Assembly: GCF_003572205.1 (NCBI RefSeq)
Contig: NZ_QXNY01000004.1
Coordinates: 558,548-622,547, forward strand
Source: Algihabitans albus
GTDB lineage: Bacteria; Pseudomonadota; Alphaproteobacteria; Kiloniellales; DSM-21159
DNA: 64,000 bases
Direction of reading: 5' to 3'
The notes beneath the pieces are model-generated. The model was not told where the DNA came from and did no database searches. It saw only the letters and a program-made list of their open reading frames with translations. Shown here one piece after another: positions 1 to 64,000 of this stretch; the first letter of the stretch is position 1, and the number at the start of each line of letters is the position of its first letter. Made by a program: the position numbers and the translations under genes.

Positions 1-306
1 GTCTTCAACGTCACGCCGGCCAAGGCCGGTCGTTACTTCCATAAGGTCCAGTGCTTCTGTTTCGAAGAGCAGGAGTTGGCCGAGGGCGAGGCGACCCGTA
101 TGGGCGTCAGCTTCTACGTCGACCCCGAGATCGAGGAAGATCCGGCGACGGCCGACGTCACCACCATTACGCTTTCCTACACCTTCTTTCGCGACCTGGA
201 GGACTGGGAGCGGCAGTTGGAGCAGGAAGAGCAGTTGAGCGACAAGGCGGCACCGGGCTCCGATCCGGCTGCCGCGCCGCAAAGTGCGGCCTTGCCGCGC
301 CAGTAG
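1..306 (+). CDS. ctaG: Cytochrome c oxidase assembly protein Cox11/CtaG (C-terminal part, cut by window edge)
   Basis: Cox11 delivers copper to the CuB site of cytochrome c oxidase subunit I on the periplasmic face of the inner membrane. The reading frame is open from base 1 and begins inside the conserved beta-sandwich domain. The copper-binding motif CFCFEEQ is visible near residues 18-24 of the visible part, followed by a conserved beta-rich stretch (MGVSFYVDPEI) and TLSYTFF. The tail after that is Ala/Pro/Gln-rich and probably disordered. The membrane anchor and start codon lie outside the window. Cox11 directly upstream of COX3 is the usual alphaproteobacterial order, and the 105-base gap fits a shared transcript. 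Confidence 0.95.
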   Translation, partial: VFNVTPAKAGRYFHKVQCFCFEEQELAEGEATRMGVSFYVDPEIEEDPATADVTTITLSYTFFRDLEDWERQLEQEEQLSDKAAPGSDPAAAPQSAALPRQ

Positions 307-411
307 CTGCGCGGGCGGACAAGGTTAGAGCGCGAGCAGACCTGCGGCTGATCCAGCCGCGACGACAGAGCAAGCCGGCCAAAAGCCGGCAGTAAGCCGA
401 GAGGCGGAAGA

Positions 412-1245
412 ATGAGCGATCACGCGAAGCCGAACCATCCCTACCACCTGGTCGATCCCAGCCCCTGGCCGCTGATCGGTGCCCTGTCGGGCGGCGTTCT
501 GGCCGTCGGGCTGGTCCTCTTCATGCACGACATCACGTTCTGGCTCCTGCCGATCGGCTTCATCATGGTGATCATCACCATGATCGGCTGGTGGCGAGAG
601 GTGGTCGACGAGGCGACCTTCCAGAAGGTGCATACGCCTGTCGTGCAGCTCGGCCTGCGGTACGGGATGCTGCTGTTCATCGCCTCCGAGGTGATGTTCT
701 TTGCCGCTTTCTTCTGGGCCTACTTCGATCCGGCTCTCTTCCCCGACGAAGCCAAGCAGGTGGCGCGGACCGAGGCCTTGGGCGGTGTCTGGCCGCCGGA
801 AGGGACCGTCACCTTCAACCCCTTCACCTTGCCCTTCATGAACACCCTGGTGCTGCTGTTGTCGGGCTGCACGGTGACCTGGGCGCACCATGCGCTGCGC
901 GAGGGCGACCGCCGCGGCATGCTGCAGGGCCTAGGTCTCACCGTCGTCCTGGGTCTGCTCTTCACTGGCTTGCAGGCCTACGAGTACAGCCACGCGCCCT
1001 TCGGTTTCGCCGACGACGTCTATACCAGCGCCTTCTTCATGGCGACCGGCTTCCACGGGTTTCACGTGATCGTCGGCACGCTGTTCCTGGCCGTCTGCTG
1101 GTTCCGCGCCTACAAGGGGCACTTCACCAAGGACCATCATTTCGGCTTCGAGGCGGCGGCCTGGTATTGGCACTTCGTCGACGTGGTCTGGCTGTTCCTG
1201 TTCGTCGCCATCTACTGGTGGGGCGCGGGACCCGAGCTGCTTTAG
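412..1245 (+). CDS. ctaE: Cytochrome c oxidase subunit III (COX3)
   Basis: Subunit III of the aa3-type haem-copper oxidase, an integral membrane protein with seven predicted helices and no redox centre, which stabilises the catalytic core and proton uptake. At 277 aa it has the normal bacterial length. Family hallmarks are the N-terminal [13 protein letters not shown], the [15 protein letters not shown] helix (about residues 84-98), [11 protein letters not shown] (about residues 210-220) and the C-terminal [20 protein letters not shown] purine-rich GGAAG precedes the ATG. It sits between Cox11 and the DUF983/SURF1 pair, so the whole 5' end of the window is a cox assembly operon. Confidence 0.97.
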
Positions 1246-1412
1246 GGCTCCTGCCCCAAGGCCGGCCCGGCCGCTTGCGCGCCTCGGGTTCGCAAGCGGC
1301 AACAGCAGGACCTCCGCGCGCCACGGAAGGCGGGCCGTCCGTTGAGCGTTATAGGGAACTTGCCCTCTTGCGGACAGTTCCGGCTCTTGCGGTAAGGAGC
1401 GGCAGGCCGCCG

Positions 1413-1817
1413 ATGCCAAGCGATCGGGACCCTCGAATCCGTCGTTCGCCACCCCGTCCGGCATCACCCTGGACCGCCGGGCTCTCCTGCAGCTGCCCGC
1501 GCTGCGGTCGCGGTCGGTTGTTCCGCGGTTTCCTGACAGTGGCCGAACGCTGTGCGGTCTGCGGCGAAGACCTGCAGAAGGCCGAGAGCGGCGACGGCCC
1601 GGCGGTTTTCATTATCTTCGCCTTAGGCGCAGTGATCGTGCCGCTGGCCTGGTGGGTCGAGGTGGTCTTCGCTCCACCCTACTGGCTGCATGCCGTGCTT
1701 TGGCCCCTTGCCATCCTGGCTCTGACGCTCGCCCTGTTGCGGCCCTTCAAGGCGACGCTGATCGCCTTGCAGTTTCGCAACAAGGCCAGCGACAGCGGTA
1801 CCATTCACTACGACTGA
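1413..1817 (+). CDS. DUF983 family zinc-ribbon membrane protein
   Basis: A 134-aa protein of the DUF983 family, function not established. It has a cysteine pair CPRCGRGRLFRGF near residues 28-40 and a second pair CAVCGE near residues 48-53, which together look like a zinc ribbon, followed by two hydrophobic helices (VFIIFALGAVIVPLAWWV, and HAVLWPLAILALTLALL). The gene lies between COX3 and SURF1, ending five bases before the SURF1 start. This placement is common in alphaproteobacteria and suggests a role in oxidase biogenesis; that role is inferred from context only. AAGGAG lies 13 bases before the ATG, a rather long spacer. Confidence 0.85.
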   Translation: MPSDRDPRIRRSPPRPASPWTAGLSCSCPRCGRGRLFRGFLTVAERCAVCGEDLQKAESGDGPAVFIIFALGAVIVPLAWWVEVVFAPPYWLHAVLWPLAILALTLALLRPFKATLIALQFRNKASDSGTIHYD

Positions 1818-1822
1818 ACGAG

Positions 1823-2578
1823 ATGTCCGAAGACTCCCAACCCCTGCGCGACGGCCGGCTTCTGTTCCGGCCCAAGCTGCTGCCGAGCCTGCTGACCCTG
1901 CTGATGGTCGCGGTGTTGATCGGCCTGGGTAGCTGGCAGCTCCAGCGCCTGGAGTGGAAGATCGCGCTGCTTGCCGATATGGAGCAGCGCACCGCTGCGG
2001 CGCCGATCACTCTCGGCGAGGCGCTGGCGAGCCCCGGCACGGCGGAATACCGTCCGATCCGTGTCACCGGGCGTTGGCTGCATGACCGCGAAATGCGCTT
2101 GCTGGCGCGGACTTATCGTGGGGAGCCCGGACTGCACATCGTCACGCCCCTCGCCTTGTCCGACGGTCAGCGGCTGCTGGTCGACCGTGGCTGGGTATCG
2201 CTCTCCGCCGAAGATCCGGCTCTGCGCGCGGATGGACAACCCGAGGGCATCGTGACTCTGGTCGGCTTGGCTCGGCTCGGCGGTTGGCAGGGGCGGGACT
2301 TCCTGCGGCCCGAAAACGATCCAGCCGCGAATGCCTGGCTCTGGATGGATCTGCCCGAGATGGCGGAGGCCGCAGGGCTGTCCCAACCGGTCACCCAACT
2401 CTACCTGGCGGCCATTGCCGACCAGCACTCCGGCCGCTACCCGATCGGTGGGCAGACGCGGGTGGAGCTGAAGAACGACCACCTACAGTACGCTATCACC
2501 TGGTTCACGCTGGCTGCCGCTGCCGCCGTGATTTTCGTGCTGTCGCAACGCCGCCGGCGCGATGAGGCGAGCGCCTGA
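1823..2578 (+). CDS. SURF1 family cytochrome c oxidase biogenesis protein
   Basis: SURF1/Shy1 proteins bind haem a and help its insertion into oxidase subunit I. The 251-aa product has the classic layout: a first membrane helix (about residues 17-36) running into GSWQLQRLEWK, a large periplasmic domain containing VTGRWL and LLVDRGWV, and a second helix near the C terminus preceded by HLQYAITWF, which is the SURF1 signature. The ATG at 1823 lies five bases after the upstream stop, consistent with translational coupling. It completes the cox cluster; the following genes are on the other strand. Confidence 0.95.
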   Translation: MSEDSQPLRDGRLLFRPKLLPSLLTLLMVAVLIGLGSWQLQRLEWKIALLADMEQRTAAAPITLGEALASPGTAEYRPIRVTGRWLHDREMRLLARTYRGEPGLHIVTPLALSDGQRLLVDRGWVSLSAEDPALRADGQPEGIVTLVGLARLGGWQGRDFLRPENDPAANAWLWMDLPEMAEAAGLSQPVTQLYLAAIADQHSGRYPIGGQTRVELKNDHLQYAITWFTLAAAAAVIFVLSQRRRRDEASA

Positions 2579-2620
2579 GGGTATCGCCCCGCCGCAGGTC
2601 GGCGTGAATCGCCTTTTGCC

Positions 2621-2965
2621 TCAGTAGGTCGGCATGCCGCTCATGCGGCAGCCACCGGTGGTGTGGGCATCGCGGTAGGTGCACATGTTGCTCACGCTCA
2701 CCACCAGGTAGCCGTCGCAGGACGCAAGCCGGGTCCACGCCTGGTATCCCCGCACGCGACTGCCGGCGCCAGCGCTCGCGTTTCGTGTCGTGGTGACCTC
2801 GATGCTGCGGATGTCGCTCTCGGCCACGCCCATTTCAGCCAGTTTTTCGGTGAAAACGTCCATGCAAGCCGCCGAGACCGGCGTGGCGGCCACGATCAAG
2901 CCGATGAATGCGATTGGCGCCAGGACCGTCCGTGCCATGGCGGCGATACGCCTTGTCTTCAACAT
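2621..2965 (-). CDS. Small exported cysteine-containing protein, unknown function
   Basis: A 114-aa protein that I do not recognise. It opens with positively charged residues and a hydrophobic stretch ending in a plausible signal-peptidase site (TPVSA before ACMDVF), so a mature protein of about 80 aa is likely periplasmic. The mature part has four cysteines (ACMD, ASCDG, NMCTY, GGCRM), which would allow two disulfides. I chose the ATG at 2965 because GGGAG lies eight bases upstream and the signal peptide starts there. It is flanked by SURF1 (convergent) and the Bax-inhibitor gene and seems to be transcribed alone. Confidence 0.6.
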   Translation of the reverse strand: MLKTRRIAAMARTVLAPIAFIGLIVAATPVSAACMDVFTEKLAEMGVAESDIRSIEVTTTRNASAGAGSRVRGYQAWTRLASCDGYLVVSVSNMCTYRDAHTTGGCRMSGMPTY

Positions 2966-3105
2966 CTGCCCGTCTCCCGATAGAAATTTCACCGATTTCC
3001 ACGAATGATAGAATAGCGACAACCGAAGTCAGCGGTGTGATCTTGGTCACGACTCCCGCAGCCCGATGTCATCGATCGCCGATTCAGCGGTCACTCCTGG
3101 AATCG

Positions 3106-3139
3106 AAAAAGGCCCGGGAGGAACGCCTCCCGGGCCTTT
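3106..3139 (-). terminator. Rho-independent terminator after the Bax-inhibitor-1 family gene
   Basis: A perfect 13-bp stem (3108-3120 with 3127-3139) and a 6-base loop. Read on the minus strand, the stem is followed by a run of five T. It starts 27 bases beyond the stop codon of the minus-strand gene ending at 3166. Confidence 0.85.
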
Positions 3140-3165
3140 CCCGTTCAACCGCTTGAGCGTTGGAC

Positions 3166-3900
3166 CTAATCGCCGCGCAGTATGGCCAGAATATTCAGAA
3201 TGTGGATGAACATGACGACGAAGGCGCCGTAGAGCATGAAGGCACCGAAGATCGACTTGCGGGTCTGCACCTCGGCTCCGTCGGCTTCGTAGTACATGTT
3301 CTTGATCATCTGCGTCTCATAGGCGGTCAGGCCGGAGAAGACCAAGACCACACCGATCGAGAGGATCAGCTCGAAGCCGCTCGACTGAAGGAAGAACACG
3401 TTGACCAGCATCGCGATCAACAGACCGATGGTGGCCATCGCGAGGAAGGCGCCCATCGGGCCGAGGTTCTTCTTCGTGGTGTATCCTAGGAGGCTCATGC
3501 CCGCGAAGGTGCCGGCCGTGATGAAGAAGGCCTGCGGGATCAGCATCGGGTCGACGGCCAGGTAGGCGTAGAACATCGGACCGAGCAAGGCGCCCCAGAG
3601 CGCGGCATAGGCCCAGAAACAGGCCTGCGCGGCGGCGACCGATTTGGTCATCATGACCTTAGGCGCGAACCAGCCGAGACCCAGGATGCCGATGAAGAGC
3701 ACCCAGAACAGACCGCCGGACAGCGCCTGAACCATGGCCGGGTTCATCGCGACCATCATGGCGATGGCGCCCGTGAAGGCAACGCCGAGGGACATGTAGT
3801 TGTAAACACGCAGCATATAGCTGCGCAGACCCTCATCGATCTGCGCTACTTCAGCCTGGTTGCGCGTCATATAGCGACGATCAGGGCTTGCCATCTGCAT
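3166..3900 (-). CDS. Bax inhibitor-1/YccA family membrane protein
   Basis: A 244-aa polytopic protein of the BI-1/YccA (TMBIM) family. In E. coli YccA modulates FtsH proteolysis, and some bacterial members act as pH-sensitive calcium leak channels; which role applies here is unknown. Seven hydrophobic segments are visible, with the family signature GLTAYETQMIKNMYY near residue 200 and a GAFMLYGAFVVMFIHILNIL C-terminal helix. Two start codons two residues apart (3900 and 3894) share one GGAGAG ribosome site; I list the outer one. It is a single-gene unit ending in a strong terminator at 3106-3139. Confidence 0.92.
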   Translation of the reverse strand: MQMASPDRRYMTRNQAEVAQIDEGLRSYMLRVYNYMSLGVAFTGAIAMMVAMNPAMVQALSGGLFWVLFIGILGLGWFAPKVMMTKSVAAAQACFWAYAALWGALLGPMFYAYLAVDPMLIPQAFFITAGTFAGMSLLGYTTKKNLGPMGAFLAMATIGLLIAMLVNVFFLQSSGFELILSIGVVLVFSGLTAYETQMIKNMYYEADGAEVQTRKSIFGAFMLYGAFVVMFIHILNILAILRGD

Positions 3901-3947
3901 TTCTCTCCAGATCACGTGGCTTGACGTATATCGCCCATACATATTGG

Positions 3948-3975
3948 GAATCGGGACGTGCGAATCAACCGATTC
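3948..3975. repeat. Inverted repeat upstream of the Bax-inhibitor gene
   Basis: GAATCGG at 3948-3954 is repeated in reverse complement at 3969-3975 with 14 bases between the arms. It lies about 48 bases upstream of the BI-1 start codon at 3900, and past the end of the ABC permease gene at 4019. It could be an operator or a weak hairpin terminator; no T run follows it. Confidence 0.35.
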
Positions 3976-4018
3976 TCGCATGAACTCTGCGAAAATCCCC
4001 CGATATTTGACGCGGAGT

Positions 4019-6592
4019 CTACTCGTTCCGCAACAGTGGGGCGGCCTTGACCGAAAGCGCCCGGAAGGTTCCGGCGAAGCCGAACAGCAGCGTCACGCCA
4101 ACCGCCAAGGCCATGGTGACAGCGACCGAAAGCGGCAGGAACCCGAACTCCAGCTCCATCACTTGGGTAACGATCACCCAGCCGGCGATCGTTCCGATCA
4201 CGGCTGCGATGACTGCCGTGACGAGACCCATCAGGCCATACTCCAGCAGGAAGGCCTTTCCGATCGTGCTTCGGGTCGCACCCAGCACTTTCAACACGAC
4301 AGAATCGTAGATTCGTCGATGGTGTCCTGCCGCCACCGCGCCGGCCAGAACAAGCACGCCGGCCAAGACCGTGACGCTGGCGGTGGCACTGACGGCGGTC
4401 GCGATGTCGCGCAGGGTCTCGGCGAAACCGGCCAATGCTTCCTTGACCCGGATCGCCGAAACGTTCGGGAAGGCGTCGGTGACGGCCCGCTCAAGCGCCG
4501 ACTCCTGAGCCGCGTCCAGATGCACCGTGGCGATCGAGGTCTGCGGGGCGGCCTCCAACAGGCCGGGCGAGAAGATCATCACGAAGTTGATGGTCAGCTC
4601 CGACCAGTCGATGGTGCGCACGTTGGCAATCTCGACTTCGACGTCGCGGCCCAGGATGTTGATGGTCAGACGGTCGCCGAGCTGCAGGCCGAGCGCTTCC
4701 TGGATGTCCTCGTAGAGCGAGACCAGCGGCGGCCCATCGTAGTCGGCCGGCCACCATTCGCCCTGGATCACCGTTTCGCGCGCCGGCTGCTCGCGTGCCC
4801 AGGTCAGGCCTCGGTCGCCCTGGAAGACCCAGCGGATATCCTCCGGCAGCTCCATGTCCTCCGGTCGCTGGCCGTTGACGCCGACGATGCGCCCGCGCAG
4901 CATCGGCACGGATTCCACTTCTTCCACGCCGTCGAACCCGCGCACCAATTCCTTGAAAGGTTCGATCTGCTCCGGCTGGATATCGATGAAGTAGAAGCCG
5001 GGCGCTTCCTCCGGCATCTCCTCGACGACCTGGCTCCGCAAGTTGCCTTCCACCAGGGCGATGGCGACCAGCACCGTCAGGCCGAGGCCCAGCGACATCA
5101 CCACGTTGCTGGTCGGGGCGCCGGGGCGATGCAGGTTGGCGATCGCCAGCCTGAGGCCCGGGTAGCGCACGCGCGGCAGGCGCCTGGCCAACCAGATCAC
5201 GCCCAGCGCGGCCAGGCGGAAGGCGATCAGGGCACCGACGGCGCCGACCACGAAGCCCGCCGCGAAGCGCCGTTCGTCGGACCCGAGGATCGCCAGGGCT
5301 GCCAGAGCCGCCGACGCCACCGCCAGAGTGGCGAGGGCCCACGTCGGCGGCAGAGCGCTGGCGCGCTGGATCATGTCCCGGAACAGGCTGCCGGCAGGGA
5401 TCTGCTGCGCGCGGGCCAAGGGCCAGAGCGAGAAGACCAGCGTGGTCAGCACGCCGAAGGCGGCGGCTTCGATCAAGGGGGCCGCATAGACGCCGCCGGC
5501 GAAATCGAAGCCCATCCGCGCCTCCAGAAGCGGCGCGGCGGCCAGCGGCACGGCGGCACCCAGTGCCAGTCCGGCGAGGATTCCCAGGCACGCCAGGGCC
5601 AGAACCTGGAGCAGATAGGTCTGAAAGATCAGGAACGCGGGCGCGCCGAGACACTTCAGCGTCGCGATGGTGGCGCGTTTTTCGTCCAAGAAGGCGCGGA
5701 CCGCATTGGCGATGCCGACACCGCCGACCAGCAAGGCAGTCAGCCCGACCAGGGTCATGAAAAGCGCCACGCGCTCTACCGAGTCGGCGAGACCGGGTGC
5801 CGCGTTCTGCAGGTCGCGGACCCGCCAGCCTGCGCCCGGCAGCTCGTCGCCCAGGCGTTGGCGCCACTCGGGCAAACTCTCGCCGGCCGGCAGATCGAGC
5901 CTGTAATGGTAGTAGATCAGGGCGCCGGGCTGTTCCAAGCCGGTCTCGGCCAAGGAATCGAGCGCGACCATGGCGCGCGGCCCGAGCGTGAAGGCGCGGG
6001 CGGCCCGGTCCGGCTCCCGCGCAACCGTTCCGCGGATCTCGTACTCGACCTCGCCGATGCCGATCCGGTCGCCGATCTCGCGGTCGAGGCGGAACAACAG
6101 CCCTTCGTCGACCAGTACGCCCCAGACGCCGTCGCGCCGCTCCAGGGCGGCTTCCAGAGCAATACCTTCGTTGTTGGTCGCTTCGCCGTAGAGCGGGTAA
6201 AGACCGTCAACGCCCTTCAGCTCGACAAGGCGGCGCGTGTCCGGTGCCTCGACATTGCGGGCCATACCGCGCATTTCGGCGGTTCGCGACAGCCGTTCGG
6301 AGTTGTCCTGCAGCCAGGCGACTTCCAAATCGGTCGCCTTTCGGTGGATCAATCGCAGTTCCACCTCACCGCCCAAGAGCGCGCGGCCATTCTGGGCCAG
6401 ACCGTCGAGCATGGCCGACGACAGCGAGCCGACACCGGCGATGGCGGCGACGCCCAGCAGCAAACAGGCCAGAAAAATGCGAAACCCCTTGAGGCCGCCA
6501 CGCAGTTCGCGCCGCGCCAGACGAAGGGCGAGCGGACCGTTGGGACTTGCGCGTCGCGCGCCGCGCGACGCGGGAAGGATCGCTTCGGCCAT
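4019..6592 (-). CDS. FtsX-family ABC transporter permease (YbbP-like)
   Basis: An 857-aa inner-membrane permease of the MacB/FtsX superfamily, in the large two-domain YbbP form with about ten membrane helices. The N-terminal anchor (FLACLLLGVAAIAGVGSLSSAM, about residues 39-60) is followed by a periplasmic domain beginning LLGGEVELRLIHR. There is then a first FtsX helix set around residues 250-400, a second periplasmic domain, and a second helix set ending AAPLLRNE. Its ATPase is encoded 7 bases upstream on the same strand. YbbA/YbbP pairs next to a TesA-like esterase are a widely conserved arrangement. Substrate is unknown; lipid or lipoprotein traffic is a reasonable guess. Confidence 0.92.
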   Translation of the reverse strand: MAEAILPASRGARRASPNGPLALRLARRELRGGLKGFRIFLACLLLGVAAIAGVGSLSSAMLDGLAQNGRALLGGEVELRLIHRKATDLEVAWLQDNSERLSRTAEMRGMARNVEAPDTRRLVELKGVDGLYPLYGEATNNEGIALEAALERRDGVWGVLVDEGLLFRLDREIGDRIGIGEVEYEIRGTVAREPDRAARAFTLGPRAMVALDSLAETGLEQPGALIYYHYRLDLPAGESLPEWRQRLGDELPGAGWRVRDLQNAAPGLADSVERVALFMTLVGLTALLVGGVGIANAVRAFLDEKRATIATLKCLGAPAFLIFQTYLLQVLALACLGILAGLALGAAVPLAAAPLLEARMGFDFAGGVYAAPLIEAAAFGVLTTLVFSLWPLARAQQIPAGSLFRDMIQRASALPPTWALATLAVASAALAALAILGSDERRFAAGFVVGAVGALIAFRLAALGVIWLARRLPRVRYPGLRLAIANLHRPGAPTSNVVMSLGLGLTVLVAIALVEGNLRSQVVEEMPEEAPGFYFIDIQPEQIEPFKELVRGFDGVEEVESVPMLRGRIVGVNGQRPEDMELPEDIRWVFQGDRGLTWAREQPARETVIQGEWWPADYDGPPLVSLYEDIQEALGLQLGDRLTINILGRDVEVEIANVRTIDWSELTINFVMIFSPGLLEAAPQTSIATVHLDAAQESALERAVTDAFPNVSAIRVKEALAGFAETLRDIATAVSATASVTVLAGVLVLAGAVAAGHHRRIYDSVVLKVLGATRSTIGKAFLLEYGLMGLVTAVIAAVIGTIAGWVIVTQVMELEFGFLPLSVAVTMALAVGVTLLFGFAGTFRALSVKAAPLLRNE

Positions 6593-6599
6593 ATTCGCC

Positions 6600-7331
6600 T
6601 CAGGCTCCTGTTGCCAACTGGGGTTCCGGAGGCTCGCCGGCCGCCGCCGAGATCGTGCCGTCGTCGACGATCTGTCCGTCGGCCAGGCGCACCGTGCGAC
6701 TGCAGCGTTGCGCGAGCGAGGGGTCGTGGGTGATGAGCACCAGGGTCGTGCCCTGGTGCGTGACGAGATCGAACAACAGTTCGATGACCTTCTCGCCGGT
6801 ATTGCCGTCCAGGTTGCCGGTCGGTTCGTCGGCCAGGAGCAAACGCGGCTGTACCGCGAAGGCGCGGGCGAGAGCTACGCGCTGCTGTTCGCCACCGGAC
6901 AGTTGGCCGGGGTAGTGGGTGAGGCGGTGGTCGAGGCCGACTTGCTGGAGCGTCTCGGCCGCTTGCTCGAAGGCGTCGCGCCGTCCCGCAAGTTCCAGCG
7001 GTACGGCCACGTTCTCCAGGGCCGACATGGTCGGGATCAAGTGGAAGTCCTGAAAGACGATTCCGATCCGCTCGCCGCGAAAACGCGCCAAGGCGTCCTC
7101 ATCCAGACCGCCGAGGTCCGTCCCGTCGATCCCGACGGTCCCGGAGGTGGCGCGCTCCAGGCCTGCCATGACCATCATCATCGAAGACTTGCCCGAACCC
7201 GACGGGCCCACGACCGAGACCGTTTCGCCGCGCCTCACATCGAGCTCGATCCGGCGCAGCACCTCGACCGGTCCCGCTTCGTTGCTGTAAGTCAGGACGA
7301 GATCGTTCAAACGGATCATCGGCTCGGTCAT
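6600..7331 (-). CDS. ABC transporter ATP-binding protein (YbbA/LolD-like)
   Basis: A 243-aa cytoplasmic ATPase of the MacB/LolD family that would drive the FtsX-type permease encoded just downstream. Walker A is GPSGSGKSS at about residues 42-50, the Q-loop lies in GIVFQDFHLI, the signature is LSGGEQQRVALARA, Walker B is LLLADEPTGNLD and the H-loop is VLITHDPSLA. AGGAG lies 5 bases before the ATG. It is divergent from the esterase gene at 7508, matching the E. coli tesA-ybbA-ybbP layout. Confidence 0.95.
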   Translation of the reverse strand: MTEPMIRLNDLVLTYSNEAGPVEVLRRIELDVRRGETVSVVGPSGSGKSSMMMVMAGLERATSGTVGIDGTDLGGLDEDALARFRGERIGIVFQDFHLIPTMSALENVAVPLELAGRRDAFEQAAETLQQVGLDHRLTHYPGQLSGGEQQRVALARAFAVQPRLLLADEPTGNLDGNTGEKVIELLFDLVTHQGTTLVLITHDPSLAQRCSRTVRLADGQIVDDGTISAAAGEPPEPQLATGA

Positions 7332-7373
7332 GGAGTCTCCTTGGCGGGCCGGCTCAGGCGAAGTTAAGGCAAG

Positions 7374-7393
7374 GGATATGGGCGGATATGGGC
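7374..7393. repeat. 10-bp tandem duplication in the ybbA/esterase divergent promoter region
   Basis: The decamer GGATATGGGC occurs twice in direct succession (7374-7383 and 7384-7393), followed by a further GG. It lies in the 176-base spacer between two divergently transcribed genes. It could be a duplicated protein-binding site or chance slippage. Confidence 0.5.
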
Positions 7394-7507
7394 GGTTGTC
7401 GCTGGATTGGAAGTCACAGATGACTCTACGTAAGCGGGACCCAGGCCGATCAGTCGGCCGAAAGGTCGCTTGATCGTCGGCGCGGGACGCTTAACTCTTG
7501 GGGCGCT

Positions 7508-8149
7508 ATGCGCATTCTCGCTCCCCTACTGCTGGCTCTCGCCTTCGCCGTCCCGGCCCAGGCGGAGCCTCTCAAGATCATGGCCTTCGGCGACTCGCTG
7601 GTTCACGGCTACGGCCTGCCCGCCGGCGAACCCTTTCCGGCGCAGCTGGAAGCGCGTTTGCAGGACGAAGGCTACGGCGAGGTCACCGTGCTCAACGCCG
7701 GCAACTCGGGTGACACCACCGCAGCCGGACTGGCCCGGATCGGCTGGGCCCTGGCCGACGATCCCGATGCGGTGATCGTCGTGTTGGGCGCCAACGACGG
7801 TTTGCGCGGGATCGAGCCCGCCAACACGATGCAGAATCTCGATGGGCTGCTGGAGGAGTTGGAGCGCGCCGGTATTCCCGTGCTGCTCGCCGGTATGCTG
7901 GCGCCGCGCAATCTCGGCAGCGACTACGCCGAGGCCTTCGACGCCGTGTTTCCGAACCTGCAAGCGAAATACGACCCGATTTACTATCCCTTCTTTCTCG
8001 AGGGCGTTGCGACCGTGCCGGAGCTCAACCAGGCGGACGGCATCCATCCGAACGCCGAGGGTGTTGCGACGATCGTCGAGAACATCTTCCCCAAGGTCGA
8101 AGAGCTGATCTTGCGAGTCCGCGAGCGGAGCGCGGCGGCCGAGGGATGA
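7508..8149 (+). CDS. tesA: Periplasmic SGNH/GDSL arylesterase-thioesterase (TesA-like)
   Basis: A 213-aa SGNH hydrolase of the TesA/arylesterase type, cleaving acyl-CoA thioesters, aryl esters or lysophospholipids. A signal peptide covers about residues 1-19 with cleavage after AQA. Block I FGDSLVHGYG carries the nucleophile Ser30, NAGNSGDTT holds the oxyanion glycine, GAND holds Asn96, and DGIHPN holds the Asp177/His180 pair, so the active site is complete. Length matches the family. It is divergent from the YbbA gene, and its stop overlaps the next start by ATGA, so it is translationally coupled to the FIST gene. Confidence 0.94.
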   Translation: MRILAPLLLALAFAVPAQAEPLKIMAFGDSLVHGYGLPAGEPFPAQLEARLQDEGYGEVTVLNAGNSGDTTAAGLARIGWALADDPDAVIVVLGANDGLRGIEPANTMQNLDGLLEELERAGIPVLLAGMLAPRNLGSDYAEAFDAVFPNLQAKYDPIYYPFFLEGVATVPELNQADGIHPNAEGVATIVENIFPKVEELILRVRERSAAAEG

Positions 8150-9273
8150 ACGACGGTCTCTCCGTCGCCGCAACCGGCTTCCGCGACGCCTACGGTCTTG
8201 GCGATACGCCGGAGCAAGCGATCGAAGCTGCGATGGCACGGCTCGGCCAGCCGGCCGAGGCCGGCGGACTCGGCATCGTCTATGTCAACGAAGCGATGTG
8301 GCCGCTGCAGGGCCGACTCGTCCCGCTGCTGCGGCAGCGGACCGGCGTGTCGCGCTGGATCGGCACGGTCGGCGGCGGGATCATCGCCGGACCGCGCGAG
8401 TTCTACGACCGTCCCGCCGTCGCTTTGATGGTCGCGGATCTGACCGACGATCTCGTGCAGGTCATCGAACCCGACAGGCCGCCGCCGCGGTCCCCCGGGC
8501 TCGGGATCGTGCACGGCGACCCGCGCAGTCTGGAGGTGACCGAGGGCTTGATGGCCCTGGCCGGAGCCGAATCCTATCTTGTCGGCGGCCTGGCGGGCGG
8601 TTCGGATCGCTTCGTCACCTTCGGCGAACGGCTCCACGACGCCCCGCAGGGTCACGGCCTGTCGGGCGCGATCCTGGATCGCGCCCTGCCCGTCGCCGTC
8701 GGTCTCAGCCAAGGCTGTTCGCCGGTTGGGCCGGTGCGTCGAATCACCTCGGCCGAGCGCAATGTCGTCGCGACCCTCGACGAACGTCCGGCGCTGGAGG
8801 TCCTGAAGGAAGATGTCGGCGAACTGCTGGCGCGCGACCTGCGCCGCGCGGCTGGCTACATTCATGTGGCTTTTCCGCTGCAGAACTCCGACCGCTCCGA
8901 CTATCTGGTTCGCAATCTTGTGGGGATCGATGCGGAGCGCGGTCTGATCGCGGTCGGCGAGCCGGTCGAACCGGGCCGGGCCATGGTCTTCGTCCGCCGC
9001 GATCCGGCCAGTGCCCGGAAGGACCTGGAGCGCATGCTGAGCGAAACGCTGGCGCGTGCCGACAGCGTACCGAGGGCCGCACTTTATTTCTCCTGCGTGG
9101 CGCGCGGACGCAGCCTCTTCGGCCAAGAGGGGTTGGAGGCAACGCTCGTGCAGGAGGCGCTGGCACGCGCCGGCGGCGGAGCCGAGGTACCGATGATCGG
9201 TTTCTTCGGCAACGGCGAGATTTGTCACGACCGCCTCTACGGCTACACCGGCGTTCTGACGCTGTTTCTTTAG
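8146..9273 (+). CDS. FIST domain (FIST_N + FIST_C) protein
   Basis: A 375-aa soluble protein with an N-terminal FIST domain (about residues 30-220; GIVYVNEAMWPL, then IGTVGGGIIAG) and a C-terminal FIST_C domain (about residues 230-355), ending with IGFFGNGEICHDRLYGYTGVLTLF. The GFFGNGEI-type motif is the family hallmark. FIST domains are predicted small-ligand (possibly amino acid) sensors often fused to signalling modules. Here the domain stands alone with no kinase, cyclase or receptor part. The start overlaps the esterase stop by ATGA, which implies a shared function that is not described. Confidence 0.88.
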   Translation: MNDGLSVAATGFRDAYGLGDTPEQAIEAAMARLGQPAEAGGLGIVYVNEAMWPLQGRLVPLLRQRTGVSRWIGTVGGGIIAGPREFYDRPAVALMVADLTDDLVQVIEPDRPPPRSPGLGIVHGDPRSLEVTEGLMALAGAESYLVGGLAGGSDRFVTFGERLHDAPQGHGLSGAILDRALPVAVGLSQGCSPVGPVRRITSAERNVVATLDERPALEVLKEDVGELLARDLRRAAGYIHVAFPLQNSDRSDYLVRNLVGIDAERGLIAVGEPVEPGRAMVFVRRDPASARKDLERMLSETLARADSVPRAALYFSCVARGRSLFGQEGLEATLVQEALARAGGGAEVPMIGFFGNGEICHDRLYGYTGVLTLFL

Positions 9274-9303
9274 AGGTACCTTTCGACATCGGGGGAAGAG
9301 ACC

Positions 9304-10344
9304 ATGGACTACCGTCCGCTTGGGCGCAGCGGTATCGAGGTGAGCGCGATCTGCCTCGGCACCATGACCTGGGGCACCCAGAACACCGAGCAAGAGGGCT
9401 TTGCTCAAATGGATCTCGCGCGGGAGCGCGGGGTGACCTTCTTCGACGCCGCCGAGATGTATCCTGTACCGCCGTCGGCCGAGACCTACGGCCGGACGGA
9501 GGAGATCGTCGGCAACTGGCTGCAGAGCCGGGCCTGCCGCGACGAGATCGTAGTGGCAACGAAGGTGACGGGGCCCGGTTCGCGCTTTCCCTACATTCGC
9601 GACGGAGCCTGCCGGCTGGACCGCAAGAACATCGAAGCGGCGATCGACACCAGCCTGCAACGGCTGAAAACCGACTACGTCGATCTCTACCAGCTGCATT
9701 GGCCGGACCGCTCGACCAACATCTTCGGCCAGCTCGGTTATCACCCTGACCCCGACGACCAGTCGGTGCCCCTCGCGGAAACGCTGGCCGTGCTGGACGA
9801 TCTGGTCAAGGCCGGAAAGGTGCGGACGGTGGGTCTGTCCAACGAGACGCCCTGGGGCACGATGAGCTTCCTGAAACTCGCCGAGCTGGGCAAGGGTCCG
9901 CGCATGGTGTCGGTCCAGAACCCTTACAGCCTCCTGAATCGCAGTTTCGAAGTCGGCCAAGCCGAAGTGGCGATTCGCGAGGACTGCCGTCTGCTGGCCT
10001 ATGCGCCCATCGCGGCCGGCGTGCTGAGCGGGAAGTATTTGGACGGGGCTCAGCCGGCCGGCGCGCGCCTGACCCTCTACCCGCAGAACAGCCGCTATCG
10101 GACAGCGACGTCCGAGCCGGCCGTGCGCAAGTATGTGGATCTGGCGCGGCGGCACGATCTGAGGCCCGAGGTCATGGCCAACGCTTTCGTCGTTTCGCGG
10201 CCTTTCGCGACCGCCTCCATCGTCGGCGCCACCTCGCTGGAGCAGCTGGAAATCCAGCTTTCCGCTGCCGAGGTGCAGCTTTCGCAAGAGGTTTTGGAGG
10301 GGATCGAAGCGATCCACGCCGAACATACGATTCCCTGCCCCTGA
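9304..10344 (+). CDS. NADP(H)-dependent aldo/keto reductase (Tas-like)
   Basis: A 346-aa AKR-fold oxidoreductase reducing carbonyl compounds with NADPH. The catalytic tetrad is visible: Asp48 (FFDAAEMY), Tyr53, Lys87 (VATKV) and His132 (YQLHWPDR). The GRTEEIVGNWL region and the insert with the phrase NIFGQLGY resemble the E. coli Tas subgroup. The C-terminal NADP pocket includes SIVGATSLEQL. It starts 30 bases after the FIST gene and may share its transcript. The true substrate cannot be told from sequence. Confidence 0.93.
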   Translation: MDYRPLGRSGIEVSAICLGTMTWGTQNTEQEGFAQMDLARERGVTFFDAAEMYPVPPSAETYGRTEEIVGNWLQSRACRDEIVVATKVTGPGSRFPYIRDGACRLDRKNIEAAIDTSLQRLKTDYVDLYQLHWPDRSTNIFGQLGYHPDPDDQSVPLAETLAVLDDLVKAGKVRTVGLSNETPWGTMSFLKLAELGKGPRMVSVQNPYSLLNRSFEVGQAEVAIREDCRLLAYAPIAAGVLSGKYLDGAQPAGARLTLYPQNSRYRTATSEPAVRKYVDLARRHDLRPEVMANAFVVSRPFATASIVGATSLEQLEIQLSAAEVQLSQEVLEGIEAIHAEHTIPCP

Positions 10345-10393
10345 CCCCGACTCTTTGGCCGCAACTCCTGAGCCGCGAAGTCTCGCCCCGGTG

Positions 10394-11644
10394 TTACGAC
10401 CCGTTGCGGAGGGACTGCAGGCCTTGTTCCACGGCCTGGCGACGCGGGTCGTCGCTTGCCAGATTTTCAATCAGGGGCTGCGCCCGCTCCAAGGCATCGA
10501 CAGCCTCGTCGCGCTGGCCGAGCACGGCGTAGGCGCGCGCGAGTCTCAGCCAACCGTCGAGGTCGTCGGGGGTTTCCTCCAAGCGGCTCGCCAGACCCTC
10601 CACCATGCCCTGCACCATCGCCTGGCGCTCTTCCGGGCTCATCTCCTGCGCGGCGTCCATCTGCTCGCGCGTCGGGCCCGGTTGGCTTCCGGACTGGTTT
10701 CCAGCTTGGCCAGGTGGCGCGGATCCAGGGGGTAGGGCCCCGAGCGGCGGTGCGCCGACCGGGGGCAGCCGAGACGCGGTATCGAAGTCGGCGGGCTCGA
10801 GGCCGGCGGAGCGGGCGACTTCGGTCAACCGCGCCATCACCTGTCCGCGTCCGGCGATGTCGGGCGGAAGTTCGCGCAGCAGCCTGGCCCAGGTTTCGAC
10901 GGCTTGGCGTGGTTGGGCCGCCTGCTCGTGCATCACGCCGACATAGTAGATGGCGAGAGGTTCGTTGGGGTTTTGCCGCAAGGCCGCTTCGATCTCCCGA
11001 CGCGCCTCCGGCGTCACCATGCCGTCGGAGGCGGCGATCAGCGTTTCCGCCCGGTTGGCGCGCAGGTCGGACCGATCGAAGCCTCGAGCGATGGCCTCTC
11101 CGTAGGCCTCCGCTGCCTGAAGATAGCGGCCGATTGCCGCGTAGTTGCGCGCCAGGATCTCCCAACCCCGAGGATCGCTCGGGTCTTCGCGCATGCGGTC
11201 CGCCAACTCGGCGATCAGGCGTTCGCGTTCGTTCGACTGTTGCCGCTCCGCTGCGCGCTCGGCGAAGGGCATCGACGGCACGCCGGGAGAACCGAGGCTG
11301 TAAAGGTAGAGGCCGAGAGTCCCGAGCGGCAGCAGAGCTGTCAGTACCATCGCCAAGACTTTGGCCGGCTGACCGGCACCGGCCCGGTCCTGGCGCTGCT
11401 CGGCTTCGGCCGCCTTCAACAGGCGCCGCTCGATCTCCGCTTGAGCCGCGTGAGCCTCGGAGGGGGTGAGGTTGCCGCGCTCCAGTTCACTCGCAACCTC
11501 GGCCAGTTGATCCTTGTAGACCTGCAGGTCGTAGGCGGCGCTGGAAGCCTGACGCTGCGGCCGGCGCAGCAGCGGTCGTAACAACAGGGCAACGACCGAA
11601 GCGGAGAGCGCGGCCGCGGCGGTCCAGAAGATCCAACCGGTCAT
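10394..11644 (-). CDS. ccmI: Cytochrome c biogenesis protein CcmI (apocytochrome chaperone)
   Basis: CcmI holds apocytochrome c at the periplasmic face and hands it to the CcmF/CcmH haem ligation complex. The 416-aa product starts with a membrane helix (residues 3-22) and a second helix near residues 98-117, with a cytoplasmic coiled-coil segment between (YKDQLAEVASELERGNLT), matching CcmI-1. The C-terminal CcmI-2 part has TPR repeats (RGWEILARNYAAIGRYLQAA; WLRLARAYAVLGQRDEA). The region between is rich in Pro/Gly/Gln. It is last in the ccm operon; its ATG overlaps the ccmH stop by 4 bases. Confidence 0.93.
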   Translation of the reverse strand: MTGWIFWTAAAALSASVVALLLRPLLRRPQRQASSAAYDLQVYKDQLAEVASELERGNLTPSEAHAAQAEIERRLLKAAEAEQRQDRAGAGQPAKVLAMVLTALLPLGTLGLYLYSLGSPGVPSMPFAERAAERQQSNERERLIAELADRMREDPSDPRGWEILARNYAAIGRYLQAAEAYGEAIARGFDRSDLRANRAETLIAASDGMVTPEARREIEAALRQNPNEPLAIYYVGVMHEQAAQPRQAVETWARLLRELPPDIAGRGQVMARLTEVARSAGLEPADFDTASRLPPVGAPPLGALPPGSAPPGQAGNQSGSQPGPTREQMDAAQEMSPEERQAMVQGMVEGLASRLEETPDDLDGWLRLARAYAVLGQRDEAVDALERAQPLIENLASDDPRRQAVEQGLQSLRNGS

Positions 11645-12183
11645 GCGTCGTCTTTGTTGAGCAGGCGGTTCAGCCGCGCGCGTTCGGCCGCCGTCAGGGG
11701 CTCCGCCACCTCCGCCGCCTTGGGCCGGCGCAGAAGGTAGACGCCGGCGCCGATGGCGCCCAGGACCAGAACGACGGCGGGGCCGTACCAGAGCAGATAG
11801 GTCTCCGGCTTGATCGGCGGTTTCATCAGCACGTAGTCGCCGTAGCGCGCCTGCAGGTAGCTCAAGACCTGACCGTCGCCGTCGCCGGCGACCAGCCTTT
11901 CGCGTACCACAAGACGCATCTGTCGCGCGATCTCGGCGTTCGAGGAATCGATCGACTCGTTCTGGCAGACAACACAGCGCAGATCCTTGGAAAGCGCGCG
12001 GGCGCGTGCCTCCAGGGCCGGATCGTTGAGGATTTCGTCCGGCATCAGCGCCGAGACCGGCGACACCAGCAGCAGGGCGACGACGGCGGCGGCGAGTCCT
12101 CCGACGGTCCGCCCGAAGATCTCCCGGAGAGTTCCGGCGATGTCTCGTCCGGCGTTTCGGACGGCAAACAGTTCGCGCATCAT
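11641..12183 (-). CDS. ccmH: Cytochrome c biogenesis protein CcmH (thiol oxidoreductase)
   Basis: CcmH/CycL reduces the CXXCH cysteines of apocytochrome c for haem attachment. The 180-aa protein has an N-terminal signal or anchor helix, the invariant LRCVVCQNESIDSSNA motif with Cys70 and Cys73, MRLVVRERL and LQARYGDYVLMKPP, then a C-terminal membrane helix (VVLVLGAIGAGVYLLRR). An extra 25 residues precede the anchor, so a later start is possible. Its start overlaps the ccmG stop by 4 bases and its stop overlaps ccmI. Confidence 0.95.
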   Translation of the reverse strand: MMRELFAVRNAGRDIAGTLREIFGRTVGGLAAAVVALLLVSPVSALMPDEILNDPALEARARALSKDLRCVVCQNESIDSSNAEIARQMRLVVRERLVAGDGDGQVLSYLQARYGDYVLMKPPIKPETYLLWYGPAVVLVLGAIGAGVYLLRRPKAAEVAEPLTAAERARLNRLLNKDDA

Positions 12184-12722
12184 TTTCGTGCCTCCTCGAC
12201 CGCCGGCAGGATCATCGACTCGACTTCCGAGGGGTGGATCGGGCCCACATGGCGGTAGCGGATCCGCCCCGTGCCGTCGATCACGAAGGTCTCCGGAACG
12301 CCGGTCAGCCCCCAGTCCAGACTGGTGCGGCCCTCTGGGTCGGCGCCAATCCGGCTATAGGGGTTGGTCAAGTCGTCCAGAAAGCGGACGGCATCCTCGG
12401 GCTTGTCCTGATAATTGATGCCGACCAGCCGGATACCCTCCTCCTGGTTCAGGCGGACCAGGATCGGGTGCTCGGCCCGGCAGGGCACGCACCAGGACGC
12501 GAAGACGTTGACCAGCGTCACTTCGCCTGTCGCAAGGTCGCCGCTCGAGAGGCCCGGTGTGTCGATCCCGGCAATCGGCGGCAACGCGAACTCGGGTGCC
12601 GGCCGGTCGATCAAGGCCGAAGGCAACCTACTCGGGTCACGACCGCTATCCAGTGCCCACCAGAAGGCGACGCCGGCGCCGCAGAAGATGACCAGCGGCA
12701 GAAGATACAGGAGGTAGCGCAT
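12180..12722 (-). CDS. ccmG: Thioredoxin-like DsbE/CcmG (cytochrome c maturation)
   Basis: Membrane-anchored periplasmic thioredoxin that keeps apocytochrome cysteines reduced. The 180-aa product has an N-terminal anchor (residues 3-23), the mature start FALPPIAG, and the active-site VNVFASWCVPCRAEHP with Cys78 and Cys81. The family acidic patch and cis-proline region (TGVPETFVIDGTGRIRY) follow. It fits DsbE in length and motif. It is 25 bases downstream of ccmF and overlaps ccmH by ATGA. Confidence 0.95.
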   Translation of the reverse strand: MRYLLYLLPLVIFCGAGVAFWWALDSGRDPSRLPSALIDRPAPEFALPPIAGIDTPGLSSGDLATGEVTLVNVFASWCVPCRAEHPILVRLNQEEGIRLVGINYQDKPEDAVRFLDDLTNPYSRIGADPEGRTSLDWGLTGVPETFVIDGTGRIRYRHVGPIHPSEVESMILPAVEEARK

Positions 12723-12747
12723 AAAGACCCTTGTTGCTCTGCCGGGA

Positions 12748-14742
12748 CTACTCTGCCGGCTGCATGACCGGGCCGGCGGGGACCTTGGTCCGGCGTGGCG
12801 CCCCGACCCGCAGACGCCGGTCGCTGAGAGACACGATCCCGCCCAGCATCATCACCAGCGAGCCGAGCCAGAGGAAGGGCACCAGCGGTTCGTAGTAGAT
12901 CCGCACGGTCCAGCCTTCGCCCTGCTCTTCCTTGTCCCCGATCACGGCATAGAGATCCGCCAGCCATCGGGTGTGGATCGCCGCCTCGGTCGTCGGCATG
13001 TTGGCGACCGGATAGATTCGCTTCTCCGGCGTCATGAGGGCGATGACTTCACCGTTGCCGTCGCGCACCGTGAAGCTTGCCGTTTCCGACAGGAAGTTCG
13101 GTCCCGGCAGGCGTTCCACGCCTTCGAAGGTGAAGCTGTAGCCGGCGACATCCTTGCTCTCGCCGGGCTGCATGACGGAGATGCTCTCCACCTTCCAGGC
13201 GGTCGAGCCGATCATGCCGGCGATGGCGATGGCAAGGCCCCCATGGGCCAGCGCCGTACCGTACTGTGAGCGTGGCAAGCCCCGCGCCCGCGACCAGGAA
13301 TCCCTAAAGGGCGCGCGGAACAGCTTGGTCTTGGCCGCCAGATCGGTAAAGGCGGCGACGAAGAGCCAGGCCGCGAGGCCGAGTGCCAGGGCCGCAAGCA
13401 GAGGCCCGCCGTTTTGCAGGTAGAGCGTGCCCAACCCGACGACGAGCGCGACGGCCGCCGCGACCTTCAGCCGGCTCAGCACGCCGGCCATGTCGGTGCG
13501 TTTCCAGGCCATCATCGGCCCGAAACCCATGACGAAGACCAGTGGCAGCATCAGCGGCACGAAGGTCATGTTGAAGAAGGGCGGACCCACGGTAACCAAA
13601 CCGCCGCCGACCGCGTCGAGAATCAGCGGGTAGAGCGTTCCGATCAGAATCGTCGCCGTGGCGGTCGCGAGCAGCAGGTTGTTCATGACCAGCCCACCCT
13701 CGCGACTGATCGGCGCGAAGAGACCGCCGGGTTTGAGGGTCGGCGCCCGGATCGCGAAAAGGGTCAGCGAGCCGCCGATCACGATGATCAGCATCATCAG
13801 AATATAGAGACCGCGCTCGGGATCGCTGGCGAAGGCATGAACCGAGGTCAGCAGTCCGGAGCGCACGATGAAGGTGCCGAGCAACGACAGCGAGAAGGTC
13901 AGAATTGCCAAGAGGATGGTCCAGACCTTCAGGGCGTCGCGCTTCTCCACCACCACAGCCGAATGCAGCAGTGCGGTGCCCAAGAGCCAAGGCATGAAGG
14001 AGACGTTCTCGACCGGATCCCAGAACCACCAGCCGCCCCAGCCAAGCTCGTAGTAGGCCCACCAGCTGCCCAGCGCGATGCCGCCGGTCAGGAAGACCCA
14101 GGCGGCCAGGGTCCAGGGTCGCACCCAGCGCGCCCAGGCGGCATCGACCTTGCCTTCCAGCAGCGCCGCGATGGCGAAGGCGAAGGCGATCGAGAAGCCG
14201 ACGTAGCCGAGGTAGAGCATTGGCGGATGGAACGCGAGGCCCGGATCCTGCAGGAGCGGATTCAGGTCCTGGCCGTCGAGCGGCGGCGGAAAGACCCGCT
14301 CGAAGGGATTGGAGGTGAAGAGGGTGAAGGAGATGAAGCCGATTCCGATCAGCCCCTGAACGCCGATCACCCGTGCCTTGAGGCTTGGCGGGAGGTTGCC
14401 GCCGAACAACGCGACGGCGCCGCCGAAGACCGCCAGGATCAGGATCCACAGCAGCATCGAGCCTTCGTGATTCCCCCAGACGCCGGTGATCTTGTAGAGC
14501 ATTGGCTTAGCGGAATGGGAGTTGGCGACGACGTTCATCACGGTGAAGTCGCTGACCACGTAGGCGTAGGTCAGGGCGGCGAAGGAGACCGCCGTGAGAA
14601 AGAGCTGGGCGACGGCTGCCGGGCTGGCCGTCGCCATCCAGGCGGCACTGCCGCGCTGTGCGCCCCACAGCGGCACGACCGTCTGCACGCTGGCGACGAG
14701 CAATGCCAGGATCAGGGCGAAATGGCCGAGTTCGGGGATCAT
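12748..14742 (-). CDS. ccmF: Haem lyase subunit CcmF
   Basis: Large polytopic membrane protein that ligates haem from holo-CcmE to apocytochrome c. I start it at 14742 (664 aa) because AAGGA lies about ten bases upstream and MIPELGHFALILALLV is the normal N terminus. The frame stays open for 35 more codons upstream, but those do not look like CcmF. Key features are NHEGSMLLW, the periplasmic tryptophan-rich WWD loop GWGGWWFWDPVENVSFMPW (about residues 234-252) and HGG near residue 500. The C-terminal DUF-type domain ends with a membrane helix. Length is typical. Confidence 0.96.
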   Translation of the reverse strand: MIPELGHFALILALLVASVQTVVPLWGAQRGSAAWMATASPAAVAQLFLTAVSFAALTYAYVVSDFTVMNVVANSHSAKPMLYKITGVWGNHEGSMLLWILILAVFGGAVALFGGNLPPSLKARVIGVQGLIGIGFISFTLFTSNPFERVFPPPLDGQDLNPLLQDPGLAFHPPMLYLGYVGFSIAFAFAIAALLEGKVDAAWARWVRPWTLAAWVFLTGGIALGSWWAYYELGWGGWWFWDPVENVSFMPWLLGTALLHSAVVVEKRDALKVWTILLAILTFSLSLLGTFIVRSGLLTSVHAFASDPERGLYILMMLIIVIGGSLTLFAIRAPTLKPGGLFAPISREGGLVMNNLLLATATATILIGTLYPLILDAVGGGLVTVGPPFFNMTFVPLMLPLVFVMGFGPMMAWKRTDMAGVLSRLKVAAAVALVVGLGTLYLQNGGPLLAALALGLAAWLFVAAFTDLAAKTKLFRAPFRDSWSRARGLPRSQYGTALAHGGLAIAIAGMIGSTAWKVESISVMQPGESKDVAGYSFTFEGVERLPGPNFLSETASFTVRDGNGEVIALMTPEKRIYPVANMPTTEAAIHTRWLADLYAVIGDKEEQGEGWTVRIYYEPLVPFLWLGSLVMMLGGIVSLSDRRLRVGAPRRTKVPAGPVMQPAE

Positions 14743-14874
14743 GCCTGCAACGTCCTTCCTGCCTGGGCTAGAGCAACCCGCCTGGGGCGGAGGCGGAGTG
14801 CTCCAAGCTCTGTAATCGATCAATTTCCTGCTGCCGGATGCGGTCACCCGACGGCGCGTCGATCTTGACTGTCG

Positions 14875-15333
14875 CTACCTTGGCGGTGCCTCGCCGCTTT
14901 CCGGACGCCACTGGCCCGAGGCCTGCAGAGCTTCCGCCACTTCGGTCGGCATGTAGTTCTCGTCATGGCGCGCCAGCACTTCGCGGGCGACGAACGTTGT
15001 TCCGTCGTCGCCGATCGAGCCTTGTGCGACCACGCCCTGCCCCTCGCGGAAGAGGTCCGGCAGGATGCCGTCGTAGGTGACGGGGATCGCATTGGCCAAG
15101 TCGGTCACGCGGAAAGAGACATGATTGTCTGCGAGCTGCTGCACCGACCCTTCCTCAACCAGACCGCCGATCCGCACGTATTGATCGGGCGACAGGCCTT
15201 TTTCGGTGATATCGGTCGGCGAGTAGAAGAAAACGAGATTGTCCTGGAAGGCGGTCAGCACGAGTGCGGTCGCCGTGCCCAGCGACAGCATGCCAAGGAT
15301 CGCGATCTGGAGTCGGCGACGCTTGCGGGTCAC
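14875..15333 (-). CDS. ccmE: Haem chaperone CcmE
   Basis: CcmE binds haem covalently in the periplasm and carries it to CcmF. The 152-aa protein has an N-terminal membrane anchor (residues 9-29), an OB-fold (IRIGGLVEEG-like strand, VTYDGILPDLFREGQGVVAQG) and the haem-binding LARHDENYMP with His123 and Tyr127. The ATG overlaps the ccmD stop. About 130 bases separate it from ccmF, the widest gap in the 3' half of the operon; I see no terminator there. Confidence 0.96.
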   Translation of the reverse strand: MTRKRRRLQIAILGMLSLGTATALVLTAFQDNLVFFYSPTDITEKGLSPDQYVRIGGLVEEGSVQQLADNHVSFRVTDLANAIPVTYDGILPDLFREGQGVVAQGSIGDDGTTFVAREVLARHDENYMPTEVAEALQASGQWRPESGEAPPR

Positions 15334-15533
15334 GAGGGGGCCTCCTGGCCTATGGTGTCTCGGCGGCGGCGCGGACTGGCTGCCCGCAGAACCTCCAGGC
15401 GCTGCTCGCGTTGACGGAGTTCCCGCCGCGAGGCGACGAAGAAGTAGAGCATCACCGCCGCGGCCAGTCCGAAGCAGGGCCAGACGAAGGGCGCGTAACC
15501 GCCCATGTCGAGATAGGTCAGCAAAGCCTCCAT
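15330..15533 (-). CDS. ccmD: Haem exporter protein CcmD
   Basis: A 67-aa single-helix membrane protein that assists release of holo-CcmE from the CcmABC complex. The layout is characteristic: short N terminus with MGGYAPFVWPCFGLAAAVM running into one membrane helix (about residues 13-33), then a charged tail RRELRQREQRLE. The ATG at 15533 is five bases after the ccmC stop and its stop overlaps ccmE. Confidence 0.92.
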   Translation of the reverse strand: MEALLTYLDMGGYAPFVWPCFGLAAAVMLYFFVASRRELRQREQRLEVLRAASPRRRRDTIGQEAPS

Positions 15534-15537
15534 GGCC

Positions 15538-16299
15538 CTAGCGCGCCTCCGTCCCGGCGGCGCCGAGCGCGCGCAGGCGCGCAGCCAGCAGCTCGCTCTT
15601 CGTTCGCAGGATAAGAACCACCACGAAGTAGAGCGTGAAGGCCAGGGCCATGAGGCCCAGCGGCCAGAGCATGGATTCGTGGACCGCCGGCGTGCCGATG
15701 CGCGAGACGCTGGCGGGCTGGTGCAGGGTATTCCACCAATCGACCGAAAACTTGATGATCGGCAGGTTGACCACGCCGACGAGGCAAAGCAGCGATGCGG
15801 ACTTCTGTCCGCGCTCCGCATTCTCGAAAGCGTTCATCAGGGCCATGTAGCCGAGATAGAGAAAGAACAGGATCAGCACAGAGGTCAGGCGGGCATCCCA
15901 GACCCACCAGGTGCCCCACATCGGCTTGCCCCAGAGACTGCCCGTCGCCAGCGCCAAGAACGTAAAGGCCGCTCCGATCGGCGCCGCCGCCTTGGCGGTG
16001 ATCACGCCGAGCGGGTGTCGCCAGATCAGGTAGCTGGCCGAGCCGGCGGCCATGCTGGCGTACACGAACAGCGCCATCCAGGCGGCCGGCACATGGACAT
16101 ACATGATCCGTACCGTCTCGCCCTGCTGATAGTCGGCTGGCGAGGCGAAGAGAGCCAGGTAAAGCCCGGCGGCCAGACTGATCACCAAGCCGCCAAGTGC
16201 CCAGGGATAGACGATGTCCGCCGCACGCATAAAGCGCGCCGGATTGGCGAAACGGTGCAGCGAACGACTTTCGCTGGCGGTCGTAGCTGCGCGACTCAC
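15538..16299 (-). CDS. ccmC: Haem exporter/haem handling protein CcmC
   Basis: CcmC loads haem onto CcmE. It is a six-helix membrane protein with the WWD motif WGTWWVWDARLTS and two periplasmic histidine sites (YVHVPAAW and VHESMLWP). I place the start at the GTG at 16299 (253 aa), with a weak GGTGGA site upstream, since normal CcmC is about 245 aa. An ATG at 16404 would add 35 basic, unconserved residues and is less likely. About 230 bases then separate it from ccmB. Confidence 0.93.
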   Translation of the reverse strand: MSRAATTASESRSLHRFANPARFMRAADIVYPWALGGLVISLAAGLYLALFASPADYQQGETVRIMYVHVPAAWMALFVYASMAAGSASYLIWRHPLGVITAKAAAPIGAAFTFLALATGSLWGKPMWGTWWVWDARLTSVLILFFLYLGYMALMNAFENAERGQKSASLLCLVGVVNLPIIKFSVDWWNTLHQPASVSRIGTPAVHESMLWPLGLMALAFTLYFVVVLILRTKSELLAARLRALGAAGTEAR

Positions 16300-16530
16300 G
16301 GGGTCAGGTCCACCAAAGGAGGTTCGATCCGTTTCCGTCCTGCTTCGCGCCGCTTGCCACTGCTTATTCTGCGCAGCGCGATGCGATTTTCTTTTTGCCG
16401 CCATAACATGACCAGCGAAACACCACAGGTCTAGAGCAGCAGGGTCAATTCTGTGCGAACAAATCGCTGGAGGCCAGCCTTATCGCGCTGGAATCCGGCA
16501 CAAATCCGGCTATTTTGTACCGCCGGCCCG

Positions 16531-17202
16531 CTACTCGACAGATTGCCGCAGGGCCGCCGCGCCGGCAAAGGCCGCGAGCGGCAAGGTCGCTGCCAGGATC
16601 GCGCCCAGCAGCAGCAGATGCGGTTCGGGCGCGAAGCCCTGAAGTCTGGCATCCACGGCCGAAACTCCGAAGATCAGAACGGGAACATAGAGTGGTAGCA
16701 CCAGCAATGGCACCAGGACCCCGCCGCGCCGGGCGCCCAAGGCCATGGCGGCACCGATCGCGCCGATCAGGCTGAGGCTGGGCGTTCCCAGTGCCATCGC
16801 CGCCATCAGCACCGTGTAGCCCTCGGGTGGCAGGCCGTAGAGCAAGCCGATCAGTGGCGTCGCCGCCAGCAACGGCAAGCCGGTGGTCAGCCAATGGGCC
16901 AGGACCTTTGCCAGCACGACGATCTCCAGCGGCAACGGTGCCTGAGCCAGGAGCTCTAGATTGCCATCCTCGTAGTCGGCCAGGAACAGCCGCTCCAGCG
17001 ACAGCAGCACGGCGAGCAGGGCCGTCACCCAGACGATGCCGGGCGCGATCCGCGCCAGCAGATTCGGCTCCGGTCCCAAGCCGAAGGGGAAGAGCGCCGC
17101 CGTTAGCACGAAGAACAGAACCACCGTAAGGGCGTCGCCGCGCTGACGCAGGGCGAGGCGCAGGTCGCGGGCGATCACCGCGGTCAGCGGGCCGCCTACC
17201 AA
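16531..17202 (-). CDS. ccmB: Haem exporter permease CcmB
   Basis: Membrane permease partner of CcmA in the CcmABCD release complex. The 223-aa product has about six helices; family segments include RDLRLALRQRGDALTVVLFF, PGIVWVTALLAVLLSLERLF, EDGNLELL and LVLPLYVPVLIFG. The best start is a TTG at 17202 preceded by GGAGG with 7 bases spacing. It lies inside the last codons of ccmA, giving a 7-base overlap. A GTG seven codons downstream is the alternative. Confidence 0.92.
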   Translation of the reverse strand: MVGGPLTAVIARDLRLALRQRGDALTVVLFFVLTAALFPFGLGPEPNLLARIAPGIVWVTALLAVLLSLERLFLADYEDGNLELLAQAPLPLEIVVLAKVLAHWLTTGLPLLAATPLIGLLYGLPPEGYTVLMAAMALGTPSLSLIGAIGAAMALGARRGGVLVPLLVLPLYVPVLIFGVSAVDARLQGFAPEPHLLLLGAILAATLPLAAFAGAAALRQSVE

Positions 17203-17846
17203 AGTTCGTCCTCCGGGTCGGGCAGAGCCGGCGGGAATTCGTCGACCGCCAGCACGTGAGGGGTCTCGCCTGGAAAGCCGATATGTGTGGCGATGGCCGC
17301 CATCCCGCCTGCGGCGCGGTGTTCCGCGACGGCTCGCGCCAACCGCTCGACCGAGGTGTGGTCCAGGCCCACGGTGGGTTCGTCCAGCAGCCAGAGCGGC
17401 GCGCTGCCGAGGGTCATGCGTGCGAGCGCCAGTCGCCGCTTCTGCCCGGCGGACAGGAGGCGTCCCGGCCGGTCTGCCAGATCGGCCAAATCGAAACGGG
17501 CGAGCGCCCGGTCGATGTCGGCGGCCTGCAGGCCGCGTAAAGCGGCCCAAAACCGAAGGTCCTCGACCGCGCTAAGCGCTGGCTTCACCGCCTCTCCATG
17601 ACCGAGGTAGCGCAAGCGCTCGTGATGGCTGCCGAGATCGTCCCAAACCTCCTGTCCGTTCCAGGCAAGCCGCCCGACGGCAGGGCGGAGCAGCCCCGCC
17701 AGCACCCGCAACAGACTGGACTTGCCGGCGCCGTTCGGGCCGATCAGGAGCATCAAACCGCCGGCTTCCAACGAGAAGCCGAGCCCCGCGAAGATCGCCC
17801 GGTCGCCGCGAATGCAGCCGAGATCTGAGGCTTCGAACAGAGGCAT
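17196..17846 (-). CDS. ccmA: Haem exporter ATP-binding protein CcmA
   Basis: ATPase of CcmABCD, which uses ATP to release holo-CcmE from CcmC. The 216-aa protein has Walker A GPNGAGKSS (residues 36-44), signature LLSAGQKRRLALARM, Walker B PLWLLDEPTVGLD and an H-loop in AIATHIGF. It is the first gene of a complete minus-strand ccmABCDEFGHI set, 71 bases downstream of where rsmD (also minus) begins the next unit. Confidence 0.95.
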   Translation of the reverse strand: MPLFEASDLGCIRGDRAIFAGLGFSLEAGGLMLLIGPNGAGKSSLLRVLAGLLRPAVGRLAWNGQEVWDDLGSHHERLRYLGHGEAVKPALSAVEDLRFWAALRGLQAADIDRALARFDLADLADRPGRLLSAGQKRRLALARMTLGSAPLWLLDEPTVGLDHTSVERLARAVAEHRAAGGMAAIATHIGFPGETPHVLAVDEFPPALPDPEDELW

Positions 17847-17917
17847 GGGATGGCAGGCAGGCTCTCAAAGGTGATGCGGGAGAGAGCCTTACGCCCAGCC
17901 TGCGCGCCGGGCAAGGC

Positions 17918-18508
17918 TCAGGTCGAAGAGGAGTCCGCGGCCGGCGGTACCGTCATCCGCAGGAAGCAGAGCTTGGCTTTGCCGTATCTGCGCTCGTCGA
18001 GCACTGTAAAGTCGGATGGCAAGTCCAGAGGTTCGCTCTTCAGCAACTCCAGGCAGACCAGAGTGCCCGACCCGACCCAGCCGGCCTTCGTCAGGGCCTC
18101 CAGAGCCGGCCGCGCCAAACCCTGATTGTAGGGAGGGTCCATGAAAACGAGATCCGCCGGAGCCTCCGCTTTCGGCGGATGCAGCACGTCGCGATCATGC
18201 ACGCGGCAGGTCTCCGCGACGCCCAGGGCGGCGACGTTGGCGCGCAAGACGCTCAAGGCTGGGGCGTAGCGTTCCAGGAAGTCCACCCGGGCGCCGCCGC
18301 GGGACAGGGCCTCCAACCCCAACGCGCCGGTGCCGGCAAAGGCATCCAGAACACGGGCCGCAGGCAGAGGCGAGACGCCGCCGGTCAGGCGGCCGCCCTC
18401 CAGAATCCCGAACAAGGCCTCACGGGTGCGGTCGGCCGTCGGCCGGACACCTTCACCGTCGGGAGCGACCAGACGCTTGCCGCGCAGGCTACCGGCGACG
18501 ATGCGCAT
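17918..18508 (-). CDS. rsmD: 16S rRNA (guanine-966-N2)-methyltransferase RsmD
   Basis: SAM-dependent methyltransferase for G966 of 16S rRNA. The 196-aa product has the family N terminus MRIVAGSLRGKRLVAP and VRPTADRTREALFGIL, the SAM-binding DAFAGTGALGLEALSRGA-type loop near residues 54-70, and the catalytic DPPY motif (VFMDPPYNQGL). Its first 20 bases overlap the end of the pseudouridine synthase gene, so the two rRNA-modifying enzymes are co-expressed. Confidence 0.95.
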   Translation of the reverse strand: MRIVAGSLRGKRLVAPDGEGVRPTADRTREALFGILEGGRLTGGVSPLPAARVLDAFAGTGALGLEALSRGGARVDFLERYAPALSVLRANVAALGVAETCRVHDRDVLHPPKAEAPADLVFMDPPYNQGLARPALEALTKAGWVGSGTLVCLELLKSEPLDLPSDFTVLDERRYGKAKLCFLRMTVPPAADSSST

Positions 18509-19319
18509 CGCTGGTCACTCCCAGCTCGACGGCCAGCTTGGTGCCGAGCTGCTCCTTCATGACTTTGGGCGGGACCTCTTCGACTTCGCCCGGCTTCAAG
18601 GCACCCAATTGAAAGGGCCCGAACGCCAGTCGGATCAACCGGTTGACCCTGAGGCCGAGCGCCTCGCAGACACGCCGGATCTCCCGGTTCTTACCTTCGC
18701 GCAGCGTCATGGTCAGCCAGGCATTGGCGCCCCCGGTGCGCTCCGTCGGCTTGTTATCCAGTTGCGCTTCGATCGGACCGTAGCTGACGCCATCCACCTC
18801 GATGCCGTCGCGCAAGCGCTCCAAGGCCTTCGGCGCGACCATCCCGAACACCCGCACCCGGTAGCGGCGGCGCCAGCCGGTGGCCGGAAGTTCCAGTTGA
18901 CGCTTCAGCCCGCCGTCGTTGGTCAGCAGCAGCAGCCCTTCGGAACTGAGATCGAGCCGACCGACCGGCATGACCCGCGGCAGCCCTGCCGGAAGACGGT
19001 CGAAAACGGTCGGGCGGCCCTCCGGGTCGCGTTCCGTGGTCAGCAGCCCCGTCGGCTTGTGATAGCGCCAGAGCCGGGGCGGTTCGCGTCGCGGCAGCGG
19101 CTCTCCGTCGACGGTAATGGCCTGGCTTGGCGTCACGTTGACGGCCGGGCTCGCGACCGGCGCTCCATCCAGTTCGACACGGCCCTGGGCAATCAGCGCC
19201 TCGGCTTCGCGGCGCGAGCAGAGTCCGGAGCGGGCGATCGCCTTTGCAATGCGCTCGCCCGCCGTGCCGTCGGTTTCGCTGGGCCCGGTGGTGTCCTGTG
19301 GCATCGCGGGTTTGCCCAA
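18489..19319 (-). CDS. RsuA/RluB-family ribosomal RNA pseudouridine synthase
   Basis: Isomerises uridine in rRNA. The 276-aa protein has an N-terminal S4 RNA-binding domain (IAKAIARSGLCSRREAEALIAQGRV) and a catalytic domain with the family motif MPVGRLDLSSEGLLLLTNDG that contains the catalytic aspartate. Further conserved parts are TLREGKNREIRRVCEALGL and NRLIRLAFGPF. RluB (23S position 2605) is the likeliest assignment, but RsuA, RluE and RluF are not excluded. MPQDTTG, four codons in, is an alternative start. It overlaps rsmD by 20 bases. Confidence 0.93.
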   Translation of the reverse strand: MGKPAMPQDTTGPSETDGTAGERIAKAIARSGLCSRREAEALIAQGRVELDGAPVASPAVNVTPSQAITVDGEPLPRREPPRLWRYHKPTGLLTTERDPEGRPTVFDRLPAGLPRVMPVGRLDLSSEGLLLLTNDGGLKRQLELPATGWRRRYRVRVFGMVAPKALERLRDGIEVDGVSYGPIEAQLDNKPTERTGGANAWLTMTLREGKNREIRRVCEALGLRVNRLIRLAFGPFQLGALKPGEVEEVPPKVMKEQLGTKLAVELGVTSDAHRRR

Positions 19320-19330
19320 AGGTCCTGCTC

Positions 19331-19795
19331 TTAGAGCCGGCTCTCGTCGAAGTCGACGCAGGAGAGATCGAAGGCCGCCAGACCTTCTTCGAGATAGTCC
19401 GGCAAAAGCGGAATGCCGATCAGGTACTCGGCCGTTCGGCTATTGTGGCGTTCGCTCGCCGTCTCGGTCGCTTCGCTCCACTGGTCGACTTCGTAGTCGC
19501 CACGGCCGAGCCACGTGAGTGCCACCAGTTCGACCTGTTCCTCTTCGTCGAGGTTGCGGATGAAGGTGGTCAACTCCTCCAGAATGCCGTCCTCGCTGGC
19601 GGTCTCCAACGGCTCCTCGTCGTCTTCGTCGACGTCCTCGCCGTCCAGGCCTCCAGAGGACTCCAGCTCCTCTTCGGCGTCCTCATCCAGTTCGACCTCG
19701 TCGTCCTCGGTCTCCGCCCGAATGAGGCCTTCCTCTTCATACTCGCGCATCTTCACGACGACGAAACAGACCTTGTCGACGTCCATCTCCAGCAT
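19331..19795 (-). CDS. DUF3775 family acidic protein
   Basis: A 154-aa, very acidic cytoplasmic protein matching the DUF3775 type by its ends: N-terminal LEMDVDKVCFVVVKMREYE and C-terminal ELVALTWLGRGDY..., ending GIPLLPDYLEEGLAAF. The middle (about residues 25-62) is a run of Glu/Asp with few other residues and is probably disordered. Function is unknown. AAGGAG sits seven bases before the ATG at 19795. It lies 11 bases upstream of the pseudouridine synthase gene, which suggests co-transcription. Confidence 0.8.
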   Translation of the reverse strand: MLEMDVDKVCFVVVKMREYEEEGLIRAETEDDEVELDEDAEEELESSGGLDGEDVDEDDEEPLETASEDGILEELTTFIRNLDEEEQVELVALTWLGRGDYEVDQWSEATETASERHNSRTAEYLIGIPLLPDYLEEGLAAFDLSCVDFDESRL

Positions 19796-19891
19796 GGAGA
19801 ACTCCTTGGGGATTGGGCAGGTTGGCGAATTGTGCCCGCGCACTTAACGCGAAGCTTGACCCAGGGCAAGGCCCGTGGTGTTGAGCGGACC

Positions 19892-20368
19892 ATGGCACGG
19901 CAGGAAGAGCAGACGGAACCGCGGAGGCCCGACCTCATGAGCATGGCGCTGGAAGAGGCCCGTGCCGCCGCTCTTGCCGGCGAGGTGCCGGTCGGCGCAG
20001 TGCTGGCGGATGCCCGGGGACAGGTCCTGGCGCGCGCACACAATCTGGTCGAGCGCCTCCAGGATCCCACCGCTCATGCCGAGCTGCTGGCGATCCGGGA
20101 TGCCGCTCAGCGTCTCGGTAGCAAGCGGCTGGAGGACGCGGAGCTCTACGTGACTCTGGAACCCTGCGCGATGTGTGCACAGGCGATCGCCTTCGCCCGC
20201 CTGCGTCGGGTCGTTTTCGGCGCCTACGACCCCAAGGGAGGCGGCGTCGACCACGGCGCGCGCATCTTCGAACAGCCGACCACCAACCATCGGCCCGAGG
20301 TGGTCGGCGGGTTTCGCGAAAGCGACTGCGCCGCGCTGCTGACGACCTTCTTTCGCCTACGCCGCTGA
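19892..20368 (+). CDS. tadA: tRNA-specific adenosine deaminase TadA
   Basis: Zinc deaminase converting A34 to inosine in tRNA-Arg(ACG), an essential step. The 158-aa protein has the zinc and catalytic motifs TAHAEL (His ligand and catalytic Glu) and EPCAMCAQA (two Cys ligands). Also present are VPVGAVLA near the N terminus and VFGAYDPKGGGVDHG, typical of TadA. The N terminus has an extra 15 residues before MSMALEEA, which is an alternative start. It is divergent from the DUF3775 gene. Confidence 0.93.
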   Translation: MARQEEQTEPRRPDLMSMALEEARAAALAGEVPVGAVLADARGQVLARAHNLVERLQDPTAHAELLAIRDAAQRLGSKRLEDAELYVTLEPCAMCAQAIAFARLRRVVFGAYDPKGGGVDHGARIFEQPTTNHRPEVVGGFRESDCAALLTTFFRLRR

Positions 20369-20423
20369 TCGCGCAGTCCTACGCGCTGGTCCAACCCGAC
20401 CTCGCGATCCGTCCCGGCGCTGC

Positions 20424-22133
20424 TCAGCCCGCCAGGGCTAACGGTGCGTCCGCTCCGCCGCTGCGGAGTCCGCGAAAGAACCGACCGGTTGGCCGGTCGC
20501 TCCTCATCAGCTCCTCGGGTTTGCCGCTCTCGATCAGCCGGCCGCCCTCCAGATACCAGATTCGATCCATCTGGGCCGCAACCGACCGGCTGTGGGTTGC
20601 CACCAGCACCGTTGCACCGCTGTTGCGCAGCAGATCCGCGACCTGCGCCTCGCCGCCGCCATCCAAGCCGGATTCCGGTTCGTCGAGCAGCAGCAGCCCC
20701 GCCTTGGAGAGCGCCGCGCGGGCCAGGACCACGCGGCGGGCCTCGCCGATGGAGAGGTTGCGGCCGCCTTCGGCAAGCGTACCGCCCAGGCCGCCGATCC
20801 GCTCGATCACGCCGGCCAGTCCGAAGGTCTCCGCCGTGCCCAGGATTTCGGCGTCGTCCGGCCGGGCGCCCAGGCCCATGGTCAGGGCGCGGCGCAAACT
20901 GCCGGCCAGGATCGGGGCACGCGAACTGACCAGGGAAATCGCCCGGCGGCGTGCGCTTGCGCTCAGGTTCGACAGCAGCCAGTCGCCGAGACGCACCTTG
21001 CCCTTGTTGCAGTCTTCAAGGCCGGCGGCGAGCTGCAGCAGGGTGGACTTGCCGGAGCCGTTGCCGCCGACGATGGCAATCTTCTCGCCGGCCGCCGCCG
21101 TGGCGGTGAAGTCCTCGAGGACGCCCGCCGAGACTTTCGAGAAGCGGAGGGCATGCGGTCCCGCCAAGTCCTCGCGCGATACCGTGCGCGGCTTGCGGCG
21201 CAGGCGCGGACGCGCCAACAGTGCCTCGCACTTATCCCGTGCGGCGACCCAGGCCCTGCGGCGATCCCAAACGCCGGCCAGATCGCGCATCGGCTGGAGC
21301 ATCAGCCCGACGGCTGCCAGTCCGGCGGCGGCTTCGGCCGGTGCCATGCCTCTGGTCAGTGCGACCAGCAAGATACTTGCGGCGGTAAAGCCGGCGACGG
21401 CGTCGGGGATCGCCCGCAACAGCTCGGCGACCCGGGTTCGCGCGACGGAGGATTCGATCAACTTCTCGCTGCGGCGCTGCAGGTGATCCCGTTCGATATC
21501 CATACGGCCCAGCAGGCGAAGCTCGGGCGCGTGCGGGATGCGTTCGCTCATATCGGCGGCCAGACGCGCGCGGCGCGCGCGCAGCCGGCGATGCATGCGG
21601 CCCAGCGGCAGCCCCGCGAGCGCCATCAGGAGCAGCCCGACACCGACCGGAATCGCGGCTGCGTAGGCTAGGGTGGGGTTCAGCAGATACAGAATGGCAC
21701 CTCCGGCGGGCAAGACGATACCGGCAGAGATCAAACGTCCGATCCCTCGGCTGACCCAGTTGCGAACCGCGGCAAGGTCGCCGACGAAGCGCATGGAGAG
21801 GGCGCCGATGCGGCGTTGCGCCACGTCCTTCGACGACATCCGGGTCAGATGCTCGAACAGCTTGATCCGCAGAGCCAGGGCGTAGTCCTGCCCCAGCCGT
21901 TCGGCGACCACCCGCTCCGCCACGCGCAGGAGCGCAATGGCGCAGCCGGCGCCCGCGATCAATAGCAACGGCTGGAGCGGAAAGACCTCCGACGAGGCCC
22001 GGAAGGCGGCAAAGACATCGCGCGTCGAGAAGGCGGCGATGCCCGCCGCGGTGGCCTGGCCCAAGGCCAGGGCCGCGACGAGCAGAATCCTGAGCCGGCG
22101 ACCGCCCGCTAGGAGTGGCGGGAGCCTATTCAT
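20424..22133 (-). CDS. ABC exporter half-transporter (fused permease-ATPase), last gene of an uncharacterised operon
   Basis: A 569-aa half-transporter that should work as a homodimer. Membrane helices occupy about residues 15-300 and the nucleotide-binding domain about residues 330-545. Walker A is GGNGSGKST (356-364), the signature is shortened to LSIGE (460-464), Walker B is LLLLDEP (480-486), the D-loop is SGLD and the H-loop His is 514. The Q-loop position appears to hold Ser404 instead of Gln, which is unusual. The fold is nearest the CydC/MsbA type, but the CydD partner is absent. Its ATG overlaps the NTPase stop, so it belongs to the five-gene operon at 20424-25343. It may export the product or move a modified molecule; the substrate is unknown. 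Confidence 0.85.
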   Translation of the reverse strand: MNRLPPLLAGGRRLRILLVAALALGQATAAGIAAFSTRDVFAAFRASSEVFPLQPLLLIAGAGCAIALLRVAERVVAERLGQDYALALRIKLFEHLTRMSSKDVAQRRIGALSMRFVGDLAAVRNWVSRGIGRLISAGIVLPAGGAILYLLNPTLAYAAAIPVGVGLLLMALAGLPLGRMHRRLRARRARLAADMSERIPHAPELRLLGRMDIERDHLQRRSEKLIESSVARTRVAELLRAIPDAVAGFTAASILLVALTRGMAPAEAAAGLAAVGLMLQPMRDLAGVWDRRRAWVAARDKCEALLARPRLRRKPRTVSREDLAGPHALRFSKVSAGVLEDFTATAAAGEKIAIVGGNGSGKSTLLQLAAGLEDCNKGKVRLGDWLLSNLSASARRRAISLVSSRAPILAGSLRRALTMGLGARPDDAEILGTAETFGLAGVIERIGGLGGTLAEGGRNLSIGEARRVVLARAALSKAGLLLLDEPESGLDGGGEAQVADLLRNSGATVLVATHSRSVAAQMDRIWYLEGGRLIESGKPEELMRSDRPTGRFFRGLRSGGADAPLALAG

Positions 22134-23200
22134 GCCGCCGCCTCGCAGAGCGGTGCGGCCGATGCTGCACTGGCGAGCAGCGCATTGGCCTTGGCCGGGT
22201 CGCAGAGAGCGTCGCGCGTCCAGATGGGCAGGCCGGTCATGGCTTCGGCCTCGGCCGACGCCAGCGGCGATTGGCTGACGACGCCGGTGATGGCCAGCGG
22301 CTCGATACCGATCTCGCTCAGAGTCGTGCTGCCGCCGACCGCCGACAGGGCGTCGGGAACAGCGAAGAGGAAGCTCGGAACCTCACTGCGCACGTAGTCG
22401 CTGCGCAGCAGTGCTGCCGTCTCGCTCTGCAGGATGCCGTCCGCGAACTCGACGATCACCACATCGCAATGGGCCTGTCCGGCCAGCCCGAGTAAAAGCT
22501 CCAGCGCCGTTTCGATCTGCTTCACCGGCTGCCGGTACGTCGAGACCATGCCCGCATCGACGAAGTCGCAGACGAAGTGCGCGCCGGAGTCGATATAGGC
22601 GTTGTAGTCTCCGAAGGCTGCCGTGCCGGTGATTTTGATGACGCCAACCCGGTGGCCGGCCCGCCGCAATCCATTGGCCAAAGCCGCTGCTGCTGTGGTT
22701 TTGCCGGAGTTCATCGAGGCGCCGACGAGGCCGATCGTTGTCGGCCGCCTGCTGGGTCGGGCAGATGCTTCGGCGTAGGATGACAGGTTGACGATCTGAC
22801 CGTTGGCATCCGTCAGCAGGCCGATCGGAACGACGCTCGTGGGCTGGCCGATTCGGCCGTTTTTCTGCCGCATCTGACCGAGCACGCCGCCGCTGGCGAG
22901 CAAGTCCGAGGACTGCCGGTTGAGCCGGGCGATGCCTTCGAATTGGTCCGGCGCGTAACGGTCGCCGCAGGCGACGACCACCAGGTCGTCCGGGTAGAGC
23001 TCCGAACCGCGTCCGGAGGTCAGCTGCAGGCGCTTGTGAGAGCCGATCTGCTCGACTCGGCCAAGGACCAGGTCGCCGGACCTCGCCTCTTCGATCCGGT
23101 CATTGATGCCGACGATATCGCTCTGCTGCACGCGGCGGGTCGAGAAGGCCCATTTGGCGCCGGCGAGGGAGGCTGTGAAAGGGGTGCGGTAGCTGGTCAT
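22130..23200 (-). CDS. P-loop NTPase with N-terminal beta-rich domain, unknown function
   Basis: A 356-aa soluble protein. The N-terminal 140 residues look beta-rich (SGDLVLGRVEQIG, LYPDDLVVVACGDRYAP). The C-terminal half is a P-loop domain with GASMNSGKTT (160-169), a VGVIKITG strand (about 185-192) and VVIVEFADGILQSE (about 247-260). That pattern resembles the SIMIBI-class folds of BioD, MobB and DUF1611 proteins, not a motor ATPase. I do not recognise a family. The start is the ATG at 23200, 25 bases after the hydrolase stop; its end overlaps the ABC exporter start by ATGA. In context it may activate or phosphorylate a substrate made by the neighbouring enzymes. Confidence 0.75.
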   Translation of the reverse strand: MTSYRTPFTASLAGAKWAFSTRRVQQSDIVGINDRIEEARSGDLVLGRVEQIGSHKRLQLTSGRGSELYPDDLVVVACGDRYAPDQFEGIARLNRQSSDLLASGGVLGQMRQKNGRIGQPTSVVPIGLLTDANGQIVNLSSYAEASARPSRRPTTIGLVGASMNSGKTTAAAALANGLRRAGHRVGVIKITGTAAFGDYNAYIDSGAHFVCDFVDAGMVSTYRQPVKQIETALELLLGLAGQAHCDVVIVEFADGILQSETAALLRSDYVRSEVPSFLFAVPDALSAVGGSTTLSEIGIEPLAITGVVSQSPLASAEAEAMTGLPIWTRDALCDPAKANALLASAASAAPLCEAAA

Positions 23201-23225
23201 GGGAAAAACTCCTTTGGTGCGGCGC

Positions 23226-24053
23226 TCAGGCCTTGGCGATTTTGCTGTTTGCGGTGCCGATATCGTCGGAATCGGGCAGCACCAGATGGGTCAGCTCGCT
23301 CCGCGTGATGCAGTCGCTGAAGTGATGGGTACAGCCGGGCAGAACCTGCAGGCTGACGTCTGGACGAAGGCCTCGTGCCTTGGCCGCTTCTTGAATGGCG
23401 CGGCTCCAGCGCTTGGCCCGAGTCAGACGATCCAGCCCTTGTTGCCGATCGATCTCCGGGCCGCTGCGCGTGTTGTCGTCCGGTTGGCTATCGTGTTCGC
23501 CGACGTAGATCCGAATCGGCAGACGCAGGAAGCGCTCCAAGCCAGCCTCCATCCGAGGGCCCCAGTCGTCACGCTTGTCCTGACGCGCGGCTAAGCCGAG
23601 AGGAAACTCGGTCGCATCGGGGAAGGTGTACCAACCCGCCGCGCCCACGATCAGACGCTTGACAAGATGGGGGTAGAGCATCGCGAAGCGGTGTGAGAAC
23701 TGTGCGCCGCCGGAATGCCCGAAAAGGTCGAACTGCGAGGTCTGCCAGATGCCTTCCATCCGCAGCTCTTCCAGGAGTGCCAGGAGTGCCAGGTCCGCGC
23801 GTCCCTTGCGGACAAGCTGCTGATAATGCGGCCAGGTCTCCCGGTCGAAAAGCGGTGCGATCAGCGGTCGGCCCAGGGCTTCGGCCCGCCGGCGCAACCT
23901 CGAGGCTTTTTCGTAGGCGCCGCGTTGGATGCCGTGGACGGCGATCAGCGGCACGGCGTCCGGCGCGACGGAGTTGGGCAGGACCATCCAGCAGGACAGG
24001 CCGCGGCGGCCGCGTGCCGGTCTGTGAACCAGTGCCGACTTTTTGCTTCGCAT
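23226..24053 (-). CDS. Alpha/beta hydrolase, unknown substrate
   Basis: A 275-aa alpha/beta-hydrolase. The oxyanion region PLIAVHGIQRGAY (about 35-47), nucleophile elbow LFGHSGGAQ with Ser114, acid Asp188 (YVGEHDSQ) and base His243/244 (GCTHHFSD) form a complete catalytic triad. I start it at 24053, where GGAGG lies six bases upstream. An ATG at 24086 would overlap the preceding stop by ATGA and add eleven residues but has a weaker ribosome site. There is no signal peptide, so it acts in the cytoplasm. Between the hydroxylase and NTPase genes, it may release or transfer an ester-linked intermediate; that is a guess. Confidence 0.8.
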   Translation of the reverse strand: MRSKKSALVHRPARGRRGLSCWMVLPNSVAPDAVPLIAVHGIQRGAYEKASRLRRRAEALGRPLIAPLFDRETWPHYQQLVRKGRADLALLALLEELRMEGIWQTSQFDLFGHSGGAQFSHRFAMLYPHLVKRLIVGAAGWYTFPDATEFPLGLAARQDKRDDWGPRMEAGLERFLRLPIRIYVGEHDSQPDDNTRSGPEIDRQQGLDRLTRAKRWSRAIQEAAKARGLRPDVSLQVLPGCTHHFSDCITRSELTHLVLPDSDDIGTANSKIAKA

Positions 24054-24082
24054 TGGAACCTCCAGGTGGTGCAGCAGCGCAG

Positions 24083-24673
24083 TCATGACTGAGCTTTCTG
24101 CGCGGCTTTGGCGCCGCCGATCTCGGCTTCGAGGTGGCGCGGCAGGAGGTCGAAGATCATGTGGATGCGATCTTCGTCGCTGTCGTTGACGGCCTCGTGC
24201 TCTTGCTTGTTGTCGAACCACCAGAGTTCGCCTTCGCGCATGCGCACGGACTCGTCGCCGGCACGGAGGAAAGAGCCCTGGGTCGAACGCAGCACCAGGT
24301 GGTAGCGGTCGCGCAGCAGGTAGTAGAGACCGCGGTCGATGTGCGGGTAGACCTTGTGGCCCGACGGCAGGCAGACCAGTTTGGCGCGGCTGAGCAGGGC
24401 TTTACGTTCCTTTGCGAAATCCTTGATGAAGCTGCAGGCCAGCGGATAGTGGCGCGAAGACGTTGTCCAACGGCTCTCATGCACGTCGCGTCTGTCACGG
24501 TCTCCGATTGCCGACTTGCGCAGGCCGCGCAGCGGGATCGAGAGTGCCTCGCGCTGAACCTTGATCTTGGATTGGCGCCCCGTCGAGGCGTCCCAGGCAT
24601 TGTCGATCCGGTCGATCTCCTGGAGGAACGGAAGCGGGTCGATTTCCGCCTTGATTCGCTGGAAGTACTTCAT
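24083..24673 (-). CDS. Aspartyl/asparaginyl beta-hydroxylase-like Fe(II)/2-oxoglutarate dioxygenase
   Basis: A 196-aa protein with the compact jelly-roll of the aspartyl/asparaginyl beta-hydroxylase family, which hydroxylates Asp, Asn or His side chains in proteins, peptides or small molecules. Visible metal and substrate motifs are LPSGHKVYPHIDRG (iron ligand His111), the RYHLVL strand, a WWFDNKQEHEAVN block (second iron ligand His159) and DRIHMIFD (2-oxoglutarate region). All core elements seem intact. It starts 31 bases after the lipoprotein gene and leads the enzymatic part of the operon. Substrate cannot be read from sequence; the neighbouring exporter suggests a secreted or lipid-linked product. 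Confidence 0.82.
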   Translation of the reverse strand: MKYFQRIKAEIDPLPFLQEIDRIDNAWDASTGRQSKIKVQREALSIPLRGLRKSAIGDRDRRDVHESRWTTSSRHYPLACSFIKDFAKERKALLSRAKLVCLPSGHKVYPHIDRGLYYLLRDRYHLVLRSTQGSFLRAGDESVRMREGELWWFDNKQEHEAVNDSDEDRIHMIFDLLPRHLEAEIGGAKAAQKAQS

Positions 24674-24704
24674 GGTCGCGGTCCTTCTTTTTTACTTGGT
24701 AGAT

Positions 24705-25343
24705 TCAGTCTTTGCGGATCCAGGACTCTTCGAGGCCCCGGCTGTCGGAGACTTGCGTGAAGGCGACCGGGCCTTCGCCGGGCGCGTACCAGGTCGTGCG
24801 GACCCGCTTGCTGTCGTCGCATTTGACGACGTAGGCGGGCGTGTCGGGCAGACCCGGACGGATGACATCGACCGCGCCGGTCACCTTGCAGACCGTTTCA
24901 CGCGTACGGCTGCGACCCGTATGGGATGTCGCTTCGCGCCGGTATCGGCCTTCACTGCCGACCCGCAGGGGGTAGAGCGAGTCCAGCTGGCGCACTTGCG
25001 CCTGGCCGGCATTCCAGTTCTTCGAGGTGCCGCAGTTGGCCCAGCTGTCGGACGGCGAAAACCAGTCGTTGTTCCGGGTCCAGACGCAGCCATCGTCCTG
25101 GCGCACGCGGACGCCGTTCCCGTAGGACTGGACATCGTAGCTGCGGTTGCGGCCGTCGATCAGGCTGGTCGTCTGGAAATCGCCGAAGCTCTCCGGACCC
25201 TGCACGATCGGCAGCTCGGAGGAGACCTGGGCCGTTTGCGGCCGGTTGGTTTCAAACACCGAACCGATCGAGTTCAGGATTTGCGTGCCGTCGGAAACGC
25301 AACCGGTCAGCAGTACGACGACGCCTACGGAAAGATATTTCAT
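24705..25343 (-). CDS. Putative lipoprotein, first gene of the uncharacterised operon
   Basis: A 212-aa protein with a short signal peptide and lipobox LLTGC (lipidated Cys15), so probably an inner- or outer-membrane lipoprotein facing the periplasm. The mature part has four further cysteines (DGCVW, ANCGTS, TVCKVT, VKCDDS) and a tail ending with VSDSRGLEESWIRKD. I know no family for it. GAGGA lies nine bases before the ATG at 25343. Four genes follow on the same strand with gaps of at most about 30 bases (hydroxylase, hydrolase, NTPase, ABC exporter). A role as a periplasmic acceptor, or as the target of the hydroxylase, is possible but unproven. Confidence 0.7.
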   Translation of the reverse strand: MKYLSVGVVVLLTGCVSDGTQILNSIGSVFETNRPQTAQVSSELPIVQGPESFGDFQTTSLIDGRNRSYDVQSYGNGVRVRQDDGCVWTRNNDWFSPSDSWANCGTSKNWNAGQAQVRQLDSLYPLRVGSEGRYRREATSHTGRSRTRETVCKVTGAVDVIRPGLPDTPAYVVKCDDSKRVRTTWYAPGEGPVAFTQVSDSRGLEESWIRKD

Positions 25344-25574
25344 GTGTCGGTTCCTCGTTGTGAGCGCAGGGTCCATTCGGACATCTCACGGCGAGAACGG
25401 GGCGACCGACGCGTTTATTCCAAGCAGCCGAAAAAAAGTTTGTTTTCCCGGGAAAGCACCGGACAAGGCGGGGTGTGGGGTATCGCGACTTGTTGCCCTT
25501 GGCTGCCGGCGGTAGCTTCAGCGCTGTGACGTTCGAAAGCAGATAGCCATCAGCGCGAAAGGTGAGGGACCCTT
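25344..25574. promoter_or_regulatory. Divergent control region between the lipoprotein operon and the DUF6494 gene
   Basis: A 231-base non-coding spacer that must hold the promoters of both divergent units. It contains a perfect 12-bp palindrome TTTCCCGGGAAA at 25444-25455, next to an A/T-rich stretch (25430-25446), which is a candidate operator. No clear -35/-10 pair could be assigned. Confidence 0.45.
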
Positions 25575-25781
25575 ATGAACGAAGACGAGTTCAACATGCA
25601 GGTGCGCAAGTTCCTCAAGGAAGTCGGCGTCACGTCCCAGCGCGAGATCGAAAAGGCGGTGCGCGAGGCTCTAGAGGCGGGCAAGCTGGACCCGAACGGC
25701 AGCGTCAAGGCCAGCGTTCTGCTGAAGCTCGAAGACCTCGGTGTCGAACACACGGTCGAGCACAGCATCAAGCTGAGCTAG
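25575..25781 (+). CDS. DUF6494 family small protein
   Basis: A 68-aa soluble protein that I recognise as the DUF6494 type from MNEDEFNMQVRKFLKEVGV and TSQREIEKAVREALEAG. Helical N-terminal half, then a beta-hairpin-like end (KASVLLKLEDLGVEH... IKL). Function unknown. The last four bases overlap the end of the convergent GlxA regulator gene. Confidence 0.85.
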   Translation: MNEDEFNMQVRKFLKEVGVTSQREIEKAVREALEAGKLDPNGSVKASVLLKLEDLGVEHTVEHSIKLS

Positions 25782-26815
25782 CTTGTTGCCGGCCGTCCGG
25801 GTTCCTGCCCAGCTGCGGCTGCCGCCTGCCTGACGGCGCGGTAGCTTCGCGGCGTGCTGCCGCTGGCCTTACGGAACCGCGTTGCGAAGTGCTCCGCCGA
25901 GGAGAAGCCGCAAGCCACGGCGATCTCCACGTTCGTCATGCGCGTGGTGCTCAGCAACCGTTTGGCACGGTTGATCCGGAGCTTGAGCAGAGTTGCGCCG
26001 GCCGAAAGTCCGAAGCGCTCGCGGCAGTGACGGTTGAGCGTGGACGGAGCCGTGCTCAGACTCGCGGCCATGTCCGCGATGGTCAGGCCCCGATCGATCG
26101 AGGCGTAGGCCAGTTCCAGGAAAGCCGCCAGCAGATGATCTTCCGCATCGGACACGAAGAGGAAGTCGTCCTGGCGCTGCGCCCCCGGTCCGGCGAGATC
26201 GTAGAGAAACCAGGCTTTTAGCTGCGATTCGTAGGGCTCGCCGTGATAGTGGCGGATCAGCTCGAGACTGAGATCGAAGGCGCTGGCGCCGCCGTGGCAG
26301 GAAAAGAACGGCGGATCGAGACAGATCAGATCGCGGCTCAGGCGGACCGCCGGAGAGGACTCCTGGAGCAGATCGGCATACTGCCAGTGAATGGCGATCT
26401 GGCGACCGTCCAGCAGGTTCGCCGCTGCCAGTAGCAGAGGCGCGTCGGCGACCGTGACGAAGGCGACGCCGCGGCGGGCCTCTTCCTGCAGGCGTCCGAC
26501 AAGTTGAGGCGAGGCGAGAGCCGTCGCATTGCCGCCTGTACAGAGCGCGAGCAGGTCGGGCGGCCGCCGCAGTGATTCGAACCGGCCGCTCACCGCGATC
26601 TCCAGCCCACTCGACGAGGTCACCCGGTCGGTCTGGAAGCCCAGCAGGGACCAGGAAAAGCGCTGGCCGCCCGAAAGGCTGTTGAAGACCCTGAGAGGCT
26701 CGGTGAGGCAGGCGAGTGCCATCGCGGGGAAGGCGTCGAACAGCAGGATCCCGATCTGGACTGGATCCGATTTGGCCGCTGTCGAGGCCGTTGGCGTGGT
26801 CAAACTCGGGCTCAT
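25778..26815 (-). CDS. GlxA-family transcriptional regulator (DJ-1/PfpI domain + AraC HTH)
   Basis: A 345-aa regulator with an N-terminal amidotransferase-like DJ-1/PfpI domain (about residues 18-200; nucleophile-elbow-like LALCTGGNA with Cys92) and a C-terminal AraC double helix-turn-helix (about residues 235-330; MTNVEIAVACGFSSAEHFATRFRKASGSTPRSYR). Known relatives (CdhR, GbdR, ArgR of Pseudomonas) control use of quaternary amines and arginine. It is divergent from the binding protein and M24 enzyme genes, 134 bases away, so it probably controls them. ATG 26857 would add 14 residues; neither start has a strong ribosome site. Confidence 0.88.
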   Translation of the reverse strand: MSPSLTTPTASTAAKSDPVQIGILLFDAFPAMALACLTEPLRVFNSLSGGQRFSWSLLGFQTDRVTSSSGLEIAVSGRFESLRRPPDLLALCTGGNATALASPQLVGRLQEEARRGVAFVTVADAPLLLAAANLLDGRQIAIHWQYADLLQESSPAVRLSRDLICLDPPFFSCHGGASAFDLSLELIRHYHGEPYESQLKAWFLYDLAGPGAQRQDDFLFVSDAEDHLLAAFLELAYASIDRGLTIADMAASLSTAPSTLNRHCRERFGLSAGATLLKLRINRAKRLLSTTRMTNVEIAVACGFSSAEHFATRFRKASGSTPRSYRAVRQAAAAAGQEPGRPATS

Positions 26816-26949
26816 GCAGCGAGATCTCTGGATGATGGTCCGATTATGCAGTTTCACGCTTCATTCGTGAAGTCATCGATGTTCGTCTTCTGCCAAACTC
26901 CAACGAAATAGAAACTCGGGCCAAAAAACGAACTGGGGAGGAGAGAGGC

Positions 26950-28653
26950 ATGTCCAGCGATCTCTATTGGAAGCGCGAGCTCGAGAGGGTTCATCCGGCG
27001 CTGCCGTCGCTGCAGTCGCAGGTCGCGCGGGGCGAGGTCTCGCGGCGGGAGTTTCTGCGCAGCGCGACCCTGTTGGGCCTAGGCGCCACCGCAGCTTACG
27101 CCATGACCGGTTTGCCGCGACCCGCCTCGGCCGCCGCGAGAAGCGCCGAGGCCAAGGCGGGCGGCACCCTGCGGGTCGCCATGCGTGTGCGGGAAATCGC
27201 CGATCCCGCCCTTCTCAATTCGGTAACGCAGTCGAACCAGGCCCGCCATATCCTGGAGTATCTGACCAAGACCGGGACCGACAACGTGACGCGGCCCTAC
27301 CTGGCGGAGAACTGGTCGACCAGTGAGGATTTGAAGACCTGGACCTTCAACCTGCGCCGGGGTGTACGTTGGTCCAACGGCGATGCCTTCACTGCGGAGG
27401 ATGTCGCCTTCAACGTGCGGCGCTGGCTGAATCCCGAAATCGGTTCGGCCAACATCGGCCTTTTCAGCGCCATGACCGAGGAGGTGCGGACCGGTGGGAC
27501 GGACGAGAGCGGCAAGCCGCTGACGCGCACCGGCATGACGGAAGGCGCGATCGAAGTCCTCGATGAACACACGATCCGGTTTCATCTCAACCGCGCCGAA
27601 CTGGCGTTGCCGGAGAACTTCTACAACTACGGCTGCTGCCTGGCTCACCGCGGCCTTGAGGAGATGGGGGGCAACCTCGCCGCTGCGCCGGTCGGAACGG
27701 GTCCCTTCGAGCTGGTCGAACTGGCGCCTTCCGCAAAGCAGGTCATGCGCCGCCGGGACGACTACTGGGGTCAGGCGCCGCTGCTCGAGGAAGTGCACTA
27801 CATAGACGTGGGCGACGACCCGGCGGCGACGCTCTCGGCTCTTGTCTCCGATCAGGTCGATCTTTCCTACGAGAACGACGTCAACCAGCTGGAGATTCTG
27901 GAGCGGCAGTCGAGTCTGCAGATCTTCGAGGCGCTGACGGCGCAAACCGGAGTCGCGCGGATGCAGATGACGCAAGCGCCCTTCGACGACCGGCGCGTGC
28001 GCCAGGCGGTCACGGCCTGCATGGACCACGAGGCGCTACTGAGGATCGCGTTGCGCGGTCGCGGCGCACCTGCGGAGAACCATCACGTCTGCCCGATTCA
28101 TCCCGAGTACTATCAGCTCCCGCCCCTGAAGCAAGATCACGACAGGGCGCGCGCGCTTCTGGCCGAGGCCGGTCACGGCGACGGCCTGCGTGTGTCGATC
28201 GACGTCGCCAGCTCCACCGGACAGTGGGAACTCAACGCCGTGCTCGCCCTCAAGCAGCAGCTTGCGCCGGCTGGAATCGTGCTCGAGCCGAACCCGCTGC
28301 CGGCCGCGAAGTTCTGGGACGTCTGGCTGAAAACGCCCTTCGGCTTCACGCCTTGGACCCATCGGCCTCTGGGGGTGATGGTGTTGAACCTCGCTTATCG
28401 CTCCGGCGTCCCCTGGAACGAGAGCAAGTACAGCAATCCGGATTTCGATGCGGCGCTCACCGAGGCCAGCGGCCTGCTGGACCCGACGGCACGGCGAAGC
28501 GCCATGGAACAGGTTCAGCGCATTCTCCAGGAAGACGCGGTGATTGCGCAGCCGCTGTGGCGTTCCGTGCTGTCCGCCGGAAACCGAAGGGTGCAGGGCT
28601 ACGAGATGCATCCGACGCAGTATCACGACTTCGGCGACACCTGGTTGAGCTAA
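26950..28653 (+). CDS. Tat-exported ABC substrate-binding protein (SBP family 5, peptide/opine type)
   Basis: A 567-aa periplasmic binding protein of the DppA/OppA family. A twin-arginine signal is present: SRREFLRSATLLG, with Arg32-Arg33, then a hydrophobic stretch and cleavage near PASAAA (about residue 61). The mature protein starts GGTLRVAM and continues with LAENWSTSEDLKTWTFNLRRGVRWSNGDAFTAEDVAF, the family signature. GGGGAGGAGAG precedes the ATG. The M24 enzyme gene follows 75 bases later. No permease or ATPase gene is nearby, so the transporter is incomplete in this window. Confidence 0.93.
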   Translation: MSSDLYWKRELERVHPALPSLQSQVARGEVSRREFLRSATLLGLGATAAYAMTGLPRPASAAARSAEAKAGGTLRVAMRVREIADPALLNSVTQSNQARHILEYLTKTGTDNVTRPYLAENWSTSEDLKTWTFNLRRGVRWSNGDAFTAEDVAFNVRRWLNPEIGSANIGLFSAMTEEVRTGGTDESGKPLTRTGMTEGAIEVLDEHTIRFHLNRAELALPENFYNYGCCLAHRGLEEMGGNLAAAPVGTGPFELVELAPSAKQVMRRRDDYWGQAPLLEEVHYIDVGDDPAATLSALVSDQVDLSYENDVNQLEILERQSSLQIFEALTAQTGVARMQMTQAPFDDRRVRQAVTACMDHEALLRIALRGRGAPAENHHVCPIHPEYYQLPPLKQDHDRARALLAEAGHGDGLRVSIDVASSTGQWELNAVLALKQQLAPAGIVLEPNPLPAAKFWDVWLKTPFGFTPWTHRPLGVMVLNLAYRSGVPWNESKYSNPDFDAALTEASGLLDPTARRSAMEQVQRILQEDAVIAQPLWRSVLSAGNRRVQGYEMHPTQYHDFGDTWLS

Positions 28654-28727
28654 CATCCGGTCCGCCGTCGGGCGGATGGGCGAGCGCGCAGGTTCGCGGT
28701 CTCATTTAAGGAAGGACCCCTTCGGCT

Positions 28728-30029
28728 ATGAGCGATCACCGTCGCCACCCCACCTTGCGCGAAGTTCCGGACTTGGGGGATTTCGAACCCATCGAGGCGA
28801 AGCCGGCAAACCGTTCCACTTCGCCGATGGACAGTTTGCCGATGGACTTCGATCCAGTCGCCTTGCGGCGGGGTCGCCTGGATCGGGTTCGCGCGATGAT
28901 GCGTGAAGAAGATCTCGCGGCCGTCGTCCTCTTCGATCCCTACAATCAGCGCTACGCCACCGGCTCGCGCAACATGTTCGGCTACTTTCTGCGCAACTCG
29001 AGCCGCTACCTCTATATCCCGCAGGAAGGCGACGTCATTCTCTTCGAATATCCCGGCAGCGCCCATGTTTCCACCTGGCTGGAGACGATCCAGGAGGCGC
29101 GCGGATCCAAGCTGGTCTTCGCCTCCGTGAATGGCCGTGATCGCATCATGGCTAAACCCTTCGCCGCCGAAATCGCCGAACTCCTGCGCCGGGACGGCGG
29201 CGGCAACCGGCGTGTCGCGATGGACCGCTGCGCTTTCGGATTGGCATTGGCGTTGCAGGACGAAGGCCTGGAAGTCGAAGACTGCATGCAGATGCTGCTG
29301 CATGTTCGCCGTCTCAAAACACCGGAGGAAGTCGCCTGTCTGACGCTCAGTCTGTCGGCGGCGGAGGCGGCAGTCTGGAGCGTCGAGGAGTCTCTAGCTC
29401 CCGGTGTCAGCGAGAATGAGCTTTTCGCCGAGCTCTATCACAAGGTACTGCTCGGCGGTGGCGAGTTCATTGAAACCCGCCTTTTGAGTTCCGGCGCCAA
29501 GACCAATCCCTGGTTCAACGAGGCGGGCGACCGACGCCTCAGGCCCGGCGAGCTTCTGGCGCTGGACACCGACACCGTAGGCGTCAACGGCTACTATGCC
29601 GACATCTCGCGAACCTTCTTCTCCGGTCCCGGCAAGCCGACCGGCTATCAGCGCTCGCTCTACCGGATGGCTTGGGAACAGGTTCACCACAACGCCTCGA
29701 TCCTGCGCCCCGGCATGAGCTTCCGCGAGATTGCAGAGAAGGCCTGGCCGATTCCCGAGCGCTTCTTCGACTTGCGGTATCCCTCGATCATTCACGGTGT
29801 CGGGATGCATGGCGAGAAACCGATTGTCGCCCACGCCTGCGACCTCGACCGCTTCACCGGAGAAGGCATGCTGGAGCCCGGCATGGTCGTCAGCGTGGAG
29901 AGCTACATCGGGGAGCCGGGCGGACCCGAAGGCGTCAAGCTGGAAGACCAGTTTCTGGTCACCGAGACAGGCGTCCAACGGATGTCGCATTATCCCTTCG
30001 ACGAGCGTCTCTTGGAACGGGCGCTGTGA
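28728..30029 (+). CDS. M24-family metalloenzyme, DddP-like but lacking the DMSP-lyase catalytic Asp
   Basis: A 433-aa pita-bread-fold enzyme of the M24 (creatinase/prolidase/aminopeptidase P) family. The six metal ligands of the family are present: Asp280, Asp282, Asp292, His356, Glu391 and Glu406. The surroundings resemble the DMSP lyase DddP: GGGEFIETRLLSSGAKTNPW, DTDTVGVNGYYADISR, LEPGMVVSVE, GVKLEDQFLVTE and HYPFDERLL. However the position six residues after the metal His, a catalytic Asp in DddP as I remember it, is Gly362 here (HGVGMHGE). I therefore call a DddP-like M24 hydrolase and not DddP. It follows a solute-binding protein gene and is probably controlled by the GlxA-type regulator. 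Confidence 0.85.
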   Translation: MSDHRRHPTLREVPDLGDFEPIEAKPANRSTSPMDSLPMDFDPVALRRGRLDRVRAMMREEDLAAVVLFDPYNQRYATGSRNMFGYFLRNSSRYLYIPQEGDVILFEYPGSAHVSTWLETIQEARGSKLVFASVNGRDRIMAKPFAAEIAELLRRDGGGNRRVAMDRCAFGLALALQDEGLEVEDCMQMLLHVRRLKTPEEVACLTLSLSAAEAAVWSVEESLAPGVSENELFAELYHKVLLGGGEFIETRLLSSGAKTNPWFNEAGDRRLRPGELLALDTDTVGVNGYYADISRTFFSGPGKPTGYQRSLYRMAWEQVHHNASILRPGMSFREIAEKAWPIPERFFDLRYPSIIHGVGMHGEKPIVAHACDLDRFTGEGMLEPGMVVSVESYIGEPGGPEGVKLEDQFLVTETGVQRMSHYPFDERLLERAL

Positions 30030-30044
30030 TCGTCTCGCAGCCTC

Positions 30045-31136
30045 TCACGGCTGGTTCGCGACGACCGACGGGGGCAGGTCCATGCCTGCCTCCATCATCA
30101 CGGCGCGCAAGCGGTCTGGGTAGTCCGTGATGATACCGTCGACGCCGTCTTCGATCAGACGGGTCATGTCCGCCGTCTCATTGACCGTCCAGACGATCAC
30201 TGCAAGACCGTGGCTTTTCGCCTCCGCGATATCGCCGCTGCGCAGGTCGCGGAAATAGGGCGACCAGACCTGCCCGCCGGCCTGTGCGACGGCAGCCGGG
30301 ACCGAACCATTGAAGGAGTCGAGATCCAGTCCCGCGGTCCAGGGCGAGGGGCCCGGCCGGCCGCGCTCCAAGTTATTCAGCCATCTTCGCTCGGCGGTCA
30401 GGTAGATCGTCGGGATGTCCGGTGCCTGCAGCTCGACCAGGTCGAGACTGCGCCAGTCGAACGATTGAATGGCCGTGCGCTCCGCGACACCGGCTGCTGC
30501 GATGTCCCGCAACAACGCGGTGACGATGGCCTCCGGCGCGGGCGAAGCCAAGTCGCCCGGTGCGATCTTGGTTTCCAGGTTGTAGCGAATCGTTTCCCCG
30601 GAGAGAGCTTCGGCTAAGTCGAAGACCTCGACCAAAGACGGAATAGGAGCACCTTCGACCGGCATCTGTTCCGGGAAGCGCTTGGCCGTCCCGCTGCCCG
30701 GCTTCAGGCGTCCGACCTCGTAAGCGGAAAGCTCGGCACGCGTCAGGCTCCGGACCGCCGGGCCCGCCTCGGCCAGCCAGTCGCCGCCCGGCCCGCGGGT
30801 GAGATCCGGGTGGAGGCGACGGTCGTGCAGGACGACCACGATCCCGTCGGCGGTGAGGCCGAGGTCCAGCTCCAGAGTGGTGACGCCGATCTCCAGGGCA
30901 TGACGGACGGCGGCGAGCGTGTTCTCCGGCATCAGGCCGCGCCCGGCGCGGTGCGCCTGCAGATCGAAGGACCGGTTCCAGATATCGGTCGCGGGGCCGT
31001 CGGGCGCCTCGCCGACGAAGAGTGTCGCCACGGCGACCACCGCCAGCAGCCCGGTCAGGATCAGCAGGCTGCGCGAGTGGCGTGACAGCCCGGGCTTGCC
31101 TTCGGGTAGCGGTCTATCGTCCGGCGGAATCGTCAT
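30045..31136 (-). CDS. Glycerophosphodiester phosphodiesterase family protein
   Basis: A 363-aa enzyme with an N-terminal membrane anchor (about residues 25-44) and a GDPD TIM barrel (about residues 60-350). Motifs are HRAGRGLMPENTLAAVRHAL (catalytic His), VTTLELDLGLTADGIVVVLHD (metal Glu/Asp and second His), the YNLETKI metal Glu and IVWTVNETADMTRLIEDGVDGIITDYPDRL at the end. It hydrolyses glycerophosphodiesters to glycerol-3-phosphate and an alcohol, here probably in the periplasm. It is convergent with the M24 gene, 15 bases apart. The start has no obvious ribosome site. Confidence 0.9.
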   Translation of the reverse strand: MTIPPDDRPLPEGKPGLSRHSRSLLILTGLLAVVAVATLFVGEAPDGPATDIWNRSFDLQAHRAGRGLMPENTLAAVRHALEIGVTTLELDLGLTADGIVVVLHDRRLHPDLTRGPGGDWLAEAGPAVRSLTRAELSAYEVGRLKPGSGTAKRFPEQMPVEGAPIPSLVEVFDLAEALSGETIRYNLETKIAPGDLASPAPEAIVTALLRDIAAAGVAERTAIQSFDWRSLDLVELQAPDIPTIYLTAERRWLNNLERGRPGPSPWTAGLDLDSFNGSVPAAVAQAGGQVWSPYFRDLRSGDIAEAKSHGLAVIVWTVNETADMTRLIEDGVDGIITDYPDRLRAVMMEAGMDLPPSVVANQP

Positions 31137-31173
31137 CTTTGTAGCCTAGCTTCAGCCCGATCGTCTTTCAGCC

Positions 31174-31796
31174 TTACAGATCGGTCAGGCGCCGCATCCA
31201 GCCGGCGGTGTCCCGTGACTCCGCGCGCTCTTCCGCCTCGAGAGCGGAAACCACCCCGGCCCGGTCGCCGGCCGACTTGTTCTGGCTCAGCTTCGCCTTT
31301 GCCTCCAGTCGGTCGAGCGGCAACTCGAAGCCGTAGATGCCGCGCAGCAGTTTCTCCAGAAGATCAGGGGTCACCGAGTCCATGGTCCAGACGGCGGGGT
31401 CCTCGTAGCGGGCTGCGAGGCGCTGCTGCTGTGTATAGAGGCGCTCCCGGTCGGCGATGGCACGGGGCCGGCCGTAGATATGGAGCGCGAGGTAGTTCCA
31501 GGTCGGCACCGACGCCGGCGTCTCGTACCAGGGGGCGAGACGTAGGCATGCGGCCCTTGGACGATCAGCAGTGCCTGTCCACCCTCCTTCGCCAGCTTTT
31601 CAAGGCTGCGCCATTGGGCGTTGCCGCGCGAGAGATGCGCTTCGATCAGACGGCGTTCCCGGTCATAGACGAAGGGCAGATGCGTTGCCTCGGGTCCTTC
31701 CCGACCGGCGGTCACCAGCAAACCGAAGTCGTGCTTGTCCAGCAGCGCTTCGACTGCAGACGGATCGTCGAGCCGGAACTCGGGCGGAACGTACAT
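31174..31796 (-). pseudogene. PaiB-like FMN-binding negative transcriptional regulator, split by a frameshift
   Basis: Two frames together encode a PaiB (FMN-binding split barrel) protein. The first (from ATG 31796) starts MYVPPEFRLDDPSA and runs through THLPFVYDRE and LIVQGPHAYVSP. The second resumes at TWNYLALHIYGRPRA and continues to the stop at 31174. The frame breaks at a G5 run on the plus strand (31531-31535). Adding one base there restores SP-P-WYETPASVPTWNY and a 207-aa protein of normal length. The 623-base span is one short of a multiple of three. As sequenced, the gene is broken; a homopolymer error is equally possible. Confidence 0.8.
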
Positions 31797-31906
31797 ATCG
31801 ACTTCCCCGTCGAAGTGCTGCGGGCCTCCAGGTTACCTGCGGGCGTGCCGTCGGAGAGCCGTCATCGGCTGCATGGTAGGCCTGCGCCAAGCGTGGGCCG
31901 AAAGGC

Positions 31907-31936
31907 AAAACGGCCACCCCATCGGGCGGCCGTTTT
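31907..31936 (-). terminator. Rho-independent terminator after sdhB
   Basis: A 9-bp stem AAAACGGCC/GGCCGTTTT (31907-31915 with 31928-31936), with further CCC/GGG pairing possible in the loop. It gives a T run on the minus strand, 22 bases past the sdhB stop. It closes the sdhCDAB operon. Confidence 0.85.
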
Positions 31937-31957
31937 CTTCAGACCACAGAAGGTTGG

Positions 31958-32737
31958 CTAGCCCTTGCGCTCGACCATCAGCTTCTTGATCTCGGCAATG
32001 GCCTTGGCCGGGTTGAGACCCTTCGGACAGGTTCGGGTGCAGTTCATAATGGTGTGGCAGCGATAGAGCCGGAAGGGATCTTCCAGCTCGTCGAGCCGCT
32101 CGCCGGTCGCTTCGTCGCGGCTGTCGGCGATCCAACGATAGGCCTGCAACAGGATCGCCGGGCCCAGGTAGCGATCTCCATTCCACCAGTAGCTCGGACA
32201 GGAGGTGGTGCAGCAGAAGCAGAGGATGCACTCCCACAGCCCGTCCAGTTCGGCCCGCTCTTCAGGGCTTTGCAGACGCTCGCGCTCGGGCGCCGGTGTC
32301 GTGCTCTTCAGCCAGGGTTCGATCGAGGAATATTGGGTGATCGCATGGGTCAGGTCGGGAACCAGATCCTTGACCACCGGCATGTGCGGTAGGGGGTAGA
32401 TCTTCACGTCGTCCTGCATGTCGGAGATGTATTTGGTGCAGGCCAAGGTGTTGGTGCCGTCGATGTTCATGGCGCAGGAGCCGCATACGCCCTCCCGGCA
32501 GGACCGGCGGAAGGTCAAGGTCGGGTCGACCTCGTTCTTGATCTTGATCAGCGCGTCCAAAACCATCGGACCGCAGCTATCGAGGTCGACCTCGTAGCTG
32601 TCGATGCTTGGGGTCCGACCGTCCTCGGGCTGCCAACGATAGACCTTGAAGGTCTTGACATTCTTGGCGCCCTCGGGCTTCGGCCAAGCCTTGCCCTTGC
32701 CGATCTTGGAGTTTGCGGGAAGCGCGAACTCGGCCAT
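31958..32737 (-). CDS. sdhB: Succinate dehydrogenase iron-sulfur subunit SdhB
   Basis: The 259-aa electron-transfer subunit of complex II. The three cluster motifs are complete: [12 protein letters not shown] with a further Cys (2Fe-2S), [11 protein letters not shown] (4Fe-4S) and [17 protein letters not shown] (3Fe-4S plus shared ligand). The RWQPED and [19 protein letters not shown] segments are typical. It is last in the minus-strand sdhC-sdhD-sdhA-sdhB operon, 52 bases after sdhA, and is followed by a terminator. Confidence 0.97.
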
Positions 32738-32789
32738 AGGTATCCTCTGCCTTTTCTCTCGTGCAAATCGCTGAGGAGGGCGACTGGGA

Positions 32790-34619
32790 TCAGTAAACCC
32801 GGGCTTTCGGCGGGAAGGCCTGGACCTCGTTGGTCATCGGGTTCATGTGCACCGGGCGGGTGTCGAACCTAACATTGCCCGTCTCTTCGACCCAAACGAC
32901 CGAATGCTTCATCCACTTGGCGTCGTCGCGCTCCGTGAAATCCTCGCGGGCATGTGCGCCGCGGCTTTCGGTCCGGTTCAGCGCCGAGTGCACGGTCGCG
33001 ACCGCCTGATAGATCAGGTTGTCAAACTCCAAGGTCTCGACCAGATCGGAGTTCCAGATCATGGAGCGGTCGGAGACGGAGACGTCGTCCCGCAGCTTCC
33101 AGGCCTCTTCCAGCTTATCGGCGCCTTCCTTCAGGACGTCGCCGGTGCGGAAGACCGCGGCGTGGTTCTGCATGATCTTCTGCATCTCGAGACGCTGTGC
33201 CGAGGTCGCGGTCTCGCCGTCGGCATGGCGCAGACGGTCCAGACGCTCCAGCGCCAGATCGGCCGAATCCTGGGGCAGCGGCTTGTGCGACTCGCCGGGC
33301 AGCAGGGTTTCGGCGCAGCGCTTGCCGGCGGCCCGACCGAAGACCACCAGGTCGAGCAGAGAGTTGGAGCCCAGGCGGTTGGCGCCATGAACCGAGACGC
33401 AGCCGGCCTCGCCCACCGCCATCAGGCCGGGCACCACCTTGTCCGGATCGCCGTCGACCGTGGTCAGCACCTCGCCGTGATAGTTCGTCGGAATGCCACC
33501 CATGTTGTAGTGGCAGGTCGGGATGACCGGGATCGGCTCCTTGGTGACGTCGACGCCGGCGAAAATTCTCGCCGTCTCTGAAATGCCGGGCAGGCGTTCG
33601 TGCAGCACGTTGGGGTCCAGGTGCTCCAGGTGCAGGAAGATGTGATCGCCGTTCTCGCCCACGCCGCGGCCGTCGCGGATCTCCATGGTCATGGAACGGC
33701 TGACCACGTCACGGCTGGCCAAGTCCTTGGCGCTGGGGGCGTAGCGCTCCATAAAGCGCTCGCCCTCGCTGTTGGTCAGATAGCCGCCCTCGCCGCGCGA
33801 ACCCTCGGTGATCAGGCAGCCGGCGCCATAGATTCCGGTCGGATGGAACTGGATGAACTCCATGTCCTGAAGCGGCAGGCCGGCGCGCAGCACCATGGCG
33901 TTGCCGTCGCCCGTGCAGGTATGCGCCGAGGTGCAGGAGAAGTAGGCGCGGCCGTAGCCGCCCGTTGCCAGGATCACCTTGTGCGCGCGGAAGCGATGGA
34001 GCGTGCCGTCGTCCAGATTCCAGGCCATGACGCCGCGGCAGACCCCATCCTCCATCATGAGGTCGAGGGCGAAGTACTCGATGAAGAACTCCGCGTTGTT
34101 GCGCAGCGACTGCTGATAGAGCGTGTGGAGAATGGCATGGCCGGTGCGGTCGGCCGCCGCGCAGGTGCGCTGGGCGGTGCCTTCGCCGAAGTTGGTGGTC
34201 ATGCCGCCGAAGGGACGCTGGTAGATCTTGCCGTCGGGCGTGCGCGAGAAGGGCACGCCGTAGTGCTCCAGCTCGATGATCGCCGGGATCGCCTCCTTGG
34301 TCATGTACTCGATGGCATCCTGGTCACCGAGCCAGTCGGACCCCTTCACCGTGTCGTACATATGCCAGCGCCAGTCGTCGGCGCCCATGTTGCCGAGCGC
34401 GGCCGAGATGCCGCCCTGGGCGGCGACCGTATGGCTGCGGGTCGGGAAGACCTTGGAGATGCAGGCCGTCTTCAGCCCCGACTGCGCCAACTCCAGCGTG
34501 GCGCGCAGTCCGGCGCCGCCGGCACCGACCACCACAACGTCGTAACTGTGGTCGACGATATCGTAGCTGGAGGTGACTTTCTTAGCTGACGTCTTCGGCG
34601 ACTTCGACTTCTCGGCCAT
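32790..34619 (-). CDS. sdhA: Succinate dehydrogenase flavoprotein subunit SdhA
   Basis: The 609-aa catalytic subunit that oxidises succinate to fumarate with covalent FAD. The dinucleotide fold [18 protein letters not shown] (about residues 28-45), the flavinylated His in [17 protein letters not shown], the substrate-binding [21 protein letters not shown], the catalytic Arg region and the C-terminal [15 protein letters not shown] all match. An extra 20-residue Lys/Ser-rich N-terminal leader is normal for this group. It follows sdhD by 139 bases. Confidence 0.97.
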
Positions 34620-34758
34620 GGCGTCTTTTGCCCTCTTGCTTCGAGCTTGCGCCCTTCAGATCAATCCGCAGCCGGTTAAAGGCAGAAAGATTGATCGATC
34701 CCAAAAATCCGGAGCTTCATACGACCGCGAACCTGCGAGCGGTTTCGCGCACGAACCC

Positions 34759-35142
34759 CTAGGCGAACAGGATCGACAGAACCGCCAAGGCCGTTGCCAA
34801 TCCTAAAACAACGAAGGTCGCTTTCATCAACAGCAACGCGACCAGCTTAATCCACTCATTGTGAAGATAGTCTTCAATCACGACCTGCACACCGAGCGTG
34901 GCGTGATAGAAGGTCGCGCCTATGAGCAGCAGAAACAGCCCGGCCGTTACCGGATGGCCGATCCAGGCCAGCAGCTCGCCGTGATCCGCACCGACGTTGC
35001 CGATCACGCCGGCGACAAACCAAAGCGTTAAGGGAACCAGGGCGAGTGCGGTGAGGCGCTGCGCCCACCAATGTCCGGTACCGTCCTTGGCCGATCCCAG
35101 GCCGCGGACGCGTCCAAGTGGGCTGCGCAGGTTCATCGACAT
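34759..35142 (-). CDS. sdhD: Succinate dehydrogenase membrane anchor subunit SdhD
   Basis: A 127-aa hydrophobic anchor that together with SdhC binds haem b and ubiquinone. Features: GLGSAKDGTGHWWAQRLTALALVPL at the start, three membrane helices, and the haem/quinone region FYHATLGVQVVIEDYLHNEWIK. Start at 35142, where AGGAG lies about nine bases upstream; MNLRSP two codons in is an alternative. It is 14 bases after the sdhC stop. Confidence 0.94.
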   Translation of the reverse strand: MSMNLRSPLGRVRGLGSAKDGTGHWWAQRLTALALVPLTLWFVAGVIGNVGADHGELLAWIGHPVTAGLFLLLIGATFYHATLGVQVVIEDYLHNEWIKLVALLLMKATFVVLGLATALAVLSILFA

Positions 35143-35156
35143 GGATTTTTGCTCCT

Positions 35157-35555
35157 TTACCAGATCACCAGGCCGATGATCCAGGCCAGGGCGGTGAGCG
35201 CGATGGTTGCGATCACGACGGCCCAGCCGGACCTGTAGACGGTTTCCAGCTCGAAGCCGTAGCCCGCGTCCCAGACCAGATGCCGGATGCCGTTGGCGAG
35301 ATGATAGAAGAGCGCGGCAGACCAGCCCAGCAGCATGAAAAGGCCGAGCCACGAGCCGATGAACCCGGTGGCGCTCGCGTAGGCCTCCGGTCCCACTGCG
35401 GCCGCCACCAACCACCAAACCAGCAGCAGCGTGCCACCGGCGAGCGCCAGGCCGGTGATTCGATGCAGGATCGAAAGGACCGACGTCAGCTGCGGGCGAT
35501 AGACCTGCAGATGCGGCGAAAGTGGCCGTTTCACGGCCTGCTCCTCAGCGGGCAT
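35157..35555 (-). CDS. sdhC: Succinate dehydrogenase cytochrome b556 subunit SdhC
   Basis: A 132-aa cytochrome b subunit of complex II. The N-terminal signature RPLSPHLQVYRPQLTSVLSILHRITG (about residues 10-35) and the haem-ligand segment FYHLANGIRHLVWDAGYG are diagnostic; three membrane helices are visible. It is the first gene of the operon; the promoter should lie in the non-coding region just beyond 35556. Confidence 0.95.
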   Translation of the reverse strand: MPAEEQAVKRPLSPHLQVYRPQLTSVLSILHRITGLALAGGTLLLVWWLVAAAVGPEAYASATGFIGSWLGLFMLLGWSAALFYHLANGIRHLVWDAGYGFELETVYRSGWAVVIATIALTALAWIIGLVIW

Positions 35556-36489
35556 GTATCGCTCCTTGGCTCGCCGCCGCCTGCGGCTTCTTCACCGATT
35601 GCGGTGATCGTTAAGGCGAGACTCCGGCTGTCGCTGCAGGGCTCGCAGGCACTCTGCAGAACGAAGCGGTCAGACCTGAGACTCACGATTTTGACTTGGA
35701 TATCCTACTTAAGTGTTTAGTGCGCTGCGGCAAACGAGTCAATTCACCGCCATAATTCTGCGAATTGCCGCGACTGCGAACGATAGTCCGGTCTCTACAG
35801 GGTTTCGCGCGCCCTGGACGCCGATGCCACGAAAACTTTGACGGAAGCAGAAAGAGGCTGCATTAGACGCGCTATATCTTGATCTGTGGATCGATTTGTG
35901 GGTAGCATGTGCAATATTTGTGTGCAGTTTTGCCTTTTTTACACAGAAAACAACTTCGAGTCCTTGTACTTCATCTTGCGCACGCTGGCGGTTCAGGCAA
36001 AATCGAACGTCAGCACGTAGGCGGTTACCGGATGGTCCCGAGCGGTCTCGTCGGCGCGTCCTTAGCTTTTTCGGAGGATAGCAGCCGGCCGGTTCGAAAG
36101 CGGGCTCCGTGCGCCGGCCAGGCGGGACTCGATGGAGGCGACTTCGGGGAGTCCGTTGGGCCGGTGCCGATCCAAGTCGCGATCGCTGCAGCTTTTGGAG
36201 GGCCCACCCTGTCTGCGGGCCTTCGAGCTGCGGCGAAGCGCCGCGGACCGTAACCGTCGCAAGCGTTGCCGGCCCGTTGCGCGGCGTCCGGCTGCGGTCG
36301 ACGAGAGCGCCAGGTTCGTCGGCGGCGGTCACGGGGGCGTCGCGACCATCCGCGGGTCGAGGAGCGCTTGCGTCCCAGGCTTACGGCTGCAGCGGACGAT
36401 GCGGTGGGGCAGTCCGCCGGTGTCGTCCGACGATCGGGGCGTCGCGAGCTTAGGAGGCTCGCGGCGCCCTTCGTTTTCAAGTGCTGGGT
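35556..36489. other. Non-coding stretch between sdhC and the glycosyltransferase gene
   Basis: About 930 bases without a convincing gene on either strand. The part next to sdhC must contain its promoter. From about 35870 to 36000 the GC content is clearly lower, with a C/T-rich run CTTTTTTACACAGAAAACAACTT. Open frames here have odd composition and no recognisable domains, ribosome sites or partners. A short hairpin with CGCGAGC arms (36443-36449, 36457-36463) follows the glycosyltransferase stop but has no T run. It may be a gene remnant or may hold an untranslated RNA; I cannot support either. Confidence 0.5.
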
Positions 36490-38052
36490 TTACGGATTGC
36501 CGGGCGACCTCTCCAGCCGAATCACGCGCAGCGAAAGCAAAGGAGCACCGCCCGGAAAAGGCGCCTCCAGCGTTTCGACCGGAGGGTTCGGGGGCAGATC
36601 GCCGCCCCAGGCGGCCGCAGCCAACGCGGCGAGCGGTGTCGGAAGCTGCTCGCCGTCTCGTGCTTGCCAGACCAGAAGGATCGGACCGGCAGCCGGCGGA
36701 TCCAGGGCGGCTCTGTACTCCGGTGTGATGGCTGCGAGTCCGGGGCGGTGCAGGCGCAGATTGCCTGCCACCCAATTGGAGGTGCTCAGCAGCGTGCCCG
36801 TGCTCGGCAGGTCCCTGGCCAGGGCGTCGAAGGGGGCTTCCATGTTGGGCGGCCTGGCCCAGTCCGGCGGCACGAACTGGCGCAGCCACAAGACCGCCAT
36901 GCTGCCCAATGCGATGACCATCGCTGCCGCGGCGGCCAATCTCAGGTGCCTGCGGTCGAGGCGCGGTGCCATCCAGGCCAGTGCGACAGGGACTGCCGGG
37001 AACAGCAGCGGGGTGAGCCAGCGGTCCTTCAGGGTGTCGGCCGACGCGGCCAGCACCAGCAGCAGTACCATTAGCGCCGCCAGCGCCAGGCCCAGGGTGA
37101 GCAGCCGTCTGACGCCTGCCGCGACCTGTCTCCTGGGCGACGTTCCAGCGGTCGGCAGGAGAGCGAGGAGGGCGAGCAGGACTGCCGGAAGCAGGGCGAA
37201 GTTGAGCAGCGCACGGCCCATCGCAAAGAGACTGTCGAGTGGGCCGGTGGTTGGCTCGAGGTCGAGCTTCACGCTTCGGGCGAGCACCGCCTCACTGTTC
37301 AGCGCCATCCAGATCGCATTGGGCAGGAGCAGAAGCGCCGTCAGTCCCGAGGCCAGCAGCAGGCGCCTGTCCAGCAGGGCCGGCCGTGTCGCCGGCAGCA
37401 GAAGAGCGGCTGTCAGCAGGCCCAGCGGCAGCAAGACCGCGTTATGCTTGGATAGGGCGCAGGCGGCAAGCGCCACCGCAAAGAGCCAGTAGTCCCGGCT
37501 TCGCCTTTTGCTCACCAAGTCGACGAAGAGCGTGCAGGTCACGGCTACGGCCGCCAAGGCAATGACCGAGTGTGTCAGCGCGCGCTGGGATTCCCAGGCG
37601 ACCTGCGGGAGATAGAAGACACTGAGCGCCGCCACTGCCGCGACCAGAGGATCGCCGAAAAGCTGCCGGCAGAGGCGATAGGTGGCAAGCAGCGTCACCG
37701 CCAGCAGCCCGAACTTGAGCAGGGCGAGGGTTAGAACGCCCTGGCCGGTGAGCGGCTGTAGCGCCAGGAAGAGCCAAGTATAGAGCGGCGGCTGCGGTCC
37801 GTAGCCGGCCTCGAGGCTCTGGGCCATCACCAGCTGCTCGGCTTCGTCCAATCCCAGATTGCCGGACGAGAGCACCCGGAAGACGACCTGCAAGGCGAAA
37901 TAGCCCAGGACAACGAGCGAAAAGATCAGAGGAACCAGGCGGTGAATCGCAGCCTGCGGCTGCGCAGAAGGCCGGTCGCTCACCGCATCCCGCGGTGGAA
38001 CGCCGATAACCGACGCATTGTCTCCCCGGTCCTGTAGAGGCGGCTCCATCAC
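36490..38052 (-). CDS. Glycosyltransferase family 39 (ArnT/PMT-like) membrane protein
   Basis: A 520-aa polytopic protein using a lipid-linked sugar donor, GT-C fold. The first periplasmic loop carries SGNLGLDEAEQLVMAQSL with the Asp-Glu typical of ArnT-type enzymes, after a helix at about residues 40-60. It has about ten further hydrophobic segments and the pattern QPPLYTWLFL. The Pro/Ala-rich C-terminal domain after about residue 410 would be periplasmic. It stands alone; no lipid A or O-antigen genes are adjacent. MM at the start makes 38049 an alternative first codon. Confidence 0.85.
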   Translation of the reverse strand: MMEPPLQDRGDNASVIGVPPRDAVSDRPSAQPQAAIHRLVPLIFSLVVLGYFALQVVFRVLSSGNLGLDEAEQLVMAQSLEAGYGPQPPLYTWLFLALQPLTGQGVLTLALLKFGLLAVTLLATYRLCRQLFGDPLVAAVAALSVFYLPQVAWESQRALTHSVIALAAVAVTCTLFVDLVSKRRSRDYWLFAVALAACALSKHNAVLLPLGLLTAALLLPATRPALLDRRLLLASGLTALLLLPNAIWMALNSEAVLARSVKLDLEPTTGPLDSLFAMGRALLNFALLPAVLLALLALLPTAGTSPRRQVAAGVRRLLTLGLALAALMVLLLVLAASADTLKDRWLTPLLFPAVPVALAWMAPRLDRRHLRLAAAAAMVIALGSMAVLWLRQFVPPDWARPPNMEAPFDALARDLPSTGTLLSTSNWVAGNLRLHRPGLAAITPEYRAALDPPAAGPILLVWQARDGEQLPTPLAALAAAAWGGDLPPNPPVETLEAPFPGGAPLLSLRVIRLERSPGNP

Positions 38053-38226
38053 CTCCGTCTCCTAGGCCAGCCCGGTCCGGGGCGCAAGCCGGGAAGCGTT
38101 TCGCCTGGCGCAGCTCCCGTCATAAGCCGGCCATCGGGTTACGACGCTGTGATATCTGCGGCGACAGCGCCGCTCGAAGGCGAGGACTGCTTTGCGAGAC
38201 TCCACGGCACTGCTAGGTTCTCCGCC

Positions 38227-39531
38227 ATGCCTTTCATGATCGATCATTCAGCCTGCTTAGCCAGCGCCGTCGGCAAGGGCGGGCTCGACGAAGCAACCTT
38301 CGCGCGATCTCTCGGCGCGCTGGCGCCCGCGGTGGCGCAGCTTGCTCAGCAGAGACAGGATGGCAGTCTGCCGCTCCTGCAGGTTCCCGATCAGAGCGAC
38401 GATCTAGGACCGTTGCGCGATGTGGCCGCGACCCTGATGGAGACCTGCAGTCACGTGGCGGTGCTCGGCACCGGGGGCTCCTCGCTCGGCGGTCAGACTC
38501 TGAACGCGCTTGTCGATCGCGGGTTCGGACCTCCGGCCGGGCGACCGAAGCTGATCTTCCTGGACAATGTCGATCCGGACAGTTTTTCGGCGCTTTTCAC
38601 CTCGGTGGATCTGTCACGTCTGGGGGTGATCGCCATCTCCAAATCCGGCGGCACGGCGGAGACCCTCTGCCAATTCGCGATCCTGTTGCATGCGCTGTTG
38701 CGCGAGGTGGACGAATCGCGTCTGGCCGCGCGCGTTGCGGTGATCACGGAGCCCAGGGAGTCTTCGCTCAAGGCACTGGCCGAGCGGTTCCGGCTGCCGG
38801 TCCTCGACCACAACACCGGGGTCGGCGGACGCTTTTCGGTGCTGACCAACGTCGGGCTCTTGCCGGCCAGCCTTGCCGGCCTCGACCTGGAAGCCTTGCG
38901 GGCGGGCGCCGCAGCAGTTTTGGACGGCACGCTCTCGGCGACGACGACCGAGGGGGCGGCGCCGGCACTGGGCGCGGCGGTTTCGATCGGTCTGCAGCGC
39001 GCCAACGGCATCACGCAGACCGTGCTGATGCCCTACCTGGACCGCCTGGCTCACTTCGGCCTCTGGTATCGGCAGCTTTGGGCGGAGAGTCTTGGCAAGG
39101 ACGGCAAGGGGACGACCCCGATCCGGGCTATGGGCACCGTCGATCAGCACAGCCAGCTTCAGCTCTATCTTGCCGGTCCCTGGGACAAGATGTTTTCCGT
39201 GCTGCGCATGGACACGCAAGGCGAGGGGCGACGGGTCGATCCGGAACTGCTCGACGATCCGCGGTTGGATTATCTGGCGGGCCGGCGGATGGGCGATCTC
39301 CTGGATGCCGAAGCACGGGCCACGGCCGACACTCTGATCCGCAACGGCCGCCCGACCCGCCAGATCCTGATCGACGCTGTGGACGAGGAAACGCTCGGCG
39401 GCCTCTTCATGCACTTCATGCTGGAGACGATCCTGGCCGCGCATCTGCTCGAGGTGGATCCCTTCGATCAGCCGGCGGTGGAGGAAGGCAAAGTGCTGGC
39501 ACGCGCGTACCTGGAGCGCATCTCACCGTGA
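38227..39531 (+). CDS. pgi: Glucose-6-phosphate isomerase
   Basis: Interconverts glucose-6-phosphate and fructose-6-phosphate. The 434-aa protein has the SIS-domain phosphate loops [16 protein letters not shown] and [11 protein letters not shown], the catalytic region [15 protein letters not shown], and the C-terminal PGI signature [23 protein letters not shown]. It is shorter than E. coli Pgi (about 550 aa) but typical of the short alphaproteobacterial form. I start at 38227, MPFMIDHS; the frame is open a further 26 codons upstream. Its stop is overlapped by the mutL GTG. Confidence 0.92.
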
Positions 39532-41438
39532 CACTCTCGGAGTCCTCAGCCCCAACGCGTGCCCTGCGCCGATTGCCGGAGACCTTGGTCAACAGGATCG
39601 CTGCGGGTGAGGTCATCGAGCGGCCGGCGGCGGCGGTCAAGGAATTGGTGGAGAACGCTCTCGACGCCGGCGCCGGACGGATCGAGGTGCTGCTGCGCGA
39701 CGGCGGGCGGGCGCTGATCGCAGTCACCGACGACGGCTGCGGCATGAGTCGCGACGAACTGGAGGTCGCCGTCGAGCGGCACGTCACCTCGAAACTGCCC
39801 GACGACGATCTGGTGCATATCCGCAGTCTCGGCTTTCGGGGTGAGGCGCTACCCTCCATCGGTGCGGTGGCGCGCGTGACATTGACCAGTCGTCCTAGAG
39901 AGGCGACCGAAGCCTGGTCTCTGACCGTCGAGGGCGGGCGCCAGGGACAGCCCAAGCCGGCGGCACAGCCGCCGGGCACGCGGGTCGAGGTGCGCGACCT
40001 CTTCTATGCGACGCCGGCGCGGCTCAAGTTCCTGAAGTCGCCGCGGGCGGAATTGCAGGCCTGTCGCGACACGCTCATGCGCTTGGCGATGGCGAACCCT
40101 CAGGTGGGTTTCACGCTCGGCGATGGCGAAAAGACGCTGCTGCGGCTGGAATCGGCTCACCCGGACTTGGGCGCGGACCTCGATCTGACTGGCAACGGTC
40201 TTTTGGAGGCTCGGTTGCGGCGGCTCGGCGCTCTTCTCGGCAAGGACTTCGCGGAGAACGCCTTGGCCGTGGAGGCCGAGCGCGAAGGCTTTCGTCTGAC
40301 CGGTCTGATCGGCGTTCCGACCTTCAACCGGGCCACGGCGCAGCATCAGTATCTTTTCGTCAACGGCCGGCCGGTGCGCGATCGCCTGTTGTTGGGCGCG
40401 CTGCGCGGTGCCTTCGCCGACTTCCTGGCGCGCGACCGTCATCCGGTGGCGGCGCTGTTCCTGGAGGCTCCGGCCGAAGCGGTCGATGTCAATGTACATC
40501 CGGCCAAGGCGGAGGTGCGGTTCCGCGAGGCTGGCCTGGTGCGGGGGCTGATTGTCGGTGCCTGCCGCCATGCCCTTGCCGAGGCCGGGCATCGCGCCTC
40601 GACCAGCGTCGCCCAAGCGGCGCTTGGCGCCTTCCGGCCGCAAGAAGGCCCCGCACCGGCATCTTTCACCGGCGGCGGTGCTTGGCGGCCGTCGCAGGCT
40701 GTCTCCGGACAGCCGGCTTACGGCGAATCCTACGGTGCCGGGCTCGGTGGCGGTTTGCGCGAGGCGGCTGCGACCTACCATGCCCCGCTACCGGATCTGA
40801 ACGACGCGCCGGCGGCGCGCAGCGAAGTTCTCTCCGAGTCCGTGACGCCGGCGTTGGACTATCCGCTCGGCGCGGCGCGCGCGCAGTTACACGGCACCTA
40901 CGTCGTCGCGCAAACCCAGGACGGCATCGTGATCGTAGATCAGCATGCCGCGCATGAGCGCCTCGTGCACGAACGCATGAAGCGACAGTTGGCCGAAGGC
41001 GGTGTGAAGACCCAGCTCCTGTTGATCCCCGAAGTGGTCGAACTGGAAGAGCCGGCAGTGGAGCGTCTGCTGGCGCGCTCCGGGGAACTGGCCGAGTTGG
41101 GCCTGGTATTCGAGGCCTTCGGCGCCGGCGCCGTCGCCGTGCGCGAAGTGCCCGCGCTGCTCGGCCAACCGAACCTTCAAGGCCTGTTGCGCGATCTGGC
41201 CGACGAGCTGTCCGAATGGGATCAGGCCTTGAGCCTCAAGGAGCGGCTTGAGGAGGTCTGCGGCACCTTGGCGTGTCACGGGTCCGTGCGGGCCGGCCGG
41301 CAGCTCAACGCCGAGGAGATGAACGCTTTGCTGCGCCAGATGGAGGCCACGCCCCACAGTGGCCAATGCAACCATGGCCGGCCGACTTACGTTGAGCTGA
41401 AGCTGGCCGATATCGAAAAGCTGTTCGGCCGGCGCTGA
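39528..41438 (+). CDS. mutL: DNA mismatch repair protein MutL (endonuclease type)
   Basis: The 636-aa mismatch-repair coordinator. The N-terminal GHKL ATPase has [32 protein letters not shown] and [10 protein letters not shown]. The C-terminal domain has the metal-binding endonuclease motif [12 protein letters not shown] together with ACHGSVRAG and QCNHGRPT, so it should nick DNA itself and need no MutH. The start is a GTG at 39528, overlapping the pgi stop (GTGA). The linker between about residues 340 and 440 is poorly conserved. Confidence 0.96.
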
Positions 41439-41580
41439 AACCGCAGATCACTTGCAGGGCTTGTCGTTTGCGGGGCTTGGTTCCGTCCCGCAGCCGTGTC
41501 ACTCTTTTGAAAGCTGGTAGAGGATCTAAAGGCGCTATGCACGAAGGCGGAATCTACGAAAAAACGACCTGGGGATCCGT

Positions 41581-41955
41581 GTGACCGTGCGGCCCATCTA
41601 TCTCGACGATCAGTCGTCCCCGACCGACGACCGTTTCGTCTGGGCTTATCAGGTGAACATCGAGAATCGGGGCGAGGAAACGGTGCAACTCGTCAGCCGC
41701 TACTGGCATATCACCGATGCGCGCGGTCGCATTCAGGAGGTGCGGGGTGCCGGCGTGGTGGGGGAGCAGCCCACGCTCTCACCGGGGCAGCGCTTCGAGT
41801 ATACCAGCGGCTGCCCGCTTCCGACGCCCTCGGGCATGATGGTGGGACGCTATCAACTGGTTCGCTGCGACGGCCCCGAGGCCGGCCAGAACTTCGAAAT
41901 CGATATCCCCGCCTTTTCCCTCGACTCGCCCTATGAGGTGATGCAGCCGAATTGA
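41581..41955 (+). CDS. apaG: ApaG domain protein; 5' end displaced by an apparent 1-base frameshift
   Basis: ApaG is a small beta-sandwich protein linked to Co/Mg resistance and Ap4A metabolism. The frame from GTG 41581 encodes 124 aa with the family segments [61 protein letters not shown] and a FSLDSPYEV tail. The normal first strand is missing. It is found one frame over: ATG 41537 preceded by AAAGG encodes [13 protein letters not shown], then hits a stop at 41582. Adding one G to the G4 run at 41571-41574 fuses the two parts. As sequenced, GTG 41581 has a GGGGA site five bases upstream, so a shortened protein might still be made. Confidence 0.8.
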
Positions 41956-42070
41956 ACCGGCTTCGGGCGCTGGCGCAGACTGCTTGACTTCCGCTGGTTT
42001 AATGCCATTTCGCGCTTCGACAAGAGGCCAGTTCGGCCGATCTTCCCAACAGCACGAAGGGCGATCGCCC

Positions 42071-42697
42071 ATGACCCTGACTCCCGTCCCCACCGGCGAG
42101 ACCGCCGACAGTCGCCCCAGCCGCGAGGAGGCGGAGGCCGCGGTCCGCACCCTGCTCGCCTGGGCGGGCGACGATCCCAATCGCGAAGGCTTGCAGGACA
42201 CGCCGGCACGCGTGGCGCGGGCCTACGAGGAGTTCTTCGGCGGCTACGCGATCGATCCTCTGGAGCTGCTTCAGCGCACCTTCAGCGAGGTCGAGGGTTA
42301 CGACGAAATGGTGTTGCTCCGCGACATCCGCTTCGAGTCCCACTGCGAGCATCATCTGGCGCCGATCGTGGGCAGGGCGCATATCGCCTACATGCCGACC
42401 CATCGGGTGGTCGGCATCTCAAAGTTGGCGCGCGTCGTCGACGCCTATGCTCGACGTCTGCAGATTCAGGAAAAGATGACGGCGCAGATCGCCAACACGG
42501 TCGAGGCGGTGCTGGAGCCTTCCGGTGTCGCCGTGGTGATCGAGGCAACTCACCACTGCATGACCACACGCGGCATCCACAAGCCGGGCACCACAATGGT
42601 GACGAGCCGGATGCTCGGCTGTTTCCGCAAGGACGCGGCCACACGCCGCGAATTCCTCTCGCTGCTCGGCAACCCGACGGCTCAAGGATTGGTTTAG
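42071..42697 (+). CDS. folE: GTP cyclohydrolase I
   Basis: First step of tetrahydrofolate synthesis, GTP to dihydroneopterin triphosphate. The 208-aa protein has zinc ligands Cys92, His95 and Cys163 in [14 protein letters not shown] and [27 protein letters not shown] and the [18 protein letters not shown] segment are diagnostic. The start at 42071 follows a GAAGG site; the frame is open 29 codons upstream without family similarity. Type I (zinc) cyclohydrolase, so not zinc-independent FolE2. Confidence 0.96.
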
Positions 42698-42753
42698 GGT
42701 CTGGTCTAGAATCGGGCTTCCAGGCGTCTCGATCTTCCCTCGGTTCAAAGGAA

Positions 42754-42784
42754 AACGGCGCCGGAGAGTGACCCCGGCGCCGTT
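42754..42784. terminator. Bidirectional hairpin between folE and the peroxiredoxin gene
   Basis: An 11-bp stem AACGGCGCCGG/CCGGCGCCGTT (42754-42764 with 42774-42784), nine-base loop. The two genes converge here. The T run is short (minus-strand TTTTC), so termination may be imperfect. Confidence 0.65.
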
Positions 42785-42808
42785 GGCTTTGGAAAGAGCA
42801 GGACGCTC

Positions 42809-43291
42809 TTACAGCGCTTTGAGCACGGCCTCGGCGCTCGAGACCTCGAAGGCGCCGGGCTCTTCGAGATGCAGGGCGGCCAACGTGCCGTCCTTGACCA
42901 CCATGGCGTAGCGCTGAGAGCGCGTGCCCAGGCCGAAGGCCGACCCGTCCATCTCCAGGCCCAGTTTTTGCGTCAGCTCACCGTTCCCGTCGGCCACCAT
43001 CGTGACCTTGTCAGCGGCTTTCTGATCGTTGCCCCAAGCGTCCATGACGAAGGCGTCGTTGACCGAGAGACAGGCGATGGTGTCGACGCCCTTACCCTTG
43101 ATCTCGTCGGCATGGGCAACGAAGCCTGGAAGATGCTTGGCGGAGCAGGTTGGCGTGAAGGCGCCCGGAACGGCGAAAAGGACGACCGTCTTGCCGCCGA
43201 ACAGCGCGTCCGTGGTGAGGTCTTCGATACCGTTTTCGGTCTTCACTTTCAGCGTGGCGCTGGGGATCTTGTCGCCCACCTTGATCGTCAT
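42809..43291 (-). CDS. Peroxiredoxin (Prx5/AhpE-like)
   Basis: Thiol peroxidase reducing hydrogen peroxide and alkyl peroxides. The 160-aa protein has the peroxidatic PGAFTPTCSAKHLPGF with Cys49, a second Cys74 (TIACLSVNDAFVM), and ending region RSQRYAMVVKDG. This matches the Prx5 family, in which the resolving thiol may be internal or come from glutaredoxin. ATG at 43291. It is convergent with folE. Confidence 0.94.
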   Translation of the reverse strand: MTIKVGDKIPSATLKVKTENGIEDLTTDALFGGKTVVLFAVPGAFTPTCSAKHLPGFVAHADEIKGKGVDTIACLSVNDAFVMDAWGNDQKAADKVTMVADGNGELTQKLGLEMDGSAFGLGTRSQRYAMVVKDGTLAALHLEEPGAFEVSSAEAVLKAL

Positions 43292-43425
43292 GACGGAGCT
43301 TCCCTTCCCTGACTATTTCCTGATTCAACGGCTGAACCGAGCGGCCCGCCGCAATGCGGTCGCGTGGTGTAACGCCGCATAGATAAGACGCCGGCCGTTC
43401 AGCGCCAAGCGCGGCGCGGGAGACT

Positions 43426-45549
43426 CTATTGTGACGCCGCCGTCGCGGTGCTGGCGTCGAAGCCGGCGGTGTCCAGGGCTTCCAGGACAGCAGAGCGGCT
43501 CAAGAGTTCGGGGAGGGTCAGGCCGTTGGGAGCGTCGGGGCCGTAAACCGCATTGAAGGGAATGCCGTAGCGCCCGAAGCTGGCCAGATAGTCGGCGATC
43601 ATAGGGTCGGGCCGGGTCCAGTCGCCGCGCATCGCCACCAGCCCCTCGCCGCCCAGCAGTTCGGTGACCTCGGCCGTGTCCAGGACCAGGGTCTTGTTGA
43701 CTTGGCAGGTGATGCACCACTCCGCCGTGACGTCGACGAAAACCGTCCGGCCCTCGGCGACGTGGCGGGCGATGGCTTGGCGGTCCAGGGGAGCCCAGTC
43801 GGCAGTTTCCGCCGTCGCAGGCGCGGGATTGCGGGCCAGCGCTGCCACGGCGATGCAGATCGCGATCAGTCCGGCCGCAGCGGCGCGGCCCGGTAGAGCC
43901 GCGAGGCGGCCGCGATGACGGGCGAAGAGCGTCAGGCCGAGAAGCGTCAGGAGACCACCGAGGATCAGGGCCGCGGCCAAGCTGAGTTGGACGGCCAGCA
44001 CGGAGAGCAGCCAGGCGGCGGTCGCGGCGAGGGCCAGTCCGAGCAGTCGGCGCAGCGTGATCATCCAGGCGCCGGGCCGCGGCAGCGCGGTCGCCAGACC
44101 CGGCGCCGCGGCAATCAAGAGATAGGGCAGCGCGAGTCCCAGTCCGAGCGCCGCGAAAACCGCGAGGATCTCTCCAGGCCCCCGGGAAAGTGCGAAGCCC
44201 ACTGCGGTGCCGAGAAACGGCGCCGAACAAGGCGTGGCGAGCAGCGTCGCAAAGGCGCCGGTAACGAAATGACCGCCGAGGCTATGGTTGTCCCCGAGCT
44301 GCGCCGTGCCCGAAAGCCAGCTTGGCAGGGGAATTTCGAAGAAGCCGAAGAGGTTGCAGGCGAAGAGCGTCACCACCGCAGCCATGGCGACCAGGAAGAC
44401 CGGCTGCTGAAACTGAATGCCCCAGCCGACAGCGAGACCGCCGAGCTGTAGAGCGATGGCGCCACCGGCCAAAACCAGGAAGGAGAAGAGGATGCCGGCC
44501 GCCGAGGCCAGGAACGACAGACGCACCGCGGCGCGGTTCCGGCCGCCGTGGCTGACTGCCGAGAGCAGCTTGATGGAGAGAACCGGCAGCACGCAGGGCA
44601 TCAGATTGAGGATCAATCCGCCCAGCAGTGCCAGCCCCAGCACCGTCAGCAGACCGGTTTCGGGCAACACCGGCGCAAGTTGCACAGAAGGCGCGAGGGC
44701 GGCCGGCGGATCGAGCCGAATTTCCTGCTCGACTCCACGGTTGACGTCGGTCAGCGTCAAGGTCACGGGCGTACCGGCCAGCGGCGCCTCGGTGCGCTTG
44801 CCCTCGATCACCGTCAGGGTGAGGCGCGCCGTCTTGCCCTCCGCGCCGACTGTTTTCTGGGGCGCCGCGAAGGCCCAGCCGGACGGCGCTTCGACCAGCA
44901 CATCGGGATCGGTCAGAGGCAGGATCGACGCGATTTCCACCTCCAGCGACTCGCCGACCAGCCTGGCGTTCTCGAGAGAAAGACCGGAGGTTTCGCTCGG
45001 CAATTGGCTGCGAAACTGCTCGATCAGGAAGGCTTCGCGGGCCGGGGTCTGCGCGCCGGCCGGCAGGTCCAGGCTGACCTCGGCGCTATGGGGGATGCAG
45101 ATCTCCTCGCAGACCAGATAGTCGATTCGGCCCCGCAGGGCGACGGGTGCGCCCGGTGTCTCCGGTGTGACGGTCAGGGGGAAGACCACCTGCTCGCCGT
45201 AGCCGAAGGTCTCGAGTCCGAAGAGAGAGAAGCGATGCGGGACTGGCCAGCCGAACTCCACCGCCGCGACGTTTTCGCTCCCGCTCCAATCGGCCGTGAC
45301 GGGCAGACCGGCATCCCCTGGCGAGCGCCAGTAGGTCTTCCAGCCTTCCGCCAGCTCGAACTGGAGCCCGGCGCTGAGCTGGTCGGCGGTCCCAACAGCG
45401 CCAGTTGCGGCGATGACGCGTACGCGCGCCTGTTCGTTCTCGTCCCACGCGCCGGCCGCCGCCAGGGCACTACCGCTGCTCGCGAACAAAAACAGGGCCG
45501 CCAGGAAAATGCGGGTCAGCGGTCTCACTCCGGGCATCGCCTTCAGCAT
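43426..45549 (-). CDS. ScsB/DsbD-like protein-disulfide reductase
   Basis: A 707-aa three-part protein that passes electrons from the cytoplasm to the periplasm. After a signal peptide (about residues 1-30), a periplasmic domain (about 35-285) contains LVCEEICIPHSAEV. The membrane part (about 300-540) has the redox cysteines in LMPCVLPVLSIKLL and TPCSAPFLGTAVGFAL. The C-terminal thioredoxin domain carries VTAEWCITCQVNK (about residue 612). This is the extended ScsB form instead of plain DsbD. It could feed reductant to CcmG/CcmH encoded elsewhere in the window; that link is inferred. Confidence 0.92.
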   Translation of the reverse strand: MLKAMPGVRPLTRIFLAALFLFASSGSALAAAGAWDENEQARVRVIAATGAVGTADQLSAGLQFELAEGWKTYWRSPGDAGLPVTADWSGSENVAAVEFGWPVPHRFSLFGLETFGYGEQVVFPLTVTPETPGAPVALRGRIDYLVCEEICIPHSAEVSLDLPAGAQTPAREAFLIEQFRSQLPSETSGLSLENARLVGESLEVEIASILPLTDPDVLVEAPSGWAFAAPQKTVGAEGKTARLTLTVIEGKRTEAPLAGTPVTLTLTDVNRGVEQEIRLDPPAALAPSVQLAPVLPETGLLTVLGLALLGGLILNLMPCVLPVLSIKLLSAVSHGGRNRAAVRLSFLASAAGILFSFLVLAGGAIALQLGGLAVGWGIQFQQPVFLVAMAAVVTLFACNLFGFFEIPLPSWLSGTAQLGDNHSLGGHFVTGAFATLLATPCSAPFLGTAVGFALSRGPGEILAVFAALGLGLALPYLLIAAAPGLATALPRPGAWMITLRRLLGLALAATAAWLLSVLAVQLSLAAALILGGLLTLLGLTLFARHRGRLAALPGRAAAAGLIAICIAVAALARNPAPATAETADWAPLDRQAIARHVAEGRTVFVDVTAEWCITCQVNKTLVLDTAEVTELLGGEGLVAMRGDWTRPDPMIADYLASFGRYGIPFNAVYGPDAPNGLTLPELLSRSAVLEALDTAGFDASTATAASQ

Positions 45550-45742
45550 GGCTCCGCGCTAGGCTGTTGGTCTTGGATCTAAAGATAAGTGCAGTCAGCA
45601 GGCCAAACTACCGGACAGCGTGTCACGTGCCCTCAAAAGGGCGTGTTGATCGCGTCATATTGCTCTTGTCCGCCAGGTCCAGCCTCCCGTGGGCGCGATC
45701 AGGTCCCTATCTAGGCGGTTTGGAAGGAGGCGCGTCGATAGA

Positions 45743-46330
45743 ATGGACAAGCCGGACGATCAGGATGCGGAAGACATTGGTTATCTGACCGGGCAGCTGC
45801 TTGTCGCAATGCCGACCATGGCCGATCCGCGTTTCGAGCGCAGCGTCATCTATCTTTGCGCCCATAGCTCCGAGGGTGCGATGGGGCTGGTGGTCAACAA
45901 GCTTGCCGGCTCGCTAACGTTCCCCGATCTGCTGGAACAACTCGGTATCGACGGACCCGAGGCACGCGAGGACATTCGCGTCCACTTCGGCGGTCCGGTC
46001 GAGACCGGCCGCGGATTCGTCTTGCACTCGGCGGACTACCTGCAGGATTCCAGCCTACAGGTGAACGATGCCTTTGCGCTGACCGCCACGGTGGACATCC
46101 TGCGCGACCTGGCCTACGGCTCCGGCCCGCGTCAGGCCCTCTTGGCACTGGGCTATGCGGGCTGGGGGCCCGGCCAGCTCGATCAGGAGATTCAGAAGAA
46201 CGGCTGGCTGCACGTTGAGGCGGACGAAATCCTAGTTTTCGACGGCGGGCTTGAAGACAAGTGGGAACGAGCGATCCGCAAGCTGGGTTTCGATGCCGCC
46301 ATGCTTAGCGGAGATGCCGGTCACGCCTAG
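45743..46330 (+). CDS. YqgE/AlgH family protein
   Basis: A 195-aa cytoplasmic protein of the UPF0301 family, function not settled. Recognised from [41 protein letters not shown] (about residues 13-53) and [17 protein letters not shown]. The C-terminal part is [20 protein letters not shown]. The start is ATG 45743 with AAGGAGG upstream at 45724-45730; a longer frame is open upstream but unconserved. It is convergent with the CorC-type gene, which ends 43 bases away. Confidence 0.93.
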
Positions 46331-46373
46331 GGCGGGACCGCACTCCAACCGGGCGGATTTGTCGGGCAGCAGG

Positions 46374-47684
46374 CTAGCTTGCCGCCAGGCTTTCCCTGAC
46401 TCCGTCGTCGTCGGCGACGGGTTCCAGAGAGGTCAGCTTGATCAGGGTGATCTGGTTGCGCTGCCGACCCAGAATCTCGAAACGGAAGCCGTGGAAAGCG
46501 AAGGTCATACCGACCTCGGGGATGCGCCGCGCCTCGTGTAGCACCAGACCGGCCACGGTGGCGGCCTCCTCGTCCGGCAGGCGCCAATCGCACTTTCGAT
46601 TGAGATCGCGGATGGTGACCCAGCCGTTGACGATGGCCGCGCCGTCCTTCAGCACCTCGACGCCTTCGACCTCGATGTCGTGCTCGTCGGAGATGTCGCC
46701 GACGATCTCCTCCAGGATATCCTCCAGAGTCACCACGCCCAACAGTTCGCCGTATTCGTCTACCACAATGGCGAAGTGCTCCTGACGCTTCCGGAAGGCA
46801 TGTAGCTGGCTCAGCAGGTCGCTGGAATCCGGAATGAACCAGGGCTTCGCCGCGATGCTCCCGATGTCCAGGTCGTCCAGCTTGCCCCCGGCTGCCTGAA
46901 CCGCGCGGAACAGCGCCTTTGCGTGCAGGACGCCGACGATATTGTCGGGTTGATCCTGCCAGAGCGGCAGGCGTGTGTGGGGACTGGACAGGACCTCCTC
47001 GATAATGCGCTCGAAGGGTTGGTCCGCGTTTATCGTGGTGACGTTGCGTCGGTGAACCATGATCTCGCTGACCTCGACGTCGGCCAGGTCGAGAATGGAG
47101 CGCAGCATTTCGCGCTCGTGGCGCACTTCGTCGCCAGGGCCCTTGTGCAACTCGATGGCCCCCCGCAGTTCCTCTTCCCACTCTTCCGAGCCGTAGGCGA
47201 GGGCGACACGGGTCCCGAACAGGCGGAGCGTGGCGGCGACGATGCCGTTCACCAGCCGTACCACCGGGTTGAAGACCGTGACCACGACGCGCATGACCGG
47301 AGCGACGAAGAGGGCGACCTTCTCGGCGAACATCAGCGCGTAGGTTTTCGGCAGAACCTCCGCGAAGACCAGCACCAGCAGGGTCATGCCTATGGTCGCG
47401 TAGGCGATCGCCGCCTCCCCGACCAACCGGATCAGCACCGACGTGGCAATCGCGGACGCCAGAATGTTGACCGCGTTGTTGCCGAGCAGGATCGCGCCGA
47501 TCAGCCGCTCCTTGCGATGCCAGAGGCGGTTGACCAGCCGGGCGCGGCTGTCGCCCTGTTGCTCGAGGGTATGCATGCGTGCCCGCGATGCCGCCGTCAG
47601 CGCCGTTTCCGAACCGGAAAAGAAGCCGGAGAGCAGCAACAGCGCGGCGATTGCGCCGATGGAGAAAATCAGGTCTGCATCCAT
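46374..47684 (-). CDS. CNNM/CorC-HlyC family transporter-like protein
   Basis: A 436-aa membrane protein, probably a magnesium or cobalt ion transporter or regulator. The N-terminal DUF21/CNNM membrane domain (about residues 1-190) contains SGFFSGSETALTAASRARM and LLGNNAVNILASAIATS. It is followed by a CBS domain pair (about 205-335; VHRRNVTTINADQP, IVGVLHAKAL, VVDEYGELLGVVTLEDILEEIVGDI) and a CorC_HlyC domain (about 345-430, RIPEVGMTFAFHGFRFEILGRQRNQITLIKLTSL). It starts 25 bases after the aroB stop and is probably co-transcribed. Confidence 0.92.
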   Translation of the reverse strand: MDADLIFSIGAIAALLLLSGFFSGSETALTAASRARMHTLEQQGDSRARLVNRLWHRKERLIGAILLGNNAVNILASAIATSVLIRLVGEAAIAYATIGMTLLVLVFAEVLPKTYALMFAEKVALFVAPVMRVVVTVFNPVVRLVNGIVAATLRLFGTRVALAYGSEEWEEELRGAIELHKGPGDEVRHEREMLRSILDLADVEVSEIMVHRRNVTTINADQPFERIIEEVLSSPHTRLPLWQDQPDNIVGVLHAKALFRAVQAAGGKLDDLDIGSIAAKPWFIPDSSDLLSQLHAFRKRQEHFAIVVDEYGELLGVVTLEDILEEIVGDISDEHDIEVEGVEVLKDGAAIVNGWVTIRDLNRKCDWRLPDEEAATVAGLVLHEARRIPEVGMTFAFHGFRFEILGRQRNQITLIKLTSLEPVADDDGVRESLAAS

Positions 47685-47709
47685 GTCCGTTTGTCTCGTC
47701 GTGCGCCGT

Positions 47710-48861
47710 CTATCCGATCGCCTGCTGGCCGAGCGCGCTTGCGGCGATCACGTCCTGTAGCAGGGCCAGGACTTCGGCTTCCGGCACGTCCTGGGTGACA
47801 AAGGCACGCCCGAGGCCCTGCGCGAGAACGAAGGTGAGGCGGCCGTTCGCGACTTTCTTGTCCTTGCGCATATGGCTGAGCAGCCGCTCGGCGTTCCAGT
47901 CCACCTGGGGCAGGTCGGTTAAGTCCGTGGCCAGGCCCACGGCGGCCAAATGCCGGCGCAGGCGGTCGGTCTCCTCCGGTTGGCAAAACCCGAGACGAAC
48001 CGACAGGTCGAAGGCCATGACCATACCGATTGCGACGGCTTCACCGTGCAGCAGGGCGGCACTGTAGCCGGTCTCGGCTTCGAGAGCGTGGCCGAAGGTG
48101 TGACCAAGATTGAGCAAGGCGCGCTGCCCGCTTTCGCGCTCGTCCGCGGCGACGATTTCCGCCTTGGCACGGCAAGACGTGGCGACGGCCCGGATCTGTG
48201 CCGTGGCGTCGCCCTCGATGACGTGGGGTCCGTGCTCCTCCAGCCAGGCGAAGAAGGAGGCATCCCCAAGGGCGCCGTACTTCGCGACCTCCGCATAACC
48301 GGCCAGCAACTCGCGTCGCGGCAGCGTGGCCAGAGCCCCGCTGTCGGCCAGCACCAAGCGGGGCTGGTGGAAAGACCCCACCTGATTCTTGCCCTGTGCG
48401 GCGTTGATCCCGGTTTTGCCGCCGACCGAGGAATCTACCTGCGCCAGCAGGCTGGTGGGGATCTGCACGAAATCGAGGCCGCGCAACAGCACGGCGGCTG
48501 CGAAGCCCGTCAGATCGCCGACCACGCCACCGCCCAAGGCGATCAGCCAGGTCTTGCGCTCCAGTCCGGCACTCAGCAGCGCCTCGCAGAGCTTCTCGAA
48601 GCCTGCAAAGGATTTACTGGCTTCGCCGGCCGGTACGACGAAGGCGTCGAAGGCGAGCCCGGCGTTGCCCAGGCTGCGCTCGAGCGTCGCCAAATGTAGC
48701 TCCGCGACGTGATGGTCGGTCACCGCCACGACCCGTTTCGGTGCGTCTGACAGACCGGCGATCTCGGCGCCGGCCTGGGCAATGAGGCCTGGACCGATCG
48801 CGATGTCGTAGCTGCGCGCACCGAGATCCACGCTGAGCCGCTCGGCAGTGAGGTTAGGCAT
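47710..48861 (-). CDS. aroB: 3-dehydroquinate synthase
   Basis: Second step of the shikimate pathway, DAHP to 3-dehydroquinate, using NAD and zinc. The 383-aa protein has VAVTDHHVAELH, the GGGVVGDLTGFAA NAD loop, the substrate loop VDSSVGGKTGINAAQGKNQVGSFHQP, and the zinc ligands in LNLGHTFGHALE. Length is normal. Its ATG lies in the last bases of aroK (8-base overlap), so the pair is translated together. Confidence 0.96.
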   Translation of the reverse strand: MPNLTAERLSVDLGARSYDIAIGPGLIAQAGAEIAGLSDAPKRVVAVTDHHVAELHLATLERSLGNAGLAFDAFVVPAGEASKSFAGFEKLCEALLSAGLERKTWLIALGGGVVGDLTGFAAAVLLRGLDFVQIPTSLLAQVDSSVGGKTGINAAQGKNQVGSFHQPRLVLADSGALATLPRRELLAGYAEVAKYGALGDASFFAWLEEHGPHVIEGDATAQIRAVATSCRAKAEIVAADERESGQRALLNLGHTFGHALEAETGYSAALLHGEAVAIGMVMAFDLSVRLGFCQPEETDRLRRHLAAVGLATDLTDLPQVDWNAERLLSHMRKDKKVANGRLTFVLAQGLGRAFVTQDVPEAEVLALLQDVIAASALGQQAIG

Positions 48862-49498
48862 GGGTGCCCGCGGGCGCCGACTTGCGCGCTTTGGGATACA
48901 GACTCTCGAGAACGCGCTCGACGGTGGCTTCGGGCGGCCCCTCCGCCGCGTCCACCGTGACGTCCGCCAGCGCGTAGACCGGATAACGTTCGTGGATCAG
49001 CCGTTGCAGGATCTCGCGCGGGTTGCCCCCGCGCAGCAGCGGTCGGCTATCCCGCCGGGACGTTCTCTTGACCAGCAGATCCAGATCGGCACGTAGCCAG
49101 ACCGAAAGGCCGGCCGCGGCCACGGCGGCCCGGGTTTCCGGATCCATGAATGCACCCCCGCCAGTGGCGATGACTTGCCCCGGCGTCTGCAGCAGGCGTT
49201 GAATCACCCGCCTTTCACCCGATCTGAAGTAGGCTTCGCCGTGCTCGGCGAAGATATCCGGGATCGAGCAGCCGGCCGCCCGTTCGATCTCGGTATCGGC
49301 ATCGACGAAACGTCGGCCCAATCGCTGTGCCAGGCGCCGTCCGATGCAAGATTTACCTGCGCCCATCAGTCCGACCAGTACGACGCTATCCTCGGAGGCC
49401 AGCCTGCGCGCCGGTCCGTGCGGCTGAGGCTTCTGCGGCCGCTCCATCGCCGAGGGGTCAGCCGGTGCCGTGAGGCCTGAACTGCCGTCTTCCGGCAT
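48854..49498 (-). CDS. aroK: Shikimate kinase
   Basis: Phosphorylates shikimate. The 214-aa product has Walker A GLMGAGKSCIGRRLA (about residue 55), the shikimate-binding DADTEIE and FRSGERRVI, and VIATGGGAFMDPETR. The LLRGGNPREIL motif lies near the lid. I chose ATG 49498 because GGAGA lies about ten bases upstream; ATG 49447 would remove 17 unconserved residues. It overlaps aroB, giving an aroK-aroB-corC order on the minus strand. Confidence 0.95.
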   Translation of the reverse strand: MPEDGSSGLTAPADPSAMERPQKPQPHGPARRLASEDSVVLVGLMGAGKSCIGRRLAQRLGRRFVDADTEIERAAGCSIPDIFAEHGEAYFRSGERRVIQRLLQTPGQVIATGGGAFMDPETRAAVAAAGLSVWLRADLDLLVKRTSRRDSRPLLRGGNPREILQRLIHERYPVYALADVTVDAAEGPPEATVERVLESLYPKARKSAPAGTHA

Positions 49499-49775
49499 GA
49501 TTGGCCGTGTCTCCGTTGTTCTCAGTCTTACCCCCGCCGCACCGGCAGCTTGGCTTCGGGCGGCGTTGCATGCCCGTTTTGCGGCGTTTACACTTATGAT
49601 CACTGCCGCCATTTCGCCACAGACAAAATCTACCACAGACAGCCCGGCTGAGTGCAAGCGCCAGCGATGCAGGCCGGTGCCGCGACGATTGCGCTGGGCG
49701 GCAGCGTGTCGCTGGTGTTTGACCCGGCGGAGTGAGAGGCGAAGTGACCAAAGATGAATCGTTGCGAGGTCGATA

Positions 49776-49916
49776 ATGGGCAAGATTGTTGCCGGTGTTT
49801 TGGTTTTGTTTCTGTTGCTTCTGACGGCGGCGGGTGCCGCGATCATGACCCTCGACCTACCGCCGCCGACTGCGCAGGTAGAGAAAGTAATTCCGAATGA
49901 GCGCCTGTTCGACTGA
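49776..49916 (+). CDS. 46-aa membrane peptide, unknown function
   Basis: A small gene read directly from the sequence. ATG 49776 follows GAGG at a six-base distance and encodes a single N-terminal helix (VAGVLVLFLLLLTAAGAAIM, about residues 5-24) followed by a short conserved-looking tail DLPPPTAQVEKVIPNERLFD. Peptides with this PPPT...VEKVIP ending occur upstream of xerD in other Rhodospirillales as I recall, but I could not check. The last 20 bases overlap the start of the 620-aa exported protein gene, which suggests translational coupling. Function unknown. Confidence 0.65.
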   Translation: MGKIVAGVLVLFLLLLTAAGAAIMTLDLPPPTAQVEKVIPNERLFD

Positions 49917-51759
49917 TATCCCTCGCTTCTTGCGGCCCATCGGGTCCGCGCATCTGGCCACCGCTTTCTGCGTGGGTCTGTTGCTGTGCGGTCCGGTGCT
50001 CGGCGGTTCGGCCGCGGCGCAAAGCGATCAAGCCGGTGCACCCCGGTCGTTGTTTCCGCCACCTGGCGCGACCGGGGAGGGAACCTTACAGGATCGGCCG
50101 CGCGTGCCGGACGGTATGCAGGTCGATGCCTTGCCGGCGGCGCCGATCGACGACGCGCCGCGCGCCCGCGACGGAATTTTCGTCGACGTGCTGGCGCCAA
50201 TCGATCCCGCCACTGTCGGCGTGCTCACGGAACGCGATCCAGACGGTTTCGGCGGCGATGTCTGGGCTGGATTGGAACGCCGTCAGGTCGCAGCGCTCCT
50301 GAGCGGCATCCCGGCCGATCTGGCCTCGCCCACCTTGCGCAGCCTGCTGCGCCGGCTGTTGCTGACCAGCGCCAAGGCACCGGGTGGCGCGCCGGCCGGA
50401 TCGGGTATGCCCAGTCTGCTGGGTTTGCGGGCGGACCGGCTCTTTGCGCTGGGCGACACGCCCGCCTTGATCCGCTTGCTCGAGGTCGCGCCGGAGGCAA
50501 CCGGCGACGAACTGCTCGACAGAACGCGCTTGCAGGCTCGTCTGATCACGGGTGACGAGCGAGAGGCCTGCCGGCTCGGACAGCAAGGCGTTGCCGATCA
50601 TGGCGGTGTCTGGTGGTCCAAGGCGCTGATCTTTTGCCAATTGGCTGCCGGAGATGAGAGGGCCGCCCTGCTCGGTCTCGATCTTTTGCGAGAGCAGGAC
50701 CGGACCGATGCCGGGGAACAGGCCGATCCCGATTTCCTGGAGCTTGCCAACGCTCTCCTGGGTTTTGGCCGTGCTCCGGACAAGCCGGCGCCGACCGCGC
50801 TGAACATCGCCATGCTCGCCAAGCTTCAGGCGCGCCCCGATGTGGTATTGCTGTCGGATGCGCCACTTGGCCGAAGCGAGCAGTTGCTCGGGCTGCAGTC
50901 GCTCCCCGCGGCCGACCGTGTGCTGCTGGCGGAGCGTGCGGTACAGGCCGGTGTCCTGCCCGGCGGCCGCCTGGCGGACTTCTACGACGTTTTCGATTTC
51001 GACGCCCCGACCCTGCGGGGTGCCCTCGGTGCGGATCTCGATCCGGCGGAGCCGAGCGACCGGGCACTGTTGTTTCAGGCACTGGAAAGCGGGGCCTCGC
51101 CGCCGGAACGGGTCGAATTGCTCTCCCGCTATCTGAGCGGAACGAGCCTGCAGGGAGTTGCGCTCGCCGGTCTGCAGGCTGCCGAGCCGGTCGTAGTTGA
51201 TTTGCAGCCGGAACCGGCCTTGGCGCGCTGGGCTTCGGGACCGGGGCGCGCGCTCTTCTACAGCGGGCGGCTGGAACAGGCCCTTGCGTGGTTTGAGAAT
51301 GCAGGCAGTGCGGCCGCGCAGTGGCCGGAGGCCGCCGAGGCGCGCCGCCTTCTCTGGCCTTATGCGCGTCTTGCCGGAACCCCGGCAGCCGGCTGGACCG
51401 ATCTTCAAGATTGGGCCAGCGACACGGCGGCCACGGGGCTCGATAGCGAAACCGTAGCGCTTTTCGCGGCTGCGTTATACGGGCTGGGAGAGAGAGAGGC
51501 TCTTGCGGCCGTGAGCCCCGGCCCCGCAAGTGCCGCGGCCCCGACCGGTGAACCGCAGCTTGAGGCCTTGGCGACTGCCGGACAGGCGTCGCGCCTGGGC
51601 GAGGCACTGCTCCGGGCCTCGGCCGTTCTGGGTGACCGCTCGGCTGGCGAGTTGCATCCGCTTGAACTTGCGGCCGTCGTAGAAGCCTTGGTTTCTCTCG
51701 ATTTGGGGGTGGAAGCACGACAATTCGCCATGGAGGCCCTGGCATCACGGGGTCTCTGA
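49897..51759 (+). CDS. Large exported protein of unknown function upstream of xerD
   Basis: A 620-aa protein without a family name I can give. Residues 18-42 form a signal peptide (HLATAFCVGLLLCGPVLGGSAAAQ), so the mature product is periplasmic or outer membrane. A Pro-rich N-terminal part (about 43-110) is followed by a long, mostly alpha-helical region with repeated Leu/Ala/Arg patterns that look like TPR- or Sel1-type solenoid repeats (such as VWAGLERRQVAALLSGI; ALNIAMLAKLQ). It begins inside the upstream small gene. The 49-base gap to xerD suggests one transcript. Confidence 0.7.
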   Translation: MSACSTDIPRFLRPIGSAHLATAFCVGLLLCGPVLGGSAAAQSDQAGAPRSLFPPPGATGEGTLQDRPRVPDGMQVDALPAAPIDDAPRARDGIFVDVLAPIDPATVGVLTERDPDGFGGDVWAGLERRQVAALLSGIPADLASPTLRSLLRRLLLTSAKAPGGAPAGSGMPSLLGLRADRLFALGDTPALIRLLEVAPEATGDELLDRTRLQARLITGDEREACRLGQQGVADHGGVWWSKALIFCQLAAGDERAALLGLDLLREQDRTDAGEQADPDFLELANALLGFGRAPDKPAPTALNIAMLAKLQARPDVVLLSDAPLGRSEQLLGLQSLPAADRVLLAERAVQAGVLPGGRLADFYDVFDFDAPTLRGALGADLDPAEPSDRALLFQALESGASPPERVELLSRYLSGTSLQGVALAGLQAAEPVVVDLQPEPALARWASGPGRALFYSGRLEQALAWFENAGSAAAQWPEAAEARRLLWPYARLAGTPAAGWTDLQDWASDTAATGLDSETVALFAAALYGLGEREALAAVSPGPASAAAPTGEPQLEALATAGQASRLGEALLRASAVLGDRSAGELHPLELAAVVEALVSLDLGVEARQFAMEALASRGL

Positions 51760-51808
51760 CGCCATAAAACAGTACAAGATCGGAAAAAAGAGTCGGAGAC
51801 TCAATGCC

Positions 51809-52789
51809 ATGACGGCCCCCTCGAACCGAAAATCCGCGCGTGGATTTGACCTTTCTGCACAAGCCGAAGCCTTTCTCGAGATGCTGGTCGTCGAGCGAGG
51901 AGCGGCAAAGAACACCCTGGACGCCTATGCGCGCGACCTGCGCCATGCGGGCGCTTTTCTGGCCGAAGACGGCGGCGTTCTGGAAAGCGCCGACGCCGAG
52001 GCGCTGCGCCGCTACTTGAGTCATCTCTCTGCGACCGGAATGTCGGCGCGGACAGCCGCGCGGCGGCTCTCGGCTTTGCGGCAGTTCTACCGGTTTATCT
52101 ACGGCGAAGGGCTGCGCCAGGACGATCCCACGGCAACGCTGGAGAGTCCGCGGCAGGGCCGCAGCCTGCCCAAGGTCCTGTCGGAGGCGGAGGTCGATCG
52201 CTTGCTGGAGGCCGCCCGCCAGCGCGAGGGGGCCGAGGGGCTGCGGCTGACGGCGCTTCTGGAGGTGCTCTACGCCACTGGGCTGCGTGTCTCCGAACTG
52301 GTCGGCCTCCCGGTCTCGGCGGTGACGCGCGATCCGCGTCTGCTAGTCGTTCGCGGCAAGGGTGGTAAGGAGCGCATGGTGCCGGTCAGCCGCCCTGCAC
52401 GTGCCGCACTCGACGCCTATTGCGAAGTGCGCCGTCGTTTTCTCCGCCGGTCCGAGGACGATGCCTGGCTGTTTCCCTCGCGCAGTCTTGGCGGGCATCT
52501 GACGCGTCACAGAGTCGCGCAGCTGCTGAAGGAACTGGCCGTCGAAGCCGGGCTGGAGCCCAGCAAGATTTCGCCGCATGTGCTGCGCCATGCCTTTGCC
52601 AGCCACATGCTGGCGCGAGGCGCGGACCTGCGCTCCGTTCAGCAGCTTTTGGGGCATGCCGATATCGCGACCACGCAGATCTATACCCACGTGCTCAGCG
52701 ATCGGCTGAAGACGCTGGTCGAAGACCATCATCCCCTGGCTCAGCCGACCAATCCGGTCGAGCCGGAGGAGACCGAGGCGGCGGAGTGA
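51809..52789 (+). CDS. xerD: Tyrosine recombinase XerD
   Basis: Resolves chromosome dimers at dif with XerC at the septum. The 326-aa protein has the N-terminal SAM-like domain (about residues 15-105) and catalytic Arg160 (ATGLRVSEL), Lys184 (VRGKGGKER), His257, Arg260 (HVLRHAFASHML), His283 (LLGHADI) and the nucleophile Tyr292 (TQIYTHV). It is a complete housekeeping recombinase and not a phage integrase; there are no phage genes or attachment sites beside it. The C-terminal tail PTNPVEPEETEAAE is extra. Confidence 0.95.
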   Translation: MTAPSNRKSARGFDLSAQAEAFLEMLVVERGAAKNTLDAYARDLRHAGAFLAEDGGVLESADAEALRRYLSHLSATGMSARTAARRLSALRQFYRFIYGEGLRQDDPTATLESPRQGRSLPKVLSEAEVDRLLEAARQREGAEGLRLTALLEVLYATGLRVSELVGLPVSAVTRDPRLLVVRGKGGKERMVPVSRPARAALDAYCEVRRRFLRRSEDDAWLFPSRSLGGHLTRHRVAQLLKELAVEAGLEPSKISPHVLRHAFASHMLARGADLRSVQQLLGHADIATTQIYTHVLSDRLKTLVEDHHPLAQPTNPVEPEETEAAE

Positions 52790-52952
52790 TCTCCGTCATC
52801 GCTTTGCCGTTGCGATTGGTATTACCAGCAATTATGTAAAGTCGCGCCTCGCCGCGTCCCTTGCGTTCGTCACTGATGCTGCGGCGGCGCTATTCCTATG
52901 CTGGCGGTTGTCGTCCGCCGCGAGAAGATCAGCCAATCAAGGGGAAGACTGA

Positions 52953-53930
52953 ATGAGCTTTACGATTGTCGAGCAAGCAACGCCGCGCCTGAACCGCAGC
53001 GAGCTTGCCGTGCCTGGAAGCAACTATCGCTTTATCGAAAAAGCGGCCGACGCCGAGGCCGACGTCATCTTCCTGGACTTGGAAGACGCGGTGGCGCCGG
53101 ACGACAAGGAGCAGGCGCGCAAGAACATCGTCAAGGCGCTCAACGAGATCGACTTCGGCAGCAAGACCATGTCGGTCCGCATCAACGGCCTCGACACCCA
53201 CTACATGTACCGGGACGTGGTCGACCTGATCGAGCAGGGCGGGGAGCGCCTCGACCTCATCATGATCCCGAAAGTCGGCACTGCCGCCGACGTGTACGCG
53301 GTCGACATGCTGGTCACTCAGGTCGAGGACGCGGTCGGGCGCAAGAAGCGGCTCGGCTTCGAGATGATCATCGAGACCGCGCTCGGGATGGCGAACGTCG
53401 ACGCCATCGCGGGCGCCAGCAAGCGTAACGAGTCGCTGCATTTCGGTGTCGCCGACTACGCGGCCTCGACGCGGGCGCGCACGACCGTCATCGGCGGACC
53501 GAACCCGAACTACGGCGTTCTGACCGACCCCAACGGCGACGGCGGCCGCGATTACCACTGGGGCGACATGTGGCACTATGCCATTGCCCGCATGGTGGTG
53601 GCAGCCCGGGCCAACGGCCTGCGTCCGGTGGACGGACCCTTCGGCGACTTCTCCGACCCCGAAGGTTACAAGGCTCAAGCCTATCGGGCTGCCGTTCTGG
53701 GCTGCGAAGGCAAGTGGGCGATCCACCCGAGTCAGCTGGAACTGGCCAATGCGGTCTACAGCCCCTCCGAGGAAGAGGTCACCAAGGCGCAGCGCATCAT
53801 CGAAGCCATGGACCAGGCGCAGAAAGAGGGTAAGGGTGCGGTCAGCCTCGACGGTAGGTTGATCGACATCGCCTCTATCAAGCAGGCCGAGGTCATGGTC
53901 AAGAAGGCCGAGCAGATCGCCGCTGCCTGA
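52953..53930 (+). CDS. mcl: L-malyl-CoA/beta-methylmalyl-CoA lyase
   Basis: A 325-aa HpcH/CitE-superfamily lyase cleaving malyl-CoA and beta-methylmalyl-CoA to glyoxylate plus acetyl- or propionyl-CoA. The family N terminus (PRLNRSELAVPGSNYRFIEKA), VIFLDLEDAVAPDDKEQAR, Arg76 (SVRING), Mg ligands Glu141 (IIETALG) and Asp168 (FGVADYAAS) are present, as is the long C-terminal swinging domain. This length and the FGVADY motif match the Mcl1 group of the ethylmalonyl-CoA pathway. It is followed by a strong terminator. MeaB, a helper of the B12-dependent mutases, is encoded further along. Confidence 0.92.
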   Translation: MSFTIVEQATPRLNRSELAVPGSNYRFIEKAADAEADVIFLDLEDAVAPDDKEQARKNIVKALNEIDFGSKTMSVRINGLDTHYMYRDVVDLIEQGGERLDLIMIPKVGTAADVYAVDMLVTQVEDAVGRKKRLGFEMIIETALGMANVDAIAGASKRNESLHFGVADYAASTRARTTVIGGPNPNYGVLTDPNGDGGRDYHWGDMWHYAIARMVVAARANGLRPVDGPFGDFSDPEGYKAQAYRAAVLGCEGKWAIHPSQLELANAVYSPSEEEVTKAQRIIEAMDQAQKEGKGAVSLDGRLIDIASIKQAEVMVKKAEQIAAA

Positions 53931-53961
53931 GGCTAAGCTTGGAGTCAGTGCAAGAAATGCG

Positions 53962-53996
53962 AAAGAGCCGGCGCGCGGACTGCGCCGGCTCTTTTT
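53962..53996 (+). terminator. Rho-independent terminator after the malyl-CoA lyase gene
   Basis: A 13-bp stem (53962-53974 with 53982-53994), a seven-base loop, and a T run to 53996. It starts 31 bases after the stop codon. Confidence 0.9.
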
Positions 53997-54126
53997 GCTG
54001 AGGTGTATTTAGCCTTCAAATTCTACTTATAGTGTATTTTTTGGTTATTAGAGGCGAAATAACCTTTCATTGACCTCTTTCCCATAGAACGTCTCGGGAG
54101 CGTTACCCACCCAGCCGAGGCTTGCC

Positions 54127-55812
54127 ATGTCTTTGAAATCCCTGTCGATTGCTACCAAGCTCTGGAGTTTGCTGGGGCTTACCGTGATCTCCTTGTTGAT
54201 CGCGGCGGGTATCGGTCTCCATTTCGCTCGACTGCAGATGGTCGAGGATCGGGTTAGCAAGCTGCAGAACATCTCCGAGACGGCTCAGAGCTATGCGGCT
54301 TCTCTCGCTGAGCGCGTGAGCGCCGGTGAGTTGGCCCCCGAGGAGTCACTCGCACAGCTTCGCAGTGTAATTCACAATATGTGGTACGCGGAAAACGAGT
54401 ATCTCTTCATCATCAAGCTTGATGGCGAGGTCTTGGCGCATGCCGCGAAACCAGCTCTCGAAGGCCGCAATCTCTGGGATACCCAAGATGCGGACGGTGT
54501 CTACTTCTTCCGAAATCTCTCGGAAACCGCGCGCGCTGGCGGCGGACGTGAATACTACATGTGGCCGCGCGCCGGTTCGGATGTGCCGGAACAGAAACTG
54601 TCTTACGTCGTTCCTATTCCCAGTCTCGATGCCTTCGTCGGCACCGGCGTTTATCTCGACGATCTTCGAGCTGCCTTCATGGCGCTGGCAACGCGCGTGG
54701 CGGCGGCGATTGTCGTGCTCACTCTGATTGCGGTGGCGCTCGTCTACGCGGTCCAGAGAGACTTGGTCAGCAGCCTCGGGGGACTTTCGGCCAAGATGCG
54801 ACGGATCGCCGACGGCGACCTGGAGGTTGCGATCGCCGAGACCAGTCGCGGCGACGAAGTCGGCCGGATGGCGGAGGCGCTGCAGGTCTTCAAGGAGCAA
54901 GCGCAACAGAAGCAGCAGATGCAGGCCGAAGCCGAACAGGCGCGCCGCGAGGCCGAAGCCGAGCGCCGTCGCACCTTCGATCAGTTGGCCTCCCGCTTCG
55001 AGAGTTCGGTCGGTGGACTCGTGGGCGGCTTGGTCAGCGCCGCCGGCAGCATGCAGTCTGCGTCCCAGACCGTCGCGGAGAGTGCCGAGAGCGCCAGTCA
55101 GTCCAGCGTCAGCGTCGCCGCGACGACCGACGAAGCCGCACAGAACGTTCAGACCGTTGCGAGTGCCGCCGAAGAACTGTCGGCCTCGATCCGGGAGGTC
55201 AGCGGTCAGGTCGGCGAGGCCGCGCGGATCGCCGATGAGGCATCCAGCAAGGCCGAGCAGACCAGTCAAACCGTTGGAAGTCTGAAGACCTCGGCCGAGA
55301 AGATCGGTGCGATCGTGACTCTGATCCAGGAGATCGCCGAGCAGACCAACCTGCTGGCGCTGAATGCGACCATCGAGGCTGCGCGGGCCGGCGAGGCCGG
55401 TAAGGGCTTCGCTGTCGTGGCCAGTGAGGTCAAGAATCTGGCGACTCAGACGGCCAAGGCCACCGAGGAGATTGGCCAACAGATCAGCTCCATGCAGGGC
55501 ATCTCCGTCGAAGCGGCCCAGGCCATGGAGACGATTCGGACGACCAACTCTTCGATGCAACAGATCTCGGCGACTATCGCGGCGGCGGTCGAGGAGCAGT
55601 CGGCCGCCACTCAGGAGATCGCCCGCAACGCTCAGCAGGCGGCCGGGGGCACTCAGGAGACGGCACGCAATATCTCCAGCGTGTCCACTGCGGCTCAGAC
55701 CAACCTCGAGACCGCGCAGCAGTTGCTCGGGCTGTCGGGCGATCTCTCGAACCAGTCCAACGAGTTGGGCGCCGAAGTCGAGCAGTTCCTGGCGGAGATC
55801 CGCGCCGGCTAA
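54127..55812 (+). CDS. Methyl-accepting chemotaxis protein with periplasmic Cache domain
   Basis: A 561-aa transmembrane chemoreceptor. It has a first helix (about residues 8-32), a periplasmic single-Cache domain (about 33-185, with [20 protein letters not shown] and [20 protein letters not shown]), a second helix (about 188-210), HAMP (about 210-262), and the cytoplasmic signalling coiled coil (about 290-560). Its hairpin tip is [44 protein letters not shown]. The Cache domain suggests a small organic ligand. It is a single-gene unit downstream of the terminator at 53962-53996 and convergent with the ThiY-like gene. Confidence 0.95.
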
Positions 55813-55830
55813 AGCGGCCTGATCTCAGGT

Positions 55831-56769
55831 CTACTCCAACTCCACCGCGTAGCTCTCCAAGGCCGGGGCCTCCTCGATCACGCCCTGATCGATCAGGAAC
55901 TGCGCGAAGCGGCGATAGCGCCCTTCGTCCAGGGCCGCGGGCCGCAGAGCGAAGCGCGGCAGGGTGTCCCACCAGGCACGTCGATTCAACTCGTCGTCCA
56001 GCCCCGGTTTGTAGGCCTTGAAGATCTCCCAGGAGTCTTCGGGATGGTTGATGGTGTAGATCGTGCCGCGTTCGAGGGCACGTATGAAGGCCGGCAGGCG
56101 GGGGTCCTCCAGACGGTTCGCGTTGGCGATCACCACCAGCTCGTCGTAGGCCGGAATCCCATGCTCCTCGGGATAAAAGGCGCGGCCTTCCGAACCCTCG
56201 ATTTCCAACTGGTTGAGCTCGAAGTTGCGGTAGGCGCCGATCACCGCATCCACCTGACCCGACAGCAGCGAGGCGCTGAGGGCGAAGTTGACGTTGATCA
56301 GCTCGACGTCCTCCAGGCTCAAGCCGGCCGGCGCCAGCATGCCGCTCAACATGGCCTCGGCAAAGCCGCCGACGGAGTAGCCGATTTTGCGGCCTTCCAG
56401 GTCGGCCAGGGTTTCGACGGGACCCTCGGCCAGCACCACCAGTGTGTTCAAGGGGGTGGCCACCAAGGTCGCGATGCGCGCCACCGGCAGGCCCTGAGCC
56501 GCCTGCATGTGGAGCTGGGGCTGATAGGAGATGGCGATCGGGACCTGCCCCGCGGCAACCAGTTTCGGGGGATCGTTGGGGTCGGCCGGTTCCAGGAACT
56601 CGACCTCCAGCCCTTCTTCGGCGAAGTAGCCGCGATCAAGGGCCACGATCAGCGGCGCGTGGTCCGGATTGACGAACCAGTCCAACAGAACCGTCAGCGT
56701 CTCGGCCCTGGCAGGCGAAGCCGCCGTCAGCAGCGAGATGGCAAGGCAAAAGGCAAAGCGGAACATCAT
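55831..56769 (-). CDS. thiY: ABC substrate-binding protein for a thiamine precursor (ThiY/NMT1-like)
   Basis: A 312-aa periplasmic binding protein of the NMT1/THI5 fold with a signal peptide (about residues 1-22, cleavage near ARA/ET). Family motifs are TVLLDWFVNPDHAPLIVALDRGYFAEEGLEVEFLEP, GQVPIAISYQPQLHMQAAQGLPV and GRKIGYSVGGFAEAM. A TPP riboswitch sits just upstream (56848-56960), so the ligand is very likely a thiamine pyrimidine (HMP or its salvage form). No thiX permease or thiZ ATPase gene is adjacent. It converges with the chemoreceptor gene. Confidence 0.9.
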   Translation of the reverse strand: MMFRFAFCLAISLLTAASPARAETLTVLLDWFVNPDHAPLIVALDRGYFAEEGLEVEFLEPADPNDPPKLVAAGQVPIAISYQPQLHMQAAQGLPVARIATLVATPLNTLVVLAEGPVETLADLEGRKIGYSVGGFAEAMLSGMLAPAGLSLEDVELINVNFALSASLLSGQVDAVIGAYRNFELNQLEIEGSEGRAFYPEEHGIPAYDELVVIANANRLEDPRLPAFIRALERGTIYTINHPEDSWEIFKAYKPGLDDELNRRAWWDTLPRFALRPAALDEGRYRRFAQFLIDQGVIEEAPALESYAVELE

Positions 56770-56847
56770 CTGGCATCTCCTCCCGGCCGAACGGAAGGAA
56801 GGGTGCCGACCCTCTGCCCGGAGCGCTTCCGAGGCGATGCCGACCGT

Positions 56848-56960
56848 CCTTTCCCTGCGCCGGCATGATCCGGATCAGGTTCGAAGGGTCACCGCCTTGC
56901 CGGACGGTATCTCAGCCCCCGGGCCGGCCGCGACCGCGACCGGCAGGGACACCCCTAGGA
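56848..56960 (-). promoter_or_regulatory. TPP riboswitch (THI element)
   Basis: On the minus strand the sequence reads through the canonical THI-box parts: GGGGTGTCCCTGCCGG, then CTGAGAtaccg, then gacCCTTCGAACCTGATCCGG and ATCATGCCGGCGCAGGGA. CTGAGA and the GAACCTGATC...GCCGGCGCAGGGA block are the TPP-binding signature, and the P1 arms GGGGTGTCCCT and AGGGA are positioned to pair. It lies about 80 bases upstream of the ThiY-like start codon and should turn the gene off when thiamine pyrophosphate is plentiful. I infer translation or early transcription control; no expression platform is obvious. Confidence 0.93.
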
Positions 56961-57083
56961 ACGTCGGAATCAGAATAACCGTCCCGCGCCGTCTTGCAAT
57001 GCTTCGTGAAAGAGGCTTGGCGGATAAGTGTCATGGAGTTTTGCATCTGTGCGATTGCGAAGCCCTGTGCTATCCCCCGCGCC

Positions 57084-58040
57084 ATGCGTGATTATCTGGA
57101 TTTCGAGAAGCCGGTCGCCGAGCTGGAAGGCAAGATCGAAGAGCTCAAGCACCTTTCCGACGCCGGCGACCTGAACATTGCCGAGGAGGTGGGGCGCCTC
57201 CAGGCGAAGGCCGACCGCCTGCTGCGGAGCACCTATGCCAAGCTGTCCGCTTGGCAGAAGACTCAGGTGGCTCGCCATCCGCAGCGGCCTCAAGCCAGCG
57301 ACTACATCGCCCAGTTGGTCGACGACTTCGTCCCCTTGGCGGGCGACCGCCTCTATGGGGAAGACGCAGCGATTCTGAGCGGTCTCGGCCGCTTGCGCGG
57401 TTACGCCTGCGTGATCCTGGGGCAGGAGAAGGGCAAGGACCTTCAAAGCCGTCAGGTCCGCAACTTCGGGATGGCTCGTCCCGAGGGTTATCGCAAGGCG
57501 CAGCGCTTGATGGGGCTCGCCCAGCGCTTTCGTCTGCCCGTGGTGACCTTCGTCGATACGCCCGGCGCCTATCCCGGCATCGGCGCCGAGGAGCGGGGTC
57601 AGGCCGAGGCCATCGCCAAGTCGATGCAGGTTTCGCTCGGCCTGCAGGTGCCAGTGGTCGCCGTGGTGATCGGCGAAGGCGGGTCCGGCGGTGCCGTGGC
57701 CTTGGCCACCGCCGACCGGGTGCTGATGCTGGAGCACTCGGTCTACTCCGTGATCTCGCCGGAGGGCTGTGCGTCGATTCTCTGGCGCTCCTCGGATCAG
57801 GCCAAGGAAGCGGCCGAAGCCTTGCGGCTGACGGCCCAGGACCTCTATCGCCTCGGCGTGACCGATGCTGTGCTCGAGGAGCCGATCGGCGGCGCGCATC
57901 GCGACCCTTCCACCATCATCGCGGCGGTCGGCGACGCTCTGTCGTCCGCCTTGGGCAGCCTCAAGGCGGTTGCGCCGGGCGAGTTGCGCCAGCAGCGCCG
58001 CGCCAAGTTCCTGGAGATGGGCAAGGTCGGCCTGTCTTGA
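57084..58040 (+). CDS. accA: Acetyl-CoA carboxylase carboxyltransferase subunit alpha
   Basis: Carboxyltransferase half of acetyl-CoA carboxylase, first committed step of fatty acid synthesis. The 318-aa protein starts [21 protein letters not shown] and carries [43 protein letters not shown], the oxyanion region [11 protein letters not shown] and [17 protein letters not shown] put the start at 57084; the frame is open further upstream but lacks family similarity and would run toward the riboswitch. Confidence 0.95.
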
Positions 58041-58065
58041 TTCGCCTGTCTTGAGACCGATCCGA

Positions 58066-58518
58066 TCAGGCTTCTTCGGGACTCAAGAGCCCCTTTAGAT
58101 CGGGGTTCAGCGTGACGAGGTCGTGCAGGGTGACCGCGTCGAGCGTGGCCATGAAGGCCTCCAAGGCCTGCTGCAGGACGCCCCGCAGCCGGCAAGCGGG
58201 AAAGATCAGGCAACCGCTCTTTTCGCCGCCCGTTCCACTTTGGAAGCATTCGGCGATGGCGAAGTCAGCTTCCATGCGCCGCACGACCTTGCCGATGACG
58301 ATCTGTCCGGCCGGTTGCGCCAGTCGAAGGCCGCCCGCCCGGCCTCTTACCGTCTCGACGAATCCTTCGTGCCCGAGCGTGTTTGCGACCTTTGTCAGGT
58401 GCGTCTTGGAAATCCCGAAGCGATCGGCGATGTCGGCCGTGGTCGCGCGTGTCTCCTCCGCAACCGCCAGAAAGGTCAGCAGCCTCAGTGCATAGTCCGT
58501 TTGGACGTTCAACCGCAT
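58066..58518 (-). CDS. Rrf2-family transcriptional regulator (NsrR-like)
   Basis: A 150-aa iron-sulfur regulator. Winged-helix domain MRLNVQTDYALRLLTFLA through ISKTHLTKVANTLGHEGFVETVRGRAGGLRLA, then the cluster-binding cysteines Cys91, Cys103 and Cys109 (ECFQSGTGGEKSGCLIFPACRLRGVL). This resembles the nitric-oxide sensor NsrR, but the gap between the first two cysteines (11 residues) is longer than I recall for E. coli NsrR. It probably senses NO and represses nitrosative-stress genes; its targets are not visible here. An AT-rich inverted repeat lies upstream. Confidence 0.88.
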   Translation of the reverse strand: MRLNVQTDYALRLLTFLAVAEETRATTADIADRFGISKTHLTKVANTLGHEGFVETVRGRAGGLRLAQPAGQIVIGKVVRRMEADFAIAECFQSGTGGEKSGCLIFPACRLRGVLQQALEAFMATLDAVTLHDLVTLNPDLKGLLSPEEA

Positions 58519-59209
58519 CTTCGTCTACCTATTTATGAATGCAATATACATATTATTTCTACCGCAAACAGCTCTTGCCCGACTGTATTGACTGAAACTA
58601 CCACTTTCTTTCCCCGTTCGGGAAATCACCCGACGTCTGTCTCATAGCCCCTTGTGTGCTGTGACACGGGCGACTTCGCAAGTCTCACGGATCTCGAATT
58701 CCCTGTCAGGTGTTTGGCGAAAGGTCGTAAGGCCCAATTTTGCCCTTTGACGTAATTAAATATATATTTCATATGCATATTTAATTGGTTTTGTTTCTAA
58801 GGCAATCGACTGATTCAAGAGTTGATGGACGACCAGTTCAATCAGCCATTCGTCGGGGGTTTCATGATCACGCGGTTCTTCTCATCCAGTCTCCGCGCCG
58901 CAGTCGCGCCGAGGGATTTCGCTATCGCTGTCGGCGAGCCCGATCAGCCGTCCGCCTTGCGGCGGCGCGGTCGGCGATGCTGTCAAATCAGGCTTGAGCC
59001 GGATCGGAAATGCGCCAATCCGCAGGTCCTAAGTGCATCGCTGCACGAGCAGCTCCATAGCCCGCCTTAGAGCGCTTCTGCGATCGGCGACCTCGCCGAG
59101 GCCGCCCGAGACCCGCCCTCTTCTGTTGCTTGAAGACCCTAGCCGCCCGGCCTGACCGCTCGCGGAGCGGATCCCTTGAGCCGCGGCCGCTGCTGGGAGT
59201 CGTTCGAAC
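58519..59209. other. AT-rich non-coding region with operator-like inverted repeat
   Basis: About 690 bases without a convincing gene. The first half is much more AT-rich than the surroundings. It holds a perfect inverted repeat AATTAAATAT/ATATTTAATT (58754-58763 with 58777-58786, 13 bases apart) and a second AT patch near 58530-58560 upstream of the Rrf2 gene. Either could be a regulator-binding site, including autoregulation by the Rrf2 protein. Weak open frames near 58785-59070 lack ribosome sites and domains. Confidence 0.5.
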
Positions 59210-60109
59210 ATGACTCTGGCTCGAACGGTCGAGGCGAAGCGCCTCCTTGCCACGCTCGCCGGAGGCGCTGCGGTCCTGCTATGGGCCTTGCTTGCGCTCT
59301 TCACCACCTGGGCCGACGGAATTCCACCGTTCCAGCTGGCGTTCCTCTGCTTCTCGCTCGGCACCGCCGTCGGCCTTGTCGCACTGCTCCTGAAGGGGCG
59401 GGCGGCTTGGCACTGCTTGCAGCAGCCCTGGCAAGCCTGGATGCTCGGCGTGTCCGGTCTCTTCGGCTGCCATGTCTTCTATTTCCTGGCGCTCGGGAAC
59501 GCCCCGGCTGTCGAGGCGAGCCTGCTCACCTATCTCTGGCCGCTCCTGACGCTGCTCTTTTCGGCCTTGCTGCCAGGCGAGCGCTTGCGCTGGTTCCATC
59601 TCCTCTCGGTCCTGCTGGGTCTGACGGGTGCCGGCTTTCTGGTGACCAAGGGTCAGGGCTTCAACTTCGATGACTGCTTCGCGCTGGGATACATGGCGGC
59701 CCTGGCCTGCGCCCTCACCTGGGCGCTCTACTCGGTGATGAACCGACGCTTCGGTGGCGTGCCGACCCAGACCGTCACCGGATTCTGCGCGGGCGCAGCG
59801 CTGCTGGGCCTTGTCTGCCACCTGCTGTTCGAGAGCTGGGTTCCCCCGAACCGGTGCCAATGGGGCGCCGTGCTGCTGCTCGGTCTGGGGCCGGTCGGCC
59901 TTGCCTTTTTCGTCTGGGATTTCGGCACCAAACACGGCGACATCCAGGCGCTGGCCGCCTTCGCCTACTCGGCGCCGCTGCTCTCGACCGTCACGCTGAT
60001 CGCGGTCGGCCAAGGCGAGGCCGGTTGGCACGTCGCCTTGGCCTGCGCATTGATCATCAGCGGTGCGGTCCTGGGATCGCTCAATCTGTTGCGACGACGG
60101 CGCGTCTGA
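59210..60109 (+). CDS. EamA/DMT-family transporter (YddG-like)
   Basis: A 299-aa inner-membrane exporter with ten helices in two EamA repeats (about residues 15-145 and 165-290). GGAAVLLWALLALFTTWADG, CHVFYFLALGNAPAVEASLLTYLWPLLTLL and ALYSVMNRRFG are typical of the subgroup near YddG (aromatic amino acid exporter). WDFGTKHGDIQALAAFAYSAPLLSTV resembles the second repeat of that subgroup. The substrate is not certain. It converges with the BOF-domain gene. Confidence 0.9.
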   Translation: MTLARTVEAKRLLATLAGGAAVLLWALLALFTTWADGIPPFQLAFLCFSLGTAVGLVALLLKGRAAWHCLQQPWQAWMLGVSGLFGCHVFYFLALGNAPAVEASLLTYLWPLLTLLFSALLPGERLRWFHLLSVLLGLTGAGFLVTKGQGFNFDDCFALGYMAALACALTWALYSVMNRRFGGVPTQTVTGFCAGAALLGLVCHLLFESWVPPNRCQWGAVLLLGLGPVGLAFFVWDFGTKHGDIQALAAFAYSAPLLSTVTLIAVGQGEAGWHVALACALIISGAVLGSLNLLRRRRV

Positions 60110-60122
60110 GGTTCTCGGCGGA

Positions 60123-60461
60123 TCAGTCGTAGCGGCGCTCGAAGGTCACAACCGAGCCGTCGGCCCGGGTCAGTTCGCGGGCATAGAACTCCTTGATCAA
60201 TCCGTCGTCGACAAATCCCTCCACTGTGACCGCCTCGCCAACGTCGGCCGGAACCCAGTTGGGGCCGACATAGACGGCGATGCTGCCGCTCTCATCGGCC
60301 AGGCGAAACTCGTCTTCGTCAAGCAGTCGTTCGACCGTGCCGGCGACCGTCGCCATGGTACCGCGTTGCAGGTCTGCGATCGGCGTTATGTCCTGAGCCT
60401 GCAGAACCGACGGTGCGGCGAGCGCCGCAATCAGGGCCGCAGAGAACACGTGGGTTCTCAC
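60123..60461 (-). CDS. Periplasmic BOF (bacterial OB-fold) domain protein, YgiW/YdeI-like
   Basis: A 112-aa exported protein with signal peptide (residues 1-22, cleavage after LQA) and a BOF/YgiW-type OB-fold. Family elements are PIADLQRG, VAGTVERLLDEDEFRLADESGSIAVYVGPNW and VTVEGFVDDG. E. coli relatives protect against stress and cationic peptides. The start is a GTG at 60461 with AGGAGG seven bases upstream. The small 39-aa gene upstream on the same strand may share the transcript. Confidence 0.85.
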   Translation of the reverse strand: MRTHVFSAALIAALAAPSVLQAQDITPIADLQRGTMATVAGTVERLLDEDEFRLADESGSIAVYVGPNWVPADVGEAVTVEGFVDDGLIKEFYARELTRADGSVVTFERRYD

Positions 60462-60568
60462 TGGAAAACCTCCTGTCGTTTGTGGGTGACTATGTAATTT
60501 GGGACCGTTCGCGGCGAAGCGGCCGTCGGCCGGTTCTTCAGATCCTGCGCGTGGCCTTGGAGATCGAG

Positions 60569-60688
60569 CTAGTCCAGAACGAGCGCGAGCAGGACCAAGC
60601 TGCAAAGAGCCAAAGCCCAGCCAGGCAGCCGAACCGTGACATCGTCGGCCAACCATTGTTTTATTGTGGCTAAGTCGAACTTTTTCAT
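60569..60688 (-). CDS. Possible 39-aa small membrane protein
   Basis: Read directly from sequence. ATG 60688, preceded by GGAAAG, encodes 39 residues: a polar N-terminal helix (MKKFDLATIKQWLADDVTVR) and a hydrophobic C-terminal segment (LPGWALALCSLVLLALVLD). Stop at 60569. The amphipathic-plus-membrane layout is sensible for a small regulator or accessory peptide. It lies about 110 bases upstream of the BOF gene on the same strand. I cannot test conservation, so it is provisional. Confidence 0.5.
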   Translation of the reverse strand: MKKFDLATIKQWLADDVTVRLPGWALALCSLVLLALVLD

Positions 60689-60946
60689 TTGGCTTTCCAA
60701 ATCTCTCTCCTCCGAGGGTGTATACAGTCATGGTTCGTACAGATCATGCCGTAGCTTGGCTTTATCTGTGATGACTGACATGTTGTGGTGAGGGGAGCAT
60801 CAATCAAGATTAGAGAAAGCCGATTTTTATCAAAGACAGTCTCACTTAATTTGTATTTCTAATGGAATTGCAAAATAAATACAGAATTCTAATGTTGCAT
60901 GGGGAGGCGTGCGACCCCGGCACGCGGCTTCCCGCCCACAACGCAA
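60689..60946. other. Non-coding, AT-rich spacer upstream of the small membrane-protein gene
   Basis: About 260 bases with no gene I can support. The part 60780-60900 is strikingly AT-rich for this window and probably holds the promoter of the minus-strand small gene and BOF gene. A GGAGAGAG lies about 60705-60712 (minus strand), a possible ribosome-site element. Confidence 0.45.
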
Positions 60947-60971
60947 AAGGCCCGCGGAAAAGGCGGGCCTT
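60947..60971 (-). terminator. Rho-independent terminator after rpmB
   Basis: A 9-bp stem AAGGCCCGC/GCGGGCCTT (60947-60955 with 60963-60971), a seven-base loop, and a TTTT run on the minus strand. It is 28 bases past the rpmB stop. Confidence 0.85.
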
Positions 60972-60998
60972 GGCGAAGGCTCATGAATGTCGGGTGGC

Positions 60999-61298
60999 TT
61001 AGGCCGCCGCTTCTCGACGCGCCCTGGCCTTCTCGATCTGGCGCTTGATGCGAACCGCTTCGAGGCCCAGCTTCGCATCGGCGGTGCCGGTCAGAAAGCT
61101 GTCCAGGCCGCCCTTATGTTCGATGGTCCGGATCGCGCTTGTGGAGAGACGCAGCCGCACCATCTTACTGAGCGCGTCGCTGTAAAGCGCCGTCGACTGC
61201 ATATTGGGTAGAAAGCGCCGGCGCGTCTTGTTATTCGCGTGGCTGACGTTGTTGCCGGACATCACCGACTTGCCGACAAAAGCGCAACGGCGGGCCAT
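60999..61298 (-). CDS. rpmB: 50S ribosomal protein L28
   Basis: The 99-aa large-subunit protein L28. [34 protein letters not shown] is the family N terminus, and the C-terminal extension [23 protein letters not shown] is the alphaproteobacterial form. It is a single-gene unit with its own terminator. The start ATG at 61298 is clear. Confidence 0.97.
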
Positions 61299-61448
61299 CG
61301 ATCTCTTCCTCGAAGCTTAAGACTCTAGGGTTTCCAGACGGGATGCGACAGGCAGCCTTCCTAGCCACCGCGCGAGGCGGTGTTGTAGGGAGGTCGCGCA
61401 GCCACGTCAAGTGGCGGGCGCCAAGCGGGCCTCGCGATTTCTAGACTT

Positions 61449-62453
61449 CTATCGCGGCTCTTTCGGCTCGACGCCGAAGGTCTTGAGCAGCCGGTCGGCG
61501 GCGAGGCCGGGGGTGGTCTCTCCTGCCATGACGGCGCGTTCGGCTGCCGGCAGGGCCTCCGCGACGGCGGGATGGCGGCGGAAGCGCGCCAGCAAGGTGT
61601 CGTCGATTTCACTCCAGAGCCAGGCCCGCGCCTGGTCGGCGCGCCGCCGGGCCAGCCCCGGCTCTCCCAGGGCATCGCGATACCGTTCGACGGCCTGCCA
61701 GACTTCCGCGACCCCGGTGCCGGTCAGGGCCGAACAGCGGAGAACCGGGACCTGCCAGGCATCCGACAGGGGCCGGAGCATGCGCAGCGCCGACTGATAC
61801 TCGGCTGCGGCGCGCGCGGCGGCCTCGGCCATCTCGCCATCGGCCTTGTTGACCACCAGCAGGTCGGCGATCTCCACGACACCCTTCTTAATGCCCTGCA
61901 GTTCGTCGCCACCGCTGGGCAGCAACAGCAGCAGAAAGAGATCGACCATGTCGGCGACGGCGGTCTCCGACTGTCCGACGCCGACGGTTTCCACGATCAC
62001 CACGTCGAAGCCGGCGGCCTCGCAGGCCAGCATGCCTTCCCGGGTGCGTCGCGCAACACCGCCCAGCGAGCCGCCGGTCGGCGAGGGCCTGATGAAGGCA
62101 GAGGGGTTGCGTGCCAGCTCCTCCATGCGGGTCTTGTCGCCCAGAATGGAGCCGCCGGTGCGCCGGCTGGAGGGGTCGATCGCGAGTACCGCCACTTTAT
62201 GCCCCGCTTCGATCAACTTCCCGCCAAGCACTTCTATGAAGCTCGATTTGCCGACGCCCGGCACGCCTGAGATTCCGAGTCGCATGGACCGGCCGGTCTG
62301 CGGGAGCACCTCGGCGAGCATGGCTTCGGCCACGGCGCGATGGTCAGGTCGCGTCGATTCGATCAAGGTGATGGCGCGCGCCAGGGCCCGGCGCTTGCCG
62401 GCAAGGAGATCCTGCGCGAGGGAGAGGGAAACCGTGGCGTTCGACTCGGGCAT
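61449..62453 (-). CDS. meaB: Methylmalonyl-CoA mutase-associated GTPase MeaB (ArgK-type)
   Basis: A 334-aa G3E-type GTPase that protects and loads B12-dependent acyl-CoA mutases. P-loop [16 protein letters not shown] (about 60-75), the conserved [32 protein letters not shown] (Walker B) and the base-binding LVVNKADG are all present. I start at ATG 62453; ATG 62513 would add 20 unconserved residues. The mutase itself is not in the window. Its presence with malyl-CoA lyase fits ethylmalonyl-CoA or methylmalonyl-CoA metabolism. Confidence 0.93.
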
Positions 62454-62618
62454 GACGCCCAGCAAGCTAGCGGAGGCAGGTTGGAGGCGAAAGGCCCGGC
62501 TGTGCCTCTCCAATCCACAGCCACTAAATCGGCCTGGCGGTCCGAGCGGTCGATCGGTATGACCGCCAACCTCTGGAACGTCTCAGTTCATAAGAAGTCA
62601 GTTCATCAGAAGACAGTC

Positions 62619-63665
62619 ATGGTCAACTCGATCGAGGATCCCTTTCGCACGAGTTTCGCCCTGCTTGCCGCAGAGCAAACGCGCTTTGCGGTCGGCGCGG
62701 CGGTCGCCCGAGGCGGCGGCGAACCTGTGACGCTGGTGTCCGGACTGCGGCACAAGCGCAGCCAAGATCCCATTGGTCCCGGGGCGCCTTGGCATATCGG
62801 CTCGATCACCAAGTCCTTCACAGCTTCCCTGATACTGAAGCTGGTCGAGCGAGACCGCCTCGCGCTGGACAAGCCGATTGGGGGCTTGCTGCCGCAATAC
62901 GCGGGGGAGATGCAGGCGGACTGGCGTGCGATCACTCTGCGGCAGGCCTTGAGCCATACAGCCGGCCTTGCCGCGAACGTCTCGACCGTCGAACTGCTGC
63001 GCGCCGTCGGGGACGACCTCATCGCGGAGCGGTTGACGCGGCTTCGGAGGCTCTGGGTCAGCGCACCTGGCGGAGAGCCGGGGCGGTTCGTGTACTCCAA
63101 CCTGGGGTATGTGCTTGCCGGTGCCGTTGCCGAAGTCGTCGCCGGACGGTCTTGGGAAGACCTGATTGTCAGCGAGATCGCGAGGCCGCTGGGCCTCCCC
63201 TCCCTAGGGTTCGGCGCCCCGACCGACGCTGCGGCACCCTGGGGGCACCAGAGCTATTTTGGCCTGTTGCACGCGAAGGACCCCCGGAGGGAAGGCGCGG
63301 ACAATCCGGCCTGGATGGGTCCTGCCGGCGGTCTGCATCTGAATCTTGCGGACCTGGTGGCCTGGGGACAGGCGCATCTGGCGGCCTGCAACGATGCGTT
63401 CCCCGCGTTCCTGTCGCGCGAAAGCTGCACCGAAATGCGCAGGCCCGTGGTCGAGGACTATGGCCTAGGCTGGTCGCTCCAGTCCTTGCCGAACCATCAG
63501 GCGACGCTGGTTTGGGCCAACGGCTCCAACACCCTCTGGTATGCGGTTTTGGGCATGGTGCCGGAGAGGGATCTGGTGATGGCGGTGGCTCTGAACGGTT
63601 TCGACCGCGCGTTCGGCGACCGGGCGCTCCGAACTCTGCTGCAGGCCGTGCTCGACAGGGTCTAG
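62619..63665 (+). CDS. Serine hydrolase of the beta-lactamase/penicillin-binding family
   Basis: A 348-aa class C beta-lactamase-fold hydrolase. The catalytic HIGSITKSFTASL motif gives Ser62 and Lys65, and VYSNLGYVLAG gives Tyr159 and Asn161. VWANGSNTLWYAVLG near the end is a possible third motif. There is no signal peptide from this start, so the enzyme would be cytoplasmic, unlike PBPs or AmpC; it may act as an esterase or peptidase. An ATG at 62559 would add 20 residues; neither start has a strong ribosome site. Confidence 0.85.
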   Translation: MVNSIEDPFRTSFALLAAEQTRFAVGAAVARGGGEPVTLVSGLRHKRSQDPIGPGAPWHIGSITKSFTASLILKLVERDRLALDKPIGGLLPQYAGEMQADWRAITLRQALSHTAGLAANVSTVELLRAVGDDLIAERLTRLRRLWVSAPGGEPGRFVYSNLGYVLAGAVAEVVAGRSWEDLIVSEIARPLGLPSLGFGAPTDAAAPWGHQSYFGLLHAKDPRREGADNPAWMGPAGGLHLNLADLVAWGQAHLAACNDAFPAFLSRESCTEMRRPVVEDYGLGWSLQSLPNHQATLVWANGSNTLWYAVLGMVPERDLVMAVALNGFDRAFGDRALRTLLQAVLDRV

Positions 63666-63726
63666 ACAGGATCGCGTCATCCGATTGTGCCGCCCCGCTT
63701 TGTGACGTCTTGCCGCCGCGGCCCGG

Positions 63727-64000
63727 TTAAACCGGGCTGTGAACCGAGTCCTCGGCCGGCCCCTTCTCGGCCTCCTGCTGGCGCTGCCACATGGCCGCAT
63801 AAACGCCGCCAGCGGCCAGGAGGTCGGCGTGGCGCCCTCGCTCGACGATCTGGCCGGCCTCCAAAACCAGAATCTCGTCGGCCTCCACCACGGTCGACAG
63901 GCGATGAGCGATCACCAAGGTGGTGCGGCCGCGGCTGACCTCGCGCAGGTTGGCCTGGATCTCCCGCTCGGTCTGGGTATCGAGAGCGGAGGTGGCCTCG
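63727..64000 (-). CDS. ABC exporter ATP-binding/permease (C-terminal end, cut by window edge)
   Basis: The last 90 residues of a fused ABC exporter. The D-loop and following segment [14 protein letters not shown], the H-loop [21 protein letters not shown], and [25 protein letters not shown] are typical of MsbA-type half-transporters. The membrane domain and start lie outside the window. A hairpin (63721-63737) overlaps the stop codon but has no T run. Confidence 0.9.

Follow-up and report, generated by a model that had tools for sequence, protein, structure and literature searches.

A conserved, patchily distributed five-gene operon of Algihabitans albus for the possible synthesis and export of a small acidic amino-acid derivative

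What joins a lipoprotein, a hydroxylase, a hydrolase, a P-loop NTPase and an ABC exporter in one compact operon of Algihabitans albus, and what could such a set of proteins make or move? The window, i.e. the whole stretch of 64,000 nucleotides analysed here, carries on its minus strand (20424–25343) five complete open reading frames, given below in the order of transcription:

24705..25343, minus strand: LP, a lipoprotein (lipobox LTGC) of 212 aa without known family
24083..24673, minus strand: HYD, an Asp/Asn-type Fe(II)/2-oxoglutarate beta-hydroxylase of 196 aa (PF05118, E 6.5e-19)
23226..24053, minus strand: ABH, an alpha/beta hydrolase of the LpqC / poly(Asp) hydrolase-1 family, 275 aa (PDB profile matches)
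22130..23200, minus strand: NTP, a two-domain P-loop NTPase of 356 aa (P-loop GASMNSGKTT)
20424..22133, minus strand: ABC, a CydC/D-like half-size exporter of 569 aa (transmembrane and ATPase domain)

The genes are separated by 31 nt (LP-HYD), 29 nt (HYD-ABH) and 25 nt (ABH-NTP), and NTP and ABC share an ATGA overlap; the spacing and the completeness of all five reading frames bear out the preliminary description, which had treated them as a single unit. The start codon of ABH (ATG at 24053) is preceded by a ribosome site, GGAGG, and a scan of the operon for sigma-70-type promoters and terminators returned none above chance. The catalytic motifs, which had been called complete, are largely conserved in alignments (H111, H159 (nearly invariant) and R169 in HYD; the triad S114, D188 and H243 in ABH; the P-loop, K189 and E251 in NTP); H244 of ABH, which had been counted with them, is not.

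The five-gene order is kept in 11 genomes: that of the window, that of a congener (G002) and nine of family f4, with protein identities to the window's five of 79–86% in the congener and 53–75% in family f4. Six further genomes carry four of the five genes in a second arrangement, NTP-ABC-HYD-ABH. Given that NTP adjoins ABC at 24 of the 26 loci within the order and that the five-gene order is kept in 11 genomes, the arrangement is far from chance. Distances between the proteins are correlated (r 0.85–0.94) to a degree matched by no permutation, with shared descent contributing to the correlation. Related genomes did not show NTP, ABC, ABH and HYD scattered and unlinked; the conserved linkage in two gene orders and the correlated distances thus back the earlier proposal of a functionally coupled modification-and-export cassette, the function of which is what we infer below.

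Occurrence of the components is nested: LP is restricted to HYD-positive genomes, and HYD to ABH-positive genomes. NTP and ABC form the core, and ABH, HYD, LP and a two-component system are nested additions to it. The distribution of the operon is patchy and accessory; NTP and LP are absent from the complete genome of another congener (G001), where the flanking AraC gene is also without a match. A peptide-pattern scan of the genome collection returned only two loci, and a search of the open-access literature found no description of the five-gene operon.

The core NTPase consists of a beta-rich N-domain (about residues 1–150) and a dethiobiotin-synthetase-like P-loop domain (150–348), and falls below every Pfam and NCBIfam cut-off. 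Structure prediction, which the preliminary description had proposed for LP and NTP, was informative for the P-loop domain of NTP and gave no trustworthy match for LP. The P-loop domain matches dethiobiotin synthetase 3of5 (Z 16.7, rmsd 2.8, 177 aligned), the DUF1611 protein 2g0t (Z 16.0) and CTP synthase (Z 15.9), i.e. it shares their fold at Z 15–17; the NTP profile aligns the P-loop and the conserved Lys with those of dethiobiotin synthetase 3fgn, so that the Gly-rich loop and the downstream Lys are both shared. By fold and conserved Lys, NTP belongs to the dethiobiotin synthetase-like P-loop superfamily. Unlike these relatives, NTP carries an extra beta-rich domain at its N-terminus, which has a motif of the RYA.DQFE type and, searched as part of NTP, yielded no solved-structure match; nor does NTP have an adjoining biotin gene. 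We rejected two closer assignments: BioD proper (AAA_26 16.6 of 27 bits, with BioD models absent from the NCBIfam matches and no bio genes among the identified neighbours) and DUF1611 of the DgcN type (PF07755 14.2 of 25 bits, though the P-loop fold of 2g0t is close). The DUF1611 member DgcN reportedly N-acetylates D-glutamate; our search of the open-access literature found nothing on a DUF1611 acetyltransferase.

Distant relatives of NTP suggest what kind of reaction the family might catalyse. NTP-argC-argB units occur in G086, G313 and other genomes of family f37; in family f143, two genera have the longer set NTP-argC-argB-argD-argF. In the order of G086, arginine-type NTP is present in 35 genomes, ArgJ in 33 and both in none; this exclusion splits by family and therefore counts as one evolutionary event, with f143 as a second. 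G292 also lacks ArgJ and, by the TIGR01890 model, a full-length ArgA; these genomes may encode another GNAT-type acetylglutamate synthase. In two lineages that lack ArgJ, the distant NTPs thus lead arginine operons in linkage with argC and argB; their distribution complements that of ArgJ, and they occur where full-length ArgA (TIGR01890) is absent as well. In contrast to ArgA and ArgJ, which form N-acetylglutamate, they are putative enzymes with an unrelated P-loop fold. In these bacteria they seem to have taken the place of the enzyme that normally begins arginine synthesis. Other partners of distant NTPs are Asparaginase_2 (an asparaginase-type peptidase; twice), M20 glutamate-carboxypeptidase-like genes (twice) and a RimK-like ATP-grasp gene (once). 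The NTP of the window lies outside any arginine operon, in a genome that has ArgJ, and shares only about 22–25% identity with the arginine-type NTPs, which may differ from it in substrate.

A histidine kinase gene follows ABC in 17 clusters, as does a response regulator gene where the contig continues. The window operon is without this pair, and a search elsewhere in the window's genome gave kinase-domain matches only and no full-length orthologue. In the relatives this two-component system is probably the regulator of the operon and responds to a cue in the envelope; it would have been lost in the lineage of the window. The two-component system, the patchy distribution and the distant NTP relatives are all invisible from a single sequence. 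Alternatively, NTP could be a P-loop protein with a regulatory or chaperone-like role, like MobB and MeaB, that loads or gates ABC, the cassette being a stress-induced efflux or detoxification device under two-component control: clusters of NTP, ABC and kinase without a tailoring enzyme (L038, L039, L056, L057, L061 and L064) and weak profile matches of NTP to MobB and MeaB are consistent with such a role. However, the arginine operons contain NTP without any transporter, at a position where an enzyme is missing, and in two genomes NTP accompanies the two-component system with no adjoining ABC; we consider the regulatory role rather unlikely.

If NTP is instead an enzyme that modifies an acidic amino acid, HYD and ABH are candidates for subsequent steps. 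HYD is a PF05118 protein (68.7 bits against a cut-off of 22.6) with the two His iron ligands and the 2-oxoglutarate Arg of the family, and its profile matches in the PDB are a caprazamycin-pathway hydroxylase (7v4f, E 5.7e-6), L-proline cis-4-hydroxylase and AspH, from which it differs in being a short, soluble, catalytic domain of low similarity that always occurs with ABH. PF05118 enzymes act on many substrates, a point against the acidic amino-acid reading. In a rival scheme with a lipid as substrate, NTP and ABH could make an N-acyl amino-acid lipid that HYD hydroxylates (as OlsC/LpxO), that ABC flips like MsbA, which it also matches, and that LP helps across the envelope. LpxO and OlsC are indeed the best NCBIfam matches of HYD, but at 20.6 of 500 and 16.1 of 450 bits, far below the cut-offs, which led us to reject both assignments. 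Moreover, HYD is soluble and only 196 aa long, some of the solved proteins that it matches best act on small polar compounds, and no acyl carrier or acyltransferase gene is found among the conserved partners. Lipid modification is therefore unlikely.

ABH is a member of the LpqC / poly(Asp) hydrolase-1 family by full-length homology and catalytic triad (3d0k, E 1.2e-36; 9o7u, 7.6e-35; 6ve6, 8.1e-33; next family 3.5e-4). Poly(Asp) hydrolase-1 cleaves beta-Asp amide bonds (PMC4456602). Because LpqC-family hydrolases are diverse, the likeness of ABH to poly(Asp) hydrolase need not imply Asp chemistry. In contrast to these homologues, ABH of the window is cytoplasmic as judged from its sequence, having no signal peptide; clusters of genus g7, G004 and G009 show a signal-like N-terminal segment.

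LP is strongly conserved over its C-terminal two thirds, with the motif GC.WTR..DWF.PSDSW.NCG, and matches no known fold: a PDB sequence profile search gave no trustworthy match, nor did Foldseek with an AlphaFold model (mean pLDDT 67; best E 0.018). Of the 61 genomes of the order, 13 carry relatives of LP, and each of the 13 has both NTP and HYD. This strict co-occurrence and the conserved motif raise the possibility that the operon modifies a protein, with HYD hydroxylating Asp/Asn in the DWF.PSDSW.NCG part of LP and the other genes aiding its maturation or secretion. However, G012, G019 and G026 carry HYD with LP nowhere in the genome, the clusters of G204, G335 and G686 contain HYD without LP, LP is a lone gene distant from the cluster in G004 and G009, and ordinary lipoprotein export needs neither NTP nor ABC; modification of LP is quite improbable. 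The occurrence of LP as a lone distant gene in two genomes, its absence from many clusters and its lack of a known fold also weaken the earlier suggestion that LP is a carrier.

The transporter is closest among NCBIfam models to CydC and CydD, but its scores are far below both cut-offs (187.7 bits against 630 and 185.1 against 435) and do not support its assignment as a CydDC exporter. It differs from that thiol exporter in being encoded by one half-transporter gene with no cyd genes beside it. An exporter together with tailoring enzymes could also point to maturation and export of a ribosomal peptide or bacteriocin. Yet gaps of no more than 31 nt leave no room for a precursor gene between the five genes, no small gene lies within the operon, and the Pfam search of ABC gave no peptidase domain, which makes a ribosomal peptide highly improbable.

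We tentatively favour, at somewhat short of an even chance, a conserved but patchy cassette for the synthesis and export of a small-molecule derivative of an acidic amino acid. NTP would use ATP to attach an acyl, carboxyl or amino-acyl group to an aspartate- or glutamate-like substrate at its amino group; HYD would then hydroxylate the beta carbon of the NTP product; ABH would trim or release the hydroxylated product; ABC would move it out of the cytoplasm; and LP may bind or act on it in the cell envelope. The peptide, protein or lipid-linked product considered in the preliminary description is in this way narrowed, by inference, to a small compound made from an acidic amino acid, and the analysis turned up no gene for a peptide precursor. 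A more far-reaching proposal, which we regard as possible but doubtful, is that NTP represents a new enzyme family that uses ATP to N-modify acidic amino acids. One branch would be an unrecognised first arginine-synthesis enzyme in two lineages of Alphaproteobacteria. The branch of the window would build a metabolite for export, either a beta-hydroxylated acidic amino acid or a beta-linked compound of the Asp type, under two-component control in relatives.

In conclusion, an apparently miscellaneous gene set becomes a defined unit: NTP and ABC are its core, the tailoring genes are nested around them, and relatives have a regulator as well. Its P-loop family is unnamed in the libraries searched and has relatives that occupy the place of the missing first arginine-synthesis enzyme in two bacterial lineages. 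The chemistry of the arginine branch would bear on the whole NTP family, thereby narrowing the exported product of the operon in the window.

The five genes are complete, all minus-strand and arranged in tandem, encoding a lipoprotein (LP), beta-hydroxylase (HYD), alpha/beta hydrolase (ABH), P-loop NTPase (NTP) and ABC exporter (ABC); the short gaps and ATGA overlap of the preliminary description are confirmed (31, 29 and 25 nt, with ATGA joining NTP and ABC). The host contig is G000:C4 of a 4.68-Mb genome, and the nearest named relative by NTP is a Rhodovibrionaceae MAG (82% identity).

Features of the window
ending at 20368, convergent to the operon: tadA-like gene, flanking neighbour
20424-25343, minus strand: LP, HYD, ABH, NTP, ABC
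25575-25781, plus strand: DUF6494 gene (68 aa), upstream of the operon and divergent; also adjoins the operon in the congener (88% identity)
upstream flank of the operon: AraC-type regulator gene
56834-56966, minus strand: TPP riboswitch (Rfam RF00059, 63.3 bits)

A survey of 58 relatives (E below 1e-60) placed NTP homologues at 26 loci in 23 genomes, and ABC adjoins NTP at 24 of these loci. That the genes form one unit, as originally proposed, is borne out by relatives that keep all five together in order: the congener G002 (identity 79-86%) and nine genomes of family f4 (53-75%). The arrangement NTP-ABC-HYD-ABH occurs in another five genomes from the same order and, outside it, in G335; the remaining clusters comprise NTP-ABC-ABH or NTP-ABC alone. 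HYD was never seen without ABH (18 loci), and LP is confined to HYD-carrying genomes (13/13). Inter-protein distances correlate at r 0.85-0.94, values reached by no permutation and to which common descent of the hosts contributes. The cassette is accessory, since NTP and LP are missing from the complete congener G001. We conclude that the genes probably act as one conserved unit, by which a small molecule is modified and exported. A ribosomal peptide is a highly improbable cargo, as the operon has no precursor gene.

The unit itself was recognized from the window, but a two-component regulator in its relatives was not visible there: a histidine kinase lies 3' of ABC in 17 clusters (f4, f5 and several other families), accompanied by a response regulator where the contig continues. 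The window pair is nested in the kinase-linked clade of the NTP tree, and therefore its ancestor most likely carried this regulator; the window's genome contains no full-length orthologue of the kinase. Some clusters without the two-component system are instead followed directly 3' of NTP-ABC by outer-membrane porin genes (L063:5558-6757, Porin_O_P; L059:6103-7167, Porin_4), or combine a divergent NTP with a different ABC exporter and then an HlyD-type membrane fusion protein (L018:8742-13201); such followers would fit a compound that leaves the cell.

HYD belongs to PF05118 (68.7 bits vs a cut-off of 22.6) and retains both iron-binding histidines and the 2-oxoglutarate arginine in the alignment; its solved relatives are L-proline cis-4-hydroxylase, AspH and the caprazamycin-pathway hydroxylase 7v4f (PMC9814697). 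Weak matches to LpxO and OlsC are the evidence for a lipid pathway, which we regard as rather unlikely. Genus g7 carries a second HYD copy 5' of NTP, present as fragments in L020:8281-8409 and L022:5123-5353 and at full length in L023:7526-8098, where the second iron-ligand histidine is replaced by glutamine; these copies look as if they are decaying.

ABH falls in the family of LpqC and poly(Asp) hydrolase-1 (E-values of 1e-36 to 8e-33, against 3.5e-4 for the next family); within it, poly(Asp) hydrolase-1 hydrolyses beta-Asp amide bonds (PMC4456602). In LP-less clusters, a signal-peptide-like N-terminus (L021:5345-6223, L020:12350-13240, L023:12024-12899), which the window's ABH lacks, suggests that those hydrolases are periplasmic. 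ABC is a half-size exporter whose closest models are CydC and CydD, yet its scores fall far below their cut-offs. Besides its lipobox, LP contains a domain with strong conservation, but no family or fold is recognisable. Modification of LP as a protein substrate is quite unlikely, because some genomes have HYD without LP, and in G004 and G009 LP is a lone gene elsewhere.

The AlphaFold model of NTP (mean pLDDT 90.6) aligns over residues 150-348 with dethiobiotin synthetase (Z 16.7, rmsd 2.8, 177 residues), the DUF1611 protein 2g0t (Z 16.0, rmsd 3.9, 175 residues) and CTP synthase (Z 15.9, rmsd 3.4, 191 residues). NTP shares with dethiobiotin synthetase the P-loop domain fold and, by sequence profile, the P-loop and following lysine. 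In dethiobiotin synthetase and CTP synthase, ATP activates an oxygen, which is followed by attack of an amine.

More distant homologues (E 1e-44 to 1e-46, first profile) head arginine genes in G086, G313, G292, G679, G574 and G631: NTP-argC-argB in AT-rich, roughly 1.4-Mb genomes (L068, L069, L093, L094), and NTP-argC-argB-argD-argF in f143, where it is present in two genera (L070, L091) and marks a second lineage with arginine-linked NTP. G086, G313 and G292 lack ArgJ, and their one strong ArgA match is confined to the kinase part and is in fact their ArgB. Among 80 genomes from the order that includes G086, NTP occurs in 35, ArgJ in 33, both in 0 and neither in 12; the split tracks two families and thus counts as one replacement. 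Judged by gene content, arginine-linked NTP is a candidate for the missing first enzyme of arginine synthesis. In L095 (G645:C1:692000-708000), the NTP, argC and argB matches are in pieces in different frames, owing to sequencing error or decay. NTP relatives also lie just 5' of Asparaginase_2 (beta-aspartyl-peptidase-type) genes in two-gene units (L066:3058-5021, L067:8325-10286), just 5' of a RimK-like ATP-grasp ligase gene (L055), and beside an M20 glutamate-carboxypeptidase-like gene (L071, L072). Enzymes of these three families take Asp or Glu, the corresponding amides or short peptides as substrates, and the distant relatives point to acidic amino acids. A gating or efflux role for NTP would suit those clusters that have no tailoring enzymes, but the arginine operons do not fit it; we consider this role unlikely.

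For the modification and export of a small molecule we tentatively offer, at somewhat less than even confidence, a complete scheme: with ATP, NTP would add a group to an acidic amino acid at its amino group, or couple that amino acid through an amide bond; HYD, given its family chemistry, would hydroxylate the product; ABH may trim it or set part of it free; ABC, by the direction of its exporter family, would export it; and LP might act on it in the envelope.

Our search of libraries and open papers yielded neither a named family for NTP nor a description of this operon. The gene combination and the NTP family appear to be new; synthesis-and-export cassettes are of an already known kind, and the arginine-linked NTP branch constitutes a separate lead.
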